Of a DNA stretch of 64,000 bases, positions 1 to 64,000 are shown one piece after another (within the stretch, counting starts at the first letter, position 1; every line of letters starts with the position of its first letter). The position numbers and the translations under genes are program-made. The DNA comes from Bosea beijingensis (GTDB lineage Bacteria; Pseudomonadota; Alphaproteobacteria; Rhizobiales; Beijerinckiaceae): assembly GCF_030758975.1 (NCBI RefSeq), contig NZ_CP132359.1, positions 4,192,307 to 4,256,306 on the forward strand. The letters are read 5' to 3'. A model generated the notes under the pieces. It was not told where the DNA came from and did not search any database. It saw nothing but the letters and a program-made list of their open reading frames with translations.

Positions 1-1
1 C

Positions 2-316
2 GGGCTGGGCTCCGTCGTCGGCGAGGTAGCCCGCTTGCCCATGACAGCGTCGCGTCGCCTTCAGCTCGCCGCGGAGGGCACAGGAGCGATCGGCATTGCG
101 CTGCGACGATGGCGACGCGAGGTCGACGCCTCTGATTTTGGCCAGCCCACGGCGGCGATGACCCGATGGCGGATCTCGGTGCTTCCATCGACAGCGCTGC
201 CGGTGCCGGGGGTAGGGCGGTCACGCTGGCTTGTTGAATTGATTAGGGCCCGGGCAGGCGAAAGCGCGGATTTTGAGTTGGAGGCATGCGATGACACGGG
301 TCGTCTCGGTCTTCCT
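2..316 (+). CDS. imuA: ImuA-like protein, C-terminal fragment cut by window edge
   Basis: ImuA is a RecA-like accessory protein of the SOS mutasome (imuA-imuB-dnaE2) in many alphaproteobacteria. The frame that enters from the left edge reads VVGEVARL, then TASRRLQLAAEG, then TAAMTRWRISVLPS, then GVGRSRWLVELIRAR. This order of motifs is what I know from ImuA C-termini. The recognisable part ends near 316 with GRLGLP, but no stop follows: the frame stays open to 751, some 300 bases into the opposite-strand binding-protein gene. The usual downstream imuB and dnaE2 are absent. The gene may therefore be a remnant, or may have lost its proper end. The N-terminal part lies outside the window. Confidence 0.6.
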
Positions 317-416
317 CAGCGCAAATCGAAACATCAAAGGCCCTCCCAAGCCTCAGTGCGTCCGAGCATCTTCGTTTCTCCGAACCAGCGTCCGCTTCGT
401 TCGAACATGCTCAAAG

Positions 417-442
417 CCGGCCCCGCCGGGTGGCGGAGCCGG
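417..442 (-). terminator. Hairpin after the first binding-protein gene
   Basis: An 11-bp stem (417-427 with 432-442, one G-T pair, loop GGGT) lies just past the stop of the minus-strand gene ending at 451. On the minus strand it is followed by CTTTGAG, so the T-run is weak. It sits between two convergent coding regions. Confidence 0.45.
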
Positions 443-450
443 AAACCGCC

Positions 451-1992
451 TCACTTCGCGACGCTGACTTCCCAGAGGCGCAATTGGGATGCCCAGGGTG
501 TCACGCCGCTCACCTTCTTGGAATGGGCGATGATGTCGAGGTCGTTATGGGTGAAGATGCTCGGGACCTCGTTGATGAAGCGCTTGTTCAGCTCGTCGAA
601 AATCTTCTGGCGCTCAGTGGTATCGGTCACCACCATCGACTTCTGGATCAGGGCGAGCGCCTCCGGCTCTTCCCAGATCTTGCGCGGCTGCTTGTCCTTC
701 GGGCCGGCAATCTGCTCGAATCCGAGCGCGGGGTCGAAGCGGCTCGAATAGGAGAAGGACTGCATCTGGTAGTTGCCCTTGTTGTAGCGATCGAGCTGCG
801 TCGCCCATTCAAGGACCTCGATCTCGGCATTGATGCCGACCGCCTGCATCATCGCCTGGGCGATGACGGCGGTGTTGAAGCTCGGCACCGACGAGCGCTT
901 GTTGGCGAGGATCACGATCTTCTCGCCCTTGTAGCCGGCCTTCTGCAGTAGCGCCTTGGCGGCGGCGGGGTCGTATTTGAAGCCCTGCTTCTCGACATCG
1001 CCATAGTATTTCGAGGTCGTGTACACCGGCGAGTTGTTGGGTTTGCCAAGGCCGTTCGAGACATTGGCGACGAGCTCGGGGAAGTCGATCGCGGCGGCGA
1101 TCGCCTGGCGCAGGGCCTGGTTCTTCATCACCGGGTCACGCGTCTGGATGATCAGGCTGTGCCGGACGGGGTTCGGGGCGATCGCGAGGGTCAGGTTCTG
1201 AGCATTCTTGAGATCGGGAACGTCCGATTCCGGCATCAGTGCCATGTCGAGCGAGCCCGCGAGCAGGCCGGCCTTCACCGTCGCCGCGTCAGGGATGACC
1301 ATGAAGCGGGCTTCCTTCACCAGCGGGCGCTTCGAGCCGATATAGCCATCGCGCTTGTCACCCTTGGGCGAGACATACTGGTCGAAGGCGAGAAGCTGGA
1401 CCGATTGGGCGCGCTTCCACTCGCCGAGCATGAAGGGGCCGGTGCCGATCGGCTTGTCCCAACTGCCATCGGCCTTGACCGAGTCCTTGTGAAGCACGGC
1501 GGTGCCGCCGCAATCGGCGCGGGCGAGCGAGTCGAGAAAGAGGCCGTTGGGCTCGTTGATCTCCATCACGACCGTGTCGGCATCGGGGGCGGTGGCCTTC
1601 TCGACCTTGAGGCCGTTGCGGCCGTCGAAATCGGAGATGCAGCGCCAGTCGGTCTTCGGATCCATGTAGCGGTTCCAGCTCCACAGCACGTCGGCCGAGG
1701 TCATGGTCGCGCCATTGTGGAACTTCACGCCCTTGCGCAGGCGGAAGGTGTAGGTCTTGCCGTCAGGCGAGATATCGACCTTCTCGGCGAGCAGCGGGCC
1801 GACGGAGCCGTCCTCGGCATAGCCGACGAGGCCCTCGACCATGTGCAGCACGACGGAATCGGTGTTGCCGTCGCGGTTCACGCCCGGATTGGTCGAGCGG
1901 ATGTCGGCGTTGAGCACGGCCGTCAGCGTCTGGGCCTGCAGGGCGCCGGCCGAGAGGGCCAGTGCGGTGGCGGAGACAAGGAAGCGCTTCAT
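451..1992 (-). CDS. ABC transporter substrate-binding protein, family 5 (SBP1)
   Basis: A periplasmic solute-binding protein of the DppA/OppA class (513 aa), expected to deliver peptides or similar solutes to an ABC importer. Residues 1-20 form a Sec signal peptide ending ALQA. The mature protein has the family-5 landmarks VEGLVGY, a central PDGKTYTFRLRKGVKFHNG, and WNRYMDPKTDWRC. Cys residues in DWRC and ARADC are shared by all three paralogues in the window and may form a disulfide. The start has AGGGG eight bases upstream. It follows an alpha/beta hydrolase gene on the same strand (30-bp gap), so the two are probably cotranscribed. No permease or ATPase gene is nearby. Confidence 0.9.
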   Translation of the reverse strand: MKRFLVSATALALSAGALQAQTLTAVLNADIRSTNPGVNRDGNTDSVVLHMVEGLVGYAEDGSVGPLLAEKVDISPDGKTYTFRLRKGVKFHNGATMTSADVLWSWNRYMDPKTDWRCISDFDGRNGLKVEKATAPDADTVVMEINEPNGLFLDSLARADCGGTAVLHKDSVKADGSWDKPIGTGPFMLGEWKRAQSVQLLAFDQYVSPKGDKRDGYIGSKRPLVKEARFMVIPDAATVKAGLLAGSLDMALMPESDVPDLKNAQNLTLAIAPNPVRHSLIIQTRDPVMKNQALRQAIAAAIDFPELVANVSNGLGKPNNSPVYTTSKYYGDVEKQGFKYDPAAAKALLQKAGYKGEKIVILANKRSSVPSFNTAVIAQAMMQAVGINAEIEVLEWATQLDRYNKGNYQMQSFSYSSRFDPALGFEQIAGPKDKQPRKIWEEPEALALIQKSMVVTDTTERQKIFDELNKRFINEVPSIFTHNDLDIIAHSKKVSGVTPWASQLRLWEVSVAK

Positions 1993-2022
1993 GGTGTTTT
2001 CCCCTGTTGTTCTTATGACCGT

Positions 2023-2907
2023 TCAGCCAGCCTTGCGGGCGGCGCGGATGCGGCGAAGCTCGCCGGCGAAGAAATCCTCGACGACCGGCACGACCTTGAC
2101 GCCGTCATGCGGCGTGTTCGGCACGAGGTCGAAGCGGGCGGCGATGCCGTGCTCGGCGAAGTTGTCGCGCAGGCTCGCCAGCCGCTCCGGCCGGTTGGTG
2201 CCGGCATGGTTGGCGTCCGGCATCCAGTTGCGGCCACCCGGCTTGTGCGTGATCTCCCAGGTCTCAAGATCGGCGGCGCCAACGACCATCTGCACCGCGA
2301 CCTGCTTCATCGCGGGGATGTCGAGTTCCTGGCCGAAGAGTTCGGCGAAGTTGCGCGTGCCGACCCACCAGTCGCGGCTGGGGTCGAGCAGGGTGACCGA
2401 GCCCGGCGCGCCGATCGAGACGCCCCAGAGCTTGTGCGGCTGCAGCATCAGGAAGCGATGGGCGAAATGCCCGCCGCCGGAATAGCCGAACAGGCCGAAA
2501 CGGTCGAAGGCGATGCCATAGCGCTCGGAGATTTCCTCGACGATGGCGAGCAGGACATGGTCGTAGCGGAGGTTGCCCTCGCGCATGTACTTGAAGCCGT
2601 CGCGATAGCCGTCACCCATCACGCCGATCGGGAAGAGCGGCGCCAGGATGATGCAGTTGTTCCAGCGGGCGAAGGACGAGAAGGCGTCGCGATAGCCGGT
2701 GAAGCCGCGACCGGTACCATGCATCGCGACGATCAGCTCCGGCTTCTCGCCGCCTTCGCCGAGGCTCGGCGGGACATAGAGGCAATACGGGAAGCGCGCG
2801 TCGTGCTTCGAGGAATAGATCGAGGTCGGGCCGTACTCGTAGAGCGCCTTGGCGCGGGCGGCCGCCTCGGCATCGGGCTTGGCGGTCTGTTCTGCCACGA
2901 CGTTCAC
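2023..2907 (-). CDS. Alpha/beta hydrolase
   Basis: A 294-aa cytoplasmic protein with no signal peptide. The fold is shown by an oxyanion-type HG (63-64), a nucleophile elbow GYSGGG (Ser143), a probable acid at Asp213 and a C-terminal His267 in NTPHDG. It resembles polyhydroxybutyrate-depolymerase or esterase-like hydrolases; the substrate cannot be told from sequence. It is the first gene of a likely two-gene unit with SBP1 and lies divergent from the GntR gene at 3099, so it probably acts on what SBP1 imports and is controlled by that regulator. This functional link is inference. Confidence 0.75.
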   Translation of the reverse strand: MNVVAEQTAKPDAEAAARAKALYEYGPTSIYSSKHDARFPYCLYVPPSLGEGGEKPELIVAMHGTGRGFTGYRDAFSSFARWNNCIILAPLFPIGVMGDGYRDGFKYMREGNLRYDHVLLAIVEEISERYGIAFDRFGLFGYSGGGHFAHRFLMLQPHKLWGVSIGAPGSVTLLDPSRDWWVGTRNFAELFGQELDIPAMKQVAVQMVVGAADLETWEITHKPGGRNWMPDANHAGTNRPERLASLRDNFAEHGIAARFDLVPNTPHDGVKVVPVVEDFFAGELRRIRAARKAG

Positions 2908-2930
2908 GGCGTCTCTCCTCTGGCGAAATT

Positions 2931-2942
2931 ATTGGCGCCAAT
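2931..2942. promoter_or_regulatory. Perfect dyad ATTGGCGCCAAT in divergent promoter
   Basis: A perfect 12-bp palindrome 23 bases upstream of the hydrolase start, in the region shared with the divergent gntR gene. Its position and symmetry suit an operator for the neighbouring GntR protein. No consensus match was tested. Confidence 0.4.
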
Positions 2943-2955
2943 TATGTTGCATGAT

Positions 2956-2975
2956 ATGGTTGGCTTCGCAACCAT
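2956..2975. promoter_or_regulatory. Inverted repeat ATGGTTG-N6-CAACCAT
   Basis: Seven-base arms (2956-2962 and 2969-2975) around GCTTCG. FadR-subfamily GntR proteins often bind TGGT-Nx-ACCA sites, and this repeat contains that pattern. It lies between the hydrolase and gntR genes and is a candidate operator. Confidence 0.4.
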
Positions 2976-3000
2976 CTTCTTCCAGCCTGCGCGAATCCTG

Positions 3001-3090
3001 CTAGAGCATCGCTTCGGCGCATATTCGCTGATGCCGACCATCGATTCTCAACCCGAACCGATGTTCAAGCCGCTCGAAAATGCTTTAGAG
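3001..3090. repeat. Degenerate palindromic repeat with CTAGAGCAT ends
   Basis: The segment starts CTAGAGCAT (3001-3009) and ends CGCTCGAAAATGCTTTAGAG; the outer nine bases are inverted copies with one mismatch. The CTAGAGCAT / GCTCGAAAATGCTCTAG pattern is familiar to me as a dispersed repeat of Hyphomicrobiales genomes. Here it forms most of the gntR leader and ends nine bases before the start codon. Confidence 0.4.
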
Positions 3091-3098
3091 AGCCTGCC

Positions 3099-3764
3099 AT
3101 GACGTCCGAGCGGAAACGCAAGAACACCAGCACGCGGCGCGCCATGCTCGCCAACGAGATCGCGCAGGCGATCCGTCTGCGCGCCTTCAGGCCGGGCGAG
3201 TGGCTGCGCCAGATCGACCTCGAAGAGCGCTTCGAGGCGACGCGCTTCGACGTGCGCAGTGCGCTCGACGAGCTCGCCGTGCGCAAGACGATCGAACATG
3301 TTCCGAACCGGGGCTATCGCGTCGCCGAGGTCGACATGAAGACCTATGAGGAGATCCTCGCGACGCGCATCATCCTGGAGAGGGCCACGGCCGAGGGCGT
3401 GGTCGCGCGGATCGACGCCGCCGCGATCGCGCGGCTGGACGAACTCGCGGCGCAGTTCTCCGCCGCGGTCACGACCGGGAGCCGGACCGAGCAGAGCGAG
3501 ATCAACCGCGCCTTCCATCAATTCATGTACTCCTTCTGCGGCAACGCCGTGCTGGAGGAGATGATCTGGGGCCTGCGTGACCGCGGGCGCGGTTCGCAGA
3601 TCACGGTGTGGAGTTCGCATGAGCTGCTCCAGAAGAGCGATCGCGAGCATTACGAGATGATGGCGGCTCTGAAGGCGCGCGACGCAGGAGCGCTGGCGGC
3701 CCTGATCGCGACCCATATCATCAAGGGCGCGCCCGTCGGCCCGGCTCCGGTCGAGCCGGGCTGA
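3099..3764 (+). CDS. GntR family transcriptional regulator, FCD type (GntR-1)
   Basis: A 221-aa DNA-binding regulator. Residues about 10-75 form the winged helix-turn-helix (ANEIAQAIRLRAFRPGEWLRQIDL with a following RSALDELAVR recognition region, wing GYRVAEVD). Residues about 85-210 are the helical FCD ligand-binding domain, with EILATRIILE and FHQFMYSFCGN typical of FadR-like members. Divergent from the hydrolase-SBP1 unit and convergent with SBP2, it is the likely local regulator of peptide-binding genes. The ligand is unknown. Confidence 0.85.
   Translation: MTSERKRKNTSTRRAMLANEIAQAIRLRAFRPGEWLRQIDLEERFEATRFDVRSALDELAVRKTIEHVPNRGYRVAEVDMKTYEEILATRIILERATAEGVVARIDAAAIARLDELAAQFSAAVTTGSRTEQSEINRAFHQFMYSFCGNAVLEEMIWGLRDRGRGSQITVWSSHELLQKSDREHYEMMAALKARDAGALAALIATHIIKGAPVGPAPVEPG
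3739..3761. terminator. Hairpin at convergent gene ends
   Basis: A perfect 9-bp stem (3739-3747 with 3753-3761, loop CGGTC) overlaps the last codons of gntR, just before its stop, and faces the end of SBP2 at 3778. It has no T-run, so it may only act as a weak or bidirectional stop. Confidence 0.25.
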
Positions 3765-3777
3765 ACGACCGCCGCCC

Positions 3778-5319
3778 TTACTTGGCGACGGCGACTTCCC
3801 AGAGGCGCGGCTTGGAGGCGACCCAGGGCGCGAAGCCCTGCAGGCGCTTCGAGACGACCGCCGTATCGACCTGATTGTAGAGGAAGATCAGCGGCGCATC
3901 GGCCAGCATCATCACATGGAGCTGGTCGAAGATCTTCTTCCGTTCGGCCTCGTCGCTGATCAGCGTCGCCTTCTCGATCAGCGCATCGGCCTCGCGATTG
4001 TCCCAGACCTTGGAAGGCAATTTGTCCTTCGGACCGGAGAACTGGTTGTAGCTCTGGGCCGGGTCGATGCGGGCGGAATAGCTGAAGGACATCATCTGGT
4101 AGTTGCCCTTCGAGAAGCGGTCGAGCTGCGTCGCCCATTCCAGGATCTCGATATCGGCCTTGATGCCGGCGGCCTGCAGCATCGCCTGCGCCATGATCGC
4201 GATCGGGTAGCTCGGCACGGTCGAGCGCTTGTTGGCGATCAGCTTGATCGTCTCACCCTTGTAGCCGGCCTCGGCGAGCAGCTTCTTCACGCGCGCGGGG
4301 TCGTGCGTGTAGCGCTTCTTCTGGACCTCGTCGTAATAGGGAGAGGTGATGTAGACCGCCGAGTTGTTGACCTTGCCAAGCCCGTTCGAGACGGCGCCGA
4401 CGATCTCGTCCTGATCGAGCGCCGCCATGATCGCCTGCCGCATGCGGACATCGCTGAGCAGCGGGTCGCGGCTCTGGAGCAGGATGCCGTGCTTGGTGGC
4501 GCTCGGCGCGGTCAGCACCTGCAGGCCGCTCTTCTTCATCTCCGGCACGTCCTCGTCCGGCACGTCGGCGACGTCGAGCGCGCCCGACATCAAGCCGGCC
4601 TTGACGGTCGCGCCATCGGCGATTGCGAGAAACTTCACCTCGGCCGCGAGCGGGCGCTTGGAGCCGACATAGCCGTCGCGCTTGTCGCCGGGCGGGGAGG
4701 CATAGGCGTCGAAGCGCTTCAGCAGCACGAATTCGCCGCGGCGCCAGTCGGCAAGCTGGAAGGGCCCGGTGCCGACCGGCTTGTCCCAACTGCCATCGGC
4801 CTTGAGCGAGTCCTTGTGCAGGATTGCGACCATGGCGCAATCGGTGCGGGCCATGGTTTCCAGGAAAAGCGCGCTCGGCTTCTCCAGCTTCATCACGAAG
4901 GTCGCAGCGTCGGGCGCGGTCGCTTCCGTGACCTTGAGCCCGATGCGGCCGTCGAATTCCGGCTTGCAGCGCCAGTCGGTCTTCGCGTCCATGTAGCGGT
5001 TCCAGCTCCACAGCACGTCGGCCGAACTCATCTCGGCGCCGTTATGGAACTTCACGCCCTTGCGCAGGTGGAAGGTGTAGGTCAGCCCGTCTTGGGAGAC
5101 GTCGACCTTCTCGGCAAGGAGGGGCGCGACGGCGCCGTTCTCGCGATATCCGACGAGGCCCTCGACCATGTGCAGCACGACGGCGTCGGTGTTGTCGTCG
5201 CGGTTGACGCCCGGATTGGTCGAACGGATGTCGGCGTTGAGCGCGACATTGATGGTCTGTGCCTGTGCCGCGCCGCCAAGAAGCGCGAGCGCCAGCGCAG
5301 AGGCCGAAAAGCGGATCAT
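3778..5319 (-). CDS. ABC transporter substrate-binding protein, family 5 (SBP2)
   Basis: The second of three paralogous peptide-type binding proteins (513 aa from the start used here). I chose the ATG at 5319 because it begins a proper signal peptide (MIRFSASALALALLGGAAQA) and has GAGGGAA upstream; an upstream in-frame start at 5352 would spoil the signal. The mature part shares NADIRSTNPGVNRD, HMVEGLVGY and WNRYMDAKTDWRC with SBP1. It follows SBP3 on the same strand with an 85-bp gap. Ligand and partner permease are unknown. Confidence 0.9.
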   Translation of the reverse strand: MIRFSASALALALLGGAAQAQTINVALNADIRSTNPGVNRDDNTDAVVLHMVEGLVGYRENGAVAPLLAEKVDVSQDGLTYTFHLRKGVKFHNGAEMSSADVLWSWNRYMDAKTDWRCKPEFDGRIGLKVTEATAPDAATFVMKLEKPSALFLETMARTDCAMVAILHKDSLKADGSWDKPVGTGPFQLADWRRGEFVLLKRFDAYASPPGDKRDGYVGSKRPLAAEVKFLAIADGATVKAGLMSGALDVADVPDEDVPEMKKSGLQVLTAPSATKHGILLQSRDPLLSDVRMRQAIMAALDQDEIVGAVSNGLGKVNNSAVYITSPYYDEVQKKRYTHDPARVKKLLAEAGYKGETIKLIANKRSTVPSYPIAIMAQAMLQAAGIKADIEILEWATQLDRFSKGNYQMMSFSYSARIDPAQSYNQFSGPKDKLPSKVWDNREADALIEKATLISDEAERKKIFDQLHVMMLADAPLIFLYNQVDTAVVSKRLQGFAPWVASKPRLWEVAVAK

Positions 5320-5404
5320 TCCCGTTCCCTCGTTGTCTTGTCGTTCGGGCATGCCCCGTGGGGCATGCCCTGCTGTCGGAGGTCGCGAAGGCGAGGTGAC
5401 GGCT

Positions 5405-6958
5405 TTACTGGCCGGTGCTGACTTCCCAGGCGCGGGGCAGCGAGCTCAGCGTCGAGACATAGCCCTGGGTCTTGGCGCCCATCGCGCCGCCGACGATGCC
5501 GTTATAGAGCATCACCATCGGCACTTCGGCGATGAAGCGCTTGTGCAGCTCATCGAAGATCTTCTGGCGCTCGGCCTTGTCGTTCACGACCATGGACTTG
5601 TCGAGCAGGGCCTGCACTTCGGGATTGTCCCAGAGCTTGCGCGGCTGCTTGTCCTTCGGGCCGGTCATCGACTCGTAGCTCAGGGCGGGGTCCATGCGGC
5701 CGGAATAGGGGAAGGCCTGGATCGTGTAGTTGCCCTTGCTGTAGCGGTCGAGCTGCGTCGCCCATTCCAGCACCTCGATCTCGATGTTGAAGCCGACGGC
5801 CTGCAGCATCTGCTGGGCGACGACAGCGGCGTCGAAGCTCTCGGGATAGCGCTTGTTGGCGAGCATCACGATCTTCTCGCCCTTGTAGCCGGCCTCCGCG
5901 AGGAGCTTCTTGGCGGCGGCGGGATCGTATTTCCAGCCCTGCTTCTGGACCGGGCCGTAATAGGCGGAGAGCGCCGGCACGATCGAGTTGTTGGGCGAGC
6001 CGATACCGTCGGTGACGGCGCCGACCAGCTCCTTGGAGTCGATCGCCGCGGCCATGGCCTGGCGCAGCTTGACGTTCTGCAGCAGCGGGTCGCGGGTCTG
6101 GATGATCAGGCCGACGAGACCCATGCTGGTGACGACCGAGGTCTTGACCTTGTCGTTCTTCTTGAGCTCGGCGATGTCGGTATTGGCGATATCCGGGACG
6201 ACATCGATATCGCCCTTCAGCAGGGCGGCCTTGGCGGTCGAGTTATCGGGGATGACGAGGAAGCGGACCTCGTCGACCAGCGGCTTCTTGGCGCCGGTCA
6301 GGCCGTCGATCTTGCCGGGCAGCGAGGCATAGTCGGCGAAGCGATCCAGCTTGATGTATTCGCCGCGCTTCCATTCCGCGAACTTGAACGGGCCTGTGCC
6401 GATCGGCTTGTCGAAGGAGCCGTCGGCCTTGACCGAGTCCTTGTGCAGGATGCCGGTCATGGCGCAGTCGGTGCGGGCCAGAGCCGAGAGGAAGAGCGCG
6501 CTCGGCTTGTCCAGCTCGAAGACGACGGTCTTGTCGTTCGGGGCCGAGATCTTCTCGACCTTGACCTGGCCGCGGCCGTCGAATTCCGAGAGGCAGCGCC
6601 AGTCGGTCTTCGGGTCCATGTAGCGATTCCAGCTCCACAGCACGTCGGCCGCGGTGAGCGGCGCACCGTTATGGAACTTCACGCCCTGGCGGAGCGTGAA
6701 GGTATAGCTCTTGCCGTCCGGAGAGATATCGACCTTCTCGGCCAGCAATGGCTTCGGCAGGGCATCCTCGCCATAGGCGACGAGGCCCTCGACCATCTGC
6801 ACGACGACGCCGTCGGTATTGGCGTCGCGGTTGACGCCCGGATTGATCGAGCGGATGTCGGCGCGGAGCTGGATCTTGAGCGTGCTCGCCCCCGCGGCCT
6901 GGACGAGGCCGCCGCACAGCAGCGCGGCGGCGAGGGCGGTGGTGGTGGTTCGGCGCAT
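5405..6958 (-). CDS. ABC transporter substrate-binding protein, family 5 (SBP3)
   Basis: The third paralogue (about 517 aa). Two ATGs lie in tandem at 6961 and 6958. The AGGGG ribosome-binding site is better spaced for 6958, which I use. An N-terminal signal peptide (MRRTTTTALAAALLCGGLVQAAGA) precedes RADIRSINPGVNRD, VQMVEGLVAYGED and WNRYMDPKTDWRC. It follows the C45-family enzyme gene on the same strand (44-bp gap) and precedes SBP2, so the three probably form one unit. The AACAACAGGGGAA leader bases are nearly the same as those before SBP1, which suggests duplication that included the translation start region. Confidence 0.9.
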   Translation of the reverse strand: MRRTTTTALAAALLCGGLVQAAGASTLKIQLRADIRSINPGVNRDANTDGVVVQMVEGLVAYGEDALPKPLLAEKVDISPDGKSYTFTLRQGVKFHNGAPLTAADVLWSWNRYMDPKTDWRCLSEFDGRGQVKVEKISAPNDKTVVFELDKPSALFLSALARTDCAMTGILHKDSVKADGSFDKPIGTGPFKFAEWKRGEYIKLDRFADYASLPGKIDGLTGAKKPLVDEVRFLVIPDNSTAKAALLKGDIDVVPDIANTDIAELKKNDKVKTSVVTSMGLVGLIIQTRDPLLQNVKLRQAMAAAIDSKELVGAVTDGIGSPNNSIVPALSAYYGPVQKQGWKYDPAAAKKLLAEAGYKGEKIVMLANKRYPESFDAAVVAQQMLQAVGFNIEIEVLEWATQLDRYSKGNYTIQAFPYSGRMDPALSYESMTGPKDKQPRKLWDNPEVQALLDKSMVVNDKAERQKIFDELHKRFIAEVPMVMLYNGIVGGAMGAKTQGYVSTLSSLPRAWEVSTGQ

Positions 6959-7002
6959 CATGTTCCCCTGTTGTTTTTTCGGTTGTGACGCGGTGCTGGC
7001 TG

Positions 7003-8145
7003 TTATTCCGCCGCTTCGGCGAGCAGCACGGGCTCCTCGGTCAGGCTGTAGCGGGTGAAGACGCGGTTCTGGGCCGGCAGCGGCGCGACCTCCATGATCC
7101 CCTTGGCCGGCTGCATAATCACCATGGCGACGGTGGCCGAGAGATTGCCGGCCTCGTTCGGGCGCACCGGACGGCAGACCGAGTGAGGCGCCAGGAAATC
7201 GTCGAAGAAGGCCTGCTTGAGGTCGTCGACGGTCAGCTTGCGGCCGGCTTCGTCGAGCAGCTTGCGGACGCGCCAGTCGCGATAGAAGCTCTCCGGCACG
7301 CGCGGAATGCCGGTATCCTTGATCTTGGTCAGCGCGATCTGGCCGACCCAGTGATTGGCATGCACGATCATGCCGTCCTGCGGATAGAGCGGGAAGGCCT
7401 CGTCCGGGGCGCACTCGAAATCGATGCCAAAACCCTTCACGGTCGAGAGCATCATGTTGTTCGAACAGGCCTTCGGCGTCGTCGCCACGGCCTTGATCGC
7501 AAAGGCGAGATGCTCCTGCTCCAGCACCTTGCGGCGGATCAGTGCGAGGGGCACGCCGGCCTGGGTGAAATCACGCTCGGATTCGAGATAGTTGGCGGTG
7601 ATCGAGATGCCGGCGGCATTCATGCCGCAGCGGGCGAGGCCGCCGGCCTCGACGAAGGTCAGGAAATCCGGGCCGTCGGTGCGGCGCACGCGCAGCACGA
7701 TCGCGGTTTCCGCGCATTCGGCCTTCCAGTCCCAGTTCTGGCCGTGGATCAGTTCGCCCGAGGCGCTGCGCTCCGGCAGGATGATCGCGCCGGTGCAGCC
7801 GTCGTCGAGCTCTTCCTGGGCCTCGATCGGCTTGTTCTTGACGAGGCGAGCCTTGGCGATGACTTCGGTGCGGGCATTGACCATGACGATGTCTTCGAGC
7901 GCGACGCCGGCGCCGTCGGCGATGCCGCGCATCTCCTCGATGTAATGCGCGCCGAAAGCCTCGATCTCCTTCGCGAACTCGGCGATCAGCGCCGATTTCG
8001 CGGCGGCGTCGTAGCCGAGCTCGCCAAGCTGGCCGCCATAGAGCTCGATCGAGCGCTTCACACGACCTGGTACGGCGGCGCCATGCTGGCGGCCGCGCTC
8101 ATAGGGCGTGCCCGACACGTCGACGAAGGGGCAGGGCTGGACCAT
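7003..8145 (-). CDS. C45 family autoproteolytic acyltransferase/hydrolase
   Basis: An Ntn-hydrolase of the acyl-CoA:6-aminopenicillanate acyltransferase class (380 aa). It opens with GTPYERGRQHG, typical of the family, and has the self-cleavage and nucleophile site DDGCTGA at Cys117, followed by HGQNWDW. C45 members cleave amide bonds or transfer acyl groups; the substrate here is unknown. I prefer the ATG at 8145 because GGAAAG sits at a workable distance, whereas the ATG at 8154 directly abuts it. It is the first gene of the SBP3-SBP2 unit and divergent from GntR-2. Confidence 0.85.
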   Translation of the reverse strand: MVQPCPFVDVSGTPYERGRQHGAAVPGRVKRSIELYGGQLGELGYDAAAKSALIAEFAKEIEAFGAHYIEEMRGIADGAGVALEDIVMVNARTEVIAKARLVKNKPIEAQEELDDGCTGAIILPERSASGELIHGQNWDWKAECAETAIVLRVRRTDGPDFLTFVEAGGLARCGMNAAGISITANYLESERDFTQAGVPLALIRRKVLEQEHLAFAIKAVATTPKACSNNMMLSTVKGFGIDFECAPDEAFPLYPQDGMIVHANHWVGQIALTKIKDTGIPRVPESFYRDWRVRKLLDEAGRKLTVDDLKQAFFDDFLAPHSVCRPVRPNEAGNLSATVAMVIMQPAKGIMEVAPLPAQNRVFTRYSLTEEPVLLAEAAE

Positions 8146-8227
8146 GGCGCACATCTTTCCGGTATGCTGGCGGGAGATCGTGCTATAGTGTATTTCATCA
8201 TCAACTAAAACAATCAAGGCCCTTCCG

Positions 8228-9118
8228 ATGACTGCGCCGACCCGGCTGCAACAGGAGATCGCCGACCGCATCCTGCAGCTCGTGCGCGACGACGCGCTGG
8301 CGGCCGGTGCCTGGCTCAACGAGAACGCGACGGCGAAGCGGCTCGGCGTCTCGCGCACGCCGGTGCGTGCGGCGCTGGATCACCTTGCCGAGCAGGGCGT
8401 GGTGCGCCGGCATCTCAACAAGGGCATCGAGCTGATCAGCCTGCCCGCTGCGACCGACGGCGCCCGTCCGCCGGAGACGCTCGAACTTGCGATGGTGAAA
8501 CTGGCGCACGAGCGCGAGAACGGCCTGTTGCCGGACGAGGTTTCGGAGCTGGAGGTCATGCGCCGCTACGAGCTCGGCCGGCCCGAGGCGCAGAAGCTGC
8601 TTGCGCGCCTCGCCGATCTCGACATGGTCGAGCGCAAGCCGGGTTATGGCTGGCGCTTCCTTCACGAGCCGCGCGACCGGCGCCTGCGCGACGAAAGCTA
8701 CCGCTTCCGGATGGTGGTCGAGCCGATGTGCATGCTGGAGCCAGGCTTCGATCTCGACCCCGCCTGGATCGTGGAGATGCGGGCGCGGCATCGCGAGACC
8801 TTGCAGCAGCCCTGGCGCGAAGCTTCCAGCATCGCCTTCTACGAGATGAACGCCGCCTTTCATGAAGGCCTGGCCGCTGCGACGGGCAATCGCTACTTCC
8901 ATTCCGCGGTGCGGCGCCAGAACCAGCTCCGGCGCCTGTCGAACTATGACTGGGGCCTGGGCTTCGAGCGCGTGCGGGTGAACTGCACCGAGCATCTCGC
9001 CATGCTCGACCATCTGGAAGCCGGCGAGAACGAGGTGGCTTCGGCGCTGATGCGCAGCCACCTGCTGCGCGCCAGCAAGCTCAGGCTCGGCACGCTGCAA
9101 GCCGATGCGGCCGACTGA
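8228..9118 (+). CDS. GntR family regulator with two winged-helix segments (GntR-2)
   Basis: A 296-aa regulator. The first winged helix (about 5-75) is ordinary GntR (NENATAKRLGVSRTPVRAALDHLAEQGVV in overlapping parts). A second segment at about 95-150 looks like another winged helix: MRRYELGRPEAQKLLARL, then LADLDMVERKPGYGWRF. The FCD-type effector domain follows (about 155-290, with FHEGLAAATGNRYFH). Divergent from the C45-SBP3-SBP2 unit, it is the probable regulator of those genes. Confidence 0.85.
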   Translation: MTAPTRLQQEIADRILQLVRDDALAAGAWLNENATAKRLGVSRTPVRAALDHLAEQGVVRRHLNKGIELISLPAATDGARPPETLELAMVKLAHERENGLLPDEVSELEVMRRYELGRPEAQKLLARLADLDMVERKPGYGWRFLHEPRDRRLRDESYRFRMVVEPMCMLEPGFDLDPAWIVEMRARHRETLQQPWREASSIAFYEMNAAFHEGLAAATGNRYFHSAVRRQNQLRRLSNYDWGLGFERVRVNCTEHLAMLDHLEAGENEVASALMRSHLLRASKLRLGTLQADAAD

Positions 9119-9225
9119 GCGCGTCCCGCTCGGCACGGGATGGCTGCCCTGCCATTGCAGCGGTTGACCCGGCGACGATTTGGGCCAGCAATGGTGGCAA
9201 CCCCGAATCCGACAGGTCCAGTGCC

Positions 9226-10458
9226 ATGACTGTTCACCAGCGCCCGCAAGCCATCGACCCCGCCAAGCTGGACAAGCTGGCCGAGGTCGCGATCCGCGTC
9301 GGTCTCAATCTTCAGCCGGGACAGGACCTGTTCCTGACCGCGCCGGTCGCGGCGCTGCCGCTGGTTCGATTGATCGCCGCCCATGCCTACAAGGCGGGTG
9401 CCGGCATCGTCACGCCGATGCTGGCGGACGAGGAGGTGACGCTGGCGCGCTATCGCCATGCGCCGGATGCGAGCTTCGACAAGGCGCCGGCCTGGCTCTA
9501 CAAGGGCGTCGCCGAGGCCTTCGCCGCCAATACCGCGCGGCTCGCCATCGTCGGCGACAACCCGATGCTGCTGGCGAACGGGCGCGCCAGCAAGGCGAAT
9601 TCGCTGGCCTATCAGCCGGCGCTCGAGAAAATCGCCGGCTTCGACATCAACTGGAACATCCTGGCCTATCCGAGCGCGGCCTGGGCCAGGCAGGTGTTTC
9701 CGGACGACGCCGAGGAGGTGGCTGTCGGCAAGCTGGCGGAGGCGATCTTCTCCGCATCGCGCATCGACCAGGCCGATCCGGTCGCGGCATGGGCGGCGCA
9801 TAACGCGGCTTTGCGGGCACGGCGCGACTGGCTGAACGGCCAGCGTTTCGCCTCGCTGCATTTCACCGGGCCGGGCACCGATCTGACGGTTGGCCTGGCC
9901 GATGGCCATGATTGGCAGGGCGGCGCCTCGCCGGCCAAGAACGGCATCGTCTGCAACCCGAACATCCCGACCGAGGAGGTTTTCACGACGCCGCATGCGC
10001 GCCGGGTCGAGGGCCATGTCTCCAGCACCAAGCCGCTCTCCTATCAGGGCTCGCTGATCGACGAGATCCGCGTGCGCTTCGAGGGTGGGCGGATCGTCGA
10101 GGCCAAGGCCTCGCGCGGAGAAGCCGTGCTGAACAAGGTGCTCGACACCGACGAAGGCGCGCGCCGGTTAGGCGAAGTGGCGCTCGTGCCGAATTCCTCG
10201 CCGATCTCGAAGAGCGGCATCCTGTTCTACAACACGCTCTTCGACGAGAACGCCTCCTGCCATATCGCGCTCGGGCAGTGCTATTCGAAATGCTTCGTCG
10301 ATGGCGCGAACCTGACGCCGGAGCAGATCGCGGCGCAGGGCGGCAACAAGAGCCTGATCCATATCGACTGGATGATCGGCTCGGGCGAGGTCGATATCGA
10401 CGGCGTCCATGAGGACGGCCGGCGCGTGCCGGTGTTCCGCAAGGGCGAGTGGGCCTGA
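9226..10458 (+). CDS. Aminopeptidase, M29 family
   Basis: A metallo-aminopeptidase of the AmpS/aminopeptidase T family (410 aa, usual length). The metal-binding motifs appear in order: NIPTEEVFTTP (about 245-255), LGEVALV (about 316), ASCHIALGQCYSK and IHIDWMIGSGEVDIDG near the C-terminus. It removes N-terminal residues from peptides in the cytoplasm. It runs head to tail after GntR-2 with a 107-bp gap and ends six bases from the convergent P1 peptidase gene, fitting a peptide-catabolism region. Confidence 0.9.
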   Translation: MTVHQRPQAIDPAKLDKLAEVAIRVGLNLQPGQDLFLTAPVAALPLVRLIAAHAYKAGAGIVTPMLADEEVTLARYRHAPDASFDKAPAWLYKGVAEAFAANTARLAIVGDNPMLLANGRASKANSLAYQPALEKIAGFDINWNILAYPSAAWARQVFPDDAEEVAVGKLAEAIFSASRIDQADPVAAWAAHNAALRARRDWLNGQRFASLHFTGPGTDLTVGLADGHDWQGGASPAKNGIVCNPNIPTEEVFTTPHARRVEGHVSSTKPLSYQGSLIDEIRVRFEGGRIVEAKASRGEAVLNKVLDTDEGARRLGEVALVPNSSPISKSGILFYNTLFDENASCHIALGQCYSKCFVDGANLTPEQIAAQGGNKSLIHIDWMIGSGEVDIDGVHEDGRRVPVFRKGEWA

Positions 10459-10464
10459 ACGGCC

Positions 10465-11502
10465 TCAGCCGGCGTTCGCCCGTAGCCAATCCCCCAGCGA
10501 CGGGCGGTGATGCCCGTCGCGCCCGGTCGTGGCGGCCGCTGCGACCATCGCGTTGAGCACGGCTTCCTGCGTCGCCTCGGCGGCGGCGCGGAAGAGCGTG
10601 TCGATGCGGTTCTCGTTCAGCGCGCGCAGCGGCACGAGATCGTCAGGCTGGTCGTGATCGACGGGACAGGCCGTGGTGAAGGCGACGGCGATGTCGCCGC
10701 TGCCATTGCCCCAGAAGGCGCCGAGCCGGGCGAGGCCGGCACCGCCGCGCCGCGCGATGCGCTGCAACTGCCGTGATTCCAGCGGGACGTCGGTGGCAAT
10801 GACCAGGATGACCGAGCCGCGCTCGGCCTGCGGCTTCGTCTCCGGCGGAACCGGACGCCGGCCGTCGGGCAGGACGAGATCGCCGGCATTGCCGAAATTG
10901 GCGAGCGCGAGCAGGCCAAGCGTGTAATCGGCGCCGTCGAGCGCGAAACGGCGCGAGGCCGTGCCGATGCCGCCCTTGAAGCCGAAGGCGCTCATGCCAG
11001 TGCCGGCGCCGACAGCGCCTTCCGCTATGGGCCCTGAAGTAGCGGCGTCGAGCGCGGCGAAGGCCTGTTCCTGGGTCAGCGCGCGGGCGCGGATGTCGGA
11101 GAGATAGCCGTCATTGCATTCGAGCACGACCGGATTGACCGTGCCGGTCTCGCGGCCGATGTCGGGGTTGGCCGTGAGCGCACGCGTCACAAGCGCATCG
11201 AAGCCGGTGCCGACGCTCAGGGTGTTGCCGAGCAGGAGCGGTGTCTCGATCTGGCCGAGCTCGGCAAGCTGCATCAGGCCGGCGCTCTTGCCGAAGCCGT
11301 TGATGACATCGACCGCGGCGCGAACCTTGCAGCGGAAGAGATTGCCATCATGCGGCAGCACGGCGGTGAATCCGGTCCGGAGGTCGCCGGCGTTCAGGGT
11401 GAAATGACCGAGCCGGACGCCGGCCACGTCGGTGATCGCGTTGAGCGGGCCGGGCTGCATGATCCCGCAGATGAGGCCGAAATCGCGGAGGCGCTGGGTC
11501 AT
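10465..11502 (-). CDS. P1 family peptidase (DmpA/BapA-type aminopeptidase)
   Basis: An autoprocessed Ntn-type peptidase (345 aa from the ATG used; an in-frame TTG lies at 11514). GAVGAGTGM with KGGIGTASR is the family signature, and RGSVILVIATD near residue 230 matches the self-cleavage site, where Ser230 becomes the N-terminal nucleophile of the small subunit. Relatives act on D-amino-acid, beta-amino-acid or amide peptides. It follows the ornithine-cyclodeaminase-like gene closely on the same strand. The substrate is unknown, but beta- or D-peptides would fit the locus. Confidence 0.88.
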   Translation of the reverse strand: MTQRLRDFGLICGIMQPGPLNAITDVAGVRLGHFTLNAGDLRTGFTAVLPHDGNLFRCKVRAAVDVINGFGKSAGLMQLAELGQIETPLLLGNTLSVGTGFDALVTRALTANPDIGRETGTVNPVVLECNDGYLSDIRARALTQEQAFAALDAATSGPIAEGAVGAGTGMSAFGFKGGIGTASRRFALDGADYTLGLLALANFGNAGDLVLPDGRRPVPPETKPQAERGSVILVIATDVPLESRQLQRIARRGGAGLARLGAFWGNGSGDIAVAFTTACPVDHDQPDDLVPLRALNENRIDTLFRAAAEATQEAVLNAMVAAAATTGRDGHHRPSLGDWLRANAG

Positions 11503-11528
11503 GGCGTGGTCCAAGGAAGCGGGGCTGA

Positions 11529-12497
11529 TCAGCGCGGCAGGCTCGTGCCGAGCTCCTGCGCGCGGGCTTTCTCGATGACGAGATGAGCGAGCGCGAGATC
11601 GGCCAATGCCACGCCGCGGAAGCAGAAGAAGGAGCGGCCGGTTGGCGCCGTCGGGTGCGGGGCCCCCGCCAACCCGGTCATGTCGTGCCCGAAGGAGACG
11701 GTCGTGACAGGATTGCCCGCCGCGTCATAGGGCGCGTGCGACTGCTCCAGGCTGTCGGTGGCTAGGATGTCGAAGGCCGGCAATGTCTCCGGCAGCCAGC
11801 TCCGGCCGGTATCGACCGCAGCGGCGAAGGCGACGGGCTTCAGGCGACGGGCGTCGAGGAAGGGCGTCATGCCGGGGCCGCCCGGCACCATCGAGATCAC
11901 GATATCGCTCTGCGCCAGCAGGGCATCGGCATCATCAAGCACCTGCGCTGTGAGGCCGGTCGCGCGTGCCGCTTCCGCGAGACGCTCGGCCGAGGCGCGG
12001 CTGCGGCTCATCGCCAGCGCCGTGGTCAGGCCCGGATAGAGCGCTTGGAAAGCGGCGAGATGGGCATGGGCCTGCAAGCCGCAGCCGACGAAGCCGATGG
12101 TGCGCGGTTGAGGCGGGGCGAGGCGTGAGGCCGCCGCGGCGGTGATCGCGGCGGTGCGGATCAGGGTGATCTCGTCGCCATCGAGAATCGCGCGTGGCAT
12201 CCCGGTCGCATAGTCGTTGACGCAGATCAGCCCGCTGACGGCCGGCAGGGACGAGCCCGCTGCGACCGGGGCCATTGCTACCCATTTCACCGTGGCGATC
12301 TGCTGGGCGGAGGAGGCCGCCGTCATGGCCTGGAAGCCATGGCCCGGGCCGAGCATCAGAGCCGTCTTCGGAATGCTCCGGTTCAGGCCGGCGGCATGAT
12401 CGCGAAAGCCCTGCAGCACGGCCTCGCGCGCTTCGTCGGGCGAGATCGCCAGCGTCCGGACATCGTTGCGCGAGAGATAGAGCAGGCTGTCGCTCAT
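11529..12497 (-). CDS. Ornithine cyclodeaminase/mu-crystallin family protein
   Basis: A 322-aa NAD(P)-dependent enzyme family that includes ornithine cyclodeaminase, alanine dehydrogenase and ketimine reductase. The Rossmann motif GCGLQAHAHL lies near residue 125, preceded by LIRTAAITAAAASRLA and followed by SDIVISMVPG. The start at 12497 has GGAGA seven bases upstream; the upstream in-frame start at 12542 looks unlikely. It precedes the P1 peptidase and may process an amino acid or cyclic imine released by it. Exact reaction unknown. Confidence 0.85.
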   Translation of the reverse strand: MSDSLLYLSRNDVRTLAISPDEAREAVLQGFRDHAAGLNRSIPKTALMLGPGHGFQAMTAASSAQQIATVKWVAMAPVAAGSSLPAVSGLICVNDYATGMPRAILDGDEITLIRTAAITAAAASRLAPPQPRTIGFVGCGLQAHAHLAAFQALYPGLTTALAMSRSRASAERLAEAARATGLTAQVLDDADALLAQSDIVISMVPGGPGMTPFLDARRLKPVAFAAAVDTGRSWLPETLPAFDILATDSLEQSHAPYDAAGNPVTTVSFGHDMTGLAGAPHPTAPTGRSFFCFRGVALADLALAHLVIEKARAQELGTSLPR

Positions 12498-12623
12498 CCG
12501 GCGATCTCCATGACGGCGGGCGGGCGAGGCCCGAACAGGCAAGGAAGCCGGGATACAGCCAAGGCGGACCGGCGTCGAGGCGCGTTCCGGGTCCCCTACG
12601 AAAGCGGAATCGCAGTCACAGGA

Positions 12624-12651
12624 TTGACATCTTCCTTAACTGGCGTATTTT
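12624..12651 (+). promoter_or_regulatory. Sigma-70-like promoter of the iclR-hyu-OPT-aroM unit
   Basis: TTGACA at 12624-12629 and TATTTT at 12646-12651, 16 bases apart, on the + strand 54 bases before the iclR start. This is one of the best -35 matches I noticed in the window. Confidence 0.55.
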
Positions 12652-12668
12652 TCCTTTTATTGCAACTC

Positions 12669-12689
12669 AAGTTCCATTTAATGGAACTT
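12669..12689. promoter_or_regulatory. Perfect dyad operator AAGTTCCAT-TTA-ATGGAACTT
   Basis: Nine-base perfect arms around TTA, 15 bases before the iclR start and just downstream of the predicted transcription start. IclR-family sites are often TGGAA/TTCCA palindromes of this size, so this is a strong candidate for autoregulation. Confidence 0.7.
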
Positions 12690-12704
12690 TAAGGGCCAAC
12701 CACG

Positions 12705-13490
12705 ATGTCCATCCTGTCATCGGCCGTGGATGTGCTTCGCTGCTTTTCCAGCACACGCCATGACGTGACAGTGACGGATCTGGTCACGCTGCTGGGCATG
12801 CCGAAAAGCAATGCCTCTCGCCTGCTGCGGGCCATGCGAGACGAGGGGTTGCTGGAGACGGTCGGCGAGAGCAAGCGCTACCGGCCCTCGCTTTTGCTCA
12901 ATCAGGTCGGCCATCTCTATCGCTTCGCCGCTTCGCTGATCGACCGTGCCGATGCCGTGGTCGGCACCATTTCGGACCGGATCGGCCATACCGGCTATGT
13001 CAGCGTCCGGCGCGGCACCGAGATCGTCGCCGTCACTGCCCATCCCGGCCGCCATGCCCTCAGGGTCGTCACCTCGATCGGCGACCGCATTCCAGCTTTC
13101 GCCTCCAGCACCGGCCGCGCGCTGCTTGCCCGCCTGCCGGACGATCAGGTTCGCACGCTTTATCCGGCCGGCTTCACTTCGCCCTCCGAGACCGCGCCGC
13201 GCGACATGAGCGATCTGCTCGATCGCCTCGCCCGGGTGCGCGAGGAGGGTTTCGCCGAATCCCGCGACGAAGCCGTGCGCGGCGTGCGCGCGCTCTCTGT
13301 CGCGGTCGGTGATCCCACGACCGGCGACGAGGTCGCGCTCTGCCTGTCCTTCCCGGCCGCCACCGTCGAGCCGGCCGAGCGCATTTCGATCATCCGTTCC
13401 CTGGGAGAAGGCGCTGCCGAGATCGCGGCCCTGACCCGTGACAACCGCTTCTACCCCTTGAACCTCTCAATCGCGGAGACCGCTCCATGA
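12705..13490 (+). CDS. IclR family transcriptional regulator
   Basis: A 261-aa regulator: winged helix-turn-helix at about 1-65 (SSAVDVLRCF, VTDLVTLLGMPKSNASRLLRAM) and an IclR effector domain at about 75-250 (VRRGTEIVAVTAHPG, FASSTGRALLARLPD, VREEGFAESRDEAVRGVRALSVAV). Its stop overlaps the start of the hydantoinase gene by four bases (ATGA), so both are translated from one message. It is the obvious pathway-specific regulator of the hydantoinase-transporter-AroM genes; the inducer is unknown. Confidence 0.93.
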   Translation: MSILSSAVDVLRCFSSTRHDVTVTDLVTLLGMPKSNASRLLRAMRDEGLLETVGESKRYRPSLLLNQVGHLYRFAASLIDRADAVVGTISDRIGHTGYVSVRRGTEIVAVTAHPGRHALRVVTSIGDRIPAFASSTGRALLARLPDDQVRTLYPAGFTSPSETAPRDMSDLLDRLARVREEGFAESRDEAVRGVRALSVAVGDPTTGDEVALCLSFPAATVEPAERISIIRSLGEGAAEIAALTRDNRFYPLNLSIAETAP

Positions 13491-16400
13491 GCAATCGTTG
13501 GCGTATCGGCTTCGACATCGGCGGCACCTTCACCGACTTCATCCTGTACGATTCGCAGGAGCGTTCGGTCCGGCTGCACAAGCGCCTGACCACCCCGCAT
13601 GATCCGTCGGAAGCGGCACTGATCGGCCTCGGCGAACTCACCGAGATGGCCGGGATCACGCTGGCCGATGTCGGCGACATCGTTCACGGCACGACGCTGG
13701 TCACCAATGCCGTGATCGAGCGCAAGGGCTCCAAGCTCGGCCTGATCACCACGAAGGGCTTCCGCGACATCCTCGAAATGGGGACGGAGCAACGCTACGA
13801 CATCTACGACCTGTTCCTGACCTTTCCCGACCCGCTGGTTTCGCGCGAGCATCGCCTCGAAGTGGCCGAGCGCATCGACCGCGACGGCAATGTCGTCACC
13901 GCGCTCGATGCGGATGCGGTGCGCAAGGCCGCCCGTGAACTCGAAGCCGCCGGCTGCGAGGCGATCGCGATCTGCTTCCTCAACAGCTATCGCAATCCCG
14001 CTCATGAGCAGGAAGCCGGCCGCATCGTCCGCGAGATCTGCCCGGAGCTGACCGTCTCGCTGTCGAGCGAGGTCGTCGCCGAAATCTGGGAATACCAGCG
14101 CTTCGTCACCACCGCCGCCAACGCCTATGTCCAGCCGCTGATGCGCCGCTACCTGCACCGGCTGGAGCGCGAGCTTGCCGCCCGCGCCTTCACCGGCGCG
14201 CTCCGCTTGATGCACTCGGCCGGTGGCCTCGTCTCACCCGAGACGGCGCGCACCTTCCCGATCCGCCTGCTGGAGAGCGGCCCGGCCGGCGGCGGCCTTG
14301 CCACTGCCCTGTTCGGCGAGCTTGCCGGGCATAAGGACGTGATCTCATTCGACATGGGCGGCACCACTGCCAAGGCCTGCATGATCGAGGACGGCCGCGC
14401 CGAGATCGCGCCGATGCTGGAGGCCGGCCGCGTCAACCGCTTCGCCAAGGGCTCCGGCCTGCCGATCAAGGCGCCCGTCATCGACATGATCGAGATCGGC
14501 GCCGGTGGCGGCTCGATCGCTGCGATCGACGAGGTCGGCCTGCTCAAGGTCGGCCCGCATTCGGCCGGTTCCGATCCGGGCCCGGCCTGCTACGGCATGG
14601 GCGGCACCAAGCCGACCGTGACCGACGCCAATCTCGTGCTCGGCTATTACGATCCCGGCTTCTTCCTGGGCGGGCGCATGGCGCTCGACCTCGAAGCTGC
14701 CCGCAAGGCCGTCTCGACCGTCGCCGCGCCGCTCGGCCTCTCGATCGAGGAAGCCGCCTGGGGCATCCACAAGGTCGTGGTCGAGAGCATGGGCGCCGCC
14801 GCCCGCGTCCATCTCGTCGAGAAGGGCAAGGACCCGCGCCATTACGCCATGGTCGGTTTCGGCGGAGCCGGTCCGGCCCATGCCGTCGACGTCGCCCGCG
14901 TGCTCGGCGTCAAGCAGGTCATCATCCCACCGGCCTCGGGCGCCGCTTCCGCGCTCGGCTTCCTCGCCGCGCCGCTCTCCTTCGACATGGTGCGCTCGCT
15001 GCCGGTCGAGTTCTCCGAGGGCTTCGATGCGGCTTCCGTCAATGCCGTGCTCCGCGACCTCGAAGTCGAGGGCCGCAAGCACCTGACCGAGGCCGGCGTG
15101 AAGCCCGCCGACGTCACGGTCGAGCGCACGGCCGACATGCGCCTCGTCGGCCAGATGCACGACATCTCCGTGCCGCTGCCGGCCGGGACCATCGATGCGT
15201 CGAGCCTGGAGGCCATTCGCGCGGCGTTCAGCAAGGCCTATTCCGCCCGCTACACCTCGGTCTATGAGGGCGCACGGCTGGAAGCCATCAACTTCCGCGT
15301 CCGCTGCGCCGGCCCGGTGCCGACGCTCTCGCTCTCCGGCGCGGCCGGTGGCGGCGACGCCACCAACAAGATCAAGGGCGCCCGCAAGGCCTGGTTCGAG
15401 GGTGGCTGGAGCGAGGCTTCGGTCTATGACCGCTATGCCCTGCGTTCCGGCGACACCGTCAAGGGCCCGGCGATCATCGAGGAGCGCGAGGCGACCACGA
15501 TCGTGCCGCCCGGCGACAGCGTCAGTATCGACGATGTCCTGAACCTCATCATCCATGTCGGCCAGGCCAATGCGGCCGAGACGACGATCACCGCCGACAT
15601 GCCGCTGGCCGAGGCCGCGCGCCGGATCGAGGCCGATCCGATCTCGCTGGAGATCATGTGGAGCCGGATGATCAACGTCGTCGAGGAGATGTGGCTGACG
15701 GTGTGCCGCACCGCCTTCTCGCTGGTGATCTCGGAAGCGCAGGACTTCGCCTGCGAACTGCTCGACCCGGAAGGCGAGACGCTGGCGCATTCGCCCCGCG
15801 CCATGCCGGTGTTCAACCTGACGCTGCCGCGCGCGGTCAAGGCGCTGCTGGAGCGCTATCCGGCCGAGACGCTGAAGCCGGGCGACGTGCTGATCACCAA
15901 CGACCCCTGGCTCTGCGCCGGCCATCTCTTCGACATCGCGGTGGTGACGCCGGTCTTCCTAGGCGACCGCGTCGTCGGGCTGATGGGCACGGTCGGCCAT
16001 GTCTCGGATATCGGCGGCACCAAGGATTCGCTCCGGGCCCGCGAGATCTACGAGGAAGGTTTCCAGATCCCGCCGATGAAGCTCTACGAGGCCGGCCGGA
16101 TCAACGAGACGCTGGTCCGCCTGCTGGCTGAGAACGTGCGCAATTCCGAGCAGGTGCTGGGCGACCTGCACTCCTTCGTCGCGGCCAACGCCATCGGTGC
16201 CGAGCGCTTGCAATCCTTCCTCACCGATTACGGCATGCAGGATCTCAGGGCGCTCGCCCATGTCGTGCAGAGCCGCTCGGAGAAGGCGATGCGCGACGCC
16301 ATCCGCGCCATTCCGGACGGCGTCTATCACGGCACCGCCTCGAACAACCCGCTGGGCACGCCGATGCACTATCCGCTGGCGCTGACGGTGAAGGACGACA

Positions 16401-17335
16401 CGATCCATCTCGACTTCGCCGGCGCGCCGCCGCAACTGCCGCAGGGTGGGCTGAACTGCACGCTCAACTACACGATGGCGCATGCGACCTATCCGCTGAA
16501 ATGCATGCTGACGCCGTCGGTGCGCGGCAATGCCGGCTGCTACCGCGCCTTCTCGGTCGATGCGCCCAAGGGCTCGATCCTGAACTGCGACAAGCCGCTG
16601 GCGGTGAACCTGCGCACCCGCACCGGCTGGTATCTGGCGCCGAACATTTTCCGTGCCTTGTCGGAAGCGGCGCCGAAGCAGGTTCAGGCCTTCACCGGCC
16701 TGCCGGTGGCGGCGAGCGTCTATGGTCGCGATGCGGCGGGCGACACCTATTCCGACATGCTCTTCTGCGGCGGCGGCCAGGGCGGCTCGGCGCAGGGCGA
16801 TGGCAAGTCGGGCCTGCTCTACCCGACCTCGGCGGCGAATACCTCGATCGAGACCTTCGAGTCGCGGGTGCCGGTGCTGGTGGTCGAGAAGGCCTATCTC
16901 ACCGACTCCGGCGGCGCCGGCGAGCATCGCGGCGGCCTCGGCCAGCGCGTGCGTCTGCGCAAGCTCGCCGATGACGGCCTGCCGACGCTGGTCTCACTCT
17001 ATCCGGAAGGGGTCGACAACCCGATTCCGGGCCTGTTCGGCGGCAAGGCCGGCGGCGGGGCGTCCGGCCGGGTGATCGACGAGCAAGGCCATGTTCTGAA
17101 GGACGTCGGCACCGGAGAGCTGGTCCAGGTCCGGCAGCCGCATGAGATCGTCGAGCTCGTGCTCGCCGGCGGCGCCGGCTACGGCCCGGCCTCCGAGCGT
17201 TCGCGGGACGCCATCGCCCGCGACATCGCGCTCGGGCTGGTCTCCCCGGATGCGGCCAAGCGCGATTACGGCGTGCAGGGGGCGCATGCCACGCAGGATG
17301 TCGGCGAAGCCAAGGCCGGCATCCTGGTTGCTTGA
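13487..17335 (+). CDS. Fused hydantoinase/oxoprolinase (HyuA-HyuB) protein
   Basis: A 1282-aa single-chain enzyme. Residues 1 to about 700 are the HyuA half: an ATPase-like DIGGTFTDF at 10-18, DMGGTTAKA, GAGGGSIA, SDPGPACYG and GFGGAGPAHA. From about 717 the HyuB half starts with DPISLEIMWSRM, followed by ITNDPWLCAGHLFD and GGGQGGSAQGDGKSG. Such enzymes open N-substituted hydantoins or 5-oxoproline with ATP hydrolysis. The two halves are separate genes in many bacteria; the fused form resembles eukaryotic 5-oxoprolinase and some bacterial proteins. It is cotranscribed with iclR (ATGA overlap) and followed after 54 bp by an OPT transporter. Substrate unknown. Confidence 0.9.
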   Translation: MSNRWRIGFDIGGTFTDFILYDSQERSVRLHKRLTTPHDPSEAALIGLGELTEMAGITLADVGDIVHGTTLVTNAVIERKGSKLGLITTKGFRDILEMGTEQRYDIYDLFLTFPDPLVSREHRLEVAERIDRDGNVVTALDADAVRKAARELEAAGCEAIAICFLNSYRNPAHEQEAGRIVREICPELTVSLSSEVVAEIWEYQRFVTTAANAYVQPLMRRYLHRLERELAARAFTGALRLMHSAGGLVSPETARTFPIRLLESGPAGGGLATALFGELAGHKDVISFDMGGTTAKACMIEDGRAEIAPMLEAGRVNRFAKGSGLPIKAPVIDMIEIGAGGGSIAAIDEVGLLKVGPHSAGSDPGPACYGMGGTKPTVTDANLVLGYYDPGFFLGGRMALDLEAARKAVSTVAAPLGLSIEEAAWGIHKVVVESMGAAARVHLVEKGKDPRHYAMVGFGGAGPAHAVDVARVLGVKQVIIPPASGAASALGFLAAPLSFDMVRSLPVEFSEGFDAASVNAVLRDLEVEGRKHLTEAGVKPADVTVERTADMRLVGQMHDISVPLPAGTIDASSLEAIRAAFSKAYSARYTSVYEGARLEAINFRVRCAGPVPTLSLSGAAGGGDATNKIKGARKAWFEGGWSEASVYDRYALRSGDTVKGPAIIEEREATTIVPPGDSVSIDDVLNLIIHVGQANAAETTITADMPLAEAARRIEADPISLEIMWSRMINVVEEMWLTVCRTAFSLVISEAQDFACELLDPEGETLAHSPRAMPVFNLTLPRAVKALLERYPAETLKPGDVLITNDPWLCAGHLFDIAVVTPVFLGDRVVGLMGTVGHVSDIGGTKDSLRAREIYEEGFQIPPMKLYEAGRINETLVRLLAENVRNSEQVLGDLHSFVAANAIGAERLQSFLTDYGMQDLRALAHVVQSRSEKAMRDAIRAIPDGVYHGTASNNPLGTPMHYPLALTVKDDTIHLDFAGAPPQLPQGGLNCTLNYTMAHATYPLKCMLTPSVRGNAGCYRAFSVDAPKGSILNCDKPLAVNLRTRTGWYLAPNIFRALSEAAPKQVQAFTGLPVAASVYGRDAAGDTYSDMLFCGGGQGGSAQGDGKSGLLYPTSAANTSIETFESRVPVLVVEKAYLTDSGGAGEHRGGLGQRVRLRKLADDGLPTLVSLYPEGVDNPIPGLFGGKAGGGASGRVIDEQGHVLKDVGTGELVQVRQPHEIVELVLAGGAGYGPASERSRDAIARDIALGLVSPDAAKRDYGVQGAHATQDVGEAKAGILVA

Positions 17336-17389
17336 TCACCAGGGACGAAACGCCAACAGCCCGACAAGGGCATCAATGGGGAGTGAGGC

Positions 17390-19060
17390 ATGACCAATCC
17401 AACTGAGGGGGTGCCTCAGAAGCACCCCAGCTTGTTCGAGCCGGCGACGCTGCTGCTCATCGCCGCGCTCTGCGTCTTCGGCGCGATCATCGGCATGCAG
17501 CTTCTGGTGTCGCTCGGCATCACCGCCAATACCTCGCTGATCGGCGCGCTCGCCGCCATGGCGCTGGCGCGGGTGCCGCTCGCGATCTTCGCGCGCTACC
17601 GCTCGATCCATGTCCAGAACCTGGCCCAGAGCGCGATCTCTTCGGCCACGTTCGGCGCGGCGAACAGCCTGCTGCTGCCGGTCGGCATTCCCTGGCTGCT
17701 CGGCCGGCCGGATCTCGTCCTGCCGATGCTGGCGGGCGCCTTCTTCGCCATGTTGCTCGATGCCTATCTGCTCTACCGGATGTTCGATTCCCGCGTCTTC
17801 CCGGCGACGGGCGCCTGGCCTCCGGGCGTGGCCGCCGCCGAGGCAATCAAGGCCGGCGACGAGGGCGGCCGCAAGGCGGTGCTGATGGGCATCGGCTTCG
17901 GCACCGGCATCGCCGCTTCCTTCGTCAAGATCCCGCTGGCCTGGATCGGCTTTGCCGGCTCGACCGCCGTCTCCGGCATTCCGATGTCGGCCTTCGGCGT
18001 TGCCTTCATCGGCAATATCTGGGCGCTGCTGATGTTCGGCGTCGGCCTCCTGCTGCGCGGCTATTCAGGCCAGCTCTTCAGCGGCCCGACCTTCGCCAGC
18101 ATCATCCCGAAGGGCGACCTGATGGCCGCCTATATCCCGCACGGCTTTATGATCGGTGCGGGCCTCGTCGCGCTGCTGCAGGTCGCGTCGCTGCTGTTCC
18201 GCCGCGGCGAGGCCAAGGCGGGCGAGGCGACTGCTGGCGTCTCGGATGTCGAGGTCAAGCGCGCGCTTGGGCTGGGCACGGTTGGCTATCTCGTGATTGC
18301 CGTCTTCATCGCCATTGTCGGCGGGTTGATGACCGACATGTCGATGGGCATGCTGATCCTGTTCGTGCTTTACGCCGCCTTCGCGGCCTATGTCCACGAG
18401 CTGATCGTCGGCCTGGCGGCGATGCATTCCGGCTGGTTCCCGGCCTTCGCGGTGGCGCTGATCACGCTGATCATCGGCATGCTGATGGGCTTCCCGATGC
18501 CGGCTCTGGCGCTGCTCGTCGGCTTCTCCGCCGCGACGGGACCTGCCTTCGCCGACATGGGCTATGACCTCAAGGCCGGCTACCTGCTGCGCGGCAACGG
18601 CGCCAACCCCGCCTTCGAGCGCGAGGGCCGCCGCCAGCAGCTCTTCGCGGCGATGTTCGCCTTCGTCGTGGCGGGCGCGGTCGTGCTGTTCTCCTACCAG
18701 TCCTATTTCGACCAGAACCTGGTGGCCCCCGTCGACAAGGTCTATGCCGCGACGATCAAGGCCGGCGTCGCGCCAGGCGTGGCCTGGCAGCTCTTCCTTT
18801 GGGCTATCCCCGGCGCGATCCTGCAGTTCATCGGCGGGCCGAAGCGGCAGATCGGCGTGCTCTTCGCCACCGGCCTGTTGATCAACTTCCCGATGGCGGG
18901 CTGGGCGGTGCTGGCCGGCATCCTCTGCCGGATCATCTGGGAGAAGCTGCGCGGTGCGAGCGGCGAGGGCGACATGGAGGTCTTCGCCGCGGGTGTGATC
19001 GCGGGCGATGCGATCTTCTCCTTCTTCGACTCCGTCTCGAAGAACTTCTGGAAGCGCTGA
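17390..19060 (+). CDS. OPT/YSL family oligopeptide transporter
   Basis: A polytopic inner-membrane protein (556 aa) made largely of hydrophobic segments, starting with LLLIAALCVFGAIIGMQLL. The OPT look comes from FPATGAWPPGVAAAEAI and GFPMPALALLVGFSAATGPAFADMGYDLKAG in nearby parts. OPT proteins import short peptides or metal chelates with protons. It is shorter than many OPT members (600-700 aa). Lying between the hydantoinase and aroM genes, it probably carries the hydantoinase substrate or a precursor. Confidence 0.8.
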   Translation: MTNPTEGVPQKHPSLFEPATLLLIAALCVFGAIIGMQLLVSLGITANTSLIGALAAMALARVPLAIFARYRSIHVQNLAQSAISSATFGAANSLLLPVGIPWLLGRPDLVLPMLAGAFFAMLLDAYLLYRMFDSRVFPATGAWPPGVAAAEAIKAGDEGGRKAVLMGIGFGTGIAASFVKIPLAWIGFAGSTAVSGIPMSAFGVAFIGNIWALLMFGVGLLLRGYSGQLFSGPTFASIIPKGDLMAAYIPHGFMIGAGLVALLQVASLLFRRGEAKAGEATAGVSDVEVKRALGLGTVGYLVIAVFIAIVGGLMTDMSMGMLILFVLYAAFAAYVHELIVGLAAMHSGWFPAFAVALITLIIGMLMGFPMPALALLVGFSAATGPAFADMGYDLKAGYLLRGNGANPAFEREGRRQQLFAAMFAFVVAGAVVLFSYQSYFDQNLVAPVDKVYAATIKAGVAPGVAWQLFLWAIPGAILQFIGGPKRQIGVLFATGLLINFPMAGWAVLAGILCRIIWEKLRGASGEGDMEVFAAGVIAGDAIFSFFDSVSKNFWKR

Positions 19061-19068
19061 ACGAGACA

Positions 19069-19094
19069 GGCCCCGGGGCGATCGCCCCGGGGCC
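19069..19094 (+). terminator. Perfect 26-bp palindrome between OPT and aroM genes
   Basis: A perfect palindrome with no loop spacer (13-base arms, all G/C but the central AT), nine bases after the OPT stop. No T-run follows. It may act as a processing or attenuation hairpin that sets the aroM level relative to the transporter. Confidence 0.5.
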
Positions 19095-19119
19095 GCTTCA
19101 TTTCGGAAAAGAGGTTGCC

Positions 19120-19791
19120 ATGAGCAAGCTGGGCACGCTGACCATCGGCCAGGCGCCGCGCGCCGACATCACGCCGATCCTCGACGACGTGCTGGATGCG
19201 CGTCTGGCACGGCGCCATGCCGGTGTACTGGACGGCCTGAGCCGTGCCGAGATCGAACGGGGTTTCGCGGCCGAGGCCGGAAAGCCGGTGCTGATCACCA
19301 AGCTCCTCGACGGCAGCGCGGTCGTCATCGACCGGGCGCGCACCGAGGCGGCGGCCCAAACGAAGCTCGCCATGCTGGAAGCCGAGGGCTGCTCGACGAT
19401 CCTGATGCTCTGCACCGGGCATTTCGCGAGCTTGCATACGCAGACAGCGCGCTTGATCGAGCCGGACCGCATCTTGCCGCCGACGGTGGCAGCACTGGTG
19501 CAGGGCGCCCAGCTCGGCATCATCGTGCCGCTCGCCGAGCAGATTTCATCGGAGGCCGGAAAATGGGCGCCGCTTGGTCGTGCGCCGCTCTATGCCGCCG
19601 CCTCGCCTTATGGCGGGGAAGGGGCGTCGGTCGCGGAAGCGGCCCGTGATCTCAACGGGCGCGGTGCCGAAATCCTGCTGATGGATTGCATGGGCTTCGT
19701 CGAGCGGCATCGCCGCGAGGCGGCCGAAGCCGGGCTGCCGGTCATCCTCTCCAACAGCCTGATCGCCAAGCTGGTCTCCGAGATCGTTTGA
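19120..19791 (+). CDS. AroM family protein, possible cofactor-free racemase
   Basis: A 223-aa protein starting LGTLTIGQAPR, the usual AroM opening. AroM has no proven function in E. coli, where it sits beside aroL. As I recall, the family belongs to the Asp/Glu/hydantoin racemase superfamily. In keeping with that, two cysteines lie in turn-like settings: Cys98 in MLCTGHF and Cys190 in MDCMGF, the spacing expected of a two-cysteine racemase. Being last in a hydantoinase-transporter unit supports a racemase role. The start at 19120 has AGAGG upstream. Confidence 0.8.
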   Translation: MSKLGTLTIGQAPRADITPILDDVLDARLARRHAGVLDGLSRAEIERGFAAEAGKPVLITKLLDGSAVVIDRARTEAAAQTKLAMLEAEGCSTILMLCTGHFASLHTQTARLIEPDRILPPTVAALVQGAQLGIIVPLAEQISSEAGKWAPLGRAPLYAAASPYGGEGASVAEAARDLNGRGAEILLMDCMGFVERHRREAAEAGLPVILSNSLIAKLVSEIV

Positions 19792-19813
19792 CGGCGGTGG
19801 GTGCCGCTATGAC

Positions 19814-19842
19814 AGAAAGGCCGCCTTTCAGGCGGCCTTTCT
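19814..19842. terminator. Bidirectional terminator between aroM and torF
   Basis: A 12-bp perfect stem (19814-19825 with 19831-19842, loop TTTCA) ending TTTCT on both strands, placed between two convergent genes. Confidence 0.8.
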
Positions 19843-19863
19843 CGTTCGCGGAAGGCGCAGGAC

Positions 19864-20769
19864 TTACTTCGAGGCGAAGACGCCGACGCTGCTCGCGGTG
19901 ATGTCGAAGGACAGCGTCGCGACGACGGCGGCGCCGCACCATTTCGAGCGGCCGCTGCCGGTCGTGATGCCGCGCGGGTCGGCCGTCAGCAGGAAACACT
20001 CGGTCTTCGACAGCGTGGTGTCGTGGTAGCGCAGGTCGGCGGTCAGGTTCTTCCAGTTATAGGACACGCCGGCATTCCAGTAGGTGTAGTCCGGCAGATT
20101 GGTCGCCGGAACCGTCGACCAGATCGCGAGATTGGTGGTTCCGAGCCAGTAATGGCCGAGCTCGCCGGAGACCGAAAGGCCCTCCAGGAAGGGCAGGTTG
20201 TATTTGGCGGTGACCGAGGCATAGGTGCCGCTCGCGCCGGTGCCGAGCCAGTCCCAGGCATGATAGGCGTTGGCGCCGAGCGTCAGGCTCTCCGCGAAGG
20301 TATAGGAGACCTTGCCATAGACCTCGGTGAAATCCGTGTTCTTCGGCGTCCAGAATACGCCGGCGACATCGATGAGCTGCTTCTCGCTCGGATAGTAGTA
20401 TTGCATCACGCCGAAATCGAAGGCGAGATCGCCGAATTTCGGCCGGATACCGGCGTAGAAGTCGATTTCCGCATCGGGGCGCGTGGCGAGATCGACGCTG
20501 GCACCGTAGACGCCGGCATAGAACAGGTTGTTGTAGACCTGCAGCTCGGCGCCGCCGCCGATGCCGGGCTTGCGGTCGGTCTGCGAAATGCCGCGGAAAT
20601 TATAGTCGGTCTGGGCCTTCACATTGACGGCAATGTCGAACCAGGTGATCGCCGGGACGACCGGGACCGGGGGTGCGCCCTTCCTGCTCGGCAGGTCGGA
20701 GGCATGAGTCCCGGTGATGCCGGCCGCCAGGGCCAGCCCGAGTATCGAGGATCGGAAGAGATCGGACAT
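19864..20769 (-). CDS. TorF family putative porin
   Basis: An outer-membrane beta-barrel protein (301 aa). A signal peptide (LGLALAAGITGTHA) precedes alternating amphipathic strands such as DYNFRGISQTD, EIDFYAGIRPKF and KVSYTFAESLTLGANAYH. The NFRGISQTD element is the hallmark of this porin-like family, common in alpha- and gammaproteobacteria and of unknown cargo. The start at 20769 was chosen because the signal peptide begins there and GAGGGG lies upstream. Confidence 0.85.
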   Translation of the reverse strand: MSDLFRSSILGLALAAGITGTHASDLPSRKGAPPVPVVPAITWFDIAVNVKAQTDYNFRGISQTDRKPGIGGGAELQVYNNLFYAGVYGASVDLATRPDAEIDFYAGIRPKFGDLAFDFGVMQYYYPSEKQLIDVAGVFWTPKNTDFTEVYGKVSYTFAESLTLGANAYHAWDWLGTGASGTYASVTAKYNLPFLEGLSVSGELGHYWLGTTNLAIWSTVPATNLPDYTYWNAGVSYNWKNLTADLRYHDTTLSKTECFLLTADPRGITTGSGRSKWCGAAVVATLSFDITASSVGVFASK

Positions 20770-20877
20770 CTGCTGGAACCCCTCGCCGCGCCGTGATCGC
20801 GCTGTCACGCCATCAAGCGGATGAGGCCGGTTTTCCGGCAAGACGAGCTTTTGGGCTGAACGCACAGCCAAAAAGCA

Positions 20878-20900
20878 AAGGCCCCCGAAACGGGGGCCTT
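20878..20900 (-). terminator. Terminator of the L,D-transpeptidase gene
   Basis: A 10-bp stem (20878-20887 with 20891-20900, loop of three). On the minus strand it is followed by TGCTTTTT. It lies 82 bases past the stop at 20982. Confidence 0.85.
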
Positions 20901-20981
20901 CGCGCCTGCAAAAAAGGCAGTCCGGATTATCCGGGGCGCCGCGACATTTTTGTCACGCTCGCGCGGCGTGTTCCGAACGTC

Positions 20982-22349
20982 TCAGCGCTGCGCAGGCTGG
21001 CTGGCGTAAGCCGCAGTCGTCTGGTCGAGGCTGGAGGTCCTGAGCCCGGTGGCACGGCGCGGCGGCAGCGGGGCACTGGTCGCGGTCGGCGCAGCCGGGA
21101 CCACCGAAACGACCGGGGCCGAGGCGGTGGCGACGCTCTGGTCGGCGGTGCCGCCGAAGGTCGGCATGAAGCTGAGCGCGCGCTGCAGGAACGGCTTGTC
21201 CTCGGCGGGAGCGGCGGGGGCGACCGGGGTGGAAGAAGCGCTGGCCAGCACCGGCGCCTGCTGGGCATTGCCCGGAGCGACCTTGGCGAGCTGCGTGGCG
21301 GCCGGCTCCTCGACAGGCGCGGCGGCGACGGCGGCGAGGATGGCGTCGTTATCGGCGGATGCGGCGCGCACGGTCGCCTTGGCCTTGCCTGCGTTGTCGA
21401 GCACGACGACACGCGGGCCGGAGGCGAGCGCATCCTCGCGGCTGATGCCGACATCGCGCGAAGCCCAGGAGGCCGAGCGGTTCAGGGCATCGGCGCCGTT
21501 CGAGGCCAGCGCGCGCTTGAACGAGGCGTGCTGGTCGCCATCTTCATAGATCAGCTTGATCGCGGGCGTGCCCTTGGCGACGAGCGCGGCGACCTGGACT
21601 TCATCCTCGCGACGCTTCTCGGCGACGGCGGCCGGGGCCTGGCCGCCATTGAAGACATAGCGGCCGCCGGCAACGGAAATCGCCGGCTCGTCCTTGGTGA
21701 CCTCGAAATAGTCCGAGCCTTCCTTCAGGTTCTTCCAGAAGGCGATATTGGGGTCGAGCCGGTGCTTGGCGAGGTTCTGCGCGGTCATCCGAAACGGATA
21801 GGCCTGCATCTGCACGGCGCGCTGGCCGGCATTCTGGGCCTCGCGAACCAGCGCATAGATCTCGCCGATCTGGTCGTCCGTCATCGAATAGCAGCCGGCC
21901 GAGGAGCAGGCGCCATGCACCATCAGATGCGCGCCGGTGCGACCATAGGAGCGATCATAGGCATTGGGATAGCCCATGTTGAACGAGACGTAATAGGACG
22001 AGTTCGGGTTCATCTGCTGCGGCCCAATGGCATAGAAGCCCTCCGGCGCCATGCGATCGCCCTCGCGGACCTTCGGGCCGAGCTGGCCGGACCAGCGGCA
22101 CATCGGATAGGTCTTCAGCAGTGCATATTGCCCGTCGGCCCTGCGCTTCCAGACCTCGAGCTCCGACTCCTTCTTGAACGAGCGGATGATGATCGGCTGG
22201 TCCTTGCTCATGCCCTTCTCGGACATCAGCGCATAGGTCGCGTTCGGGATCGGGATGGTGTGCCGGGCGGAACCGCGATAACGGTCTTCCTCGCAGGCAC
22301 CCAGCGTCAATGCAACAAAAGCCACGAGTGCGAGTTGCTTGATTGCCAC
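20982..22349 (-). CDS. L,D-transpeptidase (YafK/YkuD-type) lipoprotein
   Basis: A 455-aa envelope protein. With a GTG start at 22349 it has a lipoprotein signal with lipobox LGAC (Cys19). The YkuD catalytic core shows HLMVHGACSSAGC, giving catalytic Cys153 and His145, the pattern of the YafK/DpaA group. Those enzymes form or cleave peptidoglycan-to-lipoprotein links. The region after about 280 is Ala/Pro-rich, low in complexity and probably disordered. An ATG 60 bases upstream is in frame but would bury the lipobox signal. It is transcribed alone, ending in a strong terminator. Confidence 0.82.
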   Translation of the reverse strand: MAIKQLALVAFVALTLGACEEDRYRGSARHTIPIPNATYALMSEKGMSKDQPIIIRSFKKESELEVWKRRADGQYALLKTYPMCRWSGQLGPKVREGDRMAPEGFYAIGPQQMNPNSSYYVSFNMGYPNAYDRSYGRTGAHLMVHGACSSAGCYSMTDDQIGEIYALVREAQNAGQRAVQMQAYPFRMTAQNLAKHRLDPNIAFWKNLKEGSDYFEVTKDEPAISVAGGRYVFNGGQAPAAVAEKRREDEVQVAALVAKGTPAIKLIYEDGDQHASFKRALASNGADALNRSASWASRDVGISREDALASGPRVVVLDNAGKAKATVRAASADNDAILAAVAAAPVEEPAATQLAKVAPGNAQQAPVLASASSTPVAPAAPAEDKPFLQRALSFMPTFGGTADQSVATASAPVVSVVPAAPTATSAPLPPRRATGLRTSSLDQTTAAYASQPAQR

Positions 22350-22548
22350 GTCGTCAATCCCATTGATCGGCAGGCCGGGGCGCGACCTGTGACTTCGCAA
22401 GGCGGCCAAATTGTGCCCGCCGACTCGTTTTAGATGCGTTAGCCTTGAGGGTTCCTTACCATAGGCCTCCCGCGTCTGGCCACATGGTCAACGCGGGGTA
22501 AAGAAGCCCTGTCTTCGCAGATGCGGGATACTCGCTTCCCGAGATTGC

Positions 22549-23502
22549 TCAGAGATTGCGGCCGATCGCCAGGAACTTGTCGGCCCGCTTGTTGACGATG
22601 TCGTCAGCGCTCAGGCCGGCCAGCTCACCGAGCGCTGCGGAAATGGCGTCGCCCGCGCGGGTGATCGCGGCCTGGCCGTCGCGATGGGCGCCGCCGGTCG
22701 GCTCCTGCACGATCCGGTCGATGATGCCGAACTTCAAAAGGTCCTGCGCCGTGATCTTCATGCCGGTCGCGGCGTCCTGCGCGCGCGCCGTGTCGCGCCA
22801 GAGGATCGAGGCCGCGCCTTCCGGCGAGATCACCGAATAGATCGCGTGCTCCATCATCATGACGCGGCTGGCGGCGGCAATCGCGATCGCACCACCCGAG
22901 CCGCCTTCGCCGATGACGAGCGCAACGCTCGGGCTGCGCAGGCCGAGCCAGGCCTCGGTCGAGCGAGCGATGGCCTCGGCCTGGCCGCGCTCCTCCGCCT
23001 CGATGCCGGGATAGGCGCCGGCGGTGTCGACGAAGCTCAGAACCGGCAGGCCGAAGCGGTCGGCGAGCTCGGTCAGGCGCACGGCCTTGCGGTAGCCCTC
23101 GGGCTTGGGCATGCCGAAATTGTGCCGGATGCGGGTCTCGGTCGAATCGCCCTTCTCCTGGCCGATGACGCAGACGGGCTCGCCGCGGAAGCGGCCGAAG
23201 CCGCCGACGATGGCCTCGTCCTCGCCGAAGGCGCGGTCGCCGGCGAGCGGGGTGAACTCGGTGATCAGCCCGGCGCAGTAATCCTTGAAATGCGGGCGCT
23301 GCGGATGGCGCGCCACCAGAGTCTTCTGCCAGGGCGTCAGCGCGGCATAGAGCTCCTTCAGCGCCTGGCTGGCGCGCGCGTCGAGCTTGCCGATCTCCTC
23401 GGACAGGGAGATGCCGTCGCCGCGTGCCTCCAGGGCCCGCAGCTCATCCGCCTTCGCCTCCAGCTCGGCGACCGGTTTCTCGAAATCCAGATAGCTACGC
23501 AT
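22549..23502 (-). CDS. accA: Acetyl-CoA carboxylase carboxyltransferase subunit alpha
   Basis: AccA (317 aa, usual length) joins AccD to transfer the carboxyl group from biotin to acetyl-CoA, the first step of fatty-acid synthesis. Family landmarks: MRSYLDFEKPVAELE at the start, RPHFKDYC, GFGRFRGEPVCVIGQEKG, SFVDTAGAYPGIEAEERGQ (two adjacent parts) and EGGSGGAIAIA, SPEGAASILW. The start at 23502 is the family start; longer upstream frames are not expected to be translated. It lies downstream of a methyltransferase gene on the same strand. Confidence 0.97.
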   Translation of the reverse strand: MRSYLDFEKPVAELEAKADELRALEARGDGISLSEEIGKLDARASQALKELYAALTPWQKTLVARHPQRPHFKDYCAGLITEFTPLAGDRAFGEDEAIVGGFGRFRGEPVCVIGQEKGDSTETRIRHNFGMPKPEGYRKAVRLTELADRFGLPVLSFVDTAGAYPGIEAEERGQAEAIARSTEAWLGLRSPSVALVIGEGGSGGAIAIAAASRVMMMEHAIYSVISPEGAASILWRDTARAQDAATGMKITAQDLLKFGIIDRIVQEPTGGAHRDGQAAITRAGDAISAALGELAGLSADDIVNKRADKFLAIGRNL

Positions 23503-23605
23503 CGTGATCCAGTTCAGATTCCGCGCCTTGGGCGGGCGGAGCGGCGGTTTACAGCGAAACCGGGCTTGAAAAGCGGCGGACCTTGGCCGCGCCCCGGCGA
23601 AATTG

Positions 23606-24373
23606 TCAACCCGTTCGTGGCTTCGCAGGCGGGTTTGCCGCACGTGGCGTGGGTGAAGGTTGCGGCAGCAGGACGGGTCTCAGCGCGAAGCTGCGTCTTG
23701 TCGCGCGCAGGGGCGCGCGCCGGTAGAACTGTTTGGTGGCGTCGATGATATGGACGCCGGCGAAGGGCAGCGAGAGGCCCGCGCCGATCTGCTCCCAGGC
23801 CAGCGCCGAGCGCATCAGCAGCCGCCTTTGCAGGGGCGGAACATAGAGCGCCTCGGTCCAGTGCTCGGGCGAGAATTCGGCGCCGCGCATCAGGGCGGAA
23901 AGCTGGCGGCGGCTGAAGGGTCTGCCCTGGCCGAAGGGCGTGCCGTCCATCCGGGCCCAGAGCCCGCGCCGGTTGGGCACGACCAAAATCATCCGCCCGC
24001 CGGGATTGAGCACGCGCGAGACCTCTTCCAGCAGGTCGTCGGGGCTTTCGGTCTCTTCCAGCGCATGGACGAGCACGACGCGGTCGATCGAAGCGGTCGG
24101 CAGCGGCAGAAGCGTGGGCTCGACCAGAGCGGAGGCGGAGAGGCCGGACGAGGGCCAGTTCACCACGCCCTGCGCCGCCGGCATGAAGGCGATGGTCCGC
24201 TCGGCCTGCATGCCGAGCACCGAGAGATAGGGCGTCGAGTAGCCGAGGCCCAGCACGCGCTGGCGCGCGCAATCCGGCCAGAAGCGGAGCATCGCCCGGC
24301 CGATGAAGCGCCGGGCCACATGGCCGAGCGGGCTTGCATAGAAGGCGCGCAGGTCGACGACGTCGAGAGGCAT
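23606..24373 (-). CDS. Class I SAM-dependent methyltransferase
   Basis: A 255-aa methyltransferase of the UbiE/type 11 group. Motif I is VLGLGYSTPYLSVLG (about residue 40), an acidic loop follows in DRVVLVHALEETESPDDLLEE, and a post-motif RVLNPGGRMILVVPNRRGLWAR ends the core. Substrate unknown. It is upstream of accA on the same strand and divergent from gloB with a 139-bp gap between starts; neighbours of this type are common in alphaproteobacteria. Confidence 0.85.
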   Translation of the reverse strand: MPLDVVDLRAFYASPLGHVARRFIGRAMLRFWPDCARQRVLGLGYSTPYLSVLGMQAERTIAFMPAAQGVVNWPSSGLSASALVEPTLLPLPTASIDRVVLVHALEETESPDDLLEEVSRVLNPGGRMILVVPNRRGLWARMDGTPFGQGRPFSRRQLSALMRGAEFSPEHWTEALYVPPLQRRLLMRSALAWEQIGAGLSLPFAGVHIIDATKQFYRRAPLRATRRSFALRPVLLPQPSPTPRAANPPAKPRTG

Positions 24374-24512
24374 CGCGCCTGAGATGGAACGCGCAAGGCC
24401 TGAACGCAAGGGTGTCCCGAGGCGATGCCGGGTTGATCGGCGGCCGGGCATGGCTCATGCAGGGCACATGACCGCTCGCCGTTCCGGCGGGCCGACCCTG
24501 CCGGAGGAAGCC

Positions 24513-25277
24513 ATGCCGCTCGACCTTCACGTCTTCCGTACGCTCAACGACAATGCGGGCGCGCTGCTCCACGATCCCGCGAGTGGCGCCTGCGCGGCCG
24601 TCGACGTTCCCGATGCCGGCGAGACGCTCGCCGCTGCCAGGGCCAAGGGCTGGACGATCAGCGACATCTTCATCACCCATGCCCATCACGACCACACGCA
24701 AGGCGTGGCCGAGGTGAAGCAGGCGACCGGGGCGAATGTCGTCGGCCCGGCCGATGCGCGGACCAGCGCGCCGCTCGATCGGGTTCTCGGCGAGGGCGAT
24801 ACCGTCGGCTTCGGCGGCGAGAGCTTCGAGATCTGGCATACGCCCGGTCATTCCGACGGGCATCTCAGCCTCATTGGGCGCGGGGCCAAGCTCGCGCTGG
24901 TCGGGGATGTCGTCTTCGTGATGGGCTGCGGACGGGTCCAGCCCGGCCAGATGGAGCGGATGTGGACCTCGCTGTCGCGGCTGATGGCGCTGCCGGGCGA
25001 TGTCCGTCTGCTAGGCGGCCACGACTATACCCTGTCCAATGCCCGCTTCGCCCGGTCGGTCGATTCCACCAACGATGCGCTGAAGGCGCGCTTTGCGGAG
25101 GCCGAGAAGGCCAAGGCCGAGGGCCGATTCTGGGCGCTGACCACGGTCGCCGAGGAAAAGGCGACCAATCCGTTCTTCCGGGCGGCCGAACCGGCGCTGG
25201 CAAAAGCGGTCGGGCTGGCAGGCGCCGCACCGGGCGAGGTCTTCGCCGCGCTTCGCGAAGCCAAGAACCGGTTCTGA
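24513..25277 (+). CDS. gloB: Hydroxyacylglutathione hydrolase (glyoxalase II)
   Basis: GloB (254 aa) hydrolyses S-lactoylglutathione to lactate and glutathione in methylglyoxal detoxification. The metallo-beta-lactamase metal motif THAHHDH is at 55-61, with GHSDGH, GDVVFVMGCGR and GGHDYTLSNARF further on. GGAGGAAG precedes the start at 24513. It is followed after two bases by the cupin gene, so it heads a three-gene unit. Confidence 0.95.
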   Translation: MPLDLHVFRTLNDNAGALLHDPASGACAAVDVPDAGETLAAARAKGWTISDIFITHAHHDHTQGVAEVKQATGANVVGPADARTSAPLDRVLGEGDTVGFGGESFEIWHTPGHSDGHLSLIGRGAKLALVGDVVFVMGCGRVQPGQMERMWTSLSRLMALPGDVRLLGGHDYTLSNARFARSVDSTNDALKARFAEAEKAKAEGRFWALTTVAEEKATNPFFRAAEPALAKAVGLAGAAPGEVFAALREAKNRF

Positions 25278-25279
25278 CC

Positions 25280-25741
25280 ATGACGATGCGGTTGGACGGG
25301 CTGACGGCGGCGGAGGTCATCCGCCTGCTCGACCTCAAGCCCCACCCCGAAGGCGGCCATTATCGCGAGACGTTTCGCGATCCGGCCGGGCCGGAGGGGA
25401 GGGGCTTCTCGACCGCGATCTATTATCTGCTCGATACGGGCGAGACCTCGGAATGGCATCGCGTCGATGCGGCCGAGATCTGGCACCATTATGCCGGGGC
25501 GCCATTGGTGATCACGGTCTCGCCGAACGGGCACGATGCCTCGGCCCATCATCTCGGCACCGAGCTTGCCGCCGGCCAGCGGCCGCAATTCGTGGTGCCG
25601 GCCGGCTGGTGGCAGAGCGCGACCTCGCTCGGCGCCTGGACGCTGGTCGGTTGCACGGTCGCGCCGGGTTTCGAATTCAAGGGCTTCGAGATGGCGCCGC
25701 CGGGCTGGCGGCCGACACCACGCAAGCCTTCCGGGGGATAG
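25280..25741 (+). CDS. Cupin domain protein, DUF985 type
   Basis: A 153-aa protein with the DUF985 cupin pattern: LKPHPEGGHYRETFRD, STAIYYLL, SEWHRVDAAEIWHHYAG and VPAGWWQSA. Function unknown in the family; the His residues could bind metal. Its start lies two bases past the gloB stop and its stop abuts the next gene, so all three are probably translated together. Confidence 0.85.
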   Translation: MTMRLDGLTAAEVIRLLDLKPHPEGGHYRETFRDPAGPEGRGFSTAIYYLLDTGETSEWHRVDAAEIWHHYAGAPLVITVSPNGHDASAHHLGTELAAGQRPQFVVPAGWWQSATSLGAWTLVGCTVAPGFEFKGFEMAPPGWRPTPRKPSGG

Positions 25742-25742
25742 G

Positions 25743-26501
25743 ATGCTGACCAAGACGGACGACAGCGAATTCGTGCTCGGCTGCGAGCGGCGCATCATCA
25801 ATGCCTGGCCGGCGCTATCGACGCTCATCGTCGGCGATTGGGTGCTGCGCTTTGCCAACGGCTATTCGGGCCGGGCGAATTCCGCGACGCCGCTGAGCTA
25901 TGGCGCCGAGCTCGACGGCACGATGCTGGACCTGATCGAGGAGCTCTATCGCGCGGATGGGCTGATCCCCGCCATCCGCCTGACACCACTGGTGGCGGAT
26001 GCGACGCGCACGGCGGTGCTGGAGCGTGGCTACAGGATCAAGGACCAGTCCTTCGGCCAGATTGCGCCGGTTGCCGGCTTTTCACCATCCGAGGAGGCGG
26101 AGCTGCAGATCGAGGCGCGGCCGAGCCAGGAATGGATAGCGGGCGCCGCAGCCCTGCAGAGCGGCAACAAGACCCATGCCGGCAATCTCGCAGCGATCAT
26201 CGAGAAGGTGAGGTTGCCGGCCGGTTTCGCGACCTGGCTGGTCGAGGGCGAGGCGGTCGCCTTCGGCATGAGCGTCGCCGAGCGCGGCATGGCCGAGATC
26301 GGCCTGATCTGCGTCCAGCCCGGCCATCGCGGCCATGGCTATGGTCGCAGGATCGTGCGGGGGCTGATGGGCTGGGCGGCGGCGATGGGCTGCCACAGCG
26401 CCTATCTGCAGGTCGAGCGGAGCAACGCGGTCGCGATCAACCTCTATGGCAGCCTCGGCTTTCGCGAGCTCTACCAGTACGAGACGCGCATCCTCGACTG
26501 A
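25743..26501 (+). CDS. GNAT family N-acetyltransferase
   Basis: A 252-aa two-part acetyltransferase. The acetyl-CoA loop is VQPGHRGHGYGRRIV at about 198-212, followed by AYLQVERSNAVAINLYGSLGF, which is typical GNAT motif B. The N-terminal half (RRIINAWPALSTLIVGDWVLRF) matches a subgroup of two-domain GNATs. Its ATG starts one base after the TAG of the cupin gene. Substrate unknown. Confidence 0.88.
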   Translation: MLTKTDDSEFVLGCERRIINAWPALSTLIVGDWVLRFANGYSGRANSATPLSYGAELDGTMLDLIEELYRADGLIPAIRLTPLVADATRTAVLERGYRIKDQSFGQIAPVAGFSPSEEAELQIEARPSQEWIAGAAALQSGNKTHAGNLAAIIEKVRLPAGFATWLVEGEAVAFGMSVAERGMAEIGLICVQPGHRGHGYGRRIVRGLMGWAAAMGCHSAYLQVERSNAVAINLYGSLGFRELYQYETRILD

Positions 26502-26507
26502 GGCGTT

Positions 26508-26984
26508 TCAGCGCGTCAGCAGCGCCGTGCCGTAGAGGCCGATGGCGAAGAGGGTGTGGCTGACGAAATTCAGCAGGCGGATCTGGTTCGCGTTCGGCTT
26601 CTTCGAGGCGGCGATGCCCATGCCCATGCCCGGCTGCAGGAGGAACCAGCCGCAGCCGATCGTCGCCCAGCCGACGATGAGGGCCGGCAGGAAGGTCGGG
26701 TTGCGGGCCCAGCCGGCTCCGGCGATCGCCAGCACGATCCCGGCGAAGGCGATGCCGACGAGATAATGGCAGATCCAGCCGATCGCGAGCTCGCCGGCGA
26801 CAGGTTCGGATTTGGCGATGTCGTCATGCCAGACGCGCCCGCGCGGCAGATGGGCAAACCAGCGGCCGGGCATCGCCCAGTTCGGCTTGAGGAAGCCGAA
26901 GAGACGCAGAAACTGAGCCCAGATATCGGTGAGCGCGGTCGCGCCGACGCCGATGACGACCATCCGCAAGATCAGATCCGACAC
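26508..26984 (-). CDS. DUF2938 family membrane protein
   Basis: A 158-aa inner-membrane protein with about four hydrophobic segments (LILRMVVIGVGATALTDIW, YLVGIAFAGIVLAIAGAGW, PALIVGWATIGCGWFLLQPG, FVSHTLFAIGLYGTALL). FNVGATA-DIWAQ-type and QPGMGMGIAASKKP elements match DUF2938. I prefer a GTG start at 26984 with GGGGGATGG upstream over in-frame ATGs further back. It is convergent with the GNAT gene. Function unknown. Confidence 0.75.
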   Translation of the reverse strand: MSDLILRMVVIGVGATALTDIWAQFLRLFGFLKPNWAMPGRWFAHLPRGRVWHDDIAKSEPVAGELAIGWICHYLVGIAFAGIVLAIAGAGWARNPTFLPALIVGWATIGCGWFLLQPGMGMGIAASKKPNANQIRLLNFVSHTLFAIGLYGTALLTR

Positions 26985-27172
26985 GTTCCATCCCCCAGGC
27001 CGCATCGAGGCAGCGTCCCTCCTGTTGGAGCGGCGTTCGCGGCGGCGGTCAACCGCCACTCCGAGCCGATGAAGCGCGGGTGGGCTGCATGCGGCGCATC
27101 GCCCCGCCGGGGAACCGCGGCCGCTGCCGACGGGTTGCCTCCGCTGATCCGCATCGACCGAGGGGGAAGATC

Positions 27173-28267
27173 ATGGCCACGGCGACCGCCGAGACGTCAC
27201 GCAGCGCGACCAAGGCCGCGACCGGGCCGCATGGTGCCGCAGAGCTGCCCTCCGTCGTGGTCACCAGCTACAATCTGGAGGTCCGTGACGATGACGGCTT
27301 CGTCGGCGACAAGGCGAGCCGCGGCGCCTTCATCGAGCATCTCGACGCATTGCGCAGCCATCTCAAGCGCAACGGCGACGATCCGCTCGAGGGCAAGACC
27401 GCCGAGATCAGCAAGAAGGAGCTCGATGCGCTGATCAAGGACGGCGATGCGAAAGAGGCCGCATTGGTGCTCAGCGCCGTCGAAGGCTTCGCTCAGTCGC
27501 TGGCCTTCGTCATCCGCCGGTTCGCGCGATTGAAGAGCTGGGCGGAGATCGAGCGCATCGTCGTGGGTGGAGGCTTCCGCGAGAGCCGGGTCGGCGAGCT
27601 CGCCATTGCGCGCGCCGCCATCATCCTGCGCACCGACGGGCGCGACCTCGATCTCGTGCCCGTCAGCCACCACCCCGACGAGGCCGGGCTGGTCGGCAGT
27701 GCCCATCTCGCGCCGAAATGGATCTTCGAGGCCTATGACAGCCTCGTCGCCGTCGATATCGGCGGCTCGAACATCCGCGCCGGCATCGTCGAGCTCCGGC
27801 AGAAGAAGGTTCCGGACCTGAGCAAGGCGCGGGTCTGGAAATCCGACCTTTGGCGCCATGCCGACGAGGAGCCCAGCCGCGACGAGGCGATCAAGCGACT
27901 GGGCAAGATGCTGCGCGAGCAGATCGGCAACGCGGAGAAGGAGGGCTTGCGCGTGGCGCCCTTCATCGGCGTCGGCTGTCCCGGCTTGATCCAGCCGGAC
28001 GGCGCGATCGATCGCGGGGCGCAGAACCTGCCCGGCAATTGGGAAAGCAGCCGCTTCAATCTCGTCGACAGCATCCGCGACCTCGTGCCGGAGATCGGCG
28101 AGCACGAGACCGAAGTGGTGATGCACAATGATGCGGTGATCCAGGGCCTGAGCGAGATGCCGGCGATGCAGGATGTCGCGAACTGGGCGGTACTGACCAT
28201 CGGTACCGGCCTTGGCAATGCGAGCTATCACAACCGCGCCAAGGCGAGGAGCAAGGAGCGGGCTTGA
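27173..28267 (+). CDS. ROK-type sugar kinase-like protein with permuted domain order
   Basis: A 364-aa cytoplasmic protein. All landmarks of a ROK kinase are present, but in the wrong order. The part that ends a normal ROK protein comes first: IERIVVGGGF (GGG at 132-134) and DEAGLVGSAHLA (169-180). The part that begins one follows: AVDIGGSNIRAG (193-204), GVGCPGLIQ (267-273), NLPGNW (285-290), MHND (317-320, catalytic Asp320) and IGTGLGN (343-349), near the C-terminus. No zinc-binding CxCGxxGCxE motif is seen. AGGGGGAAG precedes the start. The simplest reading is a circular permutation. Activity and substrate are unknown. Confidence 0.75.
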   Translation: MATATAETSRSATKAATGPHGAAELPSVVVTSYNLEVRDDDGFVGDKASRGAFIEHLDALRSHLKRNGDDPLEGKTAEISKKELDALIKDGDAKEAALVLSAVEGFAQSLAFVIRRFARLKSWAEIERIVVGGGFRESRVGELAIARAAIILRTDGRDLDLVPVSHHPDEAGLVGSAHLAPKWIFEAYDSLVAVDIGGSNIRAGIVELRQKKVPDLSKARVWKSDLWRHADEEPSRDEAIKRLGKMLREQIGNAEKEGLRVAPFIGVGCPGLIQPDGAIDRGAQNLPGNWESSRFNLVDSIRDLVPEIGEHETEVVMHNDAVIQGLSEMPAMQDVANWAVLTIGTGLGNASYHNRAKARSKERA

Positions 28268-28329
28268 GCGGCGCGTGGCTGAAAGCGATGCTTTCGCCAT
28301 CTTCAGGTCGTGTTTTGCGGTGATGAGGC

Positions 28330-28356
28330 GGCGGGGCCCGTCTCCCCGCCCTGTTT
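28330..28356 (+). terminator. Hairpin after the ROK-like gene
   Basis: GGCGGGG (28330-28336) pairs with CCCCGCC (28344-28350), followed by CTGTTTC. A second small hairpin, GAAAGC-GAT-GCTTTC, precedes it at 28281-28295. Confidence 0.5.
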
Positions 28357-28479
28357 CATCCGCAAGCCCGGGAGCCCTCCGTGCCGGCCGAATCCCGCTC
28401 TTCATCTTGCCTTGCGCGCATGGCTGTGCCGAGGGTCGAGCCGGAGCCGAATCACCTGGACGGGCAGGGCCGCATCCCC

Positions 28480-31101
28480 ATGACAACGCGCAGGACGCGA
28501 GCGTCGTTTTCGAGCCTGAGGGGCTTCCTGGCACTCTGCCTGATGCTCGTCGCCATGGCTTTTGCCGTGGCCGGCACATCCCTGGCGCAAACCGCGGCGG
28601 AGCCGGGCAGCCTTCGCGCCCGGCTGGATGGCGTCCGCGCCGATCTCGCCCAGATCGAAACGACGATGGCCTCGCCCAGCCCGAGCGACGCCGAATTGCA
28701 GCGGCAGCGCCTGCGCCTGCAGCCCTCGCTCGATCAATTGCGCCTGATCATCGACGAGCAGACGCCACGCGTCGATCAGGCCAAGCTCCGGCTCGAGCAA
28801 CTCGGTCCCAAGCCCGAAGCCAGTGCCCCGGCCGAGAGCGCCGAGATCACGCGCGACCGCGAGGCGCGGGCCAAGGCCTTCGCCGATGCGGACGAGACGC
28901 TGAAGCTCGCCAAGGCCTCGCTGCTCCAGGCGGAGCAATTGCAGAGCAGCATCGGCGACAAGCGTCGGGAAATCTTTGCGAGGGAGCTGTTCGCCGCCGG
29001 TCCATCCGTGGCGAATCCGGAGGTCTGGGGCAACGCGATCGCGACGGCGCCCGAAGACCTGCGCGCCTCCGGCTATATCTTCGGCGGCTGGCTGGAGGGC
29101 GTCCGCGACGCCTTCTCCGGCACGCGCGGGGCCGTGGTCGCCTTCGCCCTGATGGGCGCGATCCTGCTCTACGTCGCGCGGGCGCGCTATCTGCCGCGCT
29201 TCAAGGCGCGCTTCAGCCACACGCAGGACACCGGCAACCTGCACTGCCTCTATGTCGCGCTTGCCCATATCATAGCCGGTGCGGCGCCGCCGGTGCTGGC
29301 GAGCTGGCTGATCTACAAGGCCCTCAACACGACGGGGCTGCTGCCGCCGCGCATCCAGCCGGTGATCTGGGCGGTGGTCGTCGGTCTCGCCTTCTTCGCC
29401 TTCGTGCAGGCGCTGGCCGATGCGCTGTTCGCGCCGTCGAGTCCGCAGCGTCGTCTCGTCAAGGTGATGGATACGACCGCGCGCAGCGTCGTCTGGATCG
29501 CAAGCTCGCTCGCGGCGGTGATGTCCGTCGGCAAGGTCTTCGAGGCCTGGCTGCAGGCCATCGCCGCGGGCCTTGCCATCTCGATCATCGTGAAGGCGTT
29601 CTTCGCCATCCTGTTCGCGCTCGCCCTGATCGCCGGGCTCTACCAGATCCGCGATGACGAAGAGGTCGAGGAGGAGGCCTGTCTCGGCCCCTATGTCCCG
29701 GTGGACGGTGCGAGTCTGGGGCCGGTGCGCATCCTCGGCTGGATCATCGGCTTCTCGATCATCGCCGCGACTCTCGGTGGCTATGTCATCTTCGCCGCCT
29801 TCCTGGCCGAGCAGGCGCTCTGGGTCGGTATCGTCGCCTGCCTGTTCCTGCTGGTCTTCCAGTTCATCGATCTCGGCATTCCCCGCCTGTTCGGCGGCAA
29901 GGGCCGTTTCGCGCTGACGCTCAAGGCCGGCATGGGCCTGCGGAGCGCGACGCTCGACAAGATCTCGGTCATCGGCGTCGGCATGCTGAAGCTCCTGCTG
30001 ATCGCGGTGACGCTGCTGCTCGTGCTCGCGCCCTGGGGGCTGGAATCGAGCGATTTCCTGGTGTCGCTGCGGGCCGCCTTCTTCGGTTTCCAGGTCGGCG
30101 GCGTCACGGTCTCGCTCTCGACCATCGTCGTCGGCGCGATCGTCTTCGCGATCGGCATCGGCGCGACGCGGGCGATGCAGCGCTGGCTCGAGAACCAGTT
30201 TCTGCCGACGACGGCGCTCGACCCGGGTCTGCGCAACTCGATCACCACGGCGGCCGGCTATATCGGCTATATCGCGGCGGCGGCGATCACGGTCACGGCG
30301 GTGGGCCTCAGCCTGGAGCGCCTGACGCTGGTGGCGTCGGCGCTGTCGGTCGGTATCGGTTTCGGCCTGCAATCGGTCGTGTCGAACTTCGTCTCGGGCC
30401 TGATCCTGCTCTGGGAGCGTCCGATCCGGGTCGGCGACCAGGTGCTGGTCGGCGATATCGAGGGCATCGTCAAGCGCATCAACGTCCGCTCGACGGAGAT
30501 CGCGACCTTCGACCGGGCGACGGTGATCGTCCCGAACTCGAACCTGATCTCGGGTGTGGTGCGCAACCGCGTCCGCAACGACCGGACCGGGCGCGTGCTG
30601 ATCGCGCTTACCGTACCGCGCTCGCTCGATGCCGGCCAGGTCAGGGCGATGCTGTCCGAAGTCGCCTCGAACCATGGCGACGTCATGCAGAAGCCGCCGC
30701 CGGCGGTGATGTTCAAGAAGCTCGGCACCACGACGATGGATTTCGAGCTGATTTGCGTGGTCGGCGATGTCGAGATCACCGGACGGGTCAACAGCGACCT
30801 GAATTTCGCGATCCACAAGCGCCTCGCCGAAATGGAGCCGGCTGCTCCGGTTCCGGAGCTGATGGTGCGCGGGCTCGAGGGCGTCGAGCATTCGCTCGGC
30901 AGCATCGCCGACGCCGTTGGACAGCGCGACGGTGGGCGCAGCCGCACGAAGCGGGACGTGCCGAAACCGGCTCCGGCCGCGTCGGCACGCCGCGCGCGCA
31001 AGCCGGTCGTGGCGGAGGAGCCCGAGGAGGAAGAGGCCGAGGCCAACAAGCCCGCTTCCGCCCCGGCGCCCGAGCCGGCCAAGGATGACAGCAAGGAATG
31101 A
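28480..31101 (+). CDS. Mechanosensitive channel protein, DUF3772-MscS
   Basis: An 873-aa MscS-superfamily channel of the large type. A signal peptide or first membrane helix at 10-32 is followed by a periplasmic DUF3772 region rich in coiled coil (about 35-190, RARLDGVRADLAQIE, LKLAKASLLQAEQLQ). About ten membrane segments follow, then the pore and beta domain (SVGIGFGLQSVVSNFVSGLILLWERPIRVGD in two joined parts, then IVKRINVRSTEI, and IVPNSNLISG). The C-terminal tail is Pro/Glu-rich. It protects the cell from osmotic downshock. The start at 28480 was chosen for the signal; an upstream in-frame ATG at 28381 is possible. Confidence 0.88.
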   Translation: MTTRRTRASFSSLRGFLALCLMLVAMAFAVAGTSLAQTAAEPGSLRARLDGVRADLAQIETTMASPSPSDAELQRQRLRLQPSLDQLRLIIDEQTPRVDQAKLRLEQLGPKPEASAPAESAEITRDREARAKAFADADETLKLAKASLLQAEQLQSSIGDKRREIFARELFAAGPSVANPEVWGNAIATAPEDLRASGYIFGGWLEGVRDAFSGTRGAVVAFALMGAILLYVARARYLPRFKARFSHTQDTGNLHCLYVALAHIIAGAAPPVLASWLIYKALNTTGLLPPRIQPVIWAVVVGLAFFAFVQALADALFAPSSPQRRLVKVMDTTARSVVWIASSLAAVMSVGKVFEAWLQAIAAGLAISIIVKAFFAILFALALIAGLYQIRDDEEVEEEACLGPYVPVDGASLGPVRILGWIIGFSIIAATLGGYVIFAAFLAEQALWVGIVACLFLLVFQFIDLGIPRLFGGKGRFALTLKAGMGLRSATLDKISVIGVGMLKLLLIAVTLLLVLAPWGLESSDFLVSLRAAFFGFQVGGVTVSLSTIVVGAIVFAIGIGATRAMQRWLENQFLPTTALDPGLRNSITTAAGYIGYIAAAAITVTAVGLSLERLTLVASALSVGIGFGLQSVVSNFVSGLILLWERPIRVGDQVLVGDIEGIVKRINVRSTEIATFDRATVIVPNSNLISGVVRNRVRNDRTGRVLIALTVPRSLDAGQVRAMLSEVASNHGDVMQKPPPAVMFKKLGTTTMDFELICVVGDVEITGRVNSDLNFAIHKRLAEMEPAAPVPELMVRGLEGVEHSLGSIADAVGQRDGGRSRTKRDVPKPAPAASARRARKPVVAEEPEEEEAEANKPASAPAPEPAKDDSKE

Positions 31102-31105
31102 TCGG

Positions 31106-31630
31106 ATGCCCAGCCTTTTCCGCCGTGCCGCGGCCTCGCGCGCGATGACCTGCCCGGCCGCTCTTGCCGGCGCGCTTGCCGTCCTCGGCGTTGCCGGCTG
31201 TGCCGAGCCGCAGCGCCAGGCACAGCCGGCCTTCTATCGCGATCTCGGCTCGGCCTCGGCGCAGGTCGATACGGAACAGGCGCGGGCGATGATCTCGGCC
31301 TATCGCCTCAATGCCGGGCTCGGCACCCTCGTGCTCGATCCCGCATTGGTCGAGGCCGCCCGGCGCGAAGCCGCAGCGATGGCAGGCTCGGACAAGCCGG
31401 CCCAGGCCGAGGCCGTCAAGGCGCGCCTTGTCCGCGACGGGCAGGCAGGGGCCGAGGCCAATCTCTCGGCCGGCTATCGCCGCCTGGCCGAGGCCTTCTC
31501 GGGCTGGCGGGATTCGCCGCAGCATGATCGCGTCATGAAGGACGCGAAGGCGAAGCGCATGGGCATTGCGACAGCCTATGCGCCCGGCTCGAAATATCAG
31601 GTCTATTGGGCGCTGATCGTCGCGCCGTAG
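31106..31630 (+). CDS. CAP-domain (SCP/PR1-like) lipoprotein
   Basis: A 174-aa probable lipoprotein: hydrophobic leader LAGALAVLGVAGC with a lipobox VAGC. The CAP fold shows in ARAMISAYRLNAGLGTLVLDPALVEAARREAAAMA (adjacent pieces), NLSAGYRRLAEAFSGWRDSPQHDRVM and YWALIVAP. CAP proteins have varied extracytoplasmic roles. It starts four bases after the mscS-type gene, so the two are cotranscribed. Confidence 0.82.
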   Translation: MPSLFRRAAASRAMTCPAALAGALAVLGVAGCAEPQRQAQPAFYRDLGSASAQVDTEQARAMISAYRLNAGLGTLVLDPALVEAARREAAAMAGSDKPAQAEAVKARLVRDGQAGAEANLSAGYRRLAEAFSGWRDSPQHDRVMKDAKAKRMGIATAYAPGSKYQVYWALIVAP

Positions 31631-31691
31631 CGGCGTTTTACGGGCGGGGGCCGGTCGGGCCCCACCGGTCGGCGGGTCATCAAGGCTCGCG

Positions 31692-31733
31692 TCACAACTA
31701 TTGGTTGTGAATTTACGGTTGCGCAACCATATG
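31692..31733 (+). promoter_or_regulatory. Clustered dyads in the adhesin promoter
   Basis: Two inverted repeats in a row: TCACAAC-TATTG-GTTGTGA (31692-31710) and the perfect 12-mer GGTTGCGCAACC (31717-31728). A possible -35 TTGTGA (31705-31710) and -10 CATATG (31728-31733) would place the second dyad in the spacer, the usual place for a repressor site. The regulator is unknown. Confidence 0.45.
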
Positions 31734-31792
31734 CAACCTATTCTTGTGCCCATCCAAGATTTCCCGCTTTGGGATCGTTCTGGAGGGTGCCG

Positions 31793-33289
31793 ATGTCACG
31801 CCGTCCGCTTGCGCTTGCCCTGTTCGCCGCCTTTGCCCTGCCGGGAGCTGCCAGCGCCCAGTCGGGCGGCCTCATCGACGTCTGTACCGGCCTCGGCGTC
31901 AATCTCCCGGTGCTTCAGCCTGTGGCGGGGGCCGCATCCGGATTGCTCGCCGGCCTGCTTGATCCCGTCTTGAACGGCATCGTCGGCGATGTGAACCTAA
32001 ATTTGCGCGATGCGCTGAGCGGCCGGAATATCGGCCTGAGTATCCGCGATCAGAATGGCAATCTCGTCACCCTGCCGGGGAACTGCAAGCTCAAGACGGA
32101 CGGCGTCACGGTCGAGGGACCGGGCGGCATCGCGATCGGCGGCGGCGAAGTCAGCGGACTGGGCGGGACGACCAGCCCGAAGGCAAGCGCGGCCGATTCC
32201 AACGCCATCGCCTTCGGCAATGGCGCGGCGACATCGGGGGCTGCGACTGGCGCGGTCGCGATCGGCTTGCGCGGGGCGGTCACGGCGGCGGACGGGGTGG
32301 CGATCGGGCGCGACAGCTCGGTCTCGGCTGCGGGCGGCATTGCGCTGGGGGCTGACTCGGTTGCTCTGCGGGCCGGGCTCGCGGGCGGGGCCGAGGCCTT
32401 CAGCGGAGTCGCGGTCGCCTCGATGCAAGGGGCGCTGTCGATCGGCTCGGCCGGAAACGAGCGCCAGATCACGCATGTCGCCGGCGGCACACAGGATACC
32501 GATGCGGTCAACCTGCGCCAGCTCCGCTCAGTCGCCAATGGCGCGGCTTCGGCGCTCGGTGGCGGAGCAGGCTTCGATGCGAATGGCAGCTTCACCGGCC
32601 CGAGCTATGCCTTGCGCGGCGGGATCTACACGACCGTTGGTGCAGCATTGATCGCACTCGACCAGCAGAACGGCGTGATCGCCGGCAATAATAGCAGCGG
32701 CTATGCGCTGGCCTCCGCCGCCGGCAACGATGCGATGGCGGCGGGCTATGGCGCACGGGCCGACGGTGCGCGCGCGACGGCGATCGGCACGCAGGCGCAG
32801 GCCAGCGGCGAGGAAAGCGTCGCGATCGGTGCCGGTGCGGTCGCCTCCCGACCGCGGCAAGTGGCGATCGGCACGGCCGCCAGCACCTATTCGCTGCCCG
32901 GCCTGACCTCGGCGGCGAGCCGTGCCGCACAATCCGGACCGACGCAGGTCGTGACCACCGATGCGGCCGGCAATCTCGCGACGCTCCCGATCGATCTCGC
33001 CGGCCTCGACCAGCGCATCGACGGCGTCGCGGCCTATGCGCGGGAGGGGCGGCGCGAAGCCCGGCAAGGCGTCGCGGCTGCGATGGCGATGACCGCGGCG
33101 GCAATGCCGTCCCGCCCCGGCAAGACGAGCTGGAGCGGCAACACCGCGACCTATAAGGGCGAATGGGCGGCGGGTTTCGCCGTGGCGCATCGGCTCGACG
33201 TCGCCATCCCCGTCGCGATCAATGCCGGTATCAGCCTGACAGGCAACAGCTTCGGCGGCGCCCGGATGGGCTTGAGCGGCGAGTTCTGA
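31793..33289 (+). CDS. Trimeric autotransporter adhesin (YadA-like)
   Basis: A 498-aa outer-membrane adhesin. Signal peptide 1-22 (FAAFALPGAASA). Head repeats of the left-handed parallel beta-roll type: AIAFGNGAATSGAAT, AVAIGLRGAVTAADG, VAIGRDSSVSAAGG, IALGADS at about 137-190. A neck follows at about 221-245 (NERQITHVAGGTQDTDAVNLRQL), then a second short head at about 310-365 (ATAIGTQAQASGEESVAIGAGA), a brief stalk (DLAGLDQRIDGVAAYARE) and a C-terminal YadA anchor (about 405-498, ending GARMGLSGEF). It is short for the family. TGGAGGG precedes the start at 31793. Confidence 0.88.
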   Translation: MSRRPLALALFAAFALPGAASAQSGGLIDVCTGLGVNLPVLQPVAGAASGLLAGLLDPVLNGIVGDVNLNLRDALSGRNIGLSIRDQNGNLVTLPGNCKLKTDGVTVEGPGGIAIGGGEVSGLGGTTSPKASAADSNAIAFGNGAATSGAATGAVAIGLRGAVTAADGVAIGRDSSVSAAGGIALGADSVALRAGLAGGAEAFSGVAVASMQGALSIGSAGNERQITHVAGGTQDTDAVNLRQLRSVANGAASALGGGAGFDANGSFTGPSYALRGGIYTTVGAALIALDQQNGVIAGNNSSGYALASAAGNDAMAAGYGARADGARATAIGTQAQASGEESVAIGAGAVASRPRQVAIGTAASTYSLPGLTSAASRAAQSGPTQVVTTDAAGNLATLPIDLAGLDQRIDGVAAYAREGRREARQGVAAAMAMTAAAMPSRPGKTSWSGNTATYKGEWAAGFAVAHRLDVAIPVAINAGISLTGNSFGGARMGLSGEF

Positions 33290-33402
33290 AAGGCTAGCGG
33301 TCGAGACCCGCAACGACCACTGTCACGCTCCCGCCAGATCCTGTCAGCGGCTGCGTCTTGCGCCTCTTACCCGGAGCGGCTGGTGCGGCTAGCCTGCATG
33401 TC

Positions 33403-34605
33403 ATGCCTCCGCGCCCACGCAAGCCGACCCCGCTTCCTGTCGAACAGGCCCGCCGCCTCTGGCTGAAGGCGCAACGGCTTGATCGGCGCGATCCGTTCGG
33501 GGCTGGGCCGGAAGCCGCGCGCGCCGCGATCGAGCATCTCGGCTATGTCCAGATCGACACGATCAACGTGATCGAGCGCTGTCACCACCATATCCTCTAC
33601 GCCCGCATCCCGGCCTATCGCCGGGCCGATCTGGCGCATCTGCAATCGGTCGGGAAGAGCGTCTTCGAATACTGGACGCATGCGCTGGCCTATGTACCCA
33701 CCCGCGACATCCGCTATTTCCTGCCGGCGATGAAGGCGCATCGCGAGGAGCCGAAGCGCTGGTCGGCGGTCGGCGCCCGAGACGAGACGCGCAAGCTGCT
33801 CCGCCGCATCCGCAAGGACGGGGCGCTTTCGATCCGCGACATCGAGGAGGAGCTGATCGAGAAGGCGCATCTCTGGGCCAGCAAGAAGCCGTCCAAGGGG
33901 CTGCTGGAACGGGCCTTCTACGATGGCGAGCTGGCGATCTCGGCGCGGGCCGGCATGGTCAAGACATACGAGCTATTCGATCGGCACTTCCAGTGGGAGA
34001 AGAAGCCGACGCCGGCAAACGAACGACAGATCACCGCCTATCTGCTCGACCGGGCGCTGACGTCACAGGGGCTGGTCAGCCTCGATTCGATCTGCCATCT
34101 CGACGCGCCCTCGAAGAAGGCGGTGGCGGAACTGATCGCCGCGCGCGTCAAGCGCAAGGACCTCGTTCCGGTCGCGGTGGAAGGCGCCGGCAAGACGCAG
34201 CACTGGGCCTCCCCCGCCGCGCTCGAGCCGCTCGCGGCGCCGGACGAGACGCTGATTCATATCCTCTCGCCCTTCGATCCGCTGATGATCCAGCGCAAGC
34301 GGGCGAAACTCCTGCTCGATTACGCCCATGTCTTCGAGGCCTATCTGCCGAAGGAGAAGCGTGCCTATGGCTATTTCGGCCTGCCGGTTCTCGCGGGCGA
34401 GCGCGTCGTCGCGGTGCTCGACCTCAAGACCGACCGGGCGGCCGGCAAGCTCCTGATGCAGCAATGGACATGGCTCGACGGCTGCGAGACACCGGCGCTG
34501 AAGGCGGCGATCGAGGAGGAGTTGCAGCGCTTCGAGCGCTTCCAGCTCGCGCTCGACGAGGTGGCGGTGGAGCCCGCGCCCGAGATCACAAAAATGCCGG
34601 CTTGA
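33403..34605 (+). CDS. Winged-helix DNA glycosylase, YcaQ/AlkX (HTH_42) type
   Basis: A 400-aa protein of the HTH_42 family. AlkZ and AlkX (YcaQ) glycosylases excise alkylated bases and unhook DNA interstrand crosslinks. The active-site QxQ/QxD motif of the family is seen as YVQIDTINV (Gln50, Asp52), the QxD form typical of the AlkX group. Other family landmarks: HHILYARI, FEYWTHALAYVP, ERAFYDGELAI, LSPFDPLMIQRKRA and YFGLPVL near the C-terminus. I chose the ATG at 33403, as upstream codons look non-coding. Confidence 0.82.
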   Translation: MPPRPRKPTPLPVEQARRLWLKAQRLDRRDPFGAGPEAARAAIEHLGYVQIDTINVIERCHHHILYARIPAYRRADLAHLQSVGKSVFEYWTHALAYVPTRDIRYFLPAMKAHREEPKRWSAVGARDETRKLLRRIRKDGALSIRDIEEELIEKAHLWASKKPSKGLLERAFYDGELAISARAGMVKTYELFDRHFQWEKKPTPANERQITAYLLDRALTSQGLVSLDSICHLDAPSKKAVAELIAARVKRKDLVPVAVEGAGKTQHWASPAALEPLAAPDETLIHILSPFDPLMIQRKRAKLLLDYAHVFEAYLPKEKRAYGYFGLPVLAGERVVAVLDLKTDRAAGKLLMQQWTWLDGCETPALKAAIEEELQRFERFQLALDEVAVEPAPEITKMPA

Positions 34606-34702
34606 TCGTCGCTGTTGCTCGACCGGGAGCAGAGGGCAGCGCCGGATGACAAGGATATCGCGACCGGCGGCGGATGCCCGCGGCAGAATCGTCGCCTGAG
34701 CC

Positions 34703-35416
34703 ATGGTGGCTGCTGCGATCCCGGCTCGGCCTGCGATGCCATCTCCGGGCCTGCCGATTGCCGCGATCCTGCATGCGGCGCTGCTGGCCTGGCTGGCCTC
34801 GGTCGCGATCCAGACTTTCGAAAACGTTCCGATCGCCGAGCAAAGCGTCGAGGTCGAGCTGCAGACGCCGGAGGAGTTCGAGGCTCTGACCCGGCCGAAG
34901 CGGCCGCCGGTCGTCGCCCCCGCACTTGCGGCGCCGGTGCTGCCGGACGCTCCACCAAAGCCGGACGAGCCGGCTCCGTCGCCGCAGCCGCCCGCTCCGA
35001 GCCCGCCGAAAGCCACCGTCGAAGCGGATGGCATGATCCACCCGCCGCGCATGCTGTCTCAGCGGGTGCTGGCCGATCCGCGCAGCCGCGAGACCGTTGC
35101 CCTGCTACCGCGCCTCGCACCGGACGAGCGCGTCGAACAGCTCTGCGGGCTGGAGGCGATGGGCCAGATCCATGATTGGCAGCGCGATTTCGAGCCGGAT
35201 CGCGTCACTGCCTATGCATTGGCCAGTACCAAGCTTTCGGACCGGGTACTGACGGCCGAGGGCGCAGCCTTTCGCAGCAAGCGGCACTGGTACGGGTTGC
35301 GCTTCTCCTGCACCGTCTCGGCCGACCTGAAGCGCGTCACGGCCTTCGCCTTCCATGTCGGCGAGCCGATCCCGCGGGAACGCTGGGAGGCGCTGGGCCT
35401 GCCCGCCGTGCATTGA
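34703..35416 (+). CDS. DUF930 domain protein with TonB-like N-terminus
   Basis: A 237-aa protein. One membrane segment (about 18-37, LPIAAILHAALLAWLASVAI) is followed by an acidic stretch (VEVELQTPEEFEAL) and a Pro-rich linker (about 60-105), the layout of TonB or TolA anchors. The C-terminal half (about 115-237) is DUF930: MLADPRSRETVALLPRL-like start, EQLCGLEAMGQIHDW and WYGLRFSCTVSADLKRV. Role unknown; probably periplasm-facing. The gene stands alone, convergent with mutT. Confidence 0.8.
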   Translation: MVAAAIPARPAMPSPGLPIAAILHAALLAWLASVAIQTFENVPIAEQSVEVELQTPEEFEALTRPKRPPVVAPALAAPVLPDAPPKPDEPAPSPQPPAPSPPKATVEADGMIHPPRMLSQRVLADPRSRETVALLPRLAPDERVEQLCGLEAMGQIHDWQRDFEPDRVTAYALASTKLSDRVLTAEGAAFRSKRHWYGLRFSCTVSADLKRVTAFAFHVGEPIPRERWEALGLPAVH

Positions 35417-35419
35417 GCT

Positions 35420-35824
35420 TCAGGTGCCGAGCAGGTCGATCAAGGGCGGGATCAGCGGCTCGTCGGCGGGCGGCATGGCGAGATCGCGTAGCTTGCCGGG
35501 GCGAACCCATTTCAGCGCCTGGCCCTCGCGGGACATGGGCGTGCCCTGCCAGCGCCGGCAGATATAGAGCGGCATCAGCAGGTGGAATTCGGGATAGGCG
35601 TAGCTCGCGAAGGTCAGCGGCGCGAGGCAATCCTCCTTCACGGTGATGCCGAGCTCCTCGGAGAGCTCGCGGATCAATGCCGGTTCCGGCCGCTCGCCGG
35701 CTTCGAGCTTGCCGCCGGGGAATTCCCACAGGCCCGCCAGCGCCTTGCCTTCCGGGCGCTGGGTGACGAGGACGCGGTTATCGGCATCGATCAGGGCGCA
35801 GGCGACGACGAGAAGCAGCTTCAC
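35420..35824 (-). CDS. mutT: 8-oxo-dGTP diphosphatase (Nudix, MutT type)
   Basis: A 134-aa Nudix hydrolase. The Nudix box fits exactly at 38-60: G-x5-E (Gly38, Glu44), then REL-x-EE-x-GI (52-60). MutT removes 8-oxo-dGTP from the nucleotide pool. WEFPGGKLE before the box and an FASYAYPEF region after it also match MutT of alphaproteobacteria. It starts seven bases after the stop of the upstream lipoprotein gene. The symbol is inferred from length and box context; other Nudix substrates are possible. Confidence 0.8.
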   Translation of the reverse strand: MKLLLVVACALIDADNRVLVTQRPEGKALAGLWEFPGGKLEAGERPEPALIRELSEELGITVKEDCLAPLTFASYAYPEFHLLMPLYICRRWQGTPMSREGQALKWVRPGKLRDLAMPPADEPLIPPLIDLLGT

Positions 35825-35831
35825 GGGGGAC

Positions 35832-36347
35832 TCAGTTGCCGGAGAGGATGACCTGAACGGGTTCGGTTTCCTTGCCCGTCAGCGTGACGCTGTCATAGAC
35901 CGAGCCGCCCTCGCGGGTGAAGGCGGTTTCCTCGCCCCAGATCACCTGAGTGGTCAGGAAATAGCTGCCGGGCGCGACCTTGTCGAAAGCGAAGCGGCCA
36001 TTGGCCTCGGCCTTGGTCGTGCGGGTGTATTCCGAATAGGCGGGGTCGACCTCGTCCTCGCGCGGATAGCCACTATGGGGGACATATTTCCCCTTGCCGT
36101 AGAAATTGGCGAAGCGCTCGCGGGCAAAGGCCGTGGCGGGGATCAGGCGCACGACCTGGCCGGCGGCGTTAACGACCACACCGCTCGGCTTGGTCCGGAA
36201 GGCATGGCCGGTGATGACGCCGGTGCCGCTCTTCTTGATGAAGGCGGCCTCCTCGGTGGAGAAGGCCACGGTCGCCGGCTTGCGCTCGACGCAGCCTGTC
36301 ATGATGGCGCCGACCAGCACGGTCGCCGCGACGATCCCGATCCTCAT
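35832..36347 (-). CDS. Lipoprotein with carboxypeptidase regulatory-like domain
   Basis: A 171-aa putative lipoprotein. [19 protein letters not shown] gives a lipobox MTGC at about residue 19. The middle looks like a Greek-key carrier-type domain: GVITGHAFRTKPSGVVVNAAGQ, then ANGRFAFDKVAPGSYFLTTQVIW and a last strand pair. Function unknown; probably an envelope structural or binding protein. Its start overlaps the EamA stop by four bases (ATGA), so translation is coupled. Confidence 0.72.
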   Translation of the reverse strand: MRIGIVAATVLVGAIMTGCVERKPATVAFSTEEAAFIKKSGTGVITGHAFRTKPSGVVVNAAGQVVRLIPATAFARERFANFYGKGKYVPHSGYPREDEVDPAYSEYTRTTKAEANGRFAFDKVAPGSYFLTTQVIWGEETAFTREGGSVYDSVTLTGKETEPVQVILSGN

Positions 36348-37285
36348 GCAGCCCCCACCCGACGCGGCGCCATCGTCACCAGGAAGACGCCGATCAGGAT
36401 GATGCAGCCGGCGGCGATCTGCCGCAACTCCAGTGTTTCGCCGAGAACGAGCATGCCCATGACAGCGGCGACCGTCGGCACGAGATAACCGGTCATCGCC
36501 GCGCGCGTCGGGCCGGCGGCGCGGATCAGGCGCATGAACACGGTCATCGGGATGGCCGTGCAGACGACCCCAAGGGCGAGCATGGCGGCCCAATGATCGC
36601 GCAGCGGCAGAAAGGCCGCCGGCCCGGCTAAGAGCAGCGCCAGCAACGAGGCGCTGAGGCCGGAGACGACCTGCTGGCCGAGCGCGAGGCGCATCGGATC
36701 ACCGGCCGGCGCCGGCACCGCCCGGACATAGATATTGCCCGCCGCATAGCTCAGCATGCTCGCGGCCATGGCCAGCACGCTGAGGCTCGTAGCGCCGCCT
36801 TCGAAGAGGCGCGGGCCGATCAGCAGGGCGACGCCGGCGAGCCCGATCAGGATGCCGCCGAGCCGCCGTCCGCTCAGGCGCTCCTCGGCGAAGATCAGAT
36901 GGGCGACGATCGCCGTGACCAGCGGGCCAGCCGCCTGGATCATCGCCGCCGGGCCGCTTGCGAGCTGGATCAGGGCGTAGGCGATCAGGATATTGGGTAT
37001 CCAGCCATTGGTCGCGCCGAGCATCAGCCAGTGGCGGATCTCATGACGGCGCGGCAATGGGCTCTGGCCGAGCCAAAGCAGCCAGAGCGAGAGCGAGACC
37101 GCGCCGAGCAGGCCGCGCCCCGCCGCGATGGCGAAGGGCGAGACCTGTCCGGCCATCAGCTTGATGAACAGGAAGCTGGAGCCCCAGAAGAAGGCCGTGA
37201 CGAGCAGATGGGTGGCGATGAAGCCGTGGCTCGGCTCGGGCGCGGCCGAAGCCTCAGGAGCGGTAATCGCCATTGATTTCGACAT
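36344..37285 (-). CDS. EamA/DMT family transporter
   Basis: A 313-aa inner-membrane transporter of the drug/metabolite superfamily with about ten helices in two EamA repeats ([15 protein letters not shown] in the first, [14 protein letters not shown] opening the second, [18 protein letters not shown] near the end). Exports amino acids or metabolites; substrate unknown. The start at 37285 (or the ATG at 37273) lies inside the last codons of argJ in another frame, so the two are translationally linked. The stop overlaps the next lipoprotein start. Confidence 0.88.
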
Positions 37286-38504
37286 AGGCCTTGGTCAGGT
37301 CGCAGGTCCAGACCGTAGCCTTGCCGCGTCCCAGCCCGAGATCGGCGGTGATGACGATATTGTCGCCCTTCATGTAGTCGGAGACCGCGACCTCGTCATA
37401 GGACGGCGCGCGCGCGCCCTGCTTCGCCACGACGATGTCGCCGAAGCCGATATCGAGCCTGTCGCGGTCCGCGGGCTCGCCGGCCTTGCCGACGGCCATG
37501 ACGACACGGCCCCAATTGGCGTCCTCGCCGGCGATGGCGGTCTTGACCAGCGGCGAGTTGGCGATGGAGAGCGCGACGCGCTTGGCCGAGCGGGCGGACG
37601 CCGCGCCGGTAACGCGCACCTCGACGAATTTGCGGGCGCCTTCGCCGTCCTTGCAGACGAGATGGGCGAGCTCCAGCAGGATCGAATTCAGCGCGCGCTT
37701 GAAGCCGGACAGGCGGGGATCGTTGATTTCGGTGATCGCCGGCACGCTGCGCGCGGCGGCCTTGCCGGTCGCGAACAGCATCAGCGTGTCCGAGGTCGAG
37801 GTGTCGCTGTCGACGGTGACGGCGTTGAACGAGCCCTTCACGCCCTTGGAGAGCAGAGCCTGCAGGACCGGGGCGGCGATCGAGGCGTCGGTGAAGACGA
37901 AGGAGAGCATCGTCGCCATGTCCGGCGCGATCATGCCGGCGCCCTTGGCGATGCCGGCGATGACGACCTCCTTGCCGTCGATCTTGGCCTTGCGGGTCAG
38001 GGCCTTCGGGAAGGTGTCGGTGGTCATGATCGCGCGGGCGGCGTCGATCCAGGGGCCATCGGCGGCGCGCCTGGCACATTCGTCGAGCACGCCCTTGAAC
38101 TTGGTCGCGTCGAGCGGCTCGCCGATCACGCCGGTCGAGGCGATGAAGACCTCGTGGGGCTTGCAGCCGGCAGCCTTGGCGGCGATCTCGGCGGTGAGCT
38201 TGACCGCGTCACGGCCCTTCAGACCGGTGAAGGCGTTGGCATTGCCGGAATTGACGACCACGGCGCGGGCCGAACCCTGCTTCAGGTTCTCGCGGCACCA
38301 GTCGACCGGGGCGGAGGGGCATTTCGAGCGCGTGAAGACGCCGGCGACCTGCGTGCCCTCGTCGAGCAGCGCGAACCAGACGTCCTGGCGGCCCTTGTAG
38401 CGGATGCCGGCCTCGGCGGTGGCAAAGCGCACGCCCGGGATCGGCGGAACCTTGGGCTGGCGCTTCGGCGCGAGCGGGGAAACGGGGACATCCTTGCCGG
38501 CCAT
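37254..38504 (-). CDS. argJ: Bifunctional ornithine acetyltransferase/N-acetylglutamate synthase
   Basis: ArgJ (416 aa) moves the acetyl group from N-acetylornithine to glutamate in the cyclic arginine pathway. The self-cleavage signature [14 protein letters not shown] is at 187-200, with Thr198 as the new N-terminal nucleophile. Other landmarks: [40 protein letters not shown]. The C-terminal DYRS is short. It leads a chain argJ-EamA-lipoprotein-mutT with overlaps, downstream of the terminator after the parvulin gene. Confidence 0.97.
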
Positions 38505-38614
38505 CGCGACTTCCTCCTGCGGAGCGCTGCTGGATCACCGGCGAATCGTGCGTTTGCCGGGCAGCGCGTCTCGTTCGAAAGCCCCTCTGCCGCAGGCCGA
38601 TGACGAAAACAAGA

Positions 38615-38637
38615 AGGGCGGCCGCAAGGGCCGCCCT
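38615..38637 (-). terminator. Terminator after the parvulin gene
   Basis: AGGGCGGCC (38615-38623) pairs with GGCCGCCCT (38629-38637), loop of five. On the minus strand it is followed by TCTTGTTTTC. It separates the parvulin gene from argJ. Confidence 0.75.
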
Positions 38638-38666
38638 CAAAAATCGCGTAGTCGGGAGCGAAACGC

Positions 38667-39524
38667 TCAGTTCTTCTTCGGCTCGGCCGGTTTGGCGGCG
38701 TCCGGAGCCGGGGCGGCAGGCGCTGCCGGCTTGTCGAGACGCTCGACCTTGGCCTTCTCGCGCATGGCGAGGACGAGGTCCTGCTGGGCCTTGCGCTCGA
38801 GATACTGGTCGATCTGCGGCTTCACGGCGGCGAAATCCGGCAGCGGCTTGGAGCGCTTGTCCTCGAGCTTGATGACATGCCAGCCGAACTGGCTCTTCAC
38901 CGGCTCGGAAATCTCGCCCTTCTTCAGCTTGAACGCGGCTTCGGCGAATTCAGGCACCATGCGGTCCTTGGTGAACCAGCCGAGATCGCCGCCCTCCTTG
39001 CCCGAGCCCGGGTCCTTGGAGAGTTCGGCCGCAACCTTGGCGAAATCCTCGCCCTTCTTCAGCCGCTCGACCGCGGCCTTGGCCTGCGCCTCGTCCTCGA
39101 CGAGGATGTGGCGGGCATTGACCTCTTCCTCGGGCGCCATCGCCTTGGTGGTGTCGTCGAAGAGCTTCTTGGCGGCCTCGGCGGTGACGGCCTTCTTGCC
39201 CTCGCGGGTCAGGTATTCGTCGAGCAGCACCTTCTCGCGGTAATAGGCGAGGCGGGCGGCGAAATCGGGGGTGTCTCCGATCTTGGCCTCGGCCGCGGCC
39301 TTTGCGCCGAGCTTGAGGTCGACGAGATAGTTGATGACCTCGTCGCGCTTGCGCTCCTCGGGGAGCTGGGCCAGGCGCTCGCCTAGATCCTCGGTTGCGA
39401 GCTGGACGTCCTTCTCGGTGATCGCGATGCCGTCGACCTTGGCGACGACCTTGTCGGACTGGGCGAAGGCCGGGCCCGCCAGCAGCGCGAAGCCGAGGAC
39501 GGCAATGAAACGGACTGAGCTCAT
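38667..39524 (-). CDS. Peptidyl-prolyl isomerase, parvulin type (periplasmic)
   Basis: A 285-aa secreted foldase. Signal peptide 1-21 ([15 protein letters not shown]). An N-terminal SurA-like helical part (about 25-125) precedes the rotamase domain (about 128-225): [41 protein letters not shown] (adjacent), [15 protein letters not shown] basic Ala/Pro-rich tail ends in PKKN. It aids folding of periplasmic or outer-membrane proteins and is divergent from secA, whose substrates it would receive. The start at 39524 is preceded by AAAGG. Confidence 0.93.
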
Positions 39525-39884
39525 GAATGACGACCTTTCGTCGGAAACCGAGGCGGTTTGGCGGCTGCACTGCCCGATGAACGCGGCAAAGGCAAGGCGG
39601 TTCAAGCGGCTGCGCCGGCCGATCACGCAGCTTTGCACCGGACGCGATGCCGCAGCGTCTGATGATCTCAAGCGCCGGCTCTTGGAAGCTGCCCGGAAAA
39701 ACCCCACATCCGGAGCCGAATTCACTTGCCGTTTCACTGCCTATTGGTCGAAACGCACGCTGGACCCTGCCCGCGCTCGCGTCTAAACACGCGGTCGCAT
39801 TTCGAGAATACCGAACCTCCGGTTCGCGCGCGACAAGCGGTACGCGCCAGCCGGGGGCTCAACGCATCACCTGAAAGGCCCAAC
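39525..39884. other. Divergent spacer between parvulin and secA genes
   Basis: A 360-bp gene-free region that must hold both promoters. I see no convincing -35/-10 pair, dyad or terminator. Open frames that run in from upstream of secA lack codon character and are not called. Confidence 0.4.
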
Positions 39885-42659
39885 ATGCTTGGCGCGCTCG
39901 CAAAGAAACTCTTCGGCTCGTCGAATGACCGCCGCGTCAAGGGCTACCAGCCCCGTGTCGCCGCGATAAACGCGCTGGAAAAAGAGATCGCCGCGCTGAG
40001 CGACGAGGCCCTGAAGGCGCGCACCGAAGAGTTCAAGAAGCAGATCACGGAGGGCAAGAAGCTCGACGATCTCCTGGTCCCGGCCTTCGCCACGGTGCGC
40101 GAGGCGGCCAAGCGCGTGCTCGGCCAGCGCCCCTACGATGTCCAACTCGTCGGCGGCATGGTGCTGCATGAGGGCGCCATCGCCGAGATGAAGACCGGCG
40201 AAGGCAAGACGCTGGTCGCGACCCTGCCGACCTATCTCAACGCCCTCGAAGGCAAGGGCGTCCATGTCGTCACCGTCAACGACTATCTCGCCCGGCGCGA
40301 CGCCGAGTGGATGGCGAAACTCTACAATTTCCTCGGCCTGACCGTCGGCATCATCGTCCACGGCCTCGACGACGAGGAACGCCAGCGCGCCTATGCCTGC
40401 GACATTACCTACGGCACGAACAACGAATTCGGCTTCGACTATCTCCGCGACAACATGAAATACGACGTCGCGCAGATGAGTCAGCGCGGCCACCATTTCG
40501 CGATCGTCGACGAGGTCGACTCGATCCTGGTCGACGAGGCCCGCACGCCGCTGATCATCTCCGGCCCGCTCGACGACAAGTCGGACCTCTATGTTTCGAT
40601 CGACAAGGTTCTGCCGGGCCTCGTTCCGGCCGATTACGAGGTCGACGAGAAGCAGCGCACGGTGGCGCTGACGGAAGCCGGCAACGAGCATATCGAGGAA
40701 TTGCTGCGCGAGGCCGGCCTGCTCAACGAGGGCGATCTCTACGACGCGCACAACGTCACGCTGGTCCATCACGTCAACCAGGCGCTGCGGGCCCACACGC
40801 TGTTCACCCGCGACAAGGACTATATCGTCCGCGGCGACGAGGTCGTGATCATCGACGAGTTCACCGGCCGCATGATGCCGGGCCGGCGCTATTCGGAAGG
40901 CCTGCACCAGGCGCTGGAAGCCAAGGAGCACGTCACCGTCCAGCCCGAGAACGCGACGCTGGCCTCGATCACCTTCCAGAACTATTTCCGCCTCTATGCG
41001 AAGCTTGCCGGCATGACCGGCACGGCCGCGACCGAGGCCGACGAGTTCTTCCAGATCTACAAGCTCGAGGTCGTCGAAATCCCGACGAACGTCCCGATCT
41101 CCCGCAAGGACGAGGATGACGAGGTCTACCGCACCTTCGAGGAGAAGGTGCGCGGCGTGATCCGCGAGATCCAGGCGGCGCAGGCCAATGGCCAGCCGCT
41201 GCTGGTCGGCACCACCTCGATCGAGCGCTCGGAGCTGATCGCCGAGATGCTGGAGAAGGAGGGCTACAAGCTCCTCGATTTCACCGATCCGAAGGCGCTG
41301 GAGCCGATCTACCAGGCGGCGCGCGAGGGCAAGACGACCAAGGCCTTCGCCGTGCTGAACGCCCGCTTCCACGAGCAGGAAGCCTATATCGTCGCGCAGG
41401 CCGGCGTGCCCGGCGCGATCACCATCGCGACCAACATGGCCGGCCGCGGCACCGACATCCAGCTCGGCGGCAATGCCGACATGCGGATCTCCCATGATCT
41501 CGCCGGCATGGAAGAGGGGCCGGAGCGCGACGCGAAGGCGGCCGCCATCCGCGCCGAGGTTGCCGATTTCAAGCAGCGCGTGCTCAAGTCCGGCGGGCTC
41601 TACATCGTCGGCACCGAGCGCCACGAGAGCCGGCGCATCGACAACCAGCTCCGCGGCCGTGCCGGCCGCCAGGGCGATCCCGGCCGCTCCAAGTTCTTCC
41701 TGTCGCTGCAGGACGACCTGATGCGCATTTTCGGTTCCGACCGGATGGACGGCATGCTGACCAAGCTCGGCCTCAAGGAAGACGAGGCGATCGTCCACCC
41801 CTGGATCAACAAGGCGGTCGAGAAGGCGCAGGGCAAAGTCGAGGCGCGCAATTTCGACATCCGCAAGAACATCCTGAAATACGACGACGTGATGAACGAC
41901 CAGCGCAAGGTCGTGTTCGAGCAGCGCCGCGACTTCATGCGCCAGGCGACCGTGCGCGAGACCATCGACGACATGCGCCATGGCGTGGTCGAGGATGTCG
42001 TCGCCCGTCATATTCCGGAAGAAGCCTATCCCGAGCAGTGGGACTCCCCCGGCCTGAAGCAGGAGGTGATCCAGCACCTGAACCTCGATCTGCCGATCGA
42101 GGACTGGGCCAAGGAAGAGGGCATTGCCGACAGCGAAATCCGCGAGCGTATCCGCAAGCTCGCCGACGAGGATTATGCCGGCCGGATCGAGCGCAACACC
42201 GAAGAAGTCATGACCTATGTCGAGAAGCAGGTCCTGCTGCAGTCGCTCGACCACCTCTGGCGCGAGCATCTGGTCACGCTCGACCATCTCCGCCAGGTCA
42301 TCGGCTGGCGCGGCCTTGCCCAGCGCGACCCGCTGCAGGAATACAAGCAGGAGGCGTTCGAGCTGTTCGACGGGCTGATCGGCCATCTGCGCCAGCAGGT
42401 CACCGGACATCTCTCGCGCATCGAGGTGCGCTTCGACCAGCCCGAGGATCAGGCGCCGATCCAGGCGCAGGACGGCGCGGGCTCGGGCTTCGGCGATTAC
42501 GGCGGCACCGGCGTGCAGTTCGCTGCCGCCGATGCCGACACGGCCGTGCTCGACCGCAATCCCGAGGACCCGGAAAGCTGGGGCAAGGTCGGCCGCAACG
42601 AACCCTGTCCCTGCGGCTCCGGCAAGAAGTTCAAGCACTGCCACGGCCAGTTCGCCTGA
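39885..42659 (+). CDS. secA: Preprotein translocase subunit SecA
   Basis: The Sec motor ATPase (924 aa, full length), which drives unfolded preproteins through SecYEG. Walker A is TGEGKT at about 104-109; the DEAD-type [20 protein letters not shown] follows near 206. [23 protein letters not shown] is the preprotein cross-linking region, and [11 protein letters not shown] with [13 protein letters not shown] marks motor domain 2. The C-terminal zinc finger [14 protein letters not shown] is intact, so SecB binding is expected. The start at 39885 ([16 protein letters not shown]) is the family start, with GAAAGG upstream. Confidence 0.98.
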
Positions 42660-42732
42660 GGCATCGCCTTCCTGACGTATGTCCGATGCCCGGCCCTGTG
42701 CCGGGCATCGTCGTTTTGGGAAGCGGAAACCC

Positions 42733-42865
42733 TTGTCATTCCGGGGCGCGCCGAAGGCGCGAACCCGGAACCCACGACTGGGTGAAAGGTCCCATGCCCG
42801 GTTGCGAGCGGCTCACCCAGTCGTGGCTTCCGGGCTCTTCGCTCCGCGAAGCCCCGGAATGACAA
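42733..42865. repeat. Long palindromic repeat (TTGTCATTCCGGGGC ends)
   Basis: A 133-bp cruciform-type element. The outer arms are 15-bp perfect inverted copies (42733-42747 and 42851-42865). An inner 14-bp perfect pair lies at 42772-42785 and 42813-42826 (CCACGACTGGGTGA). Each flank has its own small hairpin (CGCGCC-GAA-GGCGCG on the left, CTTCGC-TCC-GCGAAG on the right). TGTCATTCCGGGGC...GAACCCGGAACCCA is a repeat I know from many Hyphomicrobiales genomes. It lies after secA and could also end its transcript. Confidence 0.8.
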
Positions 42866-42964
42866 TCATCCTGCGCCGGATCGACGCATGAATTGTTTGG
42901 ACCTTATTTACGCCCCGGTAACACTCTCCTTTCCAAGTTGGCCGCGATGAAAGGAGATGAGATC

Positions 42965-43480
42965 ATGTTCAAGACAGCGCTTTCGGCTGCCTGCCTCACC
43001 ATTCTGGCAGGCACGGCCGTACAGGCGGCGAGCCCTAAATCTCTGGGGCAGTTCGGCGACTGGAACGCGGCTACTTACGCAAAGGGCGATCTGGCGCGTT
43101 GCTTCATCATGAGCAAGCCTTCGTCGGAAGAACCGTCGAGTTTGCGTCACGGCGAAGTCTTCTTCTTCGTGCAGACGGGCGATAAAGCCTCGGATACGGA
43201 ATCGAGCTTCCAGGCCGGTTATGACTTCGCCCGGAATTCCGTGGTCACCGTCACGATCGGCGATGACAGCTTCCGCATGCTGACCGAGGGCAGCAATGCC
43301 TGGCTCGAACGGCTGGAACGGGAACCGGCGCTGCTCGCCGCGATGCGGGCGGGAAGCACCATGACGCTCGAAGCACGCTCGCTGCGCGGCAACGTCACGA
43401 CCTATCAGTTCTCGCTCGCGGGCGTCACCGCGGCCTCGCGCATGCTGGCGCGCTGCGATACGGACGCGACGCAGAGCTGA
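42965..43480 (+). CDS. Invasion-associated locus B (IalB) family protein
   Basis: A 171-aa exported protein. Signal peptide 1 to about 22 (MFKTALSAACLTILAGTAVQA). The mature part begins SLGQFGDWNAATY and holds RCFIM and a final LARC, the GDW and two-cysteine layout of the IalB family. IalB was named in Bartonella, but relatives are common in free-living alphaproteobacteria, with unknown role in the periplasm. AAAGGAG precedes the start at 42965. Confidence 0.75.
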   Translation: MFKTALSAACLTILAGTAVQAASPKSLGQFGDWNAATYAKGDLARCFIMSKPSSEEPSSLRHGEVFFFVQTGDKASDTESSFQAGYDFARNSVVTVTIGDDSFRMLTEGSNAWLERLEREPALLAAMRAGSTMTLEARSLRGNVTTYQFSLAGVTAASRMLARCDTDATQS

Positions 43481-43491
43481 CGCGGGTTTTT

Positions 43492-43523
43492 GGGGCGAGC
43501 CGCCGCTGCGGATGGCTTGCCCC
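43492..43523 (+). terminator. Hairpin after the IalB gene
   Basis: GGGGCGAGCC (43492-43501) pairs with GGCTTGCCCC (43514-43523) with one G-T pair and a 12-base loop. No T-run follows. Weak candidate. Confidence 0.3.
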
Positions 43524-43611
43524 TCGATACCTCCGCTTGCATCCGGCCCTCGCAGGCGCCAGTTTGATGCTCGAATGAGCAGGACGGCGCATCGGCGCAG
43601 CGGGGGACGAG

Positions 43612-44595
43612 ATGGACTTGTCGGGCTTCAACATCGCCGTGATCGTCATCGTGGCGCTGGTCATCCTGACGATCGCACGCGGTGTTCGCACCGTTCCCCA
43701 AGGCTACAACTACACCGTCGAGCGCTTCGGCCGCTATTCGCGGACGCTGAGCGCCGGCCTCGGGCTGATCTGGCCCTGGATCGACCGTATCGGCCACAAG
43801 GTGAATGTCATGGAGCAGGTGCTCGACATTCCCTCGCAGGAGGCGATCACCAAGGACAATGCCGGCGTACGCATCGACGCCGCTGCCTTCTACCAGGTGC
43901 TCGACGCCGCCAAGGCTTGCTACGAGGTGTCGTCGCTCAACGATGCGCTGATGGTCCTGACCATGACCAATATCCGCACCGTCGTCGGCTCGATGGACCT
44001 CGACCAGTTGCTCTCGCATCGCGACGAGATCAACGAGCGGCTGCTGCGGGTGATGGACGCCGCCGCCTCGCCCTGGGGGGTCAAGGTCACGCGCATCGAG
44101 ATCCGGGACATTCTGCCGCCGGCCGATATCGCCGGCGCGATGAACCGGCAGATGAAGGCCGAACGTGAAAAGCGCGCCGCCGTGCTCGAAGCGGAAGGCC
44201 TGCGGCAGGCGGAGATTCTGAAGGCTGAAGGCGCCAAGCAGTCCCAGATTCTTGCCGCGGAGGGGCGCAAGGAAGCGGCGCTGCGCGATGCCGAAGCCCG
44301 CGAGCGGCTGGCGCAGGCCGAAGCAGCGGCGACGGCCATGGTCTCCGAGGCGATCGGCAAGGGCGATATCCAGGCCGCGAACTTCCTGATCGCCGAGCGC
44401 TATACCGATGCGCTGAAATCGATCGCGTCGAGCCATAACAGCAAGGTCGTGATCGTACCGATCGAGGCCGCTTCGCTTGCCGGCACGGTCGGCGGCATCG
44501 CGCAGCTCACCAAGGCCGTGTTCGGCGAGGACGCAACGGCGCAACGCCGCAACGGGGCCGGTTCGGTGCCGGTCTCCGGGCGCACGAGCGGCTGA
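43612..44595 (+). CDS. SPFH/Band 7 (stomatin-like, QmcA-type) membrane protein
   Basis: A 327-aa membrane-anchored scaffold. An N-terminal membrane segment (about 5-22, FNIAVIVIVALVILTIARGV) is followed by the Band 7 domain (about 24-185: VPQGYNYTVERFGRYSRTL, ALMVLTMTNIRTVVGSMDLDQLLSHRDEIN in parts) and a coiled coil rich in EAEGLRQAEILKAEGAKQ (about 185-265). Such proteins form rings or patches in the membrane and modulate proteases. It pairs with the NfeD gene 11 bases downstream, as in the E. coli qmcA-ybbJ pair. Confidence 0.93.
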   Translation: MDLSGFNIAVIVIVALVILTIARGVRTVPQGYNYTVERFGRYSRTLSAGLGLIWPWIDRIGHKVNVMEQVLDIPSQEAITKDNAGVRIDAAAFYQVLDAAKACYEVSSLNDALMVLTMTNIRTVVGSMDLDQLLSHRDEINERLLRVMDAAASPWGVKVTRIEIRDILPPADIAGAMNRQMKAEREKRAAVLEAEGLRQAEILKAEGAKQSQILAAEGRKEAALRDAEARERLAQAEAAATAMVSEAIGKGDIQAANFLIAERYTDALKSIASSHNSKVVIVPIEAASLAGTVGGIAQLTKAVFGEDATAQRRNGAGSVPVSGRTSG

Positions 44596-44606
44596 GGCAC
44601 ATTGCG

Positions 44607-45053
44607 ATGCCCGACTGGCTTTCGACACATAATGGCTGGCTCTGGGCGATCCTCGGCCTGCTGCTCATCGGCGGCGAGATGCTGGCGCCGGGCGTCTTCC
44701 TGATCTGGCTGGGATTGGCGGCGCTCATCACCGGTGCGGTGGTCGGTCTCTTCGGTCTCGGCTGGCAGGCGGCCTGCATCGTCTTCGCGATCTTCGCCGT
44801 CGCCTGTGTCGCCGCCGGCCGGATGCTGACGCGCCGCAAGGGCGAGGAGCCGGATGCCGCGACCGGCCTCAACGATCGTGGCCGCCAGCTCATCGGCAAG
44901 GTCTTCCGGCTGGAAACGACCATGACGGGCGGCGAAGGGCGCGTGCGCGTCGGCGATTCGTCCTGGCGGATCGTCGGCCCGGAATTGCTGGCCGGGGCCG
45001 AGGTCAAGGTCGTCAGGGTCGAGGGCTCGACGCTGGTCGTCGAGAAGGCCTGA
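44607..45053 (+). CDS. NfeD family membrane protein
   Basis: A 148-aa short-type NfeD. About two to three membrane helices (WLWAILGLLLIGGEMLAPG, LIWLGLAALITGAVVGLFGL, CIVFAIFAVACVAAG) precede a C-terminal OB-fold (about 95-148, GKVFRLETTMTGGEGRVRVGDSSW in part and VKVVRVEGSTLVVEKA). NfeD proteins work with a neighbouring SPFH protein, here the Band 7 gene just upstream. Confidence 0.92.
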   Translation: MPDWLSTHNGWLWAILGLLLIGGEMLAPGVFLIWLGLAALITGAVVGLFGLGWQAACIVFAIFAVACVAAGRMLTRRKGEEPDAATGLNDRGRQLIGKVFRLETTMTGGEGRVRVGDSSWRIVGPELLAGAEVKVVRVEGSTLVVEKA

Positions 45054-45170
45054 AGCCGCCATGAGATTTTTGCATCAGTCGTGTCGATTCTAGCGACAGC
45101 GTTGCGTTCAGGGCGTTGGCCTCCGGCGCTGCGGGGACTATAGCAGCCGCTCCTCCGTGAGCGCATCGTC

Positions 45171-46430
45171 ATGACCAGCCCCAGCGAACGCCTTTCCCTT
45201 CCGAAGGACCGGATCAAGGTCCTGCTGCTGGAAGGTATCAACGATTCCGCCGTCGAACTGCTGGAGCAGGCCGGCTACAGCAATCTCGAAAGGCTGCCGA
45301 AGGCGCTCGACCGCGAGGCGCTGCTCAAGGCGATCCAGGGCGTGCATGTGCTCGGCATCCGCTCGCGCACGCAATTGACGCCGGAGATCTTCGCCGGGGC
45401 CGACCGACTCTTCGCCGTCGGCTGCTTCTCGGTCGGTACGAACCAGGTCGATCTCGAGGCTGCGCGCCTGCGCGGCGTGCCGGTGTTCAACGCGCCGTTC
45501 TCGAACACGCGCAGCGTCGCCGAGCTCACCATCGGCGAGATCGTCATGCTGCTCCGGCGCATTCCCGACCGCTCCCGCTCCGCCCATGACGGCGGCTGGG
45601 ACAAGTCGGCCAACGGCTCCTTCGAGGTGCGCGGCAAAACGCTCGGCATCGTCGGCTACGGCAATATCGGCAGCCAGCTTTCGACACTGGCCGAGGCGAT
45701 GGGCATGCGTGTGATCTATTACGATCACACCGACCGGCTGCGCCACGGCAATACCGAGCCGACGATCAGCCTCAACGCTTTGCTCGGCACGGCCGATATC
45801 GTCTCGCTGCATGTGCCGGAGACGGCGCAGACCGCGGGCATGATCGGGGCCGCCCAGATCGCGGCGATGAAGAAGGGCGCTTATCTCATCAACAATTCGC
45901 GCGGCACTGTCGTCGATCTCGACGCGGTCGCGGCGGCGCTGAAGAGTGGCCACCTCGCCGGCGCCGCGGTCGATGTCTTCCCGATCGAACCCGCCTCCAA
46001 TTCCGACCGCTTCGTCTCGCCGCTCCAGGGCTGCGGCAATGTCATCCTCACCCCGCATATCGGTGGCTCGACCGAGGAGGCGCAGGAGCGCATCGGCGCT
46101 GAAGTCGCGCGCAAGCTCGTCGATTATTCCGATGTCGGCTCGACGGTCGGCGCGGTCAATTTCCCGCAGGTCCAGTTGCCGGCGCGGGCCATCGGCACAC
46201 GCTTCATCCATGTCCAGCGCAACGTACCGGGCATGCTGCGGCGGCTCAACGACGTCTTCGCCAGCCGGCAGGTCAATATCGCCGCCCAGAACTACCAGAC
46301 CGACGGCGAGGTCGGCTATGTCGTGATGGAGGCGGATGGCGTCTCAAGCGCCGAGGCGCGCGATATCCTCAAGGATATCCGCGGGCTCGACGGCACGATC
46401 CGCGCCCGGCTGCTTCACCAGCGCGACTGA
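45171..46430 (+). CDS. serA: Phosphoglycerate dehydrogenase with ACT domain
   Basis: SerA (419 aa) oxidises 3-phosphoglycerate in the first step of serine synthesis. It is the E. coli-like short type: substrate domain, NAD-binding core with GYGNIGS at 162-168, INNSRGTVVDL (substrate Arg), TPHIGGSTEEAQ (catalytic His) and a C-terminal ACT domain (about 345-419, NVPGMLRRLNDVFASRQVNIAAQ in part) for serine feedback. The gene is single; serC is not next to it, unlike many alphaproteobacteria. Confidence 0.95.
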   Translation: MTSPSERLSLPKDRIKVLLLEGINDSAVELLEQAGYSNLERLPKALDREALLKAIQGVHVLGIRSRTQLTPEIFAGADRLFAVGCFSVGTNQVDLEAARLRGVPVFNAPFSNTRSVAELTIGEIVMLLRRIPDRSRSAHDGGWDKSANGSFEVRGKTLGIVGYGNIGSQLSTLAEAMGMRVIYYDHTDRLRHGNTEPTISLNALLGTADIVSLHVPETAQTAGMIGAAQIAAMKKGAYLINNSRGTVVDLDAVAAALKSGHLAGAAVDVFPIEPASNSDRFVSPLQGCGNVILTPHIGGSTEEAQERIGAEVARKLVDYSDVGSTVGAVNFPQVQLPARAIGTRFIHVQRNVPGMLRRLNDVFASRQVNIAAQNYQTDGEVGYVVMEADGVSSAEARDILKDIRGLDGTIRARLLHQRD

Positions 46431-46433
46431 GCC

Positions 46434-46622
46434 TCATGCCGGCTTCTTGGTCTTGGCGCCGGGCTTGATCGGCGTCTGGGCCGCGACCGGGTCACTGGCG
46501 GGGAAGGTGCCCTTCAAGGCCCGGTTGAGCTCGGCATCCTTGCCGTGCTCGCGCGCGGCCTGGCGCTGCTCCTTCTGCTCCTTGCGCAGGCTTTCCTTGG
46601 CGGGGTTGGCGGTGGCGGTCAT
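46434..46622 (-). CDS. Small basic protein with GTFPASDPV motif
   Basis: A 62-aa hydrophilic protein beginning MTATANPAKE. It is Lys/Glu/Ala-rich and probably helical up to about 40, then shows RALKGTFPASDPVA. Short proteins ending with an FPASDP motif are common in alphaproteobacteria; their role is unknown. AAGGGAG is placed well before the start at 46622. It is convergent with serA, three bases from its stop. Confidence 0.65.
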   Translation of the reverse strand: MTATANPAKESLRKEQKEQRQAAREHGKDAELNRALKGTFPASDPVAAQTPIKPGAKTKKPA

Positions 46623-46812
46623 GGGATGCTCCCTTCGGCGTGGCGGTTCCTGCGAGCAACGCGGCAGCGCCATCGCCGTTCCGCCAGAACGCCAGCGCAG
46701 GCGCGCCATGACGAAGCTCGTCACCCTCTGGACCGGGGCGCCCAGCCTTCCCATCTGGTGAAGCCTAGCCTTCCCGCCGGCCCGTTGCCGGCGCCAGCCA
46801 GCAGGGGCCGTC

Positions 46813-47805
46813 ATGGTCGCGATCTCCGTCCTCGATCTCGTTCCCGTCGTCGAAGGGGAGGGGCCGCGCGACGCATTGCTGAAATCCACCGACCTGATCC
46901 GCCATGCCGAGCGGCTCGGCTACACCCGCTATTGGGTGGCCGAGCATCACAACATGGTCGGCATCGCCAGCGCTGCGACCTCGGTGGTGATAGGCCAGCT
47001 CGCGGCCGCGACCAGCACGATCCGGGTCGGAGCCGGCGGCATCATGCTGCCGAACCATTCGCCGCTCGTCATTGCCGAGCAGTTCGGGACGCTGGAGGCG
47101 CTCTTCCCGGGGCGCATCGACCTCGGCCTCGGCCGGGCGCCCGGCACCGACCAGCTCACGCTCCGGGCGCTGCGTCGCAGCCCGATGTCGTCGGACAGTT
47201 TTCCTCAGGACGTGCTGGAACTGCAGGCGCTGTTCGCGCCGGCAGGCCCGAACCAGGCGATCCGCGCCGTGCCGGGCGAGGGGCTCGAGGTCCCGCTCTG
47301 GATTCTCGGGTCGAGCCTGTTCGGTGCGCAGCTCGCCGCCGAGCTCGGCCTGCCCTACAGCTTCGCCTCGCATTTCGCGCCGGATGCGCTGATGCAGGCG
47401 CTCGCCGTCTATCGCGAGCGCTTCAAGCCGTCCGAGCAGCTCGCGACGCCGCATGCGATGCCGGGCATCAATGTCGTGGCGGCGGATACGGACGAGGAGG
47501 CGCGCCATCTCGCGACCTCGCTGCAGCAACGTTTCGTCGGCATGGTCCGCGGCGCACGGGGCAAGCTGCAGCCACCGATCGACGATATCGAGCAATACTG
47601 GTCGCCGGCCGAGAAGGCGCATGTCTCGGGGATGCTGCGCTATGCCTTCATCGGCTCGCCGGAGACGCTGAAGCGCAATCTCGGCGCCTTCGTCAGAGAG
47701 ACGCAGGCCGACGAGATCATGATCACCGCGCCGATCTTCGATCACGAAAAGCGCAAGCGCTCCTATGAGCTCGCCGCGGAGGTTGCAGCCGACCTGAAGA
47801 GGTAG
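46813..47805 (+). CDS. LLM class flavin-dependent oxidoreductase
   Basis: A 330-aa luciferase-like monooxygenase of the MsnO8/YhbW group. Landmarks: [43 protein letters not shown] in parts, and [17 protein letters not shown]. It probably uses reduced flavin to oxidise an unknown substrate. The gene stands alone, with no flavin reductase beside it. Confidence 0.9.
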
Positions 47806-47878
47806 CGGGGCCGCTGCCCACCGGCTGCATCAGGAAAGGTGGAGCGGTCGGCGGCAAACAGTATTATCGCTATTGAAA

Positions 47879-47905
47879 CTCATTTGCATAATTAATGCAA
47901 ATGAG
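47879..47905. promoter_or_regulatory. Perfect dyad CTCATTTGCAT-AATTA-ATGCAAATGAG
   Basis: Eleven-base perfect arms (47879-47889 and 47895-47905) in an AT-rich island 57 bases before the fur-family start. TGCAAAT-type palindromes are known binding sites of the manganese regulator Mur in rhizobia, so this is a candidate metal-responsive operator. Confidence 0.6.
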
Positions 47906-47916
47906 AATGATTTTCA
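47902..47916. promoter_or_regulatory. Fur-box-like 7-1-7 repeat TGAGAAT-G-ATTTTCA
   Basis: One mismatch from symmetry and close to the Fur consensus TGATAAT-N-ATTATCA. It overlaps the right end of the dyad at 47879-47905 by four bases, so two sites share this promoter. Confidence 0.5.
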
Positions 47917-47961
47917 TGTAATCGCTTTTGCAATTAGCTGGCGGCGTTGCTATGGCAAGGC

Positions 47962-48417
47962 ATGACCGAAACCGACCGGCGCATTGCCGTTTTCGAGAGC
48001 CAGTTGAAGAACGCCGGGCTGCGGATGACGCAGCAGCGGCGCCTGATCTTGCGCGTATTGGCGGAAGCCGACGACCATCCCGACGCGAAGGGCATCTTCA
48101 CCCGCGCCTTCGCGCATGATCCGACGCTGTCGCTTTCGACGGTCTACCGGACGATGAAGGTGCTGGAATCGCAGGGCGCAATCGAGCGGCACGCCTTCGA
48201 GGACGGCATCTCGCGCTACGAGCATGCTGACCAGGAGCATCACGACCACCTGATCGACGTCGATTCGGGCGAGGTGATCGAGTTCTCCTCGGATGCGATC
48301 GAGGAATTGCAACGGCGGATCGCGGCGGAGCTCGGCTATGAACTCGTGCGCCACCGCCTGGAGCTCTACGGCCGCAAGAAGCAGCCGGCGCGCCGGAGTG
48401 GCCGCAAGACGTCCTGA
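47962..48417 (+). CDS. Fur/Mur family metal-responsive regulator
   Basis: A 151-aa Fur-family protein. The winged helix is at about 10-85 (LRMTQQRRLILRVLAE, LSLSTVYRTMKVLESQGAI). The dimer and metal domain has HADQEHHDHLIDVDSGEVIEF and YELVRHRLELYG, which matches the Fur/Mur branch of alphaproteobacteria rather than Irr or Zur. No CxxC structural zinc site is seen, as in Mur proteins. The ATG at 47962 is used; an upstream TTG would add five codons. Its promoter carries two dyads, suggesting autoregulation. Confidence 0.88.
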   Translation: MTETDRRIAVFESQLKNAGLRMTQQRRLILRVLAEADDHPDAKGIFTRAFAHDPTLSLSTVYRTMKVLESQGAIERHAFEDGISRYEHADQEHHDHLIDVDSGEVIEFSSDAIEELQRRIAAELGYELVRHRLELYGRKKQPARRSGRKTS

Positions 48418-48426
48418 CCGGCCCGA

Positions 48427-48699
48427 TTAGCCGTCGACGACGTCGTTATAGTCCGGGTGCTTCGCGATCCAGCCCTTGAGGAATTCGCAGCGGATCACCG
48501 CCTTGCGCCCGCTCGCCCTGAGCAATTCGAAGACACCCTTCGCCAGCTTTGATCCGATGCCCTGTCCCGCGAACTGGGAGGGCACTTCGGTATGGACCAG
48601 CACCAGACGCTCGCCGTCGCGGCGATAGGCAACGAGCGCGGTGCCGCCGTCGAGCACCAGTTCGAAACGGTTCTCTGCGGCGTTCTCGACGACGTCCAT
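48427..48699 (-). CDS. Small GNAT family acetyltransferase (YjdJ type)
   Basis: A 90-aa minimal GNAT protein. It has the fold's core only: ALVAYRRDGERLVLVHTEVP, then FAGQGIGSKLAKGVFE (acetyl-CoA loop QGIGSKL at about 46-52), and RCEFLKGWIAKHPDY at the end. Relatives such as YjdJ and human GTLF are of uncertain function. It lies 18 bases downstream of the opgG gene on the same strand. An ORF in another frame overlaps but lacks these motifs. Confidence 0.85.
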   Translation of the reverse strand: MDVVENAAENRFELVLDGGTALVAYRRDGERLVLVHTEVPSQFAGQGIGSKLAKGVFELLRASGRKAVIRCEFLKGWIAKHPDYNDVVDG

Positions 48700-48717
48700 T
48701 GCGGGCTCCTTTCGGGC

Positions 48718-50331
48718 TCACCCCTGCGCTTCGGCACGCCAGGGATAGCTCCAGGTTTCGGTGAGCGTCTTGCCGCCGGCACGCAGGAAGGCGCGCATCT
48801 CGGCTAACTGACCGGGCTCGACCACGACGTCGATGAAGGCGCGAAAACCCTCGGTCTTGCGGTTCGGCACGATGAAGGCGCGGTCAATCCGGCCATAGGC
48901 GATCGACGGCACGATCTCGACCTTCTCGGGCTGCTTCAGTTGGTAGTCGAGATCGCCGCCGGCGAAATCGATGATGAAGCGGCGGGAGCCCTCGGTGACG
49001 GGCTCGCCCGAGCCCAGTGCCTTGGGCTTGGCCTGGTAGGTATTGACCACGCGGCCGCCCGGATGAAGGTCGCCGGAATCGAGCATCGAGATCAGCTTGT
49101 AGCCGAAGGAGAATTCCTTGCCCGGCTCCAGCGGCGTCTTCGGCGCCCAGAGCGCGACGATATTGTCGTTGGTCTCGTCGGTCGTCGGCATCTCGATCAG
49201 TTCGACGACACCCTCGCCCCAGTCGCCCTGCGGCTCGACCCAATATGAGGGGCGCAGTTCGTAGTTGAGATCGAGATCCTGGTAGTGCTCGAAGGTCCGG
49301 TCCCGCTGCATCAGGCCGAAGCCGCGGATGCCGCGCTCGACGAAGGAGGAGACCGCCTGTTGCTTCGGATTGCGCAGCGGACGCCAGATCCATTCGCCAC
49401 TGCCGGAATGGATCATCAGACCGTCGGAATCGTGCAGCTCGCTGCGGAAATCGTCGAAGAAGCGGCGGTCGTTCTCGCCGGTGAAGAACATCGAGGTCAG
49501 TGGTGCGAGGCCGAGCTTCTCGATCGGCGCGCGTGGATAGAGCGTCGCCGCGACCTCCATGACGGTGTCGAGATCGGGATAGATGGTGAAGCGATAGGCG
49601 CCGGTCACCGCCGGCGAATCGAGCAGGGTGTGGATGACGATGCGCTCGGCGCCGGCAGCGGGTGCCTCGACCCAGAATTCGCGGAAGACCGGGAATTCCT
49701 CGGCGGCCGTGCCGGCGCCGATGGACAGGCCGCGCGCCGAAAGGCCGTAGCGCTGGCCGCGGCCGAGCACGCGGAAATAGCTCGCGCCGATGAAGGAGAT
49801 CAGCTCGTCGAAGACGCGGGGGTCGTTGAGCGGGTAATGCAGGCGGAAGCCGGCGAAGCCGAGATTGACGGGCAGCGGCTTTTCGAACTTGACCTTGCCG
49901 TAGTCGAAGAGGTTCGCGGCATAGGGCACCGGCATGGGCACGCCGTCGCGCACCACGTTCACCGTGACCGGGCGGGTGAAGAGGAAGCCCGGGTGGAACA
50001 TCTGCATGCGGAAGGGCGAGCCGTTCTGCTGCAGCAGGGCCCGGTCGGGGCGGAAGCGGATGTCGCGCCAGGAATCGTAGTCGAGCTTGGCCAGCGCCTC
50101 CGGCAGCGGCGCGATCGGCTCATAGGGAACGGCGGCGATCTCACGGGCGCGGCGCTGCACGTCCTCGAAGCCGAAGCGCGGCTGCGGCGCCGCGTTCTGC
50201 GGGGCCGGCGGCGGTTGCGGGCCTTGCTGCTGCGGCTGGGGCTGCTGAGCCAGGAGGACGGAGGGCGCCGCCGAGAGGCAAAGCGCGGCTGAAAGTCCGC
50301 CCAGGACGCGGCGGCGGTCTGTCGTGGTCAT
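48718..50331 (-). CDS. opgG: Glucan biosynthesis protein OpgG/OpgD (MdoG)
   Basis: A 537-aa periplasmic protein for osmoregulated periplasmic glucans. MTTTDRRRVLGGLSAALCL looks like a twin-arginine signal, which is typical of OpgD rather than OpgG. The MdoG domain (about 45-530) has GFEDVQRRAREIA, YDSWRDIRFRPDRALL, FPVFREFWVE, ENDRRFFDDFRSELHDSDGL and RGFGLMQRDRTFEHYQDL. No opgH glucosyltransferase gene is in the window. The start at 50331 was chosen for the Tat signal. Symbol could equally be opgD. Confidence 0.9.
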   Translation of the reverse strand: MTTTDRRRVLGGLSAALCLSAAPSVLLAQQPQPQQQGPQPPPAPQNAAPQPRFGFEDVQRRAREIAAVPYEPIAPLPEALAKLDYDSWRDIRFRPDRALLQQNGSPFRMQMFHPGFLFTRPVTVNVVRDGVPMPVPYAANLFDYGKVKFEKPLPVNLGFAGFRLHYPLNDPRVFDELISFIGASYFRVLGRGQRYGLSARGLSIGAGTAAEEFPVFREFWVEAPAAGAERIVIHTLLDSPAVTGAYRFTIYPDLDTVMEVAATLYPRAPIEKLGLAPLTSMFFTGENDRRFFDDFRSELHDSDGLMIHSGSGEWIWRPLRNPKQQAVSSFVERGIRGFGLMQRDRTFEHYQDLDLNYELRPSYWVEPQGDWGEGVVELIEMPTTDETNDNIVALWAPKTPLEPGKEFSFGYKLISMLDSGDLHPGGRVVNTYQAKPKALGSGEPVTEGSRRFIIDFAGGDLDYQLKQPEKVEIVPSIAYGRIDRAFIVPNRKTEGFRAFIDVVVEPGQLAEMRAFLRAGGKTLTETWSYPWRAEAQG

Positions 50332-50381
50332 GCGTGGTCCGTCTTCCCCGTTTTCCGGGCTTTTCAAGATAGGCGGCTATA

Positions 50382-50427
50382 GCATCGGACCGAAAAGTGG
50401 GATCCACTTTTCGGATCAATCCGATGC
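50382..50427. repeat. Dispersed palindromic repeat with GCATCGGA ends
   Basis: A nested perfect palindrome. Outer arms GCATCGGA / TCCGATGC are at 50382-50389 and 50420-50427; inner 11-bp arms CCGAAAAGTGG / CCACTTTTCGG are at 50390-50400 and 50404-50414. GCATCGGACCGAAAAGTGG is a repeat unit I recall as very common in Hyphomicrobiales genomes. It lies upstream of opgG. Confidence 0.75.
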
Positions 50428-50799
50428 GATAACAATTCCACAGATCATCGTTACCGCGTCCTGTTGGACGCGCGATGATCGAGCGAGAGTTAAGGCCATT
50501 GAATGGGGCCGGTCTAGGGCATCCGGCATTGACGGCAGATGAACATCCCGCAAGGTTCCGTGACGTCTGCGCGGGCCATGGCTAAGCCATAGCCGGCAAA
50601 GCGCTTTCCGCCGTTAACCCGCTCCCGACCGAACGCGGATCGGCTCTGCAAAAAAATGCGGCTCCGGGTGCATAAAACACTTGTGGTCGGGGGCGAGCGT
50701 CCGTATATCGCGTTCACCCAATTCGCACGTGCCTGTGGCCGCGTGCTGGTCGGTGGGCATCCGGACAAGAGGCCGGACAGCCGCCAGGGGTTGGAGGAC

Positions 50800-51157
50800 G
50801 GATGGAGGGGATGGACATCCCTCAAATCACGCCTCCCAGTCTCCGCAAGGAGATTGTTCCCCGACACAGACCGGCAGCCGGAGGCAAAACCGGCGAACCC
50901 CGAATCTCCACGGGGGACGCAGCTTAAAGCAACGACGGAGCGGGCTTTTTTGGTCTCGCCGGCTTTCCACAGGCCGGCACCGAAGAGGCTTGTCCTTCAT
51001 TGCCGGCCGTGCGGGGTCTTCCCCAATCGAACGGTGTTTCGGGTCCGGACGACTCGTCCGTTGTAGCAGGCGTCTCCACAGCGCCGCGCGACAGCGACGA
51101 TTCATTCTGGCGATACATCGCATCGACGCCGCTTGCGTCGCAGGGGAGTCGCGTCTC
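50800..51157 (+). ncRNA. Structured 5' leader of ornithine decarboxylase (speF motif candidate)
   Basis: A long leader before the decarboxylase start at 51158. At least five hairpins are visible: 50808-50821 (GGGATG-GA-CATCCC), 50958-50978 (GCCGGC arms), 51013-51024 (GGGG-TCTT-CCCC), 51046-51060 (CGGACG-ACT-CGTCCG) and 51124-51140 (CGACGC-CGCTT-GCGTCG), the last directly before the AGGGGAG ribosome-binding site. A run of six T is at 50946-50951. An RNA motif called speF is known upstream of this gene in alphaproteobacteria; position and size fit. The 5' end is a guess. The rest of the gene-free stretch (50428-50799) shows nothing I can name. Confidence 0.55.
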
Positions 51158-52303
51158 ATGACCGACCGCATCCGTGAGTTTCTTCGTACCCGCCGCGAGG
51201 ACGGGCCCTGCGTCGTCATCGACACCGATGTCGTGCGCGAGAACTATCATGCCTTCGCCCGTGCGCTGCCCGACACCCGCGTCTTCTACGCGGTGAAGGC
51301 CAACCCGGCGGCGGAGGTGCTCGCCCTGCTCGCCAAGCTCGGCTCCTGCTTCGATTGCGCCTCGGTCGTCGAGATCGAGCTCGCGCTCGCGGCTGGCGCC
51401 ACGGCCGATCGCATCTCCTTCGGCAACACCATCAAGAAGGAGCGCGACGTCGTCCGCGCCATGGAGCTTGGCGTGCGCCTGTTCGCCGTCGACTGCACGG
51501 CCGAGGTCGAGAAGGTCGCCCGTTCCGCCGAGAGGACCGGCACGAAGGACGCACGCATCTTCTGCCGCATCCTCTGCGACGGAGCCGGCGCCGACTGGCC
51601 GCTCTCGCGCAAGTTCGGCTGCGTGCCCGAAATGGCCGCGGACGTGCTCGAGCACGGCCACCGCATGGGCCTGCTGGCCTATGGCATCTCGTTCCATGTC
51701 GGCTCGCAGCAGGCGAACGTGAACGCTTGGGATTCGGCCCTGGCCTCGGCCTCGGCGATCTTCAAGGAATGCGCCACCCGCGGCATCTCGCTGTCGATGG
51801 TCAACCTCGGCGGCGGTTTCCCGGCGCGCTACCTGAAGCCGATTCCGGGCGTGCCGTCCTATGGCGACGCGATCTTCCGGGCGCTGTCGAAGCATTTCGG
51901 CAACCAGCTGCCCGAGACGATCATCGAGCCGGGCCGCGGCATGGTCGGCGAGGCCGGCCTGATCGAGGCCGAGGTCGTGCTGATCTCGAAGAAGGCCGAA
52001 ACAGACGAGGTCCGCTGGGTCTATCTCGACATCGGCAAGTTCAACGGTCTCGCCGAGACCATGGACGAGGCGATCCGCTACCCGATCCGCACCGCCCATG
52101 ACGGCGATGCGACGGTTCCCTGCGTGCTCGCCGGCCCGACCTGCGATTCGGTCGACGTCATGTACGAGAAGACCCCGTACATGCTGCCCTTCTCGCTGGA
52201 GATCGGCGACAAGGTGCTGATCGAGGGCACGGGCGCCTATACGACGACCTATTCGGCCGTCGCCTTCAACGGCTTCCCGCCGCTGAAGCAGTACGTCATC
52301 TGA
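51158..52303 (+). CDS. speF: Ornithine/lysine decarboxylase, PLP fold type III
   Basis: A 381-aa decarboxylase of the eukaryote-like alanine-racemase-fold group, making putrescine from ornithine (some also act on lysine). The PLP lysine is Lys47 in FYAVKANP. HVGSQQ, NLGGGFPARY, EPGRGMVGEAG and the catalytic-Cys motif GPTCDSVDVM (near 328) are all present. The ATG at 51158 follows AGGGGAG; longer in-frame upstream reading is part of the leader. Homospermidine synthase lies downstream, so its putrescine probably feeds homospermidine. Confidence 0.93.
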   Translation: MTDRIREFLRTRREDGPCVVIDTDVVRENYHAFARALPDTRVFYAVKANPAAEVLALLAKLGSCFDCASVVEIELALAAGATADRISFGNTIKKERDVVRAMELGVRLFAVDCTAEVEKVARSAERTGTKDARIFCRILCDGAGADWPLSRKFGCVPEMAADVLEHGHRMGLLAYGISFHVGSQQANVNAWDSALASASAIFKECATRGISLSMVNLGGGFPARYLKPIPGVPSYGDAIFRALSKHFGNQLPETIIEPGRGMVGEAGLIEAEVVLISKKAETDEVRWVYLDIGKFNGLAETMDEAIRYPIRTAHDGDATVPCVLAGPTCDSVDVMYEKTPYMLPFSLEIGDKVLIEGTGAYTTTYSAVAFNGFPPLKQYVI

Positions 52304-52313
52304 CGGAAAGTAC

Positions 52314-52333
52314 GGGGCGGCTTCCGCCGCCCC
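52314..52333 (+). terminator. Hairpin after the decarboxylase gene
   Basis: GGGGCGGC (52314-52321) pairs with GCCGCCCC (52326-52333) around TTCC, ten bases past the stop. Only TATG follows, so termination strength is uncertain. Confidence 0.55.
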
Positions 52334-52535
52334 TATGCCAATCGGGTCCGGCGAAGCGCCCTGTCTGAGACGGCAGGCTGCCCGGTCAAACGGGCGGAGC
52401 GTTCGTATCTCCAGAACGGAGGTATGCGCGTGGCTCCCGCCGGACCCCTCTTCCCCACATCGTTTCATTGTGGCCGCGCGTGAGCGTGGCGCCGGGTAGG
52501 TCCATGAGGATGGGCGCTCCGGCCGGAGGTGCGTC

Positions 52536-53072
52536 ATGATCACGATCCGCGACGAGATCGCCAACGACATTCCCGCCCGCGAGGCGCTGCTCGACCGTTG
52601 CCTGGGCGAGCGCCGCACCGCCAAGTCGAGCGAGCGCCTGCGCGAAGGCCGGCTGCCGGCCGAAGGTCTGGCGCTCACTGCCGAGCGCGACGGCGAAGTG
52701 CTCGCGACCGTCCGCCTCTGGCATGTGGAAGCCAATGGCGTGCCGGCGCTGCTGCTCGGCCCGCTTGCGGTGAAGCCCGAATTGCAGGGCGAGGGGCTCG
52801 GCAAGGCGATGATGCGCGAGGCGCTCTGGCGTGCGGCCTGCCGCGGGCATGGCGCCGTCATCCTCGTCGGCGACGCGCCCTACTACGCCCGCTTCGGCTT
52901 CGATCCGGCGCTGACCCGCGAGCTCGCCATGCCCGGCCCGGTCGAGCGCGAGCGCTTCCTCGCGATCGAATTGCGCGAGGGCGCGCTCGATGGCGCCAGC
53001 GGCGTGCTTGTCGCGAGCGGTACCATGACCCTTGAGACCTTCGAGGCGGATCAGGTGGCGCAGGCCGCCTGA
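52536..53072 (+). CDS. GNAT family N-acetyltransferase
   Basis: A 178-aa acetyltransferase with LLGPLAVKPELQGEGLGKAMMREAL in adjacent parts (acetyl-CoA loop QGEGLGKAM at about 86-94) and APYYARFGFDPALTRELAMPGPVERERFL, the pattern of the YhbS-like group. It is placed between the ornithine decarboxylase and homospermidine synthase genes, so a polyamine substrate is possible but unproven. Start at 52536 is preceded by GGAGGTG. Confidence 0.88.
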   Translation: MITIRDEIANDIPAREALLDRCLGERRTAKSSERLREGRLPAEGLALTAERDGEVLATVRLWHVEANGVPALLLGPLAVKPELQGEGLGKAMMREALWRAACRGHGAVILVGDAPYYARFGFDPALTRELAMPGPVERERFLAIELREGALDGASGVLVASGTMTLETFEADQVAQAA

Positions 53073-53150
53073 CCCTTCCCATCCATCGTCATCGCGCCGT
53101 CATCGCCCGGCGCTTTCCATGCGCTCACCCGCGTGGAAGGCGCCTCGCGA

Positions 53151-53179
53151 TTGACGGCGCGATTTTGCGCTCATACGAC
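53151..53179 (+). promoter_or_regulatory. Possible promoter of homospermidine synthase
   Basis: TTGACG (53151-53156), 17 bases, then TACGAC (53174-53179). The -10 is poor. It lies 42 bases before the start of the downstream gene. Confidence 0.35.
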
Positions 53180-53220
53180 CCTTTCGACCTTTTTCCCCAA
53201 GAACCCAGGAGTTACAGAGA

Positions 53221-54657
53221 ATGACGAATTGGCCCGTCTACGGCGAGATCACCGGCCCGATCGTGATGATCGGCTTCGGCTCGATCGGCCGCGGTACGCT
53301 GCCGCTGCTCGAACGGCACTTCAAGTTCGACAAGAGCCGGTTCGTCGTCATTGCTCCCGATGATTCCAATCGCCACCTGCTCGACGAGCGCGGCATCCGC
53401 TTCATCCAGGAAGCCGTCACCATCGAGAACTACAAGACGATGCTGGAGCCGCTGCTGACCGCCGGCGGCGGACAGGGCTTCTGCGTCAATCTCTCCTGCG
53501 ACACTGGCTCGCGCGACATCATGGAGCTCTGCTCCAGCCTCGGCGCGCTCTATATCGACACGGTCAACGAACCCTGGCTCGGCTTCTATTTCGACGAGAG
53601 CAAGGGCCCGGCCGAGCGCTCGAACTATGCGCTGCGCGAGATGACGCTCGCCGCCAAGCGGGCGCGCCCGGCCGGCACGCCGACGGCCGTCTCCTGCTGC
53701 GGCGCCAATCCCGGCATGGTCTCCTCGCTGGTGAAGCGGGCGCTGACGAACCTCGCCGCCGACATGCGTCTCAACGCGACGCAGCCGAACACCCGCGAGG
53801 AATGGGCCGCGCTGATGCAGCGCGTCGGCGTCAAGGGCGTCCATATCGCCGAGCGCGACACCCAGCGTTCGAAGAACCCCAAGCCGCCGGGCGTGTTCGT
53901 CAACACCTGGTCGGTTGAAGGCTTCATCGCGGAAGCCGTGCAGCCTGCCGAACTCGGCTGGGGTACCCACGAGAAGTGGATGCCGGCGAATGCCCATGGC
54001 CACGAGACCGGCTCGCAGGCCGCGATCTATCTGATGCAGGCCGGCGCCGAGACCAAGGTCCGGAGCTGGTGCCCGACGCCCGGTCCCCAGTACGGGTTCC
54101 TGGTCACGCATAACGAGTCGATCTCGATCGCGGACTATTTCACCGTGCGCGACGAGGCCGGCAAGGCGATCTTCCGGCCGACCTGCCACTATGCCTACCA
54201 CCCGGCGAACGACGCGGTGCTCTCGCTGCACGAGATGTTCGGCAATGCCGGCCGGCCGCAGGACGAACAGCACATCCTCGAGGAGAACGAGGTCGTCGAC
54301 GGCATCGACGAGCTCGGCGTGCTGCTCTACGGCCACGAGAAGGGCGCCTACTGGTTCGGCTCGCAGCTTTCGACCGAGGAAGCGCGTTCGCTCGCGCCCT
54401 ACCAGACCGCGACCGGTCTGCAAGTGACCTCTTCCGTGCTGGCCGGCATGGTCTGGGCGCTGGAGAACCCGCGCGCGGGAATCGTCGAGGTCGAGGAACT
54501 CGATTTCAACCGCTGCCTCGAGATCCAGCAGCCTTATCTCGGGCCGGTGAAGGGCTACTACACCGACTGGACGCCGCTCGATGGACGCCCGGGCCTGTTC
54601 CCGGAGGATATCGACACCAGCGACCCCTGGCAGTTCAAGAACATCCTGGTTCGGTGA
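53221..54657 (+). CDS. hss: Homospermidine synthase
   Basis: A 478-aa NAD-dependent enzyme that joins two putrescine units (or putrescine and spermidine) into sym-homospermidine, the main triamine of many alphaproteobacteria. The dinucleotide motif is GFGSIGRG at 18-25. DTVNEPWLGFYFD, CCGANPGMVSSLVKRAL, HGHETGSQAAIYLMQAG in parts and a C-terminal YLGPVKGYYTDWTPL fit the family. AGGAG precedes the start by nine bases. It completes a putrescine-to-homospermidine pair with the decarboxylase. Confidence 0.95.
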   Translation: MTNWPVYGEITGPIVMIGFGSIGRGTLPLLERHFKFDKSRFVVIAPDDSNRHLLDERGIRFIQEAVTIENYKTMLEPLLTAGGGQGFCVNLSCDTGSRDIMELCSSLGALYIDTVNEPWLGFYFDESKGPAERSNYALREMTLAAKRARPAGTPTAVSCCGANPGMVSSLVKRALTNLAADMRLNATQPNTREEWAALMQRVGVKGVHIAERDTQRSKNPKPPGVFVNTWSVEGFIAEAVQPAELGWGTHEKWMPANAHGHETGSQAAIYLMQAGAETKVRSWCPTPGPQYGFLVTHNESISIADYFTVRDEAGKAIFRPTCHYAYHPANDAVLSLHEMFGNAGRPQDEQHILEENEVVDGIDELGVLLYGHEKGAYWFGSQLSTEEARSLAPYQTATGLQVTSSVLAGMVWALENPRAGIVEVEELDFNRCLEIQQPYLGPVKGYYTDWTPLDGRPGLFPEDIDTSDPWQFKNILVR

Positions 54658-54661
54658 AAGC

Positions 54662-54833
54662 TGTCATCCCGCACGCGCTGCGGCACGTAGTGCTGCTGCG
54701 CAGTTGCGGGATCGTTTTCCGATAAGGGCGCCTTCTCATGCAGGGGCGCCCTTTCCTTTGAGGTGCGCCTTCTCGTCGCGCGGTCCCGCATCTGCGCAGC
54801 AGCACTTCATGCCGCAGCGCGTGCGGGATGACA
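54662..54833. repeat. 172-bp palindromic element with 24-bp perfect ends
   Basis: The ends (54662-54685 and 54810-54833, starting TGTCATCCCGCACGCGC) are perfect inverted copies of 24 bases. Further perfect pairs lie inside: 54689-54703 with 54792-54806, and 54705-54711 with 54784-54790. The centre holds its own hairpin, AAGGGCGCC (54724-54732) with GGCGCCCTT (54745-54753), followed by TCCTTT. The whole could fold into one long cruciform. It starts five bases after the homospermidine synthase stop and ends 19 bases from the opposite gene. Confidence 0.85.
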
Positions 54834-54852
54834 CTCTATGACCTAAGACACT

Positions 54853-56250
54853 TTATGACTTGCGGGCGACCTTCACGCCGGCCAGCAGCGCTGCGCCCGC
54901 GAGGAAGAACACGATCAGCACGGCCAGGCCCGCGCGCTGGCTGGCGAAGATCGTCGTCGCCAGCGCAACCAGCGTCGGTCCCATGAAGGACGTGACCTTG
55001 CCCGAGAGCGCAAACAGCCCGAAGAATTCGCCGATGCGCCCCTCCGGCGCCAATCGCGCCATCAGGCTGCGCGAGGCGGCCTGCATCGGTCCGGCGACGA
55101 GGCCGATCAGCAGGCCGAGGCCGAGATAAACCCGCTCCGGCAGCGAGGCGAACAGTCCGTCGCCCGGTACAGGCGGTGAAGCCGGGATCACGAACAGGAT
55201 GCGGTCGGTACCGAGCGAGAGGATGCCGATACAGGCGAAGAGCAGGCAGGCGATCGCGCCGAGCACCACCGGCTTGCCGCCGATGCGGTCGTCGAGCTTG
55301 CCGCCGGCCCAGGCGCCCAGCGTACCGGTGACGGTCAGTAGGATGCCGAAGATGCCGAGCTCGATCGTCTGCCAGCCGAAGACGCCGGCCGCATAGATGC
55401 CGCCGAAGGCGAAGAGCGCGACCAGCGCATCCTGGTAGATCATGTTGGCGAGCAGGAAACGGCCGAGCGAAGGCAGCTTCGGCAATTCGGCCAGCGTATC
55501 CTTCAGGCGTCCGACGCCGCCCCTGGCGGCCTCGGCAAGGCTCAGGCCGGTCCTGCCGGAATCCGGCGTCAGCAGGAACATCGGCGTGACGAAGACGATG
55601 AACCAGAGCGCTGTCAGCGGGCCGGAGAAGCGGTCGCCCTCGCGCGCGGCGGCGTCGAGCCCGAAGATCGGCGCTATGCCAATGAGCGTCTTGCCGGTCT
55701 GTGGGTCGGCGGCCAGCAGGCCGAGCGTGATCGCGAGCGAGAGCAGACCACCGAGATACCCGATCGCCCAGCCGGTGCCGGAAAGCCAGCCGAGCCGCTC
55801 CGGCGGCACCAGCCGCGTCATCATCGCATTGTTGAAGGTGGTGGCGAATTCGGCACCGATCGTTGCGATGACGAAGCCGGCGAGCGCGATCGGCACGGCG
55901 GCGGCCGATCCCGGCACGGCGAACCAGAGCATCGCGGAGCCGATGACCAGCAACGCGCCGAAAGCGGCGATCCAGGGTTTGCGCGGCCCGGTCCGGTCGG
56001 CGATGCCGCCAAGCAAAGGCGAGAGCAGGGCGATGCACAGGCCGGCGAAGCCCGTCGCATAGCCCCAGAGCGCCTGGCCGTCGGCGGCGTCCTTCGCCAG
56101 AGCCGAGGCGAAGAAAGGCGCGAAGACGAAAGTTGTGATCAGCGTGAAGAAGGGCTGGGCCGACCAGTCGAAGAACAGCCAGGCGGTGACCGCGTGGCGC
56201 GGCGGCCAGACTGTCGGTGGCGCTTCGGCAGGCGGCGTCGCGGGCGTCAC
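54853..56250 (-). CDS. MFS transporter, Atg22/UMF1-like
   Basis: A 465-aa inner-membrane carrier with about 12 helices. WLFFDWSAQPFFTLITTFVFAPFF is the opening helix pattern of the vacuole-effluxer (Atg22/UMF1) group, followed by GGIADRTGPRKPWI and, in the second half, GGKLDDRIGGKPVVLG. Bacterial substrates are unknown; amino acids are exported by the yeast protein. The GTG start at 56250 overlaps the stop of the Lon-N gene by four bases (GTGA), showing translational coupling. Confidence 0.85.
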   Translation of the reverse strand: MTPATPPAEAPPTVWPPRHAVTAWLFFDWSAQPFFTLITTFVFAPFFASALAKDAADGQALWGYATGFAGLCIALLSPLLGGIADRTGPRKPWIAAFGALLVIGSAMLWFAVPGSAAAVPIALAGFVIATIGAEFATTFNNAMMTRLVPPERLGWLSGTGWAIGYLGGLLSLAITLGLLAADPQTGKTLIGIAPIFGLDAAAREGDRFSGPLTALWFIVFVTPMFLLTPDSGRTGLSLAEAARGGVGRLKDTLAELPKLPSLGRFLLANMIYQDALVALFAFGGIYAAGVFGWQTIELGIFGILLTVTGTLGAWAGGKLDDRIGGKPVVLGAIACLLFACIGILSLGTDRILFVIPASPPVPGDGLFASLPERVYLGLGLLIGLVAGPMQAASRSLMARLAPEGRIGEFFGLFALSGKVTSFMGPTLVALATTIFASQRAGLAVLIVFFLAGAALLAGVKVARKS

Positions 56251-56918
56251 TGCAAGGTCGTGTCCGGGTCGCCGCCGCCCCGCGCGAGCTCGATCTCGGT
56301 GATCGCCACCAGCACCTCGGCCCGGTCCTTCAGCGTCGGCGCTTCCAGGAGCGCCTGCTTCTCGCGCGGCCCGAACGGGCACATCATCGAGAGCGCGTTG
56401 ACGAGCGCCTCGTTCGGCGCCTCGTTGACGCCCTTCCAGTCGATCTTGAGGTCGTTGGCCTTGGCGAAGTCGCGGAGTGCCTTGAGCAGGCCCTTGCGGT
56501 CGACCTCGTCCTCGCCGGTCCGGGCGACGAAATCGGCGGCGAAGGCGTCATAGCCGACGCGGCCCTGGCGATAAGGGGTTGTCACCGCCAGTTCATCGAG
56601 CAGCCGGAAGCGGCTGATCCCGGTCAGCGTGATGATGTAGCGGCCGTCGCCGGTCTCGGAGAACTGGGTGATGCGGCCGAGGCAGCCCACCTTGAGCAGC
56701 GGCGGGATTTCGGGCTGGCGGCCGGTTTCCGGCTCGGGCTGGATGATGCCGATGACGCGATCGCCCTTAAGAGCGTCATCGATCATGGCGAGATAACGCG
56801 GCTCGAAGATATTGAGCGGCATCTGGCCGCGCGGCAGGAGCAGCGCGCCGCCGAGCGGAAAGAGCGGGATCGCCTCCGGGCAATCCCTGGCTCCCTCGTA
56901 GACGGCGTTCATGCCCAT
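56247..56918 (-). CDS. Lon N-terminal (LON substrate-binding) domain protein
   Basis: A 223-aa protein holding only the Lon substrate-binding domain: AIPLFPLGGALLLPRGQMPLNIFEPRYLAMIDDAL in adjacent pieces, RVIGIIQPEP and GCLGRITQFSETGDGRYIITLTG. There is no ATPase or protease part, as is normal for this stand-alone family. Function unclear; possibly protein quality control. The start may be at 56918 or 56912. It follows the thioredoxin-TPR gene, the usual alphaproteobacterial order. Confidence 0.88.
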   Translation of the reverse strand: MGMNAVYEGARDCPEAIPLFPLGGALLLPRGQMPLNIFEPRYLAMIDDALKGDRVIGIIQPEPETGRQPEIPPLLKVGCLGRITQFSETGDGRYIITLTGISRFRLLDELAVTTPYRQGRVGYDAFAADFVARTGEDEVDRKGLLKALRDFAKANDLKIDWKGVNEAPNEALVNALSMMCPFGPREKQALLEAPTLKDRAEVLVAITEIELARGGGDPDTTLQ

Positions 56919-56941
56919 GCGCGCCTCGTCCTTGTCGCCGA

Positions 56942-57841
56942 TCAGGCGAACAGCAGGGTCGAAAGCTTGCGGCGCCCGGCGACGCTTGCCTCGTCCATCG
57001 GGCCCCAGGCCTCGAAGAACTGCAGGAGCTGCTTGCGCGCGCCGTCGTCGTTCCACTTCCTATCGGCCTTGATGATGGCGACGAGATGATCGACCGCCTC
57101 CTCGCGCCTGTCGCGGGCGTTGAGCGCCAGCGCCAGATCGAACCGGGCCTGATGGTCCTTCGGGTTGGCGGCGACCTTGGTTTCAAGCTCGGCGGTATCG
57201 CCGAGCGAGGCGGCCTGCTCGGCGAGCTCGATCGCCGCGCGGATTGCCGTGATCGCCGGATCGGCGGCCTTGTCCTGGGGCGCCATGCCGAGAATGCCCT
57301 TGGCGCCCTCGATATCGCCGCTGTCGAGATGCAGCCGGGCCAGGCCGGCGATCGCAGCGAGGTTGTCGGGCTCGATCTCGAGTACGCCGGCATAGAGCTC
57401 GCTCGCCCCGGCAGGGTCGCCTGCCGCGATGGCGGCGGCCGCAGCCTCGATCAGCTCCGCGGTCTCGCCCGGACCCATCGGCCCGACCAGGCGCTCGATG
57501 AAGACCTTGATCTGGCTTTCGGGCTGGGCGCCCATGAAGCCGTCGATCGGCTGACCCTGCTTGAAGGCGATGACGGCAGGAATCGACTGGATGCCGAGCT
57601 GGCCGGGAATCTGCGGGTGCTCGTCGATGTTCATCTTGACGAGCTTGACCTTTCCGCCGGCCGCCTTGACCACCTTCTCGATGACGGGGGTGAGCTGCTT
57701 GCAGGGGCCGCACCAGGGCGCCCAGAAATCGATCAGCACCGGCTGCTTCATCGATTCCGCGATGACGTCCTCGCGGAAGCCCTGGGTCGTGGTGTCCTTG
57801 ATCAAGCCGGGTTGCTCGGCCGCATCGCCATTGACCAGCAT
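56942..57841 (-). CDS. Thioredoxin-TPR co-chaperone (YbbN/CnoX-like)
   Basis: A 299-aa protein. Thioredoxin domain at about 15-125 with active site WAPWCGPCK (Cys44, Cys47) and an IPAVIAFKQG cis-proline loop. Helical TPR-like repeats follow (about 135-299, AAAAIAAGDPAGASELYAGVLEIEPDNLAAIAGLARLHLDSGD in parts). E. coli CnoX (YbbN) is a chaperedoxin that protects proteins from oxidation and hands them to GroEL or DnaK; it lacks CxxC redox activity, whereas here CGPC is intact. AAGGA precedes the start. Confidence 0.92.
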   Translation of the reverse strand: MLVNGDAAEQPGLIKDTTTQGFREDVIAESMKQPVLIDFWAPWCGPCKQLTPVIEKVVKAAGGKVKLVKMNIDEHPQIPGQLGIQSIPAVIAFKQGQPIDGFMGAQPESQIKVFIERLVGPMGPGETAELIEAAAAAIAAGDPAGASELYAGVLEIEPDNLAAIAGLARLHLDSGDIEGAKGILGMAPQDKAADPAITAIRAAIELAEQAASLGDTAELETKVAANPKDHQARFDLALALNARDRREEAVDHLVAIIKADRKWNDDGARKQLLQFFEAWGPMDEASVAGRRKLSTLLFA

Positions 57842-57922
57842 GGGTCGTCCTTCGTGAGATATCCTGGAGGCGCAGGCTTCGCCGTCGGTCCGCCTGCGCA
57901 GTTGCGCCATAGATGGGGTGCT

Positions 57923-58447
57923 TCAGCCGTTCTGTCCATCGGGCGGGACGGGCAAATCGACGATCAGCGGTTCGTGCCCCGTGCTCCGGAAGAAGGCCAG
58001 CAGATCGTCGCGGCTGACTCGCAAGGTTGCGGTGTTGATCAAAGGATGGAAATTGACGTCCTCGCCGGTCGCGAGCGTCGCATCCAATACCATTGTGACG
58101 TCGCCCGCGCGGTCGTTGATCACGGCGAAGGCCGTGACGGAGCCCGGCGTGACGCCGAGCTTCTCCAGCAGCAATTCGGCCGAGCCGAAGGAGAGCCGGC
58201 CGCTGGCGCCGATGCGCTCATGCAGCCGCTTCAGATCGATGCGCGCGTGGGCTTCGGCCGAGACCAGGAAGATTCGGCCCTTCTTGTCCTTGAGGAACAG
58301 GTTCTTGGTGTGATGGCCGACCATCTCGTCACGATGCGGCGCCGTCTCGGCGACGGTGAAGACCGCCGGATGGTCGGTACGATGGAAGGCGATGCCCTTC
58401 TCGGCGAGATAGGCACAGAGCTGTTCGGGTGTGATGGGCGCGGTCAT
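57923..58447 (-). CDS. Prolyl-tRNA editing protein (ProX/YbaK type)
   Basis: A 174-aa stand-alone editing domain that hydrolyses mischarged Ala-tRNA(Pro) or similar species. YLAEKGIAFHRTDHPAVFTV, HHTKNLFLKDKKGRIFLVS, LSFGSAELLLEKLGVTPGSVTAFAVIND in parts and a C-terminal region match the ProX family. Length is usual. The ATG at 58447 was chosen over an upstream in-frame start at 58552. It stands upstream of the thioredoxin gene on the same strand. Confidence 0.88.
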   Translation of the reverse strand: MTAPITPEQLCAYLAEKGIAFHRTDHPAVFTVAETAPHRDEMVGHHTKNLFLKDKKGRIFLVSAEAHARIDLKRLHERIGASGRLSFGSAELLLEKLGVTPGSVTAFAVINDRAGDVTMVLDATLATGEDVNFHPLINTATLRVSRDDLLAFFRSTGHEPLIVDLPVPPDGQNG

Positions 58448-58679
58448 GGTGAGGCGATCGACAGCGGCAGGGTTCGAGGCGGCAATGAAAATGCCTGCCG
58501 GGCGGCAGGAGCGGGCCGGAAAATGCCTAGCTCTGCATGGCGTCGACAGCAAGACGGGGGCGGCGAATTAGGAGTTTTGTGGAAGGCGGCAAAAAAACTT
58601 TCGCCGGGGTGCTTGCGCTTCGCGGCGCTTTGGGGCAATAACCCGGCCGCGCCGCCAGCACGGCGCGACTGTCTCGGAT

Positions 58680-58754
58680 GCGGGTGTAGCTCAGGGGTAG
58701 AGCACAACCTTGCCAAGGTTGGGGTCGAGGGTTCGAATCCCTTCGCCCGCTCCA
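58680..58754 (+). tRNA. tRNA-Gly (anticodon GCC)
   Basis: A 75-base cloverleaf with encoded CCA. The acceptor GCGGGTG pairs with CGCCCGC (one G-T), the D arm is GCTC...GAGC, the anticodon stem CAACC/GGTTG holds TTGCCAA with anticodon GCC, and the T arm GAGGG-TTCGAAT-CCCTT is standard. Discriminator T58751 is followed by CCA. Confidence 0.97.
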
Positions 58755-58782
58755 GACAATCTCAAGGCTTGAGAAGCATGCG

Positions 58783-58814
58783 AGCGTCGGATCTTCCGGC
58801 GCTTTTTGCTTTTT
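58783..58814 (+). terminator. Terminator after tRNA-Gly
   Basis: AGCGTCGG (58783-58790) pairs with CCGGCGCT (58796-58803; one G-T pair), followed by TTTTGCTTTTT. Confidence 0.85.
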
Positions 58815-58857
58815 GGGCCTGAGCTTCCTGGCCGGAAGCTATCCGGCTGCGAACGAA

Positions 58858-58881
58858 AAAGGGCGCCGTCCGGCGCCCTTT
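58858..58881 (-). terminator. Terminator of the MFS transporter gene
   Basis: An 11-bp perfect stem (58858-58868 with 58871-58881). On the minus strand it runs into TTTTTCG-type T-rich sequence (shared with the stem base). Confidence 0.85.
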
Positions 58882-58909
58882 GTATTTCGGCCGTGCTGTT
58901 CAGCTTGCC

Positions 58910-60142
58910 TCAGGTCAGTTCCGCGCCACGCTTCTCGGGGATGAGGAGCCACATCGCGAGAAGGTCGAGGATGTAGAGGGCCGCCAGCAGCGCGATGGCA
59001 GTCTGGAAGCCGTGCGTCGCTGCGATCGCGCCGACCACGACCGGGCCGAAGCCGCCGACTCCGCGGCCGATGTTGAACAGCACGTTCTGCGCGGTGGCGC
59101 GCGCCGCCGTCGGGAAGAGCTCGCTGATCAGCGCGCCATAGCCGCCGAGCATGCCGTTGACGAAGAAGCCCATGACGGCGCCGCCGACCAGAAGCTGGAA
59201 CGGGTCGGTCAGGCGCGAATAGACCATCACCATCACGGCGGCGCCGATCATGTAGCCGAAGAAGGCTGGGCGTCGGCCGATCCGATCCGCGATATGGCCG
59301 AAGGCGAAGATGCCGAGCGCCATGCCGCCGATGGTCACCGCCGTCCACACCGCCGACTGGGTGAGCGCAAAGCCGAACCGCGTGGCGAGATAGTTCGGCA
59401 GCCAGATCATCACGCCGTAATAGCCGAAATTCTGGACCGAGCAGAGTATGACCATGCCGAGGCTGAGCTTGGCGGTCTCGCGATCCTTGACCAGCAGGCC
59501 AAGCGCGGATTCCTTCGGCCGGTCCTTGGAACGGGCGACGAAGACCTCGGGCTCGTGCAGGGAGTGGCGGATGAAATAGGCCGCGACCGCCGGCAGGATG
59601 CCGATGGCGAACATGCCGCGCCAGCCGATCGAGGGCAGCAGCAGCGGGGTGGCCAGCGCGGCGGCGAGCACGCCGACCTGCCAGCCGAGGCCGACATAAG
59701 AGGAAGCGCGGGCGCGCTTCGAGGCCGGCCAGGCCTCGGCGACGAGCGCCATGCCGATGCCGAACTCGCCGCCGAGGCCGAGGCCGGCGATGGTGCGGTA
59801 GATCAGCAGGTCCCAGTAGCCCTGCGCCAGGGCGCACATGCCGGTGAAGACGGCGAAGAGGACGATGGTCCAGGTCAAGACGCGGACGCGGCCGATGCGG
59901 TCCGAAAGCATGCCGAAGCCGATGCCGCCGAGCACGGCGCCGACCAGCGTCGCGGTGACGAGCGAGGCGGCCTGAGCCTGGCTGAGCTGGAGATCGGCCG
60001 AGATCGCGCGCAGCATGAAGCCGAGGATCAGCAGGTCGAAGCCGTCCATCGCGTAGCCGATCGCCGCCCCCCACAAGGCCTTGCGCGCCTTGCTATCGAC
60101 TTCCGTGGGTGCTGCGGCTGCTGCCGCCTGAAGATTGCTCAT
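58910..60142 (-). CDS. MFS transporter, metabolite:H+ symporter type
   Basis: A 410-aa, 12-helix carrier. YAMDGFDLLILGFMLRAI opens helix 1 with the acidic D-x-x-D pattern of the aromatic-acid/sialate symporter families. Loop 2-3 motif is GMLSDRIGRVRVL, and its second-half copy is GHIADRIGRRPAFF; GLGLGGEFGIGMALVAE is also typical. Substrate unknown; an organic acid is likely. AAGGGG precedes the start at 60142. It is monocistronic, closed by a strong terminator. Confidence 0.9.
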   Translation of the reverse strand: MSNLQAAAAAAPTEVDSKARKALWGAAIGYAMDGFDLLILGFMLRAISADLQLSQAQAASLVTATLVGAVLGGIGFGMLSDRIGRVRVLTWTIVLFAVFTGMCALAQGYWDLLIYRTIAGLGLGGEFGIGMALVAEAWPASKRARASSYVGLGWQVGVLAAALATPLLLPSIGWRGMFAIGILPAVAAYFIRHSLHEPEVFVARSKDRPKESALGLLVKDRETAKLSLGMVILCSVQNFGYYGVMIWLPNYLATRFGFALTQSAVWTAVTIGGMALGIFAFGHIADRIGRRPAFFGYMIGAAVMVMVYSRLTDPFQLLVGGAVMGFFVNGMLGGYGALISELFPTAARATAQNVLFNIGRGVGGFGPVVVGAIAATHGFQTAIALLAALYILDLLAMWLLIPEKRGAELT

Positions 60143-60515
60143 GATGAAAGCCCCTTGTCTGCTCCAGCCAGGCCCCGCGGAGCGGCGATGTCGGCACGGC
60201 ATCGCTCTTGTTCAGATCATGTCGCATCTCATGGTGCCTGAGCCGGCGCAATGAGCGCCTGTGCTCCAGCCTGTGGATGCCGGGGGAAACCCTGCAACGA
60301 TCGTTTTTCGGCAACGCCGGGGCGATCCTGCGGCGGAGCCGGCGTTCGGAGAGGAGATGTGGCGAAACCGGACTGCGGGTGGCGGCTAAAATCGCCGCGC
60401 GGAGGGATTGACCTGCCGGGCGCACGCGATCAGAAGGGGCCGTTTGCCAATTCGACTTGCCCTGCGCCCCTTGCCGTTGCCGGCGAGCGGCGTCGCTCAG
60501 CCCGGAGACACCGCC
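60143..60515. other. Divergent spacer between MFS and pyrE genes
   Basis: A 373-bp gene-free region. TTGACC at about 60407 could be a -35 box for pyrE, but I see no matching -10. Short open frames here lack start signals and are not called. Confidence 0.35.
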
Positions 60516-61229
60516 ATGTCCAACCTGTTCACCCCGACCGACAGGGCCGTGATCGCGCGCGAAGCGGCCAAGATGCTGCTCGAGATCAAGGCGGTGCATT
60601 TCTACAGCGACAAGCCCTTCTTTTTCACCTCGGGTTGGGCGAGCCCGGTCTATATCGATTGCCGCAAGATCATCTCCTACCCGCGCCTGCGCTCGACGCT
60701 GATCGATTTCGCGGCGACCACGATCGTGCGCGATATCGGCTATGAGTCGCTCGACATCATTGCCGGCGGCGAGACGGCGGGCATCCCCTTCGCGGCCTGG
60801 ATCTCCGACCGCCTGTCGTTGCCGATGCAGTATGTCCGCAAGAAGCCGAAGGGCTTTGGCCGCAATGCCCAGATCGAAGGCTCGGTCGTCGAGGGTGCGC
60901 GCACGCTGCTGGTCGAGGACCTCGCCACGGACGGGCGCAGCAAGGTCAATTTCGCCGAAGCGCTGCGCAATGCCGGCGCCGATGTGCAGCACTGCTTCGT
61001 GCTGTTCTATTACGACATCTTCCCGAAGAGCCGCGAATTGATGACCGAGATCGGCATCAACCTGCATTATCTCACCACCTGGTGGGACGTGCTCGCCGTC
61101 GCCAAGGATAGCGGCCATTTCGAGCCGAAGATCCTGGCCGAGGTCGAGAGCTTCCTGAACGACCCGGCGACCTGGTCGGCCAAGCATGGCGGCATCTCCG
61201 CTTTCGGCGAGGAAAAGAAGCCGGCCTGA
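60516..61229 (+). CDS. pyrE: Orotate phosphoribosyltransferase
   Basis: PyrE (237 aa) joins orotate to PRPP in pyrimidine synthesis. [28 protein letters not shown] and the PRPP-binding loop [13 protein letters not shown] (131-143) are conserved. It is of the longer type with extra C-terminal helices ([11 protein letters not shown]). CGGAGA precedes the start at 60516. The LOG-like gene begins three bases after its stop. Confidence 0.95.
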
Positions 61230-61232
61230 GCC

Positions 61233-61868
61233 ATGGCTTCGGACCTGCAACTGCGATTCGATCGCGAGAGCGGGCAGTTGCATGATGGACGCGGCCGGGT
61301 CTTCGATCCGGCGGCGCGACGCTGGCGCGAGACGACGGATGCGGTGCAGGGCGAGCCTGTCTCTCCGGCCGGCGCCCTGGACTGGCTGCAGCGCGAGAGC
61401 GGTAATCCGCTGCGGACGCCGGTCGCCGTGATCGGGACGCGCACGCCGACGGCTTCGCAAGCCGCTGCCGCTGCCACGATCGGGCGTTTGCTTGCAGGGC
61501 ATGGCGTGACCGTGCTGTGCGGCGGCCGCGCCGGGGTGATGGAAGAGGTCTGCCGCGGCGTGGCGGAAGCCGGCGGCCTGTCGATCGGCCTTCTGCCCGA
61601 TGACGAGCCGGAAGCGGCCAACCCTTTCGTCACCGTTCCATTGGCGACCGGGATCGGCGTCGCCCGCAATGCTTTGATCGCCCGGGCGGCCTGCTGCCTC
61701 GTCGCGATCGGCGGCGGCTACGGCACCCTGTCCGAAATCGCTTTCGCCCTGCAGTTCAAGCGACCGGTCTTCCTGCTGGAGGATGCGCCTTCGGTCGATG
61801 GCGCGCAGGCCTGCACTGACGCGGAAGCGGCACTCGATGCGGTGGCGCGCGTGATCCTGGCGCTCTGA
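61233..61868 (+). CDS. LOG/SLOG-family nucleotide-binding protein (TIGR00725-like)
   Basis: A 211-aa Rossmann protein. The LOG-type motifs are CGGRAGVMEE (96-105), GVARN (142-146) and GGGYGTLSE (160-168), the last replacing the PGGxGTxxE of plant LOG cytokinin-activating phosphoribohydrolases. The TIGR00725 group is usually called a putative phosphoribohydrolase. An N-terminal part of about 60 residues (RFDRESGQLHDGRGRVFD) is additional. It lies in one unit with pyrE, which suggests a nucleotide-linked role. Confidence 0.78.
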   Translation: MASDLQLRFDRESGQLHDGRGRVFDPAARRWRETTDAVQGEPVSPAGALDWLQRESGNPLRTPVAVIGTRTPTASQAAAAATIGRLLAGHGVTVLCGGRAGVMEEVCRGVAEAGGLSIGLLPDDEPEAANPFVTVPLATGIGVARNALIARAACCLVAIGGGYGTLSEIAFALQFKRPVFLLEDAPSVDGAQACTDAEAALDAVARVILAL

Positions 61869-61878
61869 GCGCCGAGTT

Positions 61879-62382
61879 TCACGGCTTTTCTGAGCGGCTG
61901 GCAACGGCGGCGCTGCGCGCTTCCAGCGCCTTGCCGACGCGGCGCATCGCTTCGCCCGCGGCATTGCATTCCTCGTCGGTGAGGACCTGCATCATCGCTT
62001 CGATCTCGGCGACATGGATCGCCATCGCCTTGCGGGTGACAGTCTCGCCCGCGGGGGTCAGCCAGAGGCGCCGCAAGCGCCGGTCGGCGGCGTCGTTGCG
62101 CCGCTCGATCAGGCCGCGCTTCTCCAGCACCGGCAGCAGCATGCTCATCGCGCTGCGCCCGACCAGGAGCTTCTCGGCCAGCGCCTGCTGCGACAGGCCG
62201 GGGACGTGGAAGATGTTGGCGAGCACGTCGTAATGCGCGAGCTGGATGCCAAGCGGCGCCAGCGACTCGGTGAGCACCTTCTCCCACATGTTGTGGGCGC
62301 GGGCGATGGAAACCCAGTTGCGGAAGCGCGGCAGATCCCAGGGCAGGACTTGCGTCTCGGAAAGCTCTTGCTTTTTGTTCAT
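61879..62382 (-). CDS. MarR family transcriptional regulator
   Basis: A 167-aa regulator. The winged helix runs over about 60-130: LSQQALAEKLLVGRSAMSMLLPVLEKRGLIERR in adjacent pieces and the wing NDAADRRLRRLWLTPAGE (Asp and Arg positions conserved in MarR). N- and C-terminal helices dimerise. Its start codon lies inside a dyad, GTTCA-N4-TGAAC, a strong sign of autorepression. It is divergent from an alpha/beta hydrolase gene with 45 bases between the two starts. Confidence 0.92.
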   Translation of the reverse strand: MNKKQELSETQVLPWDLPRFRNWVSIARAHNMWEKVLTESLAPLGIQLAHYDVLANIFHVPGLSQQALAEKLLVGRSAMSMLLPVLEKRGLIERRNDAADRRLRRLWLTPAGETVTRKAMAIHVAEIEAMMQVLTDEECNAAGEAMRRVGKALEARSAAVASRSEKP

Positions 62383-62410
62383 GGCTGAACATAATAGTTC
62401 AGCGTTGAAC
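62377..62410. promoter_or_regulatory. Tandem MarR operators GTTCA-N4-TGAAC
   Basis: Two copies of GTTCA-N4-TGAAC at 62377-62390 and 62397-62410, exactly 20 bases apart (two helical turns). The inner halves also form a dyad, CTGAAC-ATAATA-GTTCAG (62385-62402). They fill the space between marR and the hydrolase; the first covers the marR ATG. Confidence 0.8.
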
Positions 62411-62427
62411 AAAATCGGATCTTCGCC

Positions 62428-63318
62428 ATGAGCGCTTCCGCCCTCCGTTACATGCGCCCGCTGGTCCGGGCCGCGAGCTTCGTCGCGCCGCGCACGGCCG
62501 GCCGGCTGGCCTTCCGCCTCTTCTGTACCCCGCCGCGGCCGGCAAAGCGAAACGGAAACGGCGGCACGGGCGAGCAGGCGCTCCCGGCGAAGCTGCGGCA
62601 GGCGAGCCCGCGGGCGATTCCCTTCCCCTGCGGGAGCGTGCAGGCCTATGTCTTCGAGCCCGAGGAACGCGCGCCGACCCGGACGGTGCTGCTGGTTCAT
62701 GGCTGGACCGGGGATGCCGCCTCGATGACCGGCTTCGTCGAGCCACTCCTGGCGGCGGGTTTCCGGGTCGTCGCCTTCGATCTGCCCGGCCATGGCGCTT
62801 CGACCGGGCGCGAGCTCAATATCCCGCTCGGCGTCGCGAGCCTCGCCGCCGTGGCGCGGGTATTCGGGCCGTTCCATGCGATCGTCACGCATTCCTTCGG
62901 CGGCGCGATCACGCTTGCGGCGCTGGCCGGCTCGGTCAGGGGCCAGCCGACGGTGAGCGCCGACCGGCTCGTTCTGATCTCGGCGCCCTCCTCGATCACT
63001 GGAATCACCCGGCAGTTCGGCCATGCGATCGGGCTTGGCAGGCGCGGGCAGGCGGCGTTGGAACGGCGCATCCATATCGTCGCGGGTAACCCGGTCGAGG
63101 CCTTCGAGGCGCCGGCACAGCTCAAGGCGATCGGTTTGCCGACGCTGGTGATCCACGATCGGCAGGATCGCGAGCTCGGCTTCCAGCATGCGCAGGCATT
63201 GGAGCAGGCCGGCCCGTTCGTCCGGCTTGAGGCGACGGAGGGGCTGGGCCACCGCCGCATCCTGAAGGCGCGGCCGGTGGCCGAGAGCGTGGTCCGCTTC
63301 GTCGCAGGCGAGGGCTAG
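62428..63318 (+). CDS. Alpha/beta hydrolase
   Basis: A 296-aa hydrolase. LLVHGWTGDAASM (HG at 91-92), FDLPGHGAS, the nucleophile elbow THSFGGA (Ser156), the acid region IHDRQDRELG and the His in EGLGHRRIL are all present. An N-terminal stretch with RPAKRNGNGG is basic and probably flexible. Substrate unknown; the MarR gene next door suggests induction by an aromatic or lipophilic compound. Confidence 0.88.
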   Translation: MSASALRYMRPLVRAASFVAPRTAGRLAFRLFCTPPRPAKRNGNGGTGEQALPAKLRQASPRAIPFPCGSVQAYVFEPEERAPTRTVLLVHGWTGDAASMTGFVEPLLAAGFRVVAFDLPGHGASTGRELNIPLGVASLAAVARVFGPFHAIVTHSFGGAITLAALAGSVRGQPTVSADRLVLISAPSSITGITRQFGHAIGLGRRGQAALERRIHIVAGNPVEAFEAPAQLKAIGLPTLVIHDRQDRELGFQHAQALEQAGPFVRLEATEGLGHRRILKARPVAESVVRFVAGEG

Positions 63319-63319
63319 C

Positions 63320-64000
63320 TCAGAGCCAGCCCATCAATTCGCGCTGGACGACCTCGGCGATGGCGTCGATGCCTTCAGGGGAATCGTTGAGACAGGGCAG
63401 ATAGGCGAATTTCTCGCCGCCATTGTGCAGGAAGATCTCGCGGTTCTCGCCGTCGAGTTCCTCCAGCGTCTCCAGGCAATCGGCAGAGAAGCCCGGCGCG
63501 ACGATGGCCATCGACTTCCTGCCGGCCCGGGCCAGCGCCTTCACCGTCTCGTCGGTATAGGGCTGGAGCCACTCGTCCGGACCGAAGCGCGACTGGAAGG
63601 TCAGCGGGAACTGTTCCTCGGAGAGGCCGAGTTCGGCGCGCAGCAGGCGCCAGGTCTTCACGCACTGGCAGTAATAGGGGTCGCCCTTCAGCAGGTATTC
63701 CTTGGGCATGCCGTGGAAGGAGCAGAGGGTGACCTCGGGCTCGAAATCGAGCTTCGCCAGCGAGGCGCGCATCGAGCGGGCGAGCGCGCCGATATAGACG
63801 GGGTCGTCGTGATAGGGCGGGGCGACGCGCACCGAAGGCTGCCAGCGCATCTGCATCAGCGCGCGAAACGCCTGGTCGCAGGCGGTGGCCGAGGTCGGCG
63901 CGGCATATTGCGGATAGAGCGGCACCAGCAGGATGCGGTCGCAGCCCTGGTCGAGCAGGGCTTTCAGCCGGCTCTTCACGTCAGGAAAACCGTAGCGCAT
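63320..64000 (-). CDS. hemH: Ferrochelatase, C-terminal part (cut by window edge)
   Basis: The last 226 residues or so of ferrochelatase, which inserts Fe2+ into protoporphyrin IX to make heme. LVPLYPQYAAPTSA, LCSFHGMPKEYLLKGDPYYCQC in parts (His of SFHGMP is the metal-loading residue) and LTFQSRFGPDEWLQPYTDET are diagnostic. Full proteins are about 340 aa, so the start lies beyond 64000. The stop is at 63320-63322, convergent with the hydrolase gene. Confidence 0.95.
   Translation of the reverse strand: MRYGFPDVKSRLKALLDQGCDRILLVPLYPQYAAPTSATACDQAFRALMQMRWQPSVRVAPPYHDDPVYIGALARSMRASLAKLDFEPEVTLCSFHGMPKEYLLKGDPYYCQCVKTWRLLRAELGLSEEQFPLTFQSRFGPDEWLQPYTDETVKALARAGRKSMAIVAPGFSADCLETLEELDGENREIFLHNGGEKFAYLPCLNDSPEGIDAIAEVVQRELMGWL

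Follow-up and report, generated by a model that had tools for sequence, protein, structure and literature searches.

A predicted circularly permuted ROK-fold kinase from Bosea beijingensis and its relatives in two bacterial classes

Within a stretch of 64,000 nucleotides from Bosea beijingensis (contig NZ_CP132359.1, positions 4,192,307 to 4,256,306; hereafter the window), the initial annotation had pointed to a gene whose product carries the motifs of ROK sugar kinases in an order which is swapped compared to that known from the family, and had proposed a circular permutation. This raises the question of whether the whole chain is actually a permuted ROK fold and, if so, what has become of those motifs that would fall at its new ends. 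The gene starts with an ATG at position 27173 of the plus strand and encodes 364 residues. Reading the translation confirmed the swapped order and located each motif at exactly the residues that had been given for it (Table 1). The closest database relatives of the protein are at most 93% identical, those with a name belonging mainly to Bosea, and are annotated as ROK family protein, predicted NBD/HSP70 family sugar kinase, hypothetical protein or, in places, glucokinase.

Table 1. Features of the gene for the predicted permuted ROK-fold protein (window positions; residue numbers refer to the 364-residue product).
Feature	Position	Strand	Basis
Purine-rich GAGGGGGAAG, possible ribosome-binding site	27160..27169	+	Read from sequence, shortly before ATG
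Whole gene, predicted circularly permuted ROK-fold protein	27173..28267	+	Open frame, 364 aa plus stop
Residues 20-49, HGAxxLPSV..N.E..D..GF.GD.AS, approximate site of canonical ExGH and CxCGxxGC	27230..27319	+	HHalign, low confidence
Residues 72-178, ROK profile 200-299 (canonical C-terminal part)	27386..27706	+	HHalign 55.3, E 5.5e-7
GGG 132-134, canonical C-terminal-part motif	27566..27574	+	111/111 distinct members
DEAGLVGSA 169-177, canonical C-terminal-part motif	27677..27703	+	D169, L173, G175 in 111/111
Residues 189-347, ROK profile 5-139 (canonical N-terminal part)	27737..28213	+	HHalign 41.6
DIGGSN 195-200, nucleotide (phosphate) motif, DxGxT type	27755..27772	+	D195, G197, G198, N200 in 111/111
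CPG 269-271	27977..27985	+	111/111 distinct members
QNLPGNW 284-290	28022..28042	+	Q284 to G288 and W290 in 111/111
HND 318-320, D320 the expected catalytic Asp	28124..28132	+	111/111; role per PMC5458393 (in part)
GTGLG 344-348, second phosphate motif, near C-terminus here	28202..28216	+	111/111

The motif order was compared across several sequence sets, which overlap and contain close relatives, a protein being regarded as permuted if GGG stands ahead of DxGG and no GGG follows GTGxG. The permuted order is found in 119 of 121 proteins (this protein and 120 listed relatives; one mixed, one incomplete), in 112 of the 113 rows of the family alignment (one mixed) and in 119 of 120 listed relatives retrieved with a second query, L146 (one incomplete). 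The canonical order is present in 119 of 120 listed relatives of an ordinary ROK protein from the host genome (one incomplete) and in 20 of 32 reference ROKs, the remaining 12 being incomplete. According to PMC5458393 (in part), the ROK signatures comprise a DxGxT motif in the N-terminal region, a catalytic Asp, a sugar-contacting ExGH and a cysteine-rich zinc motif. DxGG[TS] is present in 112 of the 113 rows; the motif does not lie in the N-terminal region here because it starts at residue 195, beyond the midpoint of the chain.

In the unrotated protein the Pfam ROK profile (PF00480) scores 37.5 bits against a curated cut-off of 22.9 (E 2.5e-9), split into two stretches, the better of which pairs residues 192-354 with profile positions 2-141 of 294. 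The best stretch of TIGR00744 covers profile positions 1-137 only, and the NanK model NF047821 pairs positions 210-286 of its 288 with residues 102-180 (E 0.0037, the score lying far short of the curated cut-off). Upon rotation, the protein aligns in a single stretch with positions 2-292 of 294 of the Pfam profile (38.1 bits) and 1-311 of 318 of TIGR00744 (31.5 bits); with the N-terminal part shuffled, the rotated protein reaches 25.5 and 20.5 bits, respectively. Since the gain in score on rotation is slight, the test was repeated by profile-profile comparison. In the first HHalign test, which compared 39 of 92 family sequences (a motif filter had dropped 53 of 80 loci) with 32 ROK sequences, the two parts of the protein match the ROK profile in swapped order (Table 1), and rotation of the family yields one block of 284 columns with a score of 78.6, while five shuffled N-halves score at most 22.1 and the reversed N-half 15.1. 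The larger set consists of 113 rows, namely the 92 sequences and 21 loci, the latter partly hand-picked; it includes two duplicate pairs (L006/L136 and L011/L143) and hence 111 distinct members over residues 20-355. A further set, A1, comprises 12 of the 14 class-search matches, excluding L009 and the fragment L014. Scanning 28 rotation points with the 113 rows, the best single block rises from 55.0 in the unrotated state to 89.1 at residue 183 (291 columns, ROK 5-299) and 88.9 with a start at residue 187; 50 shuffled N-halves fused to the real C-half do not exceed 47.1. Both parts of the protein are thus homologous to the ROK profile, and one rotation turns their swapped matches into a collinear full-length match. 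When a rotation scan was run with single sequences (12 in number; HMM built on 32 ROKs of the class), the halves remained separate. The proposal that the new ends lie between GTGxG and the zinc site agrees with the HHalign result for the rotated family, in a stretch where the alignment is least sure.

The AlphaFold2 model of the whole protein, a single fold predicted with confidence (pLDDT 86.8, pTM 0.84), points in the same direction. The first 23 rows of a VIA-align search with this model are ROK kinases or repressors, each placed on its second half, and for the model of the N-half ROK proteins occupy the first six Foldseek rows and the first nine VIA rows; these top rows were taken as ROK proteins in part by their titles. 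The circular permutation proposed for this gene is supported by profile rotation as well as by structure models taken half by half. Alignments to two-domain hexokinases run across the point where their two repeats meet (2nzt_A, 39..330 to 288..668, 245 residues, rmsd 33.3), as might be the case for a permuted single domain. In NanK of Fusobacterium nucleatum, residues 1-118 and 272-291 together make up the N-terminal domain, while residues 126-268 form the other one (PMC5458393, in part). Judged by the secondary structure of our model, the domain matching NanK 1-118 plus 272-291 would be continuous here and the other one split.

Among the 111 distinct members, which diverge down to 45% identity, D195, G197, G198, N200, R202, the CPG, HND and GGG motifs, Q284-G288, W290 and GTGLGNA 344-350 are invariant, the catalytic Asp thus being present in every sequence (N319 D320). 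Since the motifs of the ATP site and of catalysis do not vary, the permuted protein is expected to bind ATP and to possess a catalytic Asp. Both halves are under purifying selection: dN/dS is 0.05-0.24 for the whole gene, 0.04-0.32 for the N-half and 0.06-0.23 for the C-half, calculated against 13 Bosea-type relatives hand-picked from 80 loci whose strict orthology is uncertain given a paralogue in the genome.

The situation differs at the substrate site, where two motifs are missing, a point the initial annotation had left unmentioned. The cysteine-rich zinc motif CxCGxxGCx(E/D) is found in none of the 113 rows compared to 119 of 120 ordinary ROKs. The strict ExGH motif occurs in one of the 113 rows (EHGH in L031), and it also fails in 119 of the 120 ordinary ROKs; the looser pattern [ED]x[GA]H passes in 120 of 120 ordinary ROKs, and its matches in permuted relatives lie nearly all at other places. 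In the alignment of the rotated family, at low confidence, both absent motifs would have stood at about the present cut of the chain. Near that point the N-terminal stretch is conserved (of 111 members: H20 in 109, G21 in 110, L25 in 111, P26 in 108, N34 in 106, E36 in 105, F43 in 109, G45 in 111, D46 in 110), from which we infer that it may rebuild the substrate site.

Taken together, we consider it likely, with a probability of roughly 0.8, that the product of the gene is an ATP-dependent kinase with a circularly permuted ROK fold, a prediction from sequence and model. The chain would begin in the large lobe, close to the sugar/zinc loop of canonical ROKs, run through the canonical C-terminal part with GGG and DEAGL, pass from the former C-terminus to the former N-terminus through a short linker at about residues 179-190, continue with the canonical N-terminal part and stop just past GTGLG. 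The small lobe would now be uninterrupted and the large lobe split, with ATP bound between the lobes, D320 acting as catalytic base and HGxxLPSV..N.E..D..GF.GD substituting for ExGH and the zinc loop. The predicted substrate is probably a hexose or an amino sugar. More tentatively, and with the odds rather against it, the permutation may have opened a ROK chain within its sugar/zinc loop; the substrate site would then be formed from both ends, and a separate kinase family with a novel substrate site independent of zinc would have arisen and be distributed over alpha- and gammaproteobacteria.

Three other readings have to be weighed. That a truncated ROK domain (residues 187-364) is fused to an unrelated N-terminal domain carrying GGG and DEAGL by chance might be suggested by the faintness of the N-half in single-sequence and HMMER searches: NF047821 finds it alone with E 0.045, Pfam lists only FGGY_C for it (E 0.2), and the best hit of its profile among PDB sequences, E. 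coli NanK (E 0.43), falls where a permuted ROK would predict it (221-286 of 289). Against the ROK profile, the N-half scores 53.8 (113 rows) to 54.9 in HHalign at the expected place, compared to at most 22.1 in 55 shuffled trials (for 50 column shuffles of the 113 rows, maximum 21.1, mean 14.0), and ROK proteins head its list of structural matches. We therefore regard a chance fusion as very improbable. That the gene is an assembly error or an isolated oddity of the Bosea genome has a practically negligible probability; no evidence in favour of this was found, and against it stand relatives of nearly full length in 38 of the order's 297 genomes, in named records and outside the class, as well as a dN/dS well under 1.

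A more serious, albeit unlikely, alternative accepts the permuted ROK fold and regards the protein as a catalytically inactive sensor or regulator with ATP or a sugar phosphate as ligand, comparable to the ROK repressors except that it lacks a DNA-binding domain. The loss of ExGH and the zinc motif would be in line with this, as would a neighbourhood in which no sugar-catabolic cluster was recognised by eye and the co-occurrence, in the same genome, of Glk and two full-length ordinary ROK matches. Yet HND and the phosphate motifs are invariant in all 111 distinct members, and Pfam lists no helix-turn-helix in the protein. As to the zinc site, the literature points both ways: F. nucleatum NanK, lacking the site, keeps the other structural features of activity, whereas mutation of the cysteines is reported to inactivate B. 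subtilis glucokinase (both PMC5458393, in part). In GNE two sugar-binding residues lie within the zinc motif (PMC2742894, in part).

The initial annotation had also suspected a widespread family which had gone unnoticed as permuted in other rhizobia. This holds for genera of Hyphomicrobiales and extends beyond rhizobia. By protein search the family is found in 12 of 289 genomes of the class. Within the order, 40 of 297 genomes give a match, which spans nearly the full length in 38; among genomes drawn for the phylum, 55 of 398 match. Of the latter, 33 match within residues 173-352 only, as expected of ordinary ROKs, and 22 hold near-full-length members, five lying outside the class; since the genome draws favour relatives, all these figures are counts and not rates. 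A search of named records, from which 80 of at least 572 confirmed loci were kept, returned among the matches listed Bosea, Bradyrhizobium, Afipia, Rhodopseudomonas, Nitrobacter and Tardiphaga; with L146 as query, Pseudoxanthomonas, Luteimonas, Lysobacter and Stenotrophomonas are among the matches listed. When 240 genomes of the class were searched with the rotated protein, no unpermuted close relative stood out: nine genomes gave strong matches, each as two blocks in swapped order, and the other matches up to E 0.1 are short and weak. Three partial Pfam ROK matches were rejected as permuted candidates, those of G066 and G060 being short proteins in canonical order and that of G070 having an extra N-terminal part and resembling a ROK regulator. 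Two genomes contain gene fragments only (G515, C1:11004-11360 and C7:38758-39022; G512, C36:101474-101659), possibly decayed copies or the result of contig breaks. The Pfam domain is not precomputed for some relatives found with the Bosea query and many found with L146, so that such kinases may be undercounted where counts rely on domains. The PF00480 search of the whole host genome, too, omits the permuted gene though its product exceeds the Pfam cut-off.

The host genome (5.56 Mb, a single contig) holds a second near-full-length permuted copy, a 69% identical paralogue (G000:C1:4986284-4987321, L013), besides one Glk-type glucokinase and two full-length ordinary ROK matches, one of which has a winged-helix part. 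Two near-full-length permuted copies each are also present in G456 and G479. In a comparison of 53 genomes picked from the order and phylum searches, namely 30 carriers (10 of the order's 40 matching genomes being left out) and 23 genomes without the family, neither a Glk match nor a ROK match better than E 1e-5 is found in four carriers (G456, G479, G501 and G521, all in family f193) and in none of the 23 non-carriers (Fisher p 0.12). One further genome, G462, has no Glk and one partial ROK match (E 1.4e-14). These gene contents give a hint that the permuted protein may replace the usual glucokinase in some carriers.

Circular permutation is known in many folds. With the ROK sugar kinases (PF00480; TIGR00744 glucokinase, NanK) the protein shares the two-lobed fold, by profile and structure, and the DxGG[TS], CPG, ND, GTGxG, GGG and DEAGL motifs; it differs from them in the opposite order of its parts and the absence of ExGH and CxCGxxGC. 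The best single-sequence match in the PDB, to the second half of the protein, is the polyphosphate/ATP glucomannokinase (1woq, NF045942; E 4.4e-4), which, in contrast, has canonical order and about 250-270 residues. Two short canonical-order ROK proteins without the zinc Cys motif (L131, 251 aa; L132, 262 aa) resemble, by our reading, polyphosphate glucokinases. Hexokinases, MreB, pantothenate kinases and other actin-fold (ASKHA) proteins share the same broad fold and appear in the structure lists; they rank below the first ROK rows in the VIA lists, and human hexokinase 2 is the top Foldseek row for the whole model. F. nucleatum NanK (5nck), which aligns from its residue 1 to the second half of the permuted protein, likewise lacks the zinc motif but keeps ExGH (PMC5458393, in part). 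By title or the start of the abstract, we found no report of a permuted ROK kinase in a literature search whose scope excluded most subscription journals, and PMC2213659 and PMC1079889 (both in part) do not treat one. The permutation is common to diverged relatives in two bacterial classes, filed under mixed labels, and offers a natural test case for the importance of chain order in an actin-fold kinase. Its break is placed next to the loop which in ordinary ROKs binds sugar and zinc, and it could show how an enzyme is rewired in nature without being broken.

The gene neighbourhood, inspected in the Bosea-like loci and 54 others, gave no functional hint. On the opposite strand, its start a median of 0.8 kb upstream, 52 of the 54 non-Bosea-like loci carry a gene which, recognised by eye, we take to encode ribosomal protein L21; it is seen in none of the 27 Bosea-like loci, the window included. 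Immediately 3' of the permuted gene, the window contains an open frame of 906 residues (28381-31101, plus strand), presumably for a mechanosensitive channel of the MscS/MscK type, which by our own clustering and within the flanks examined is present at 15 of the 27 Bosea-like loci compared to 0 of the 54 others.
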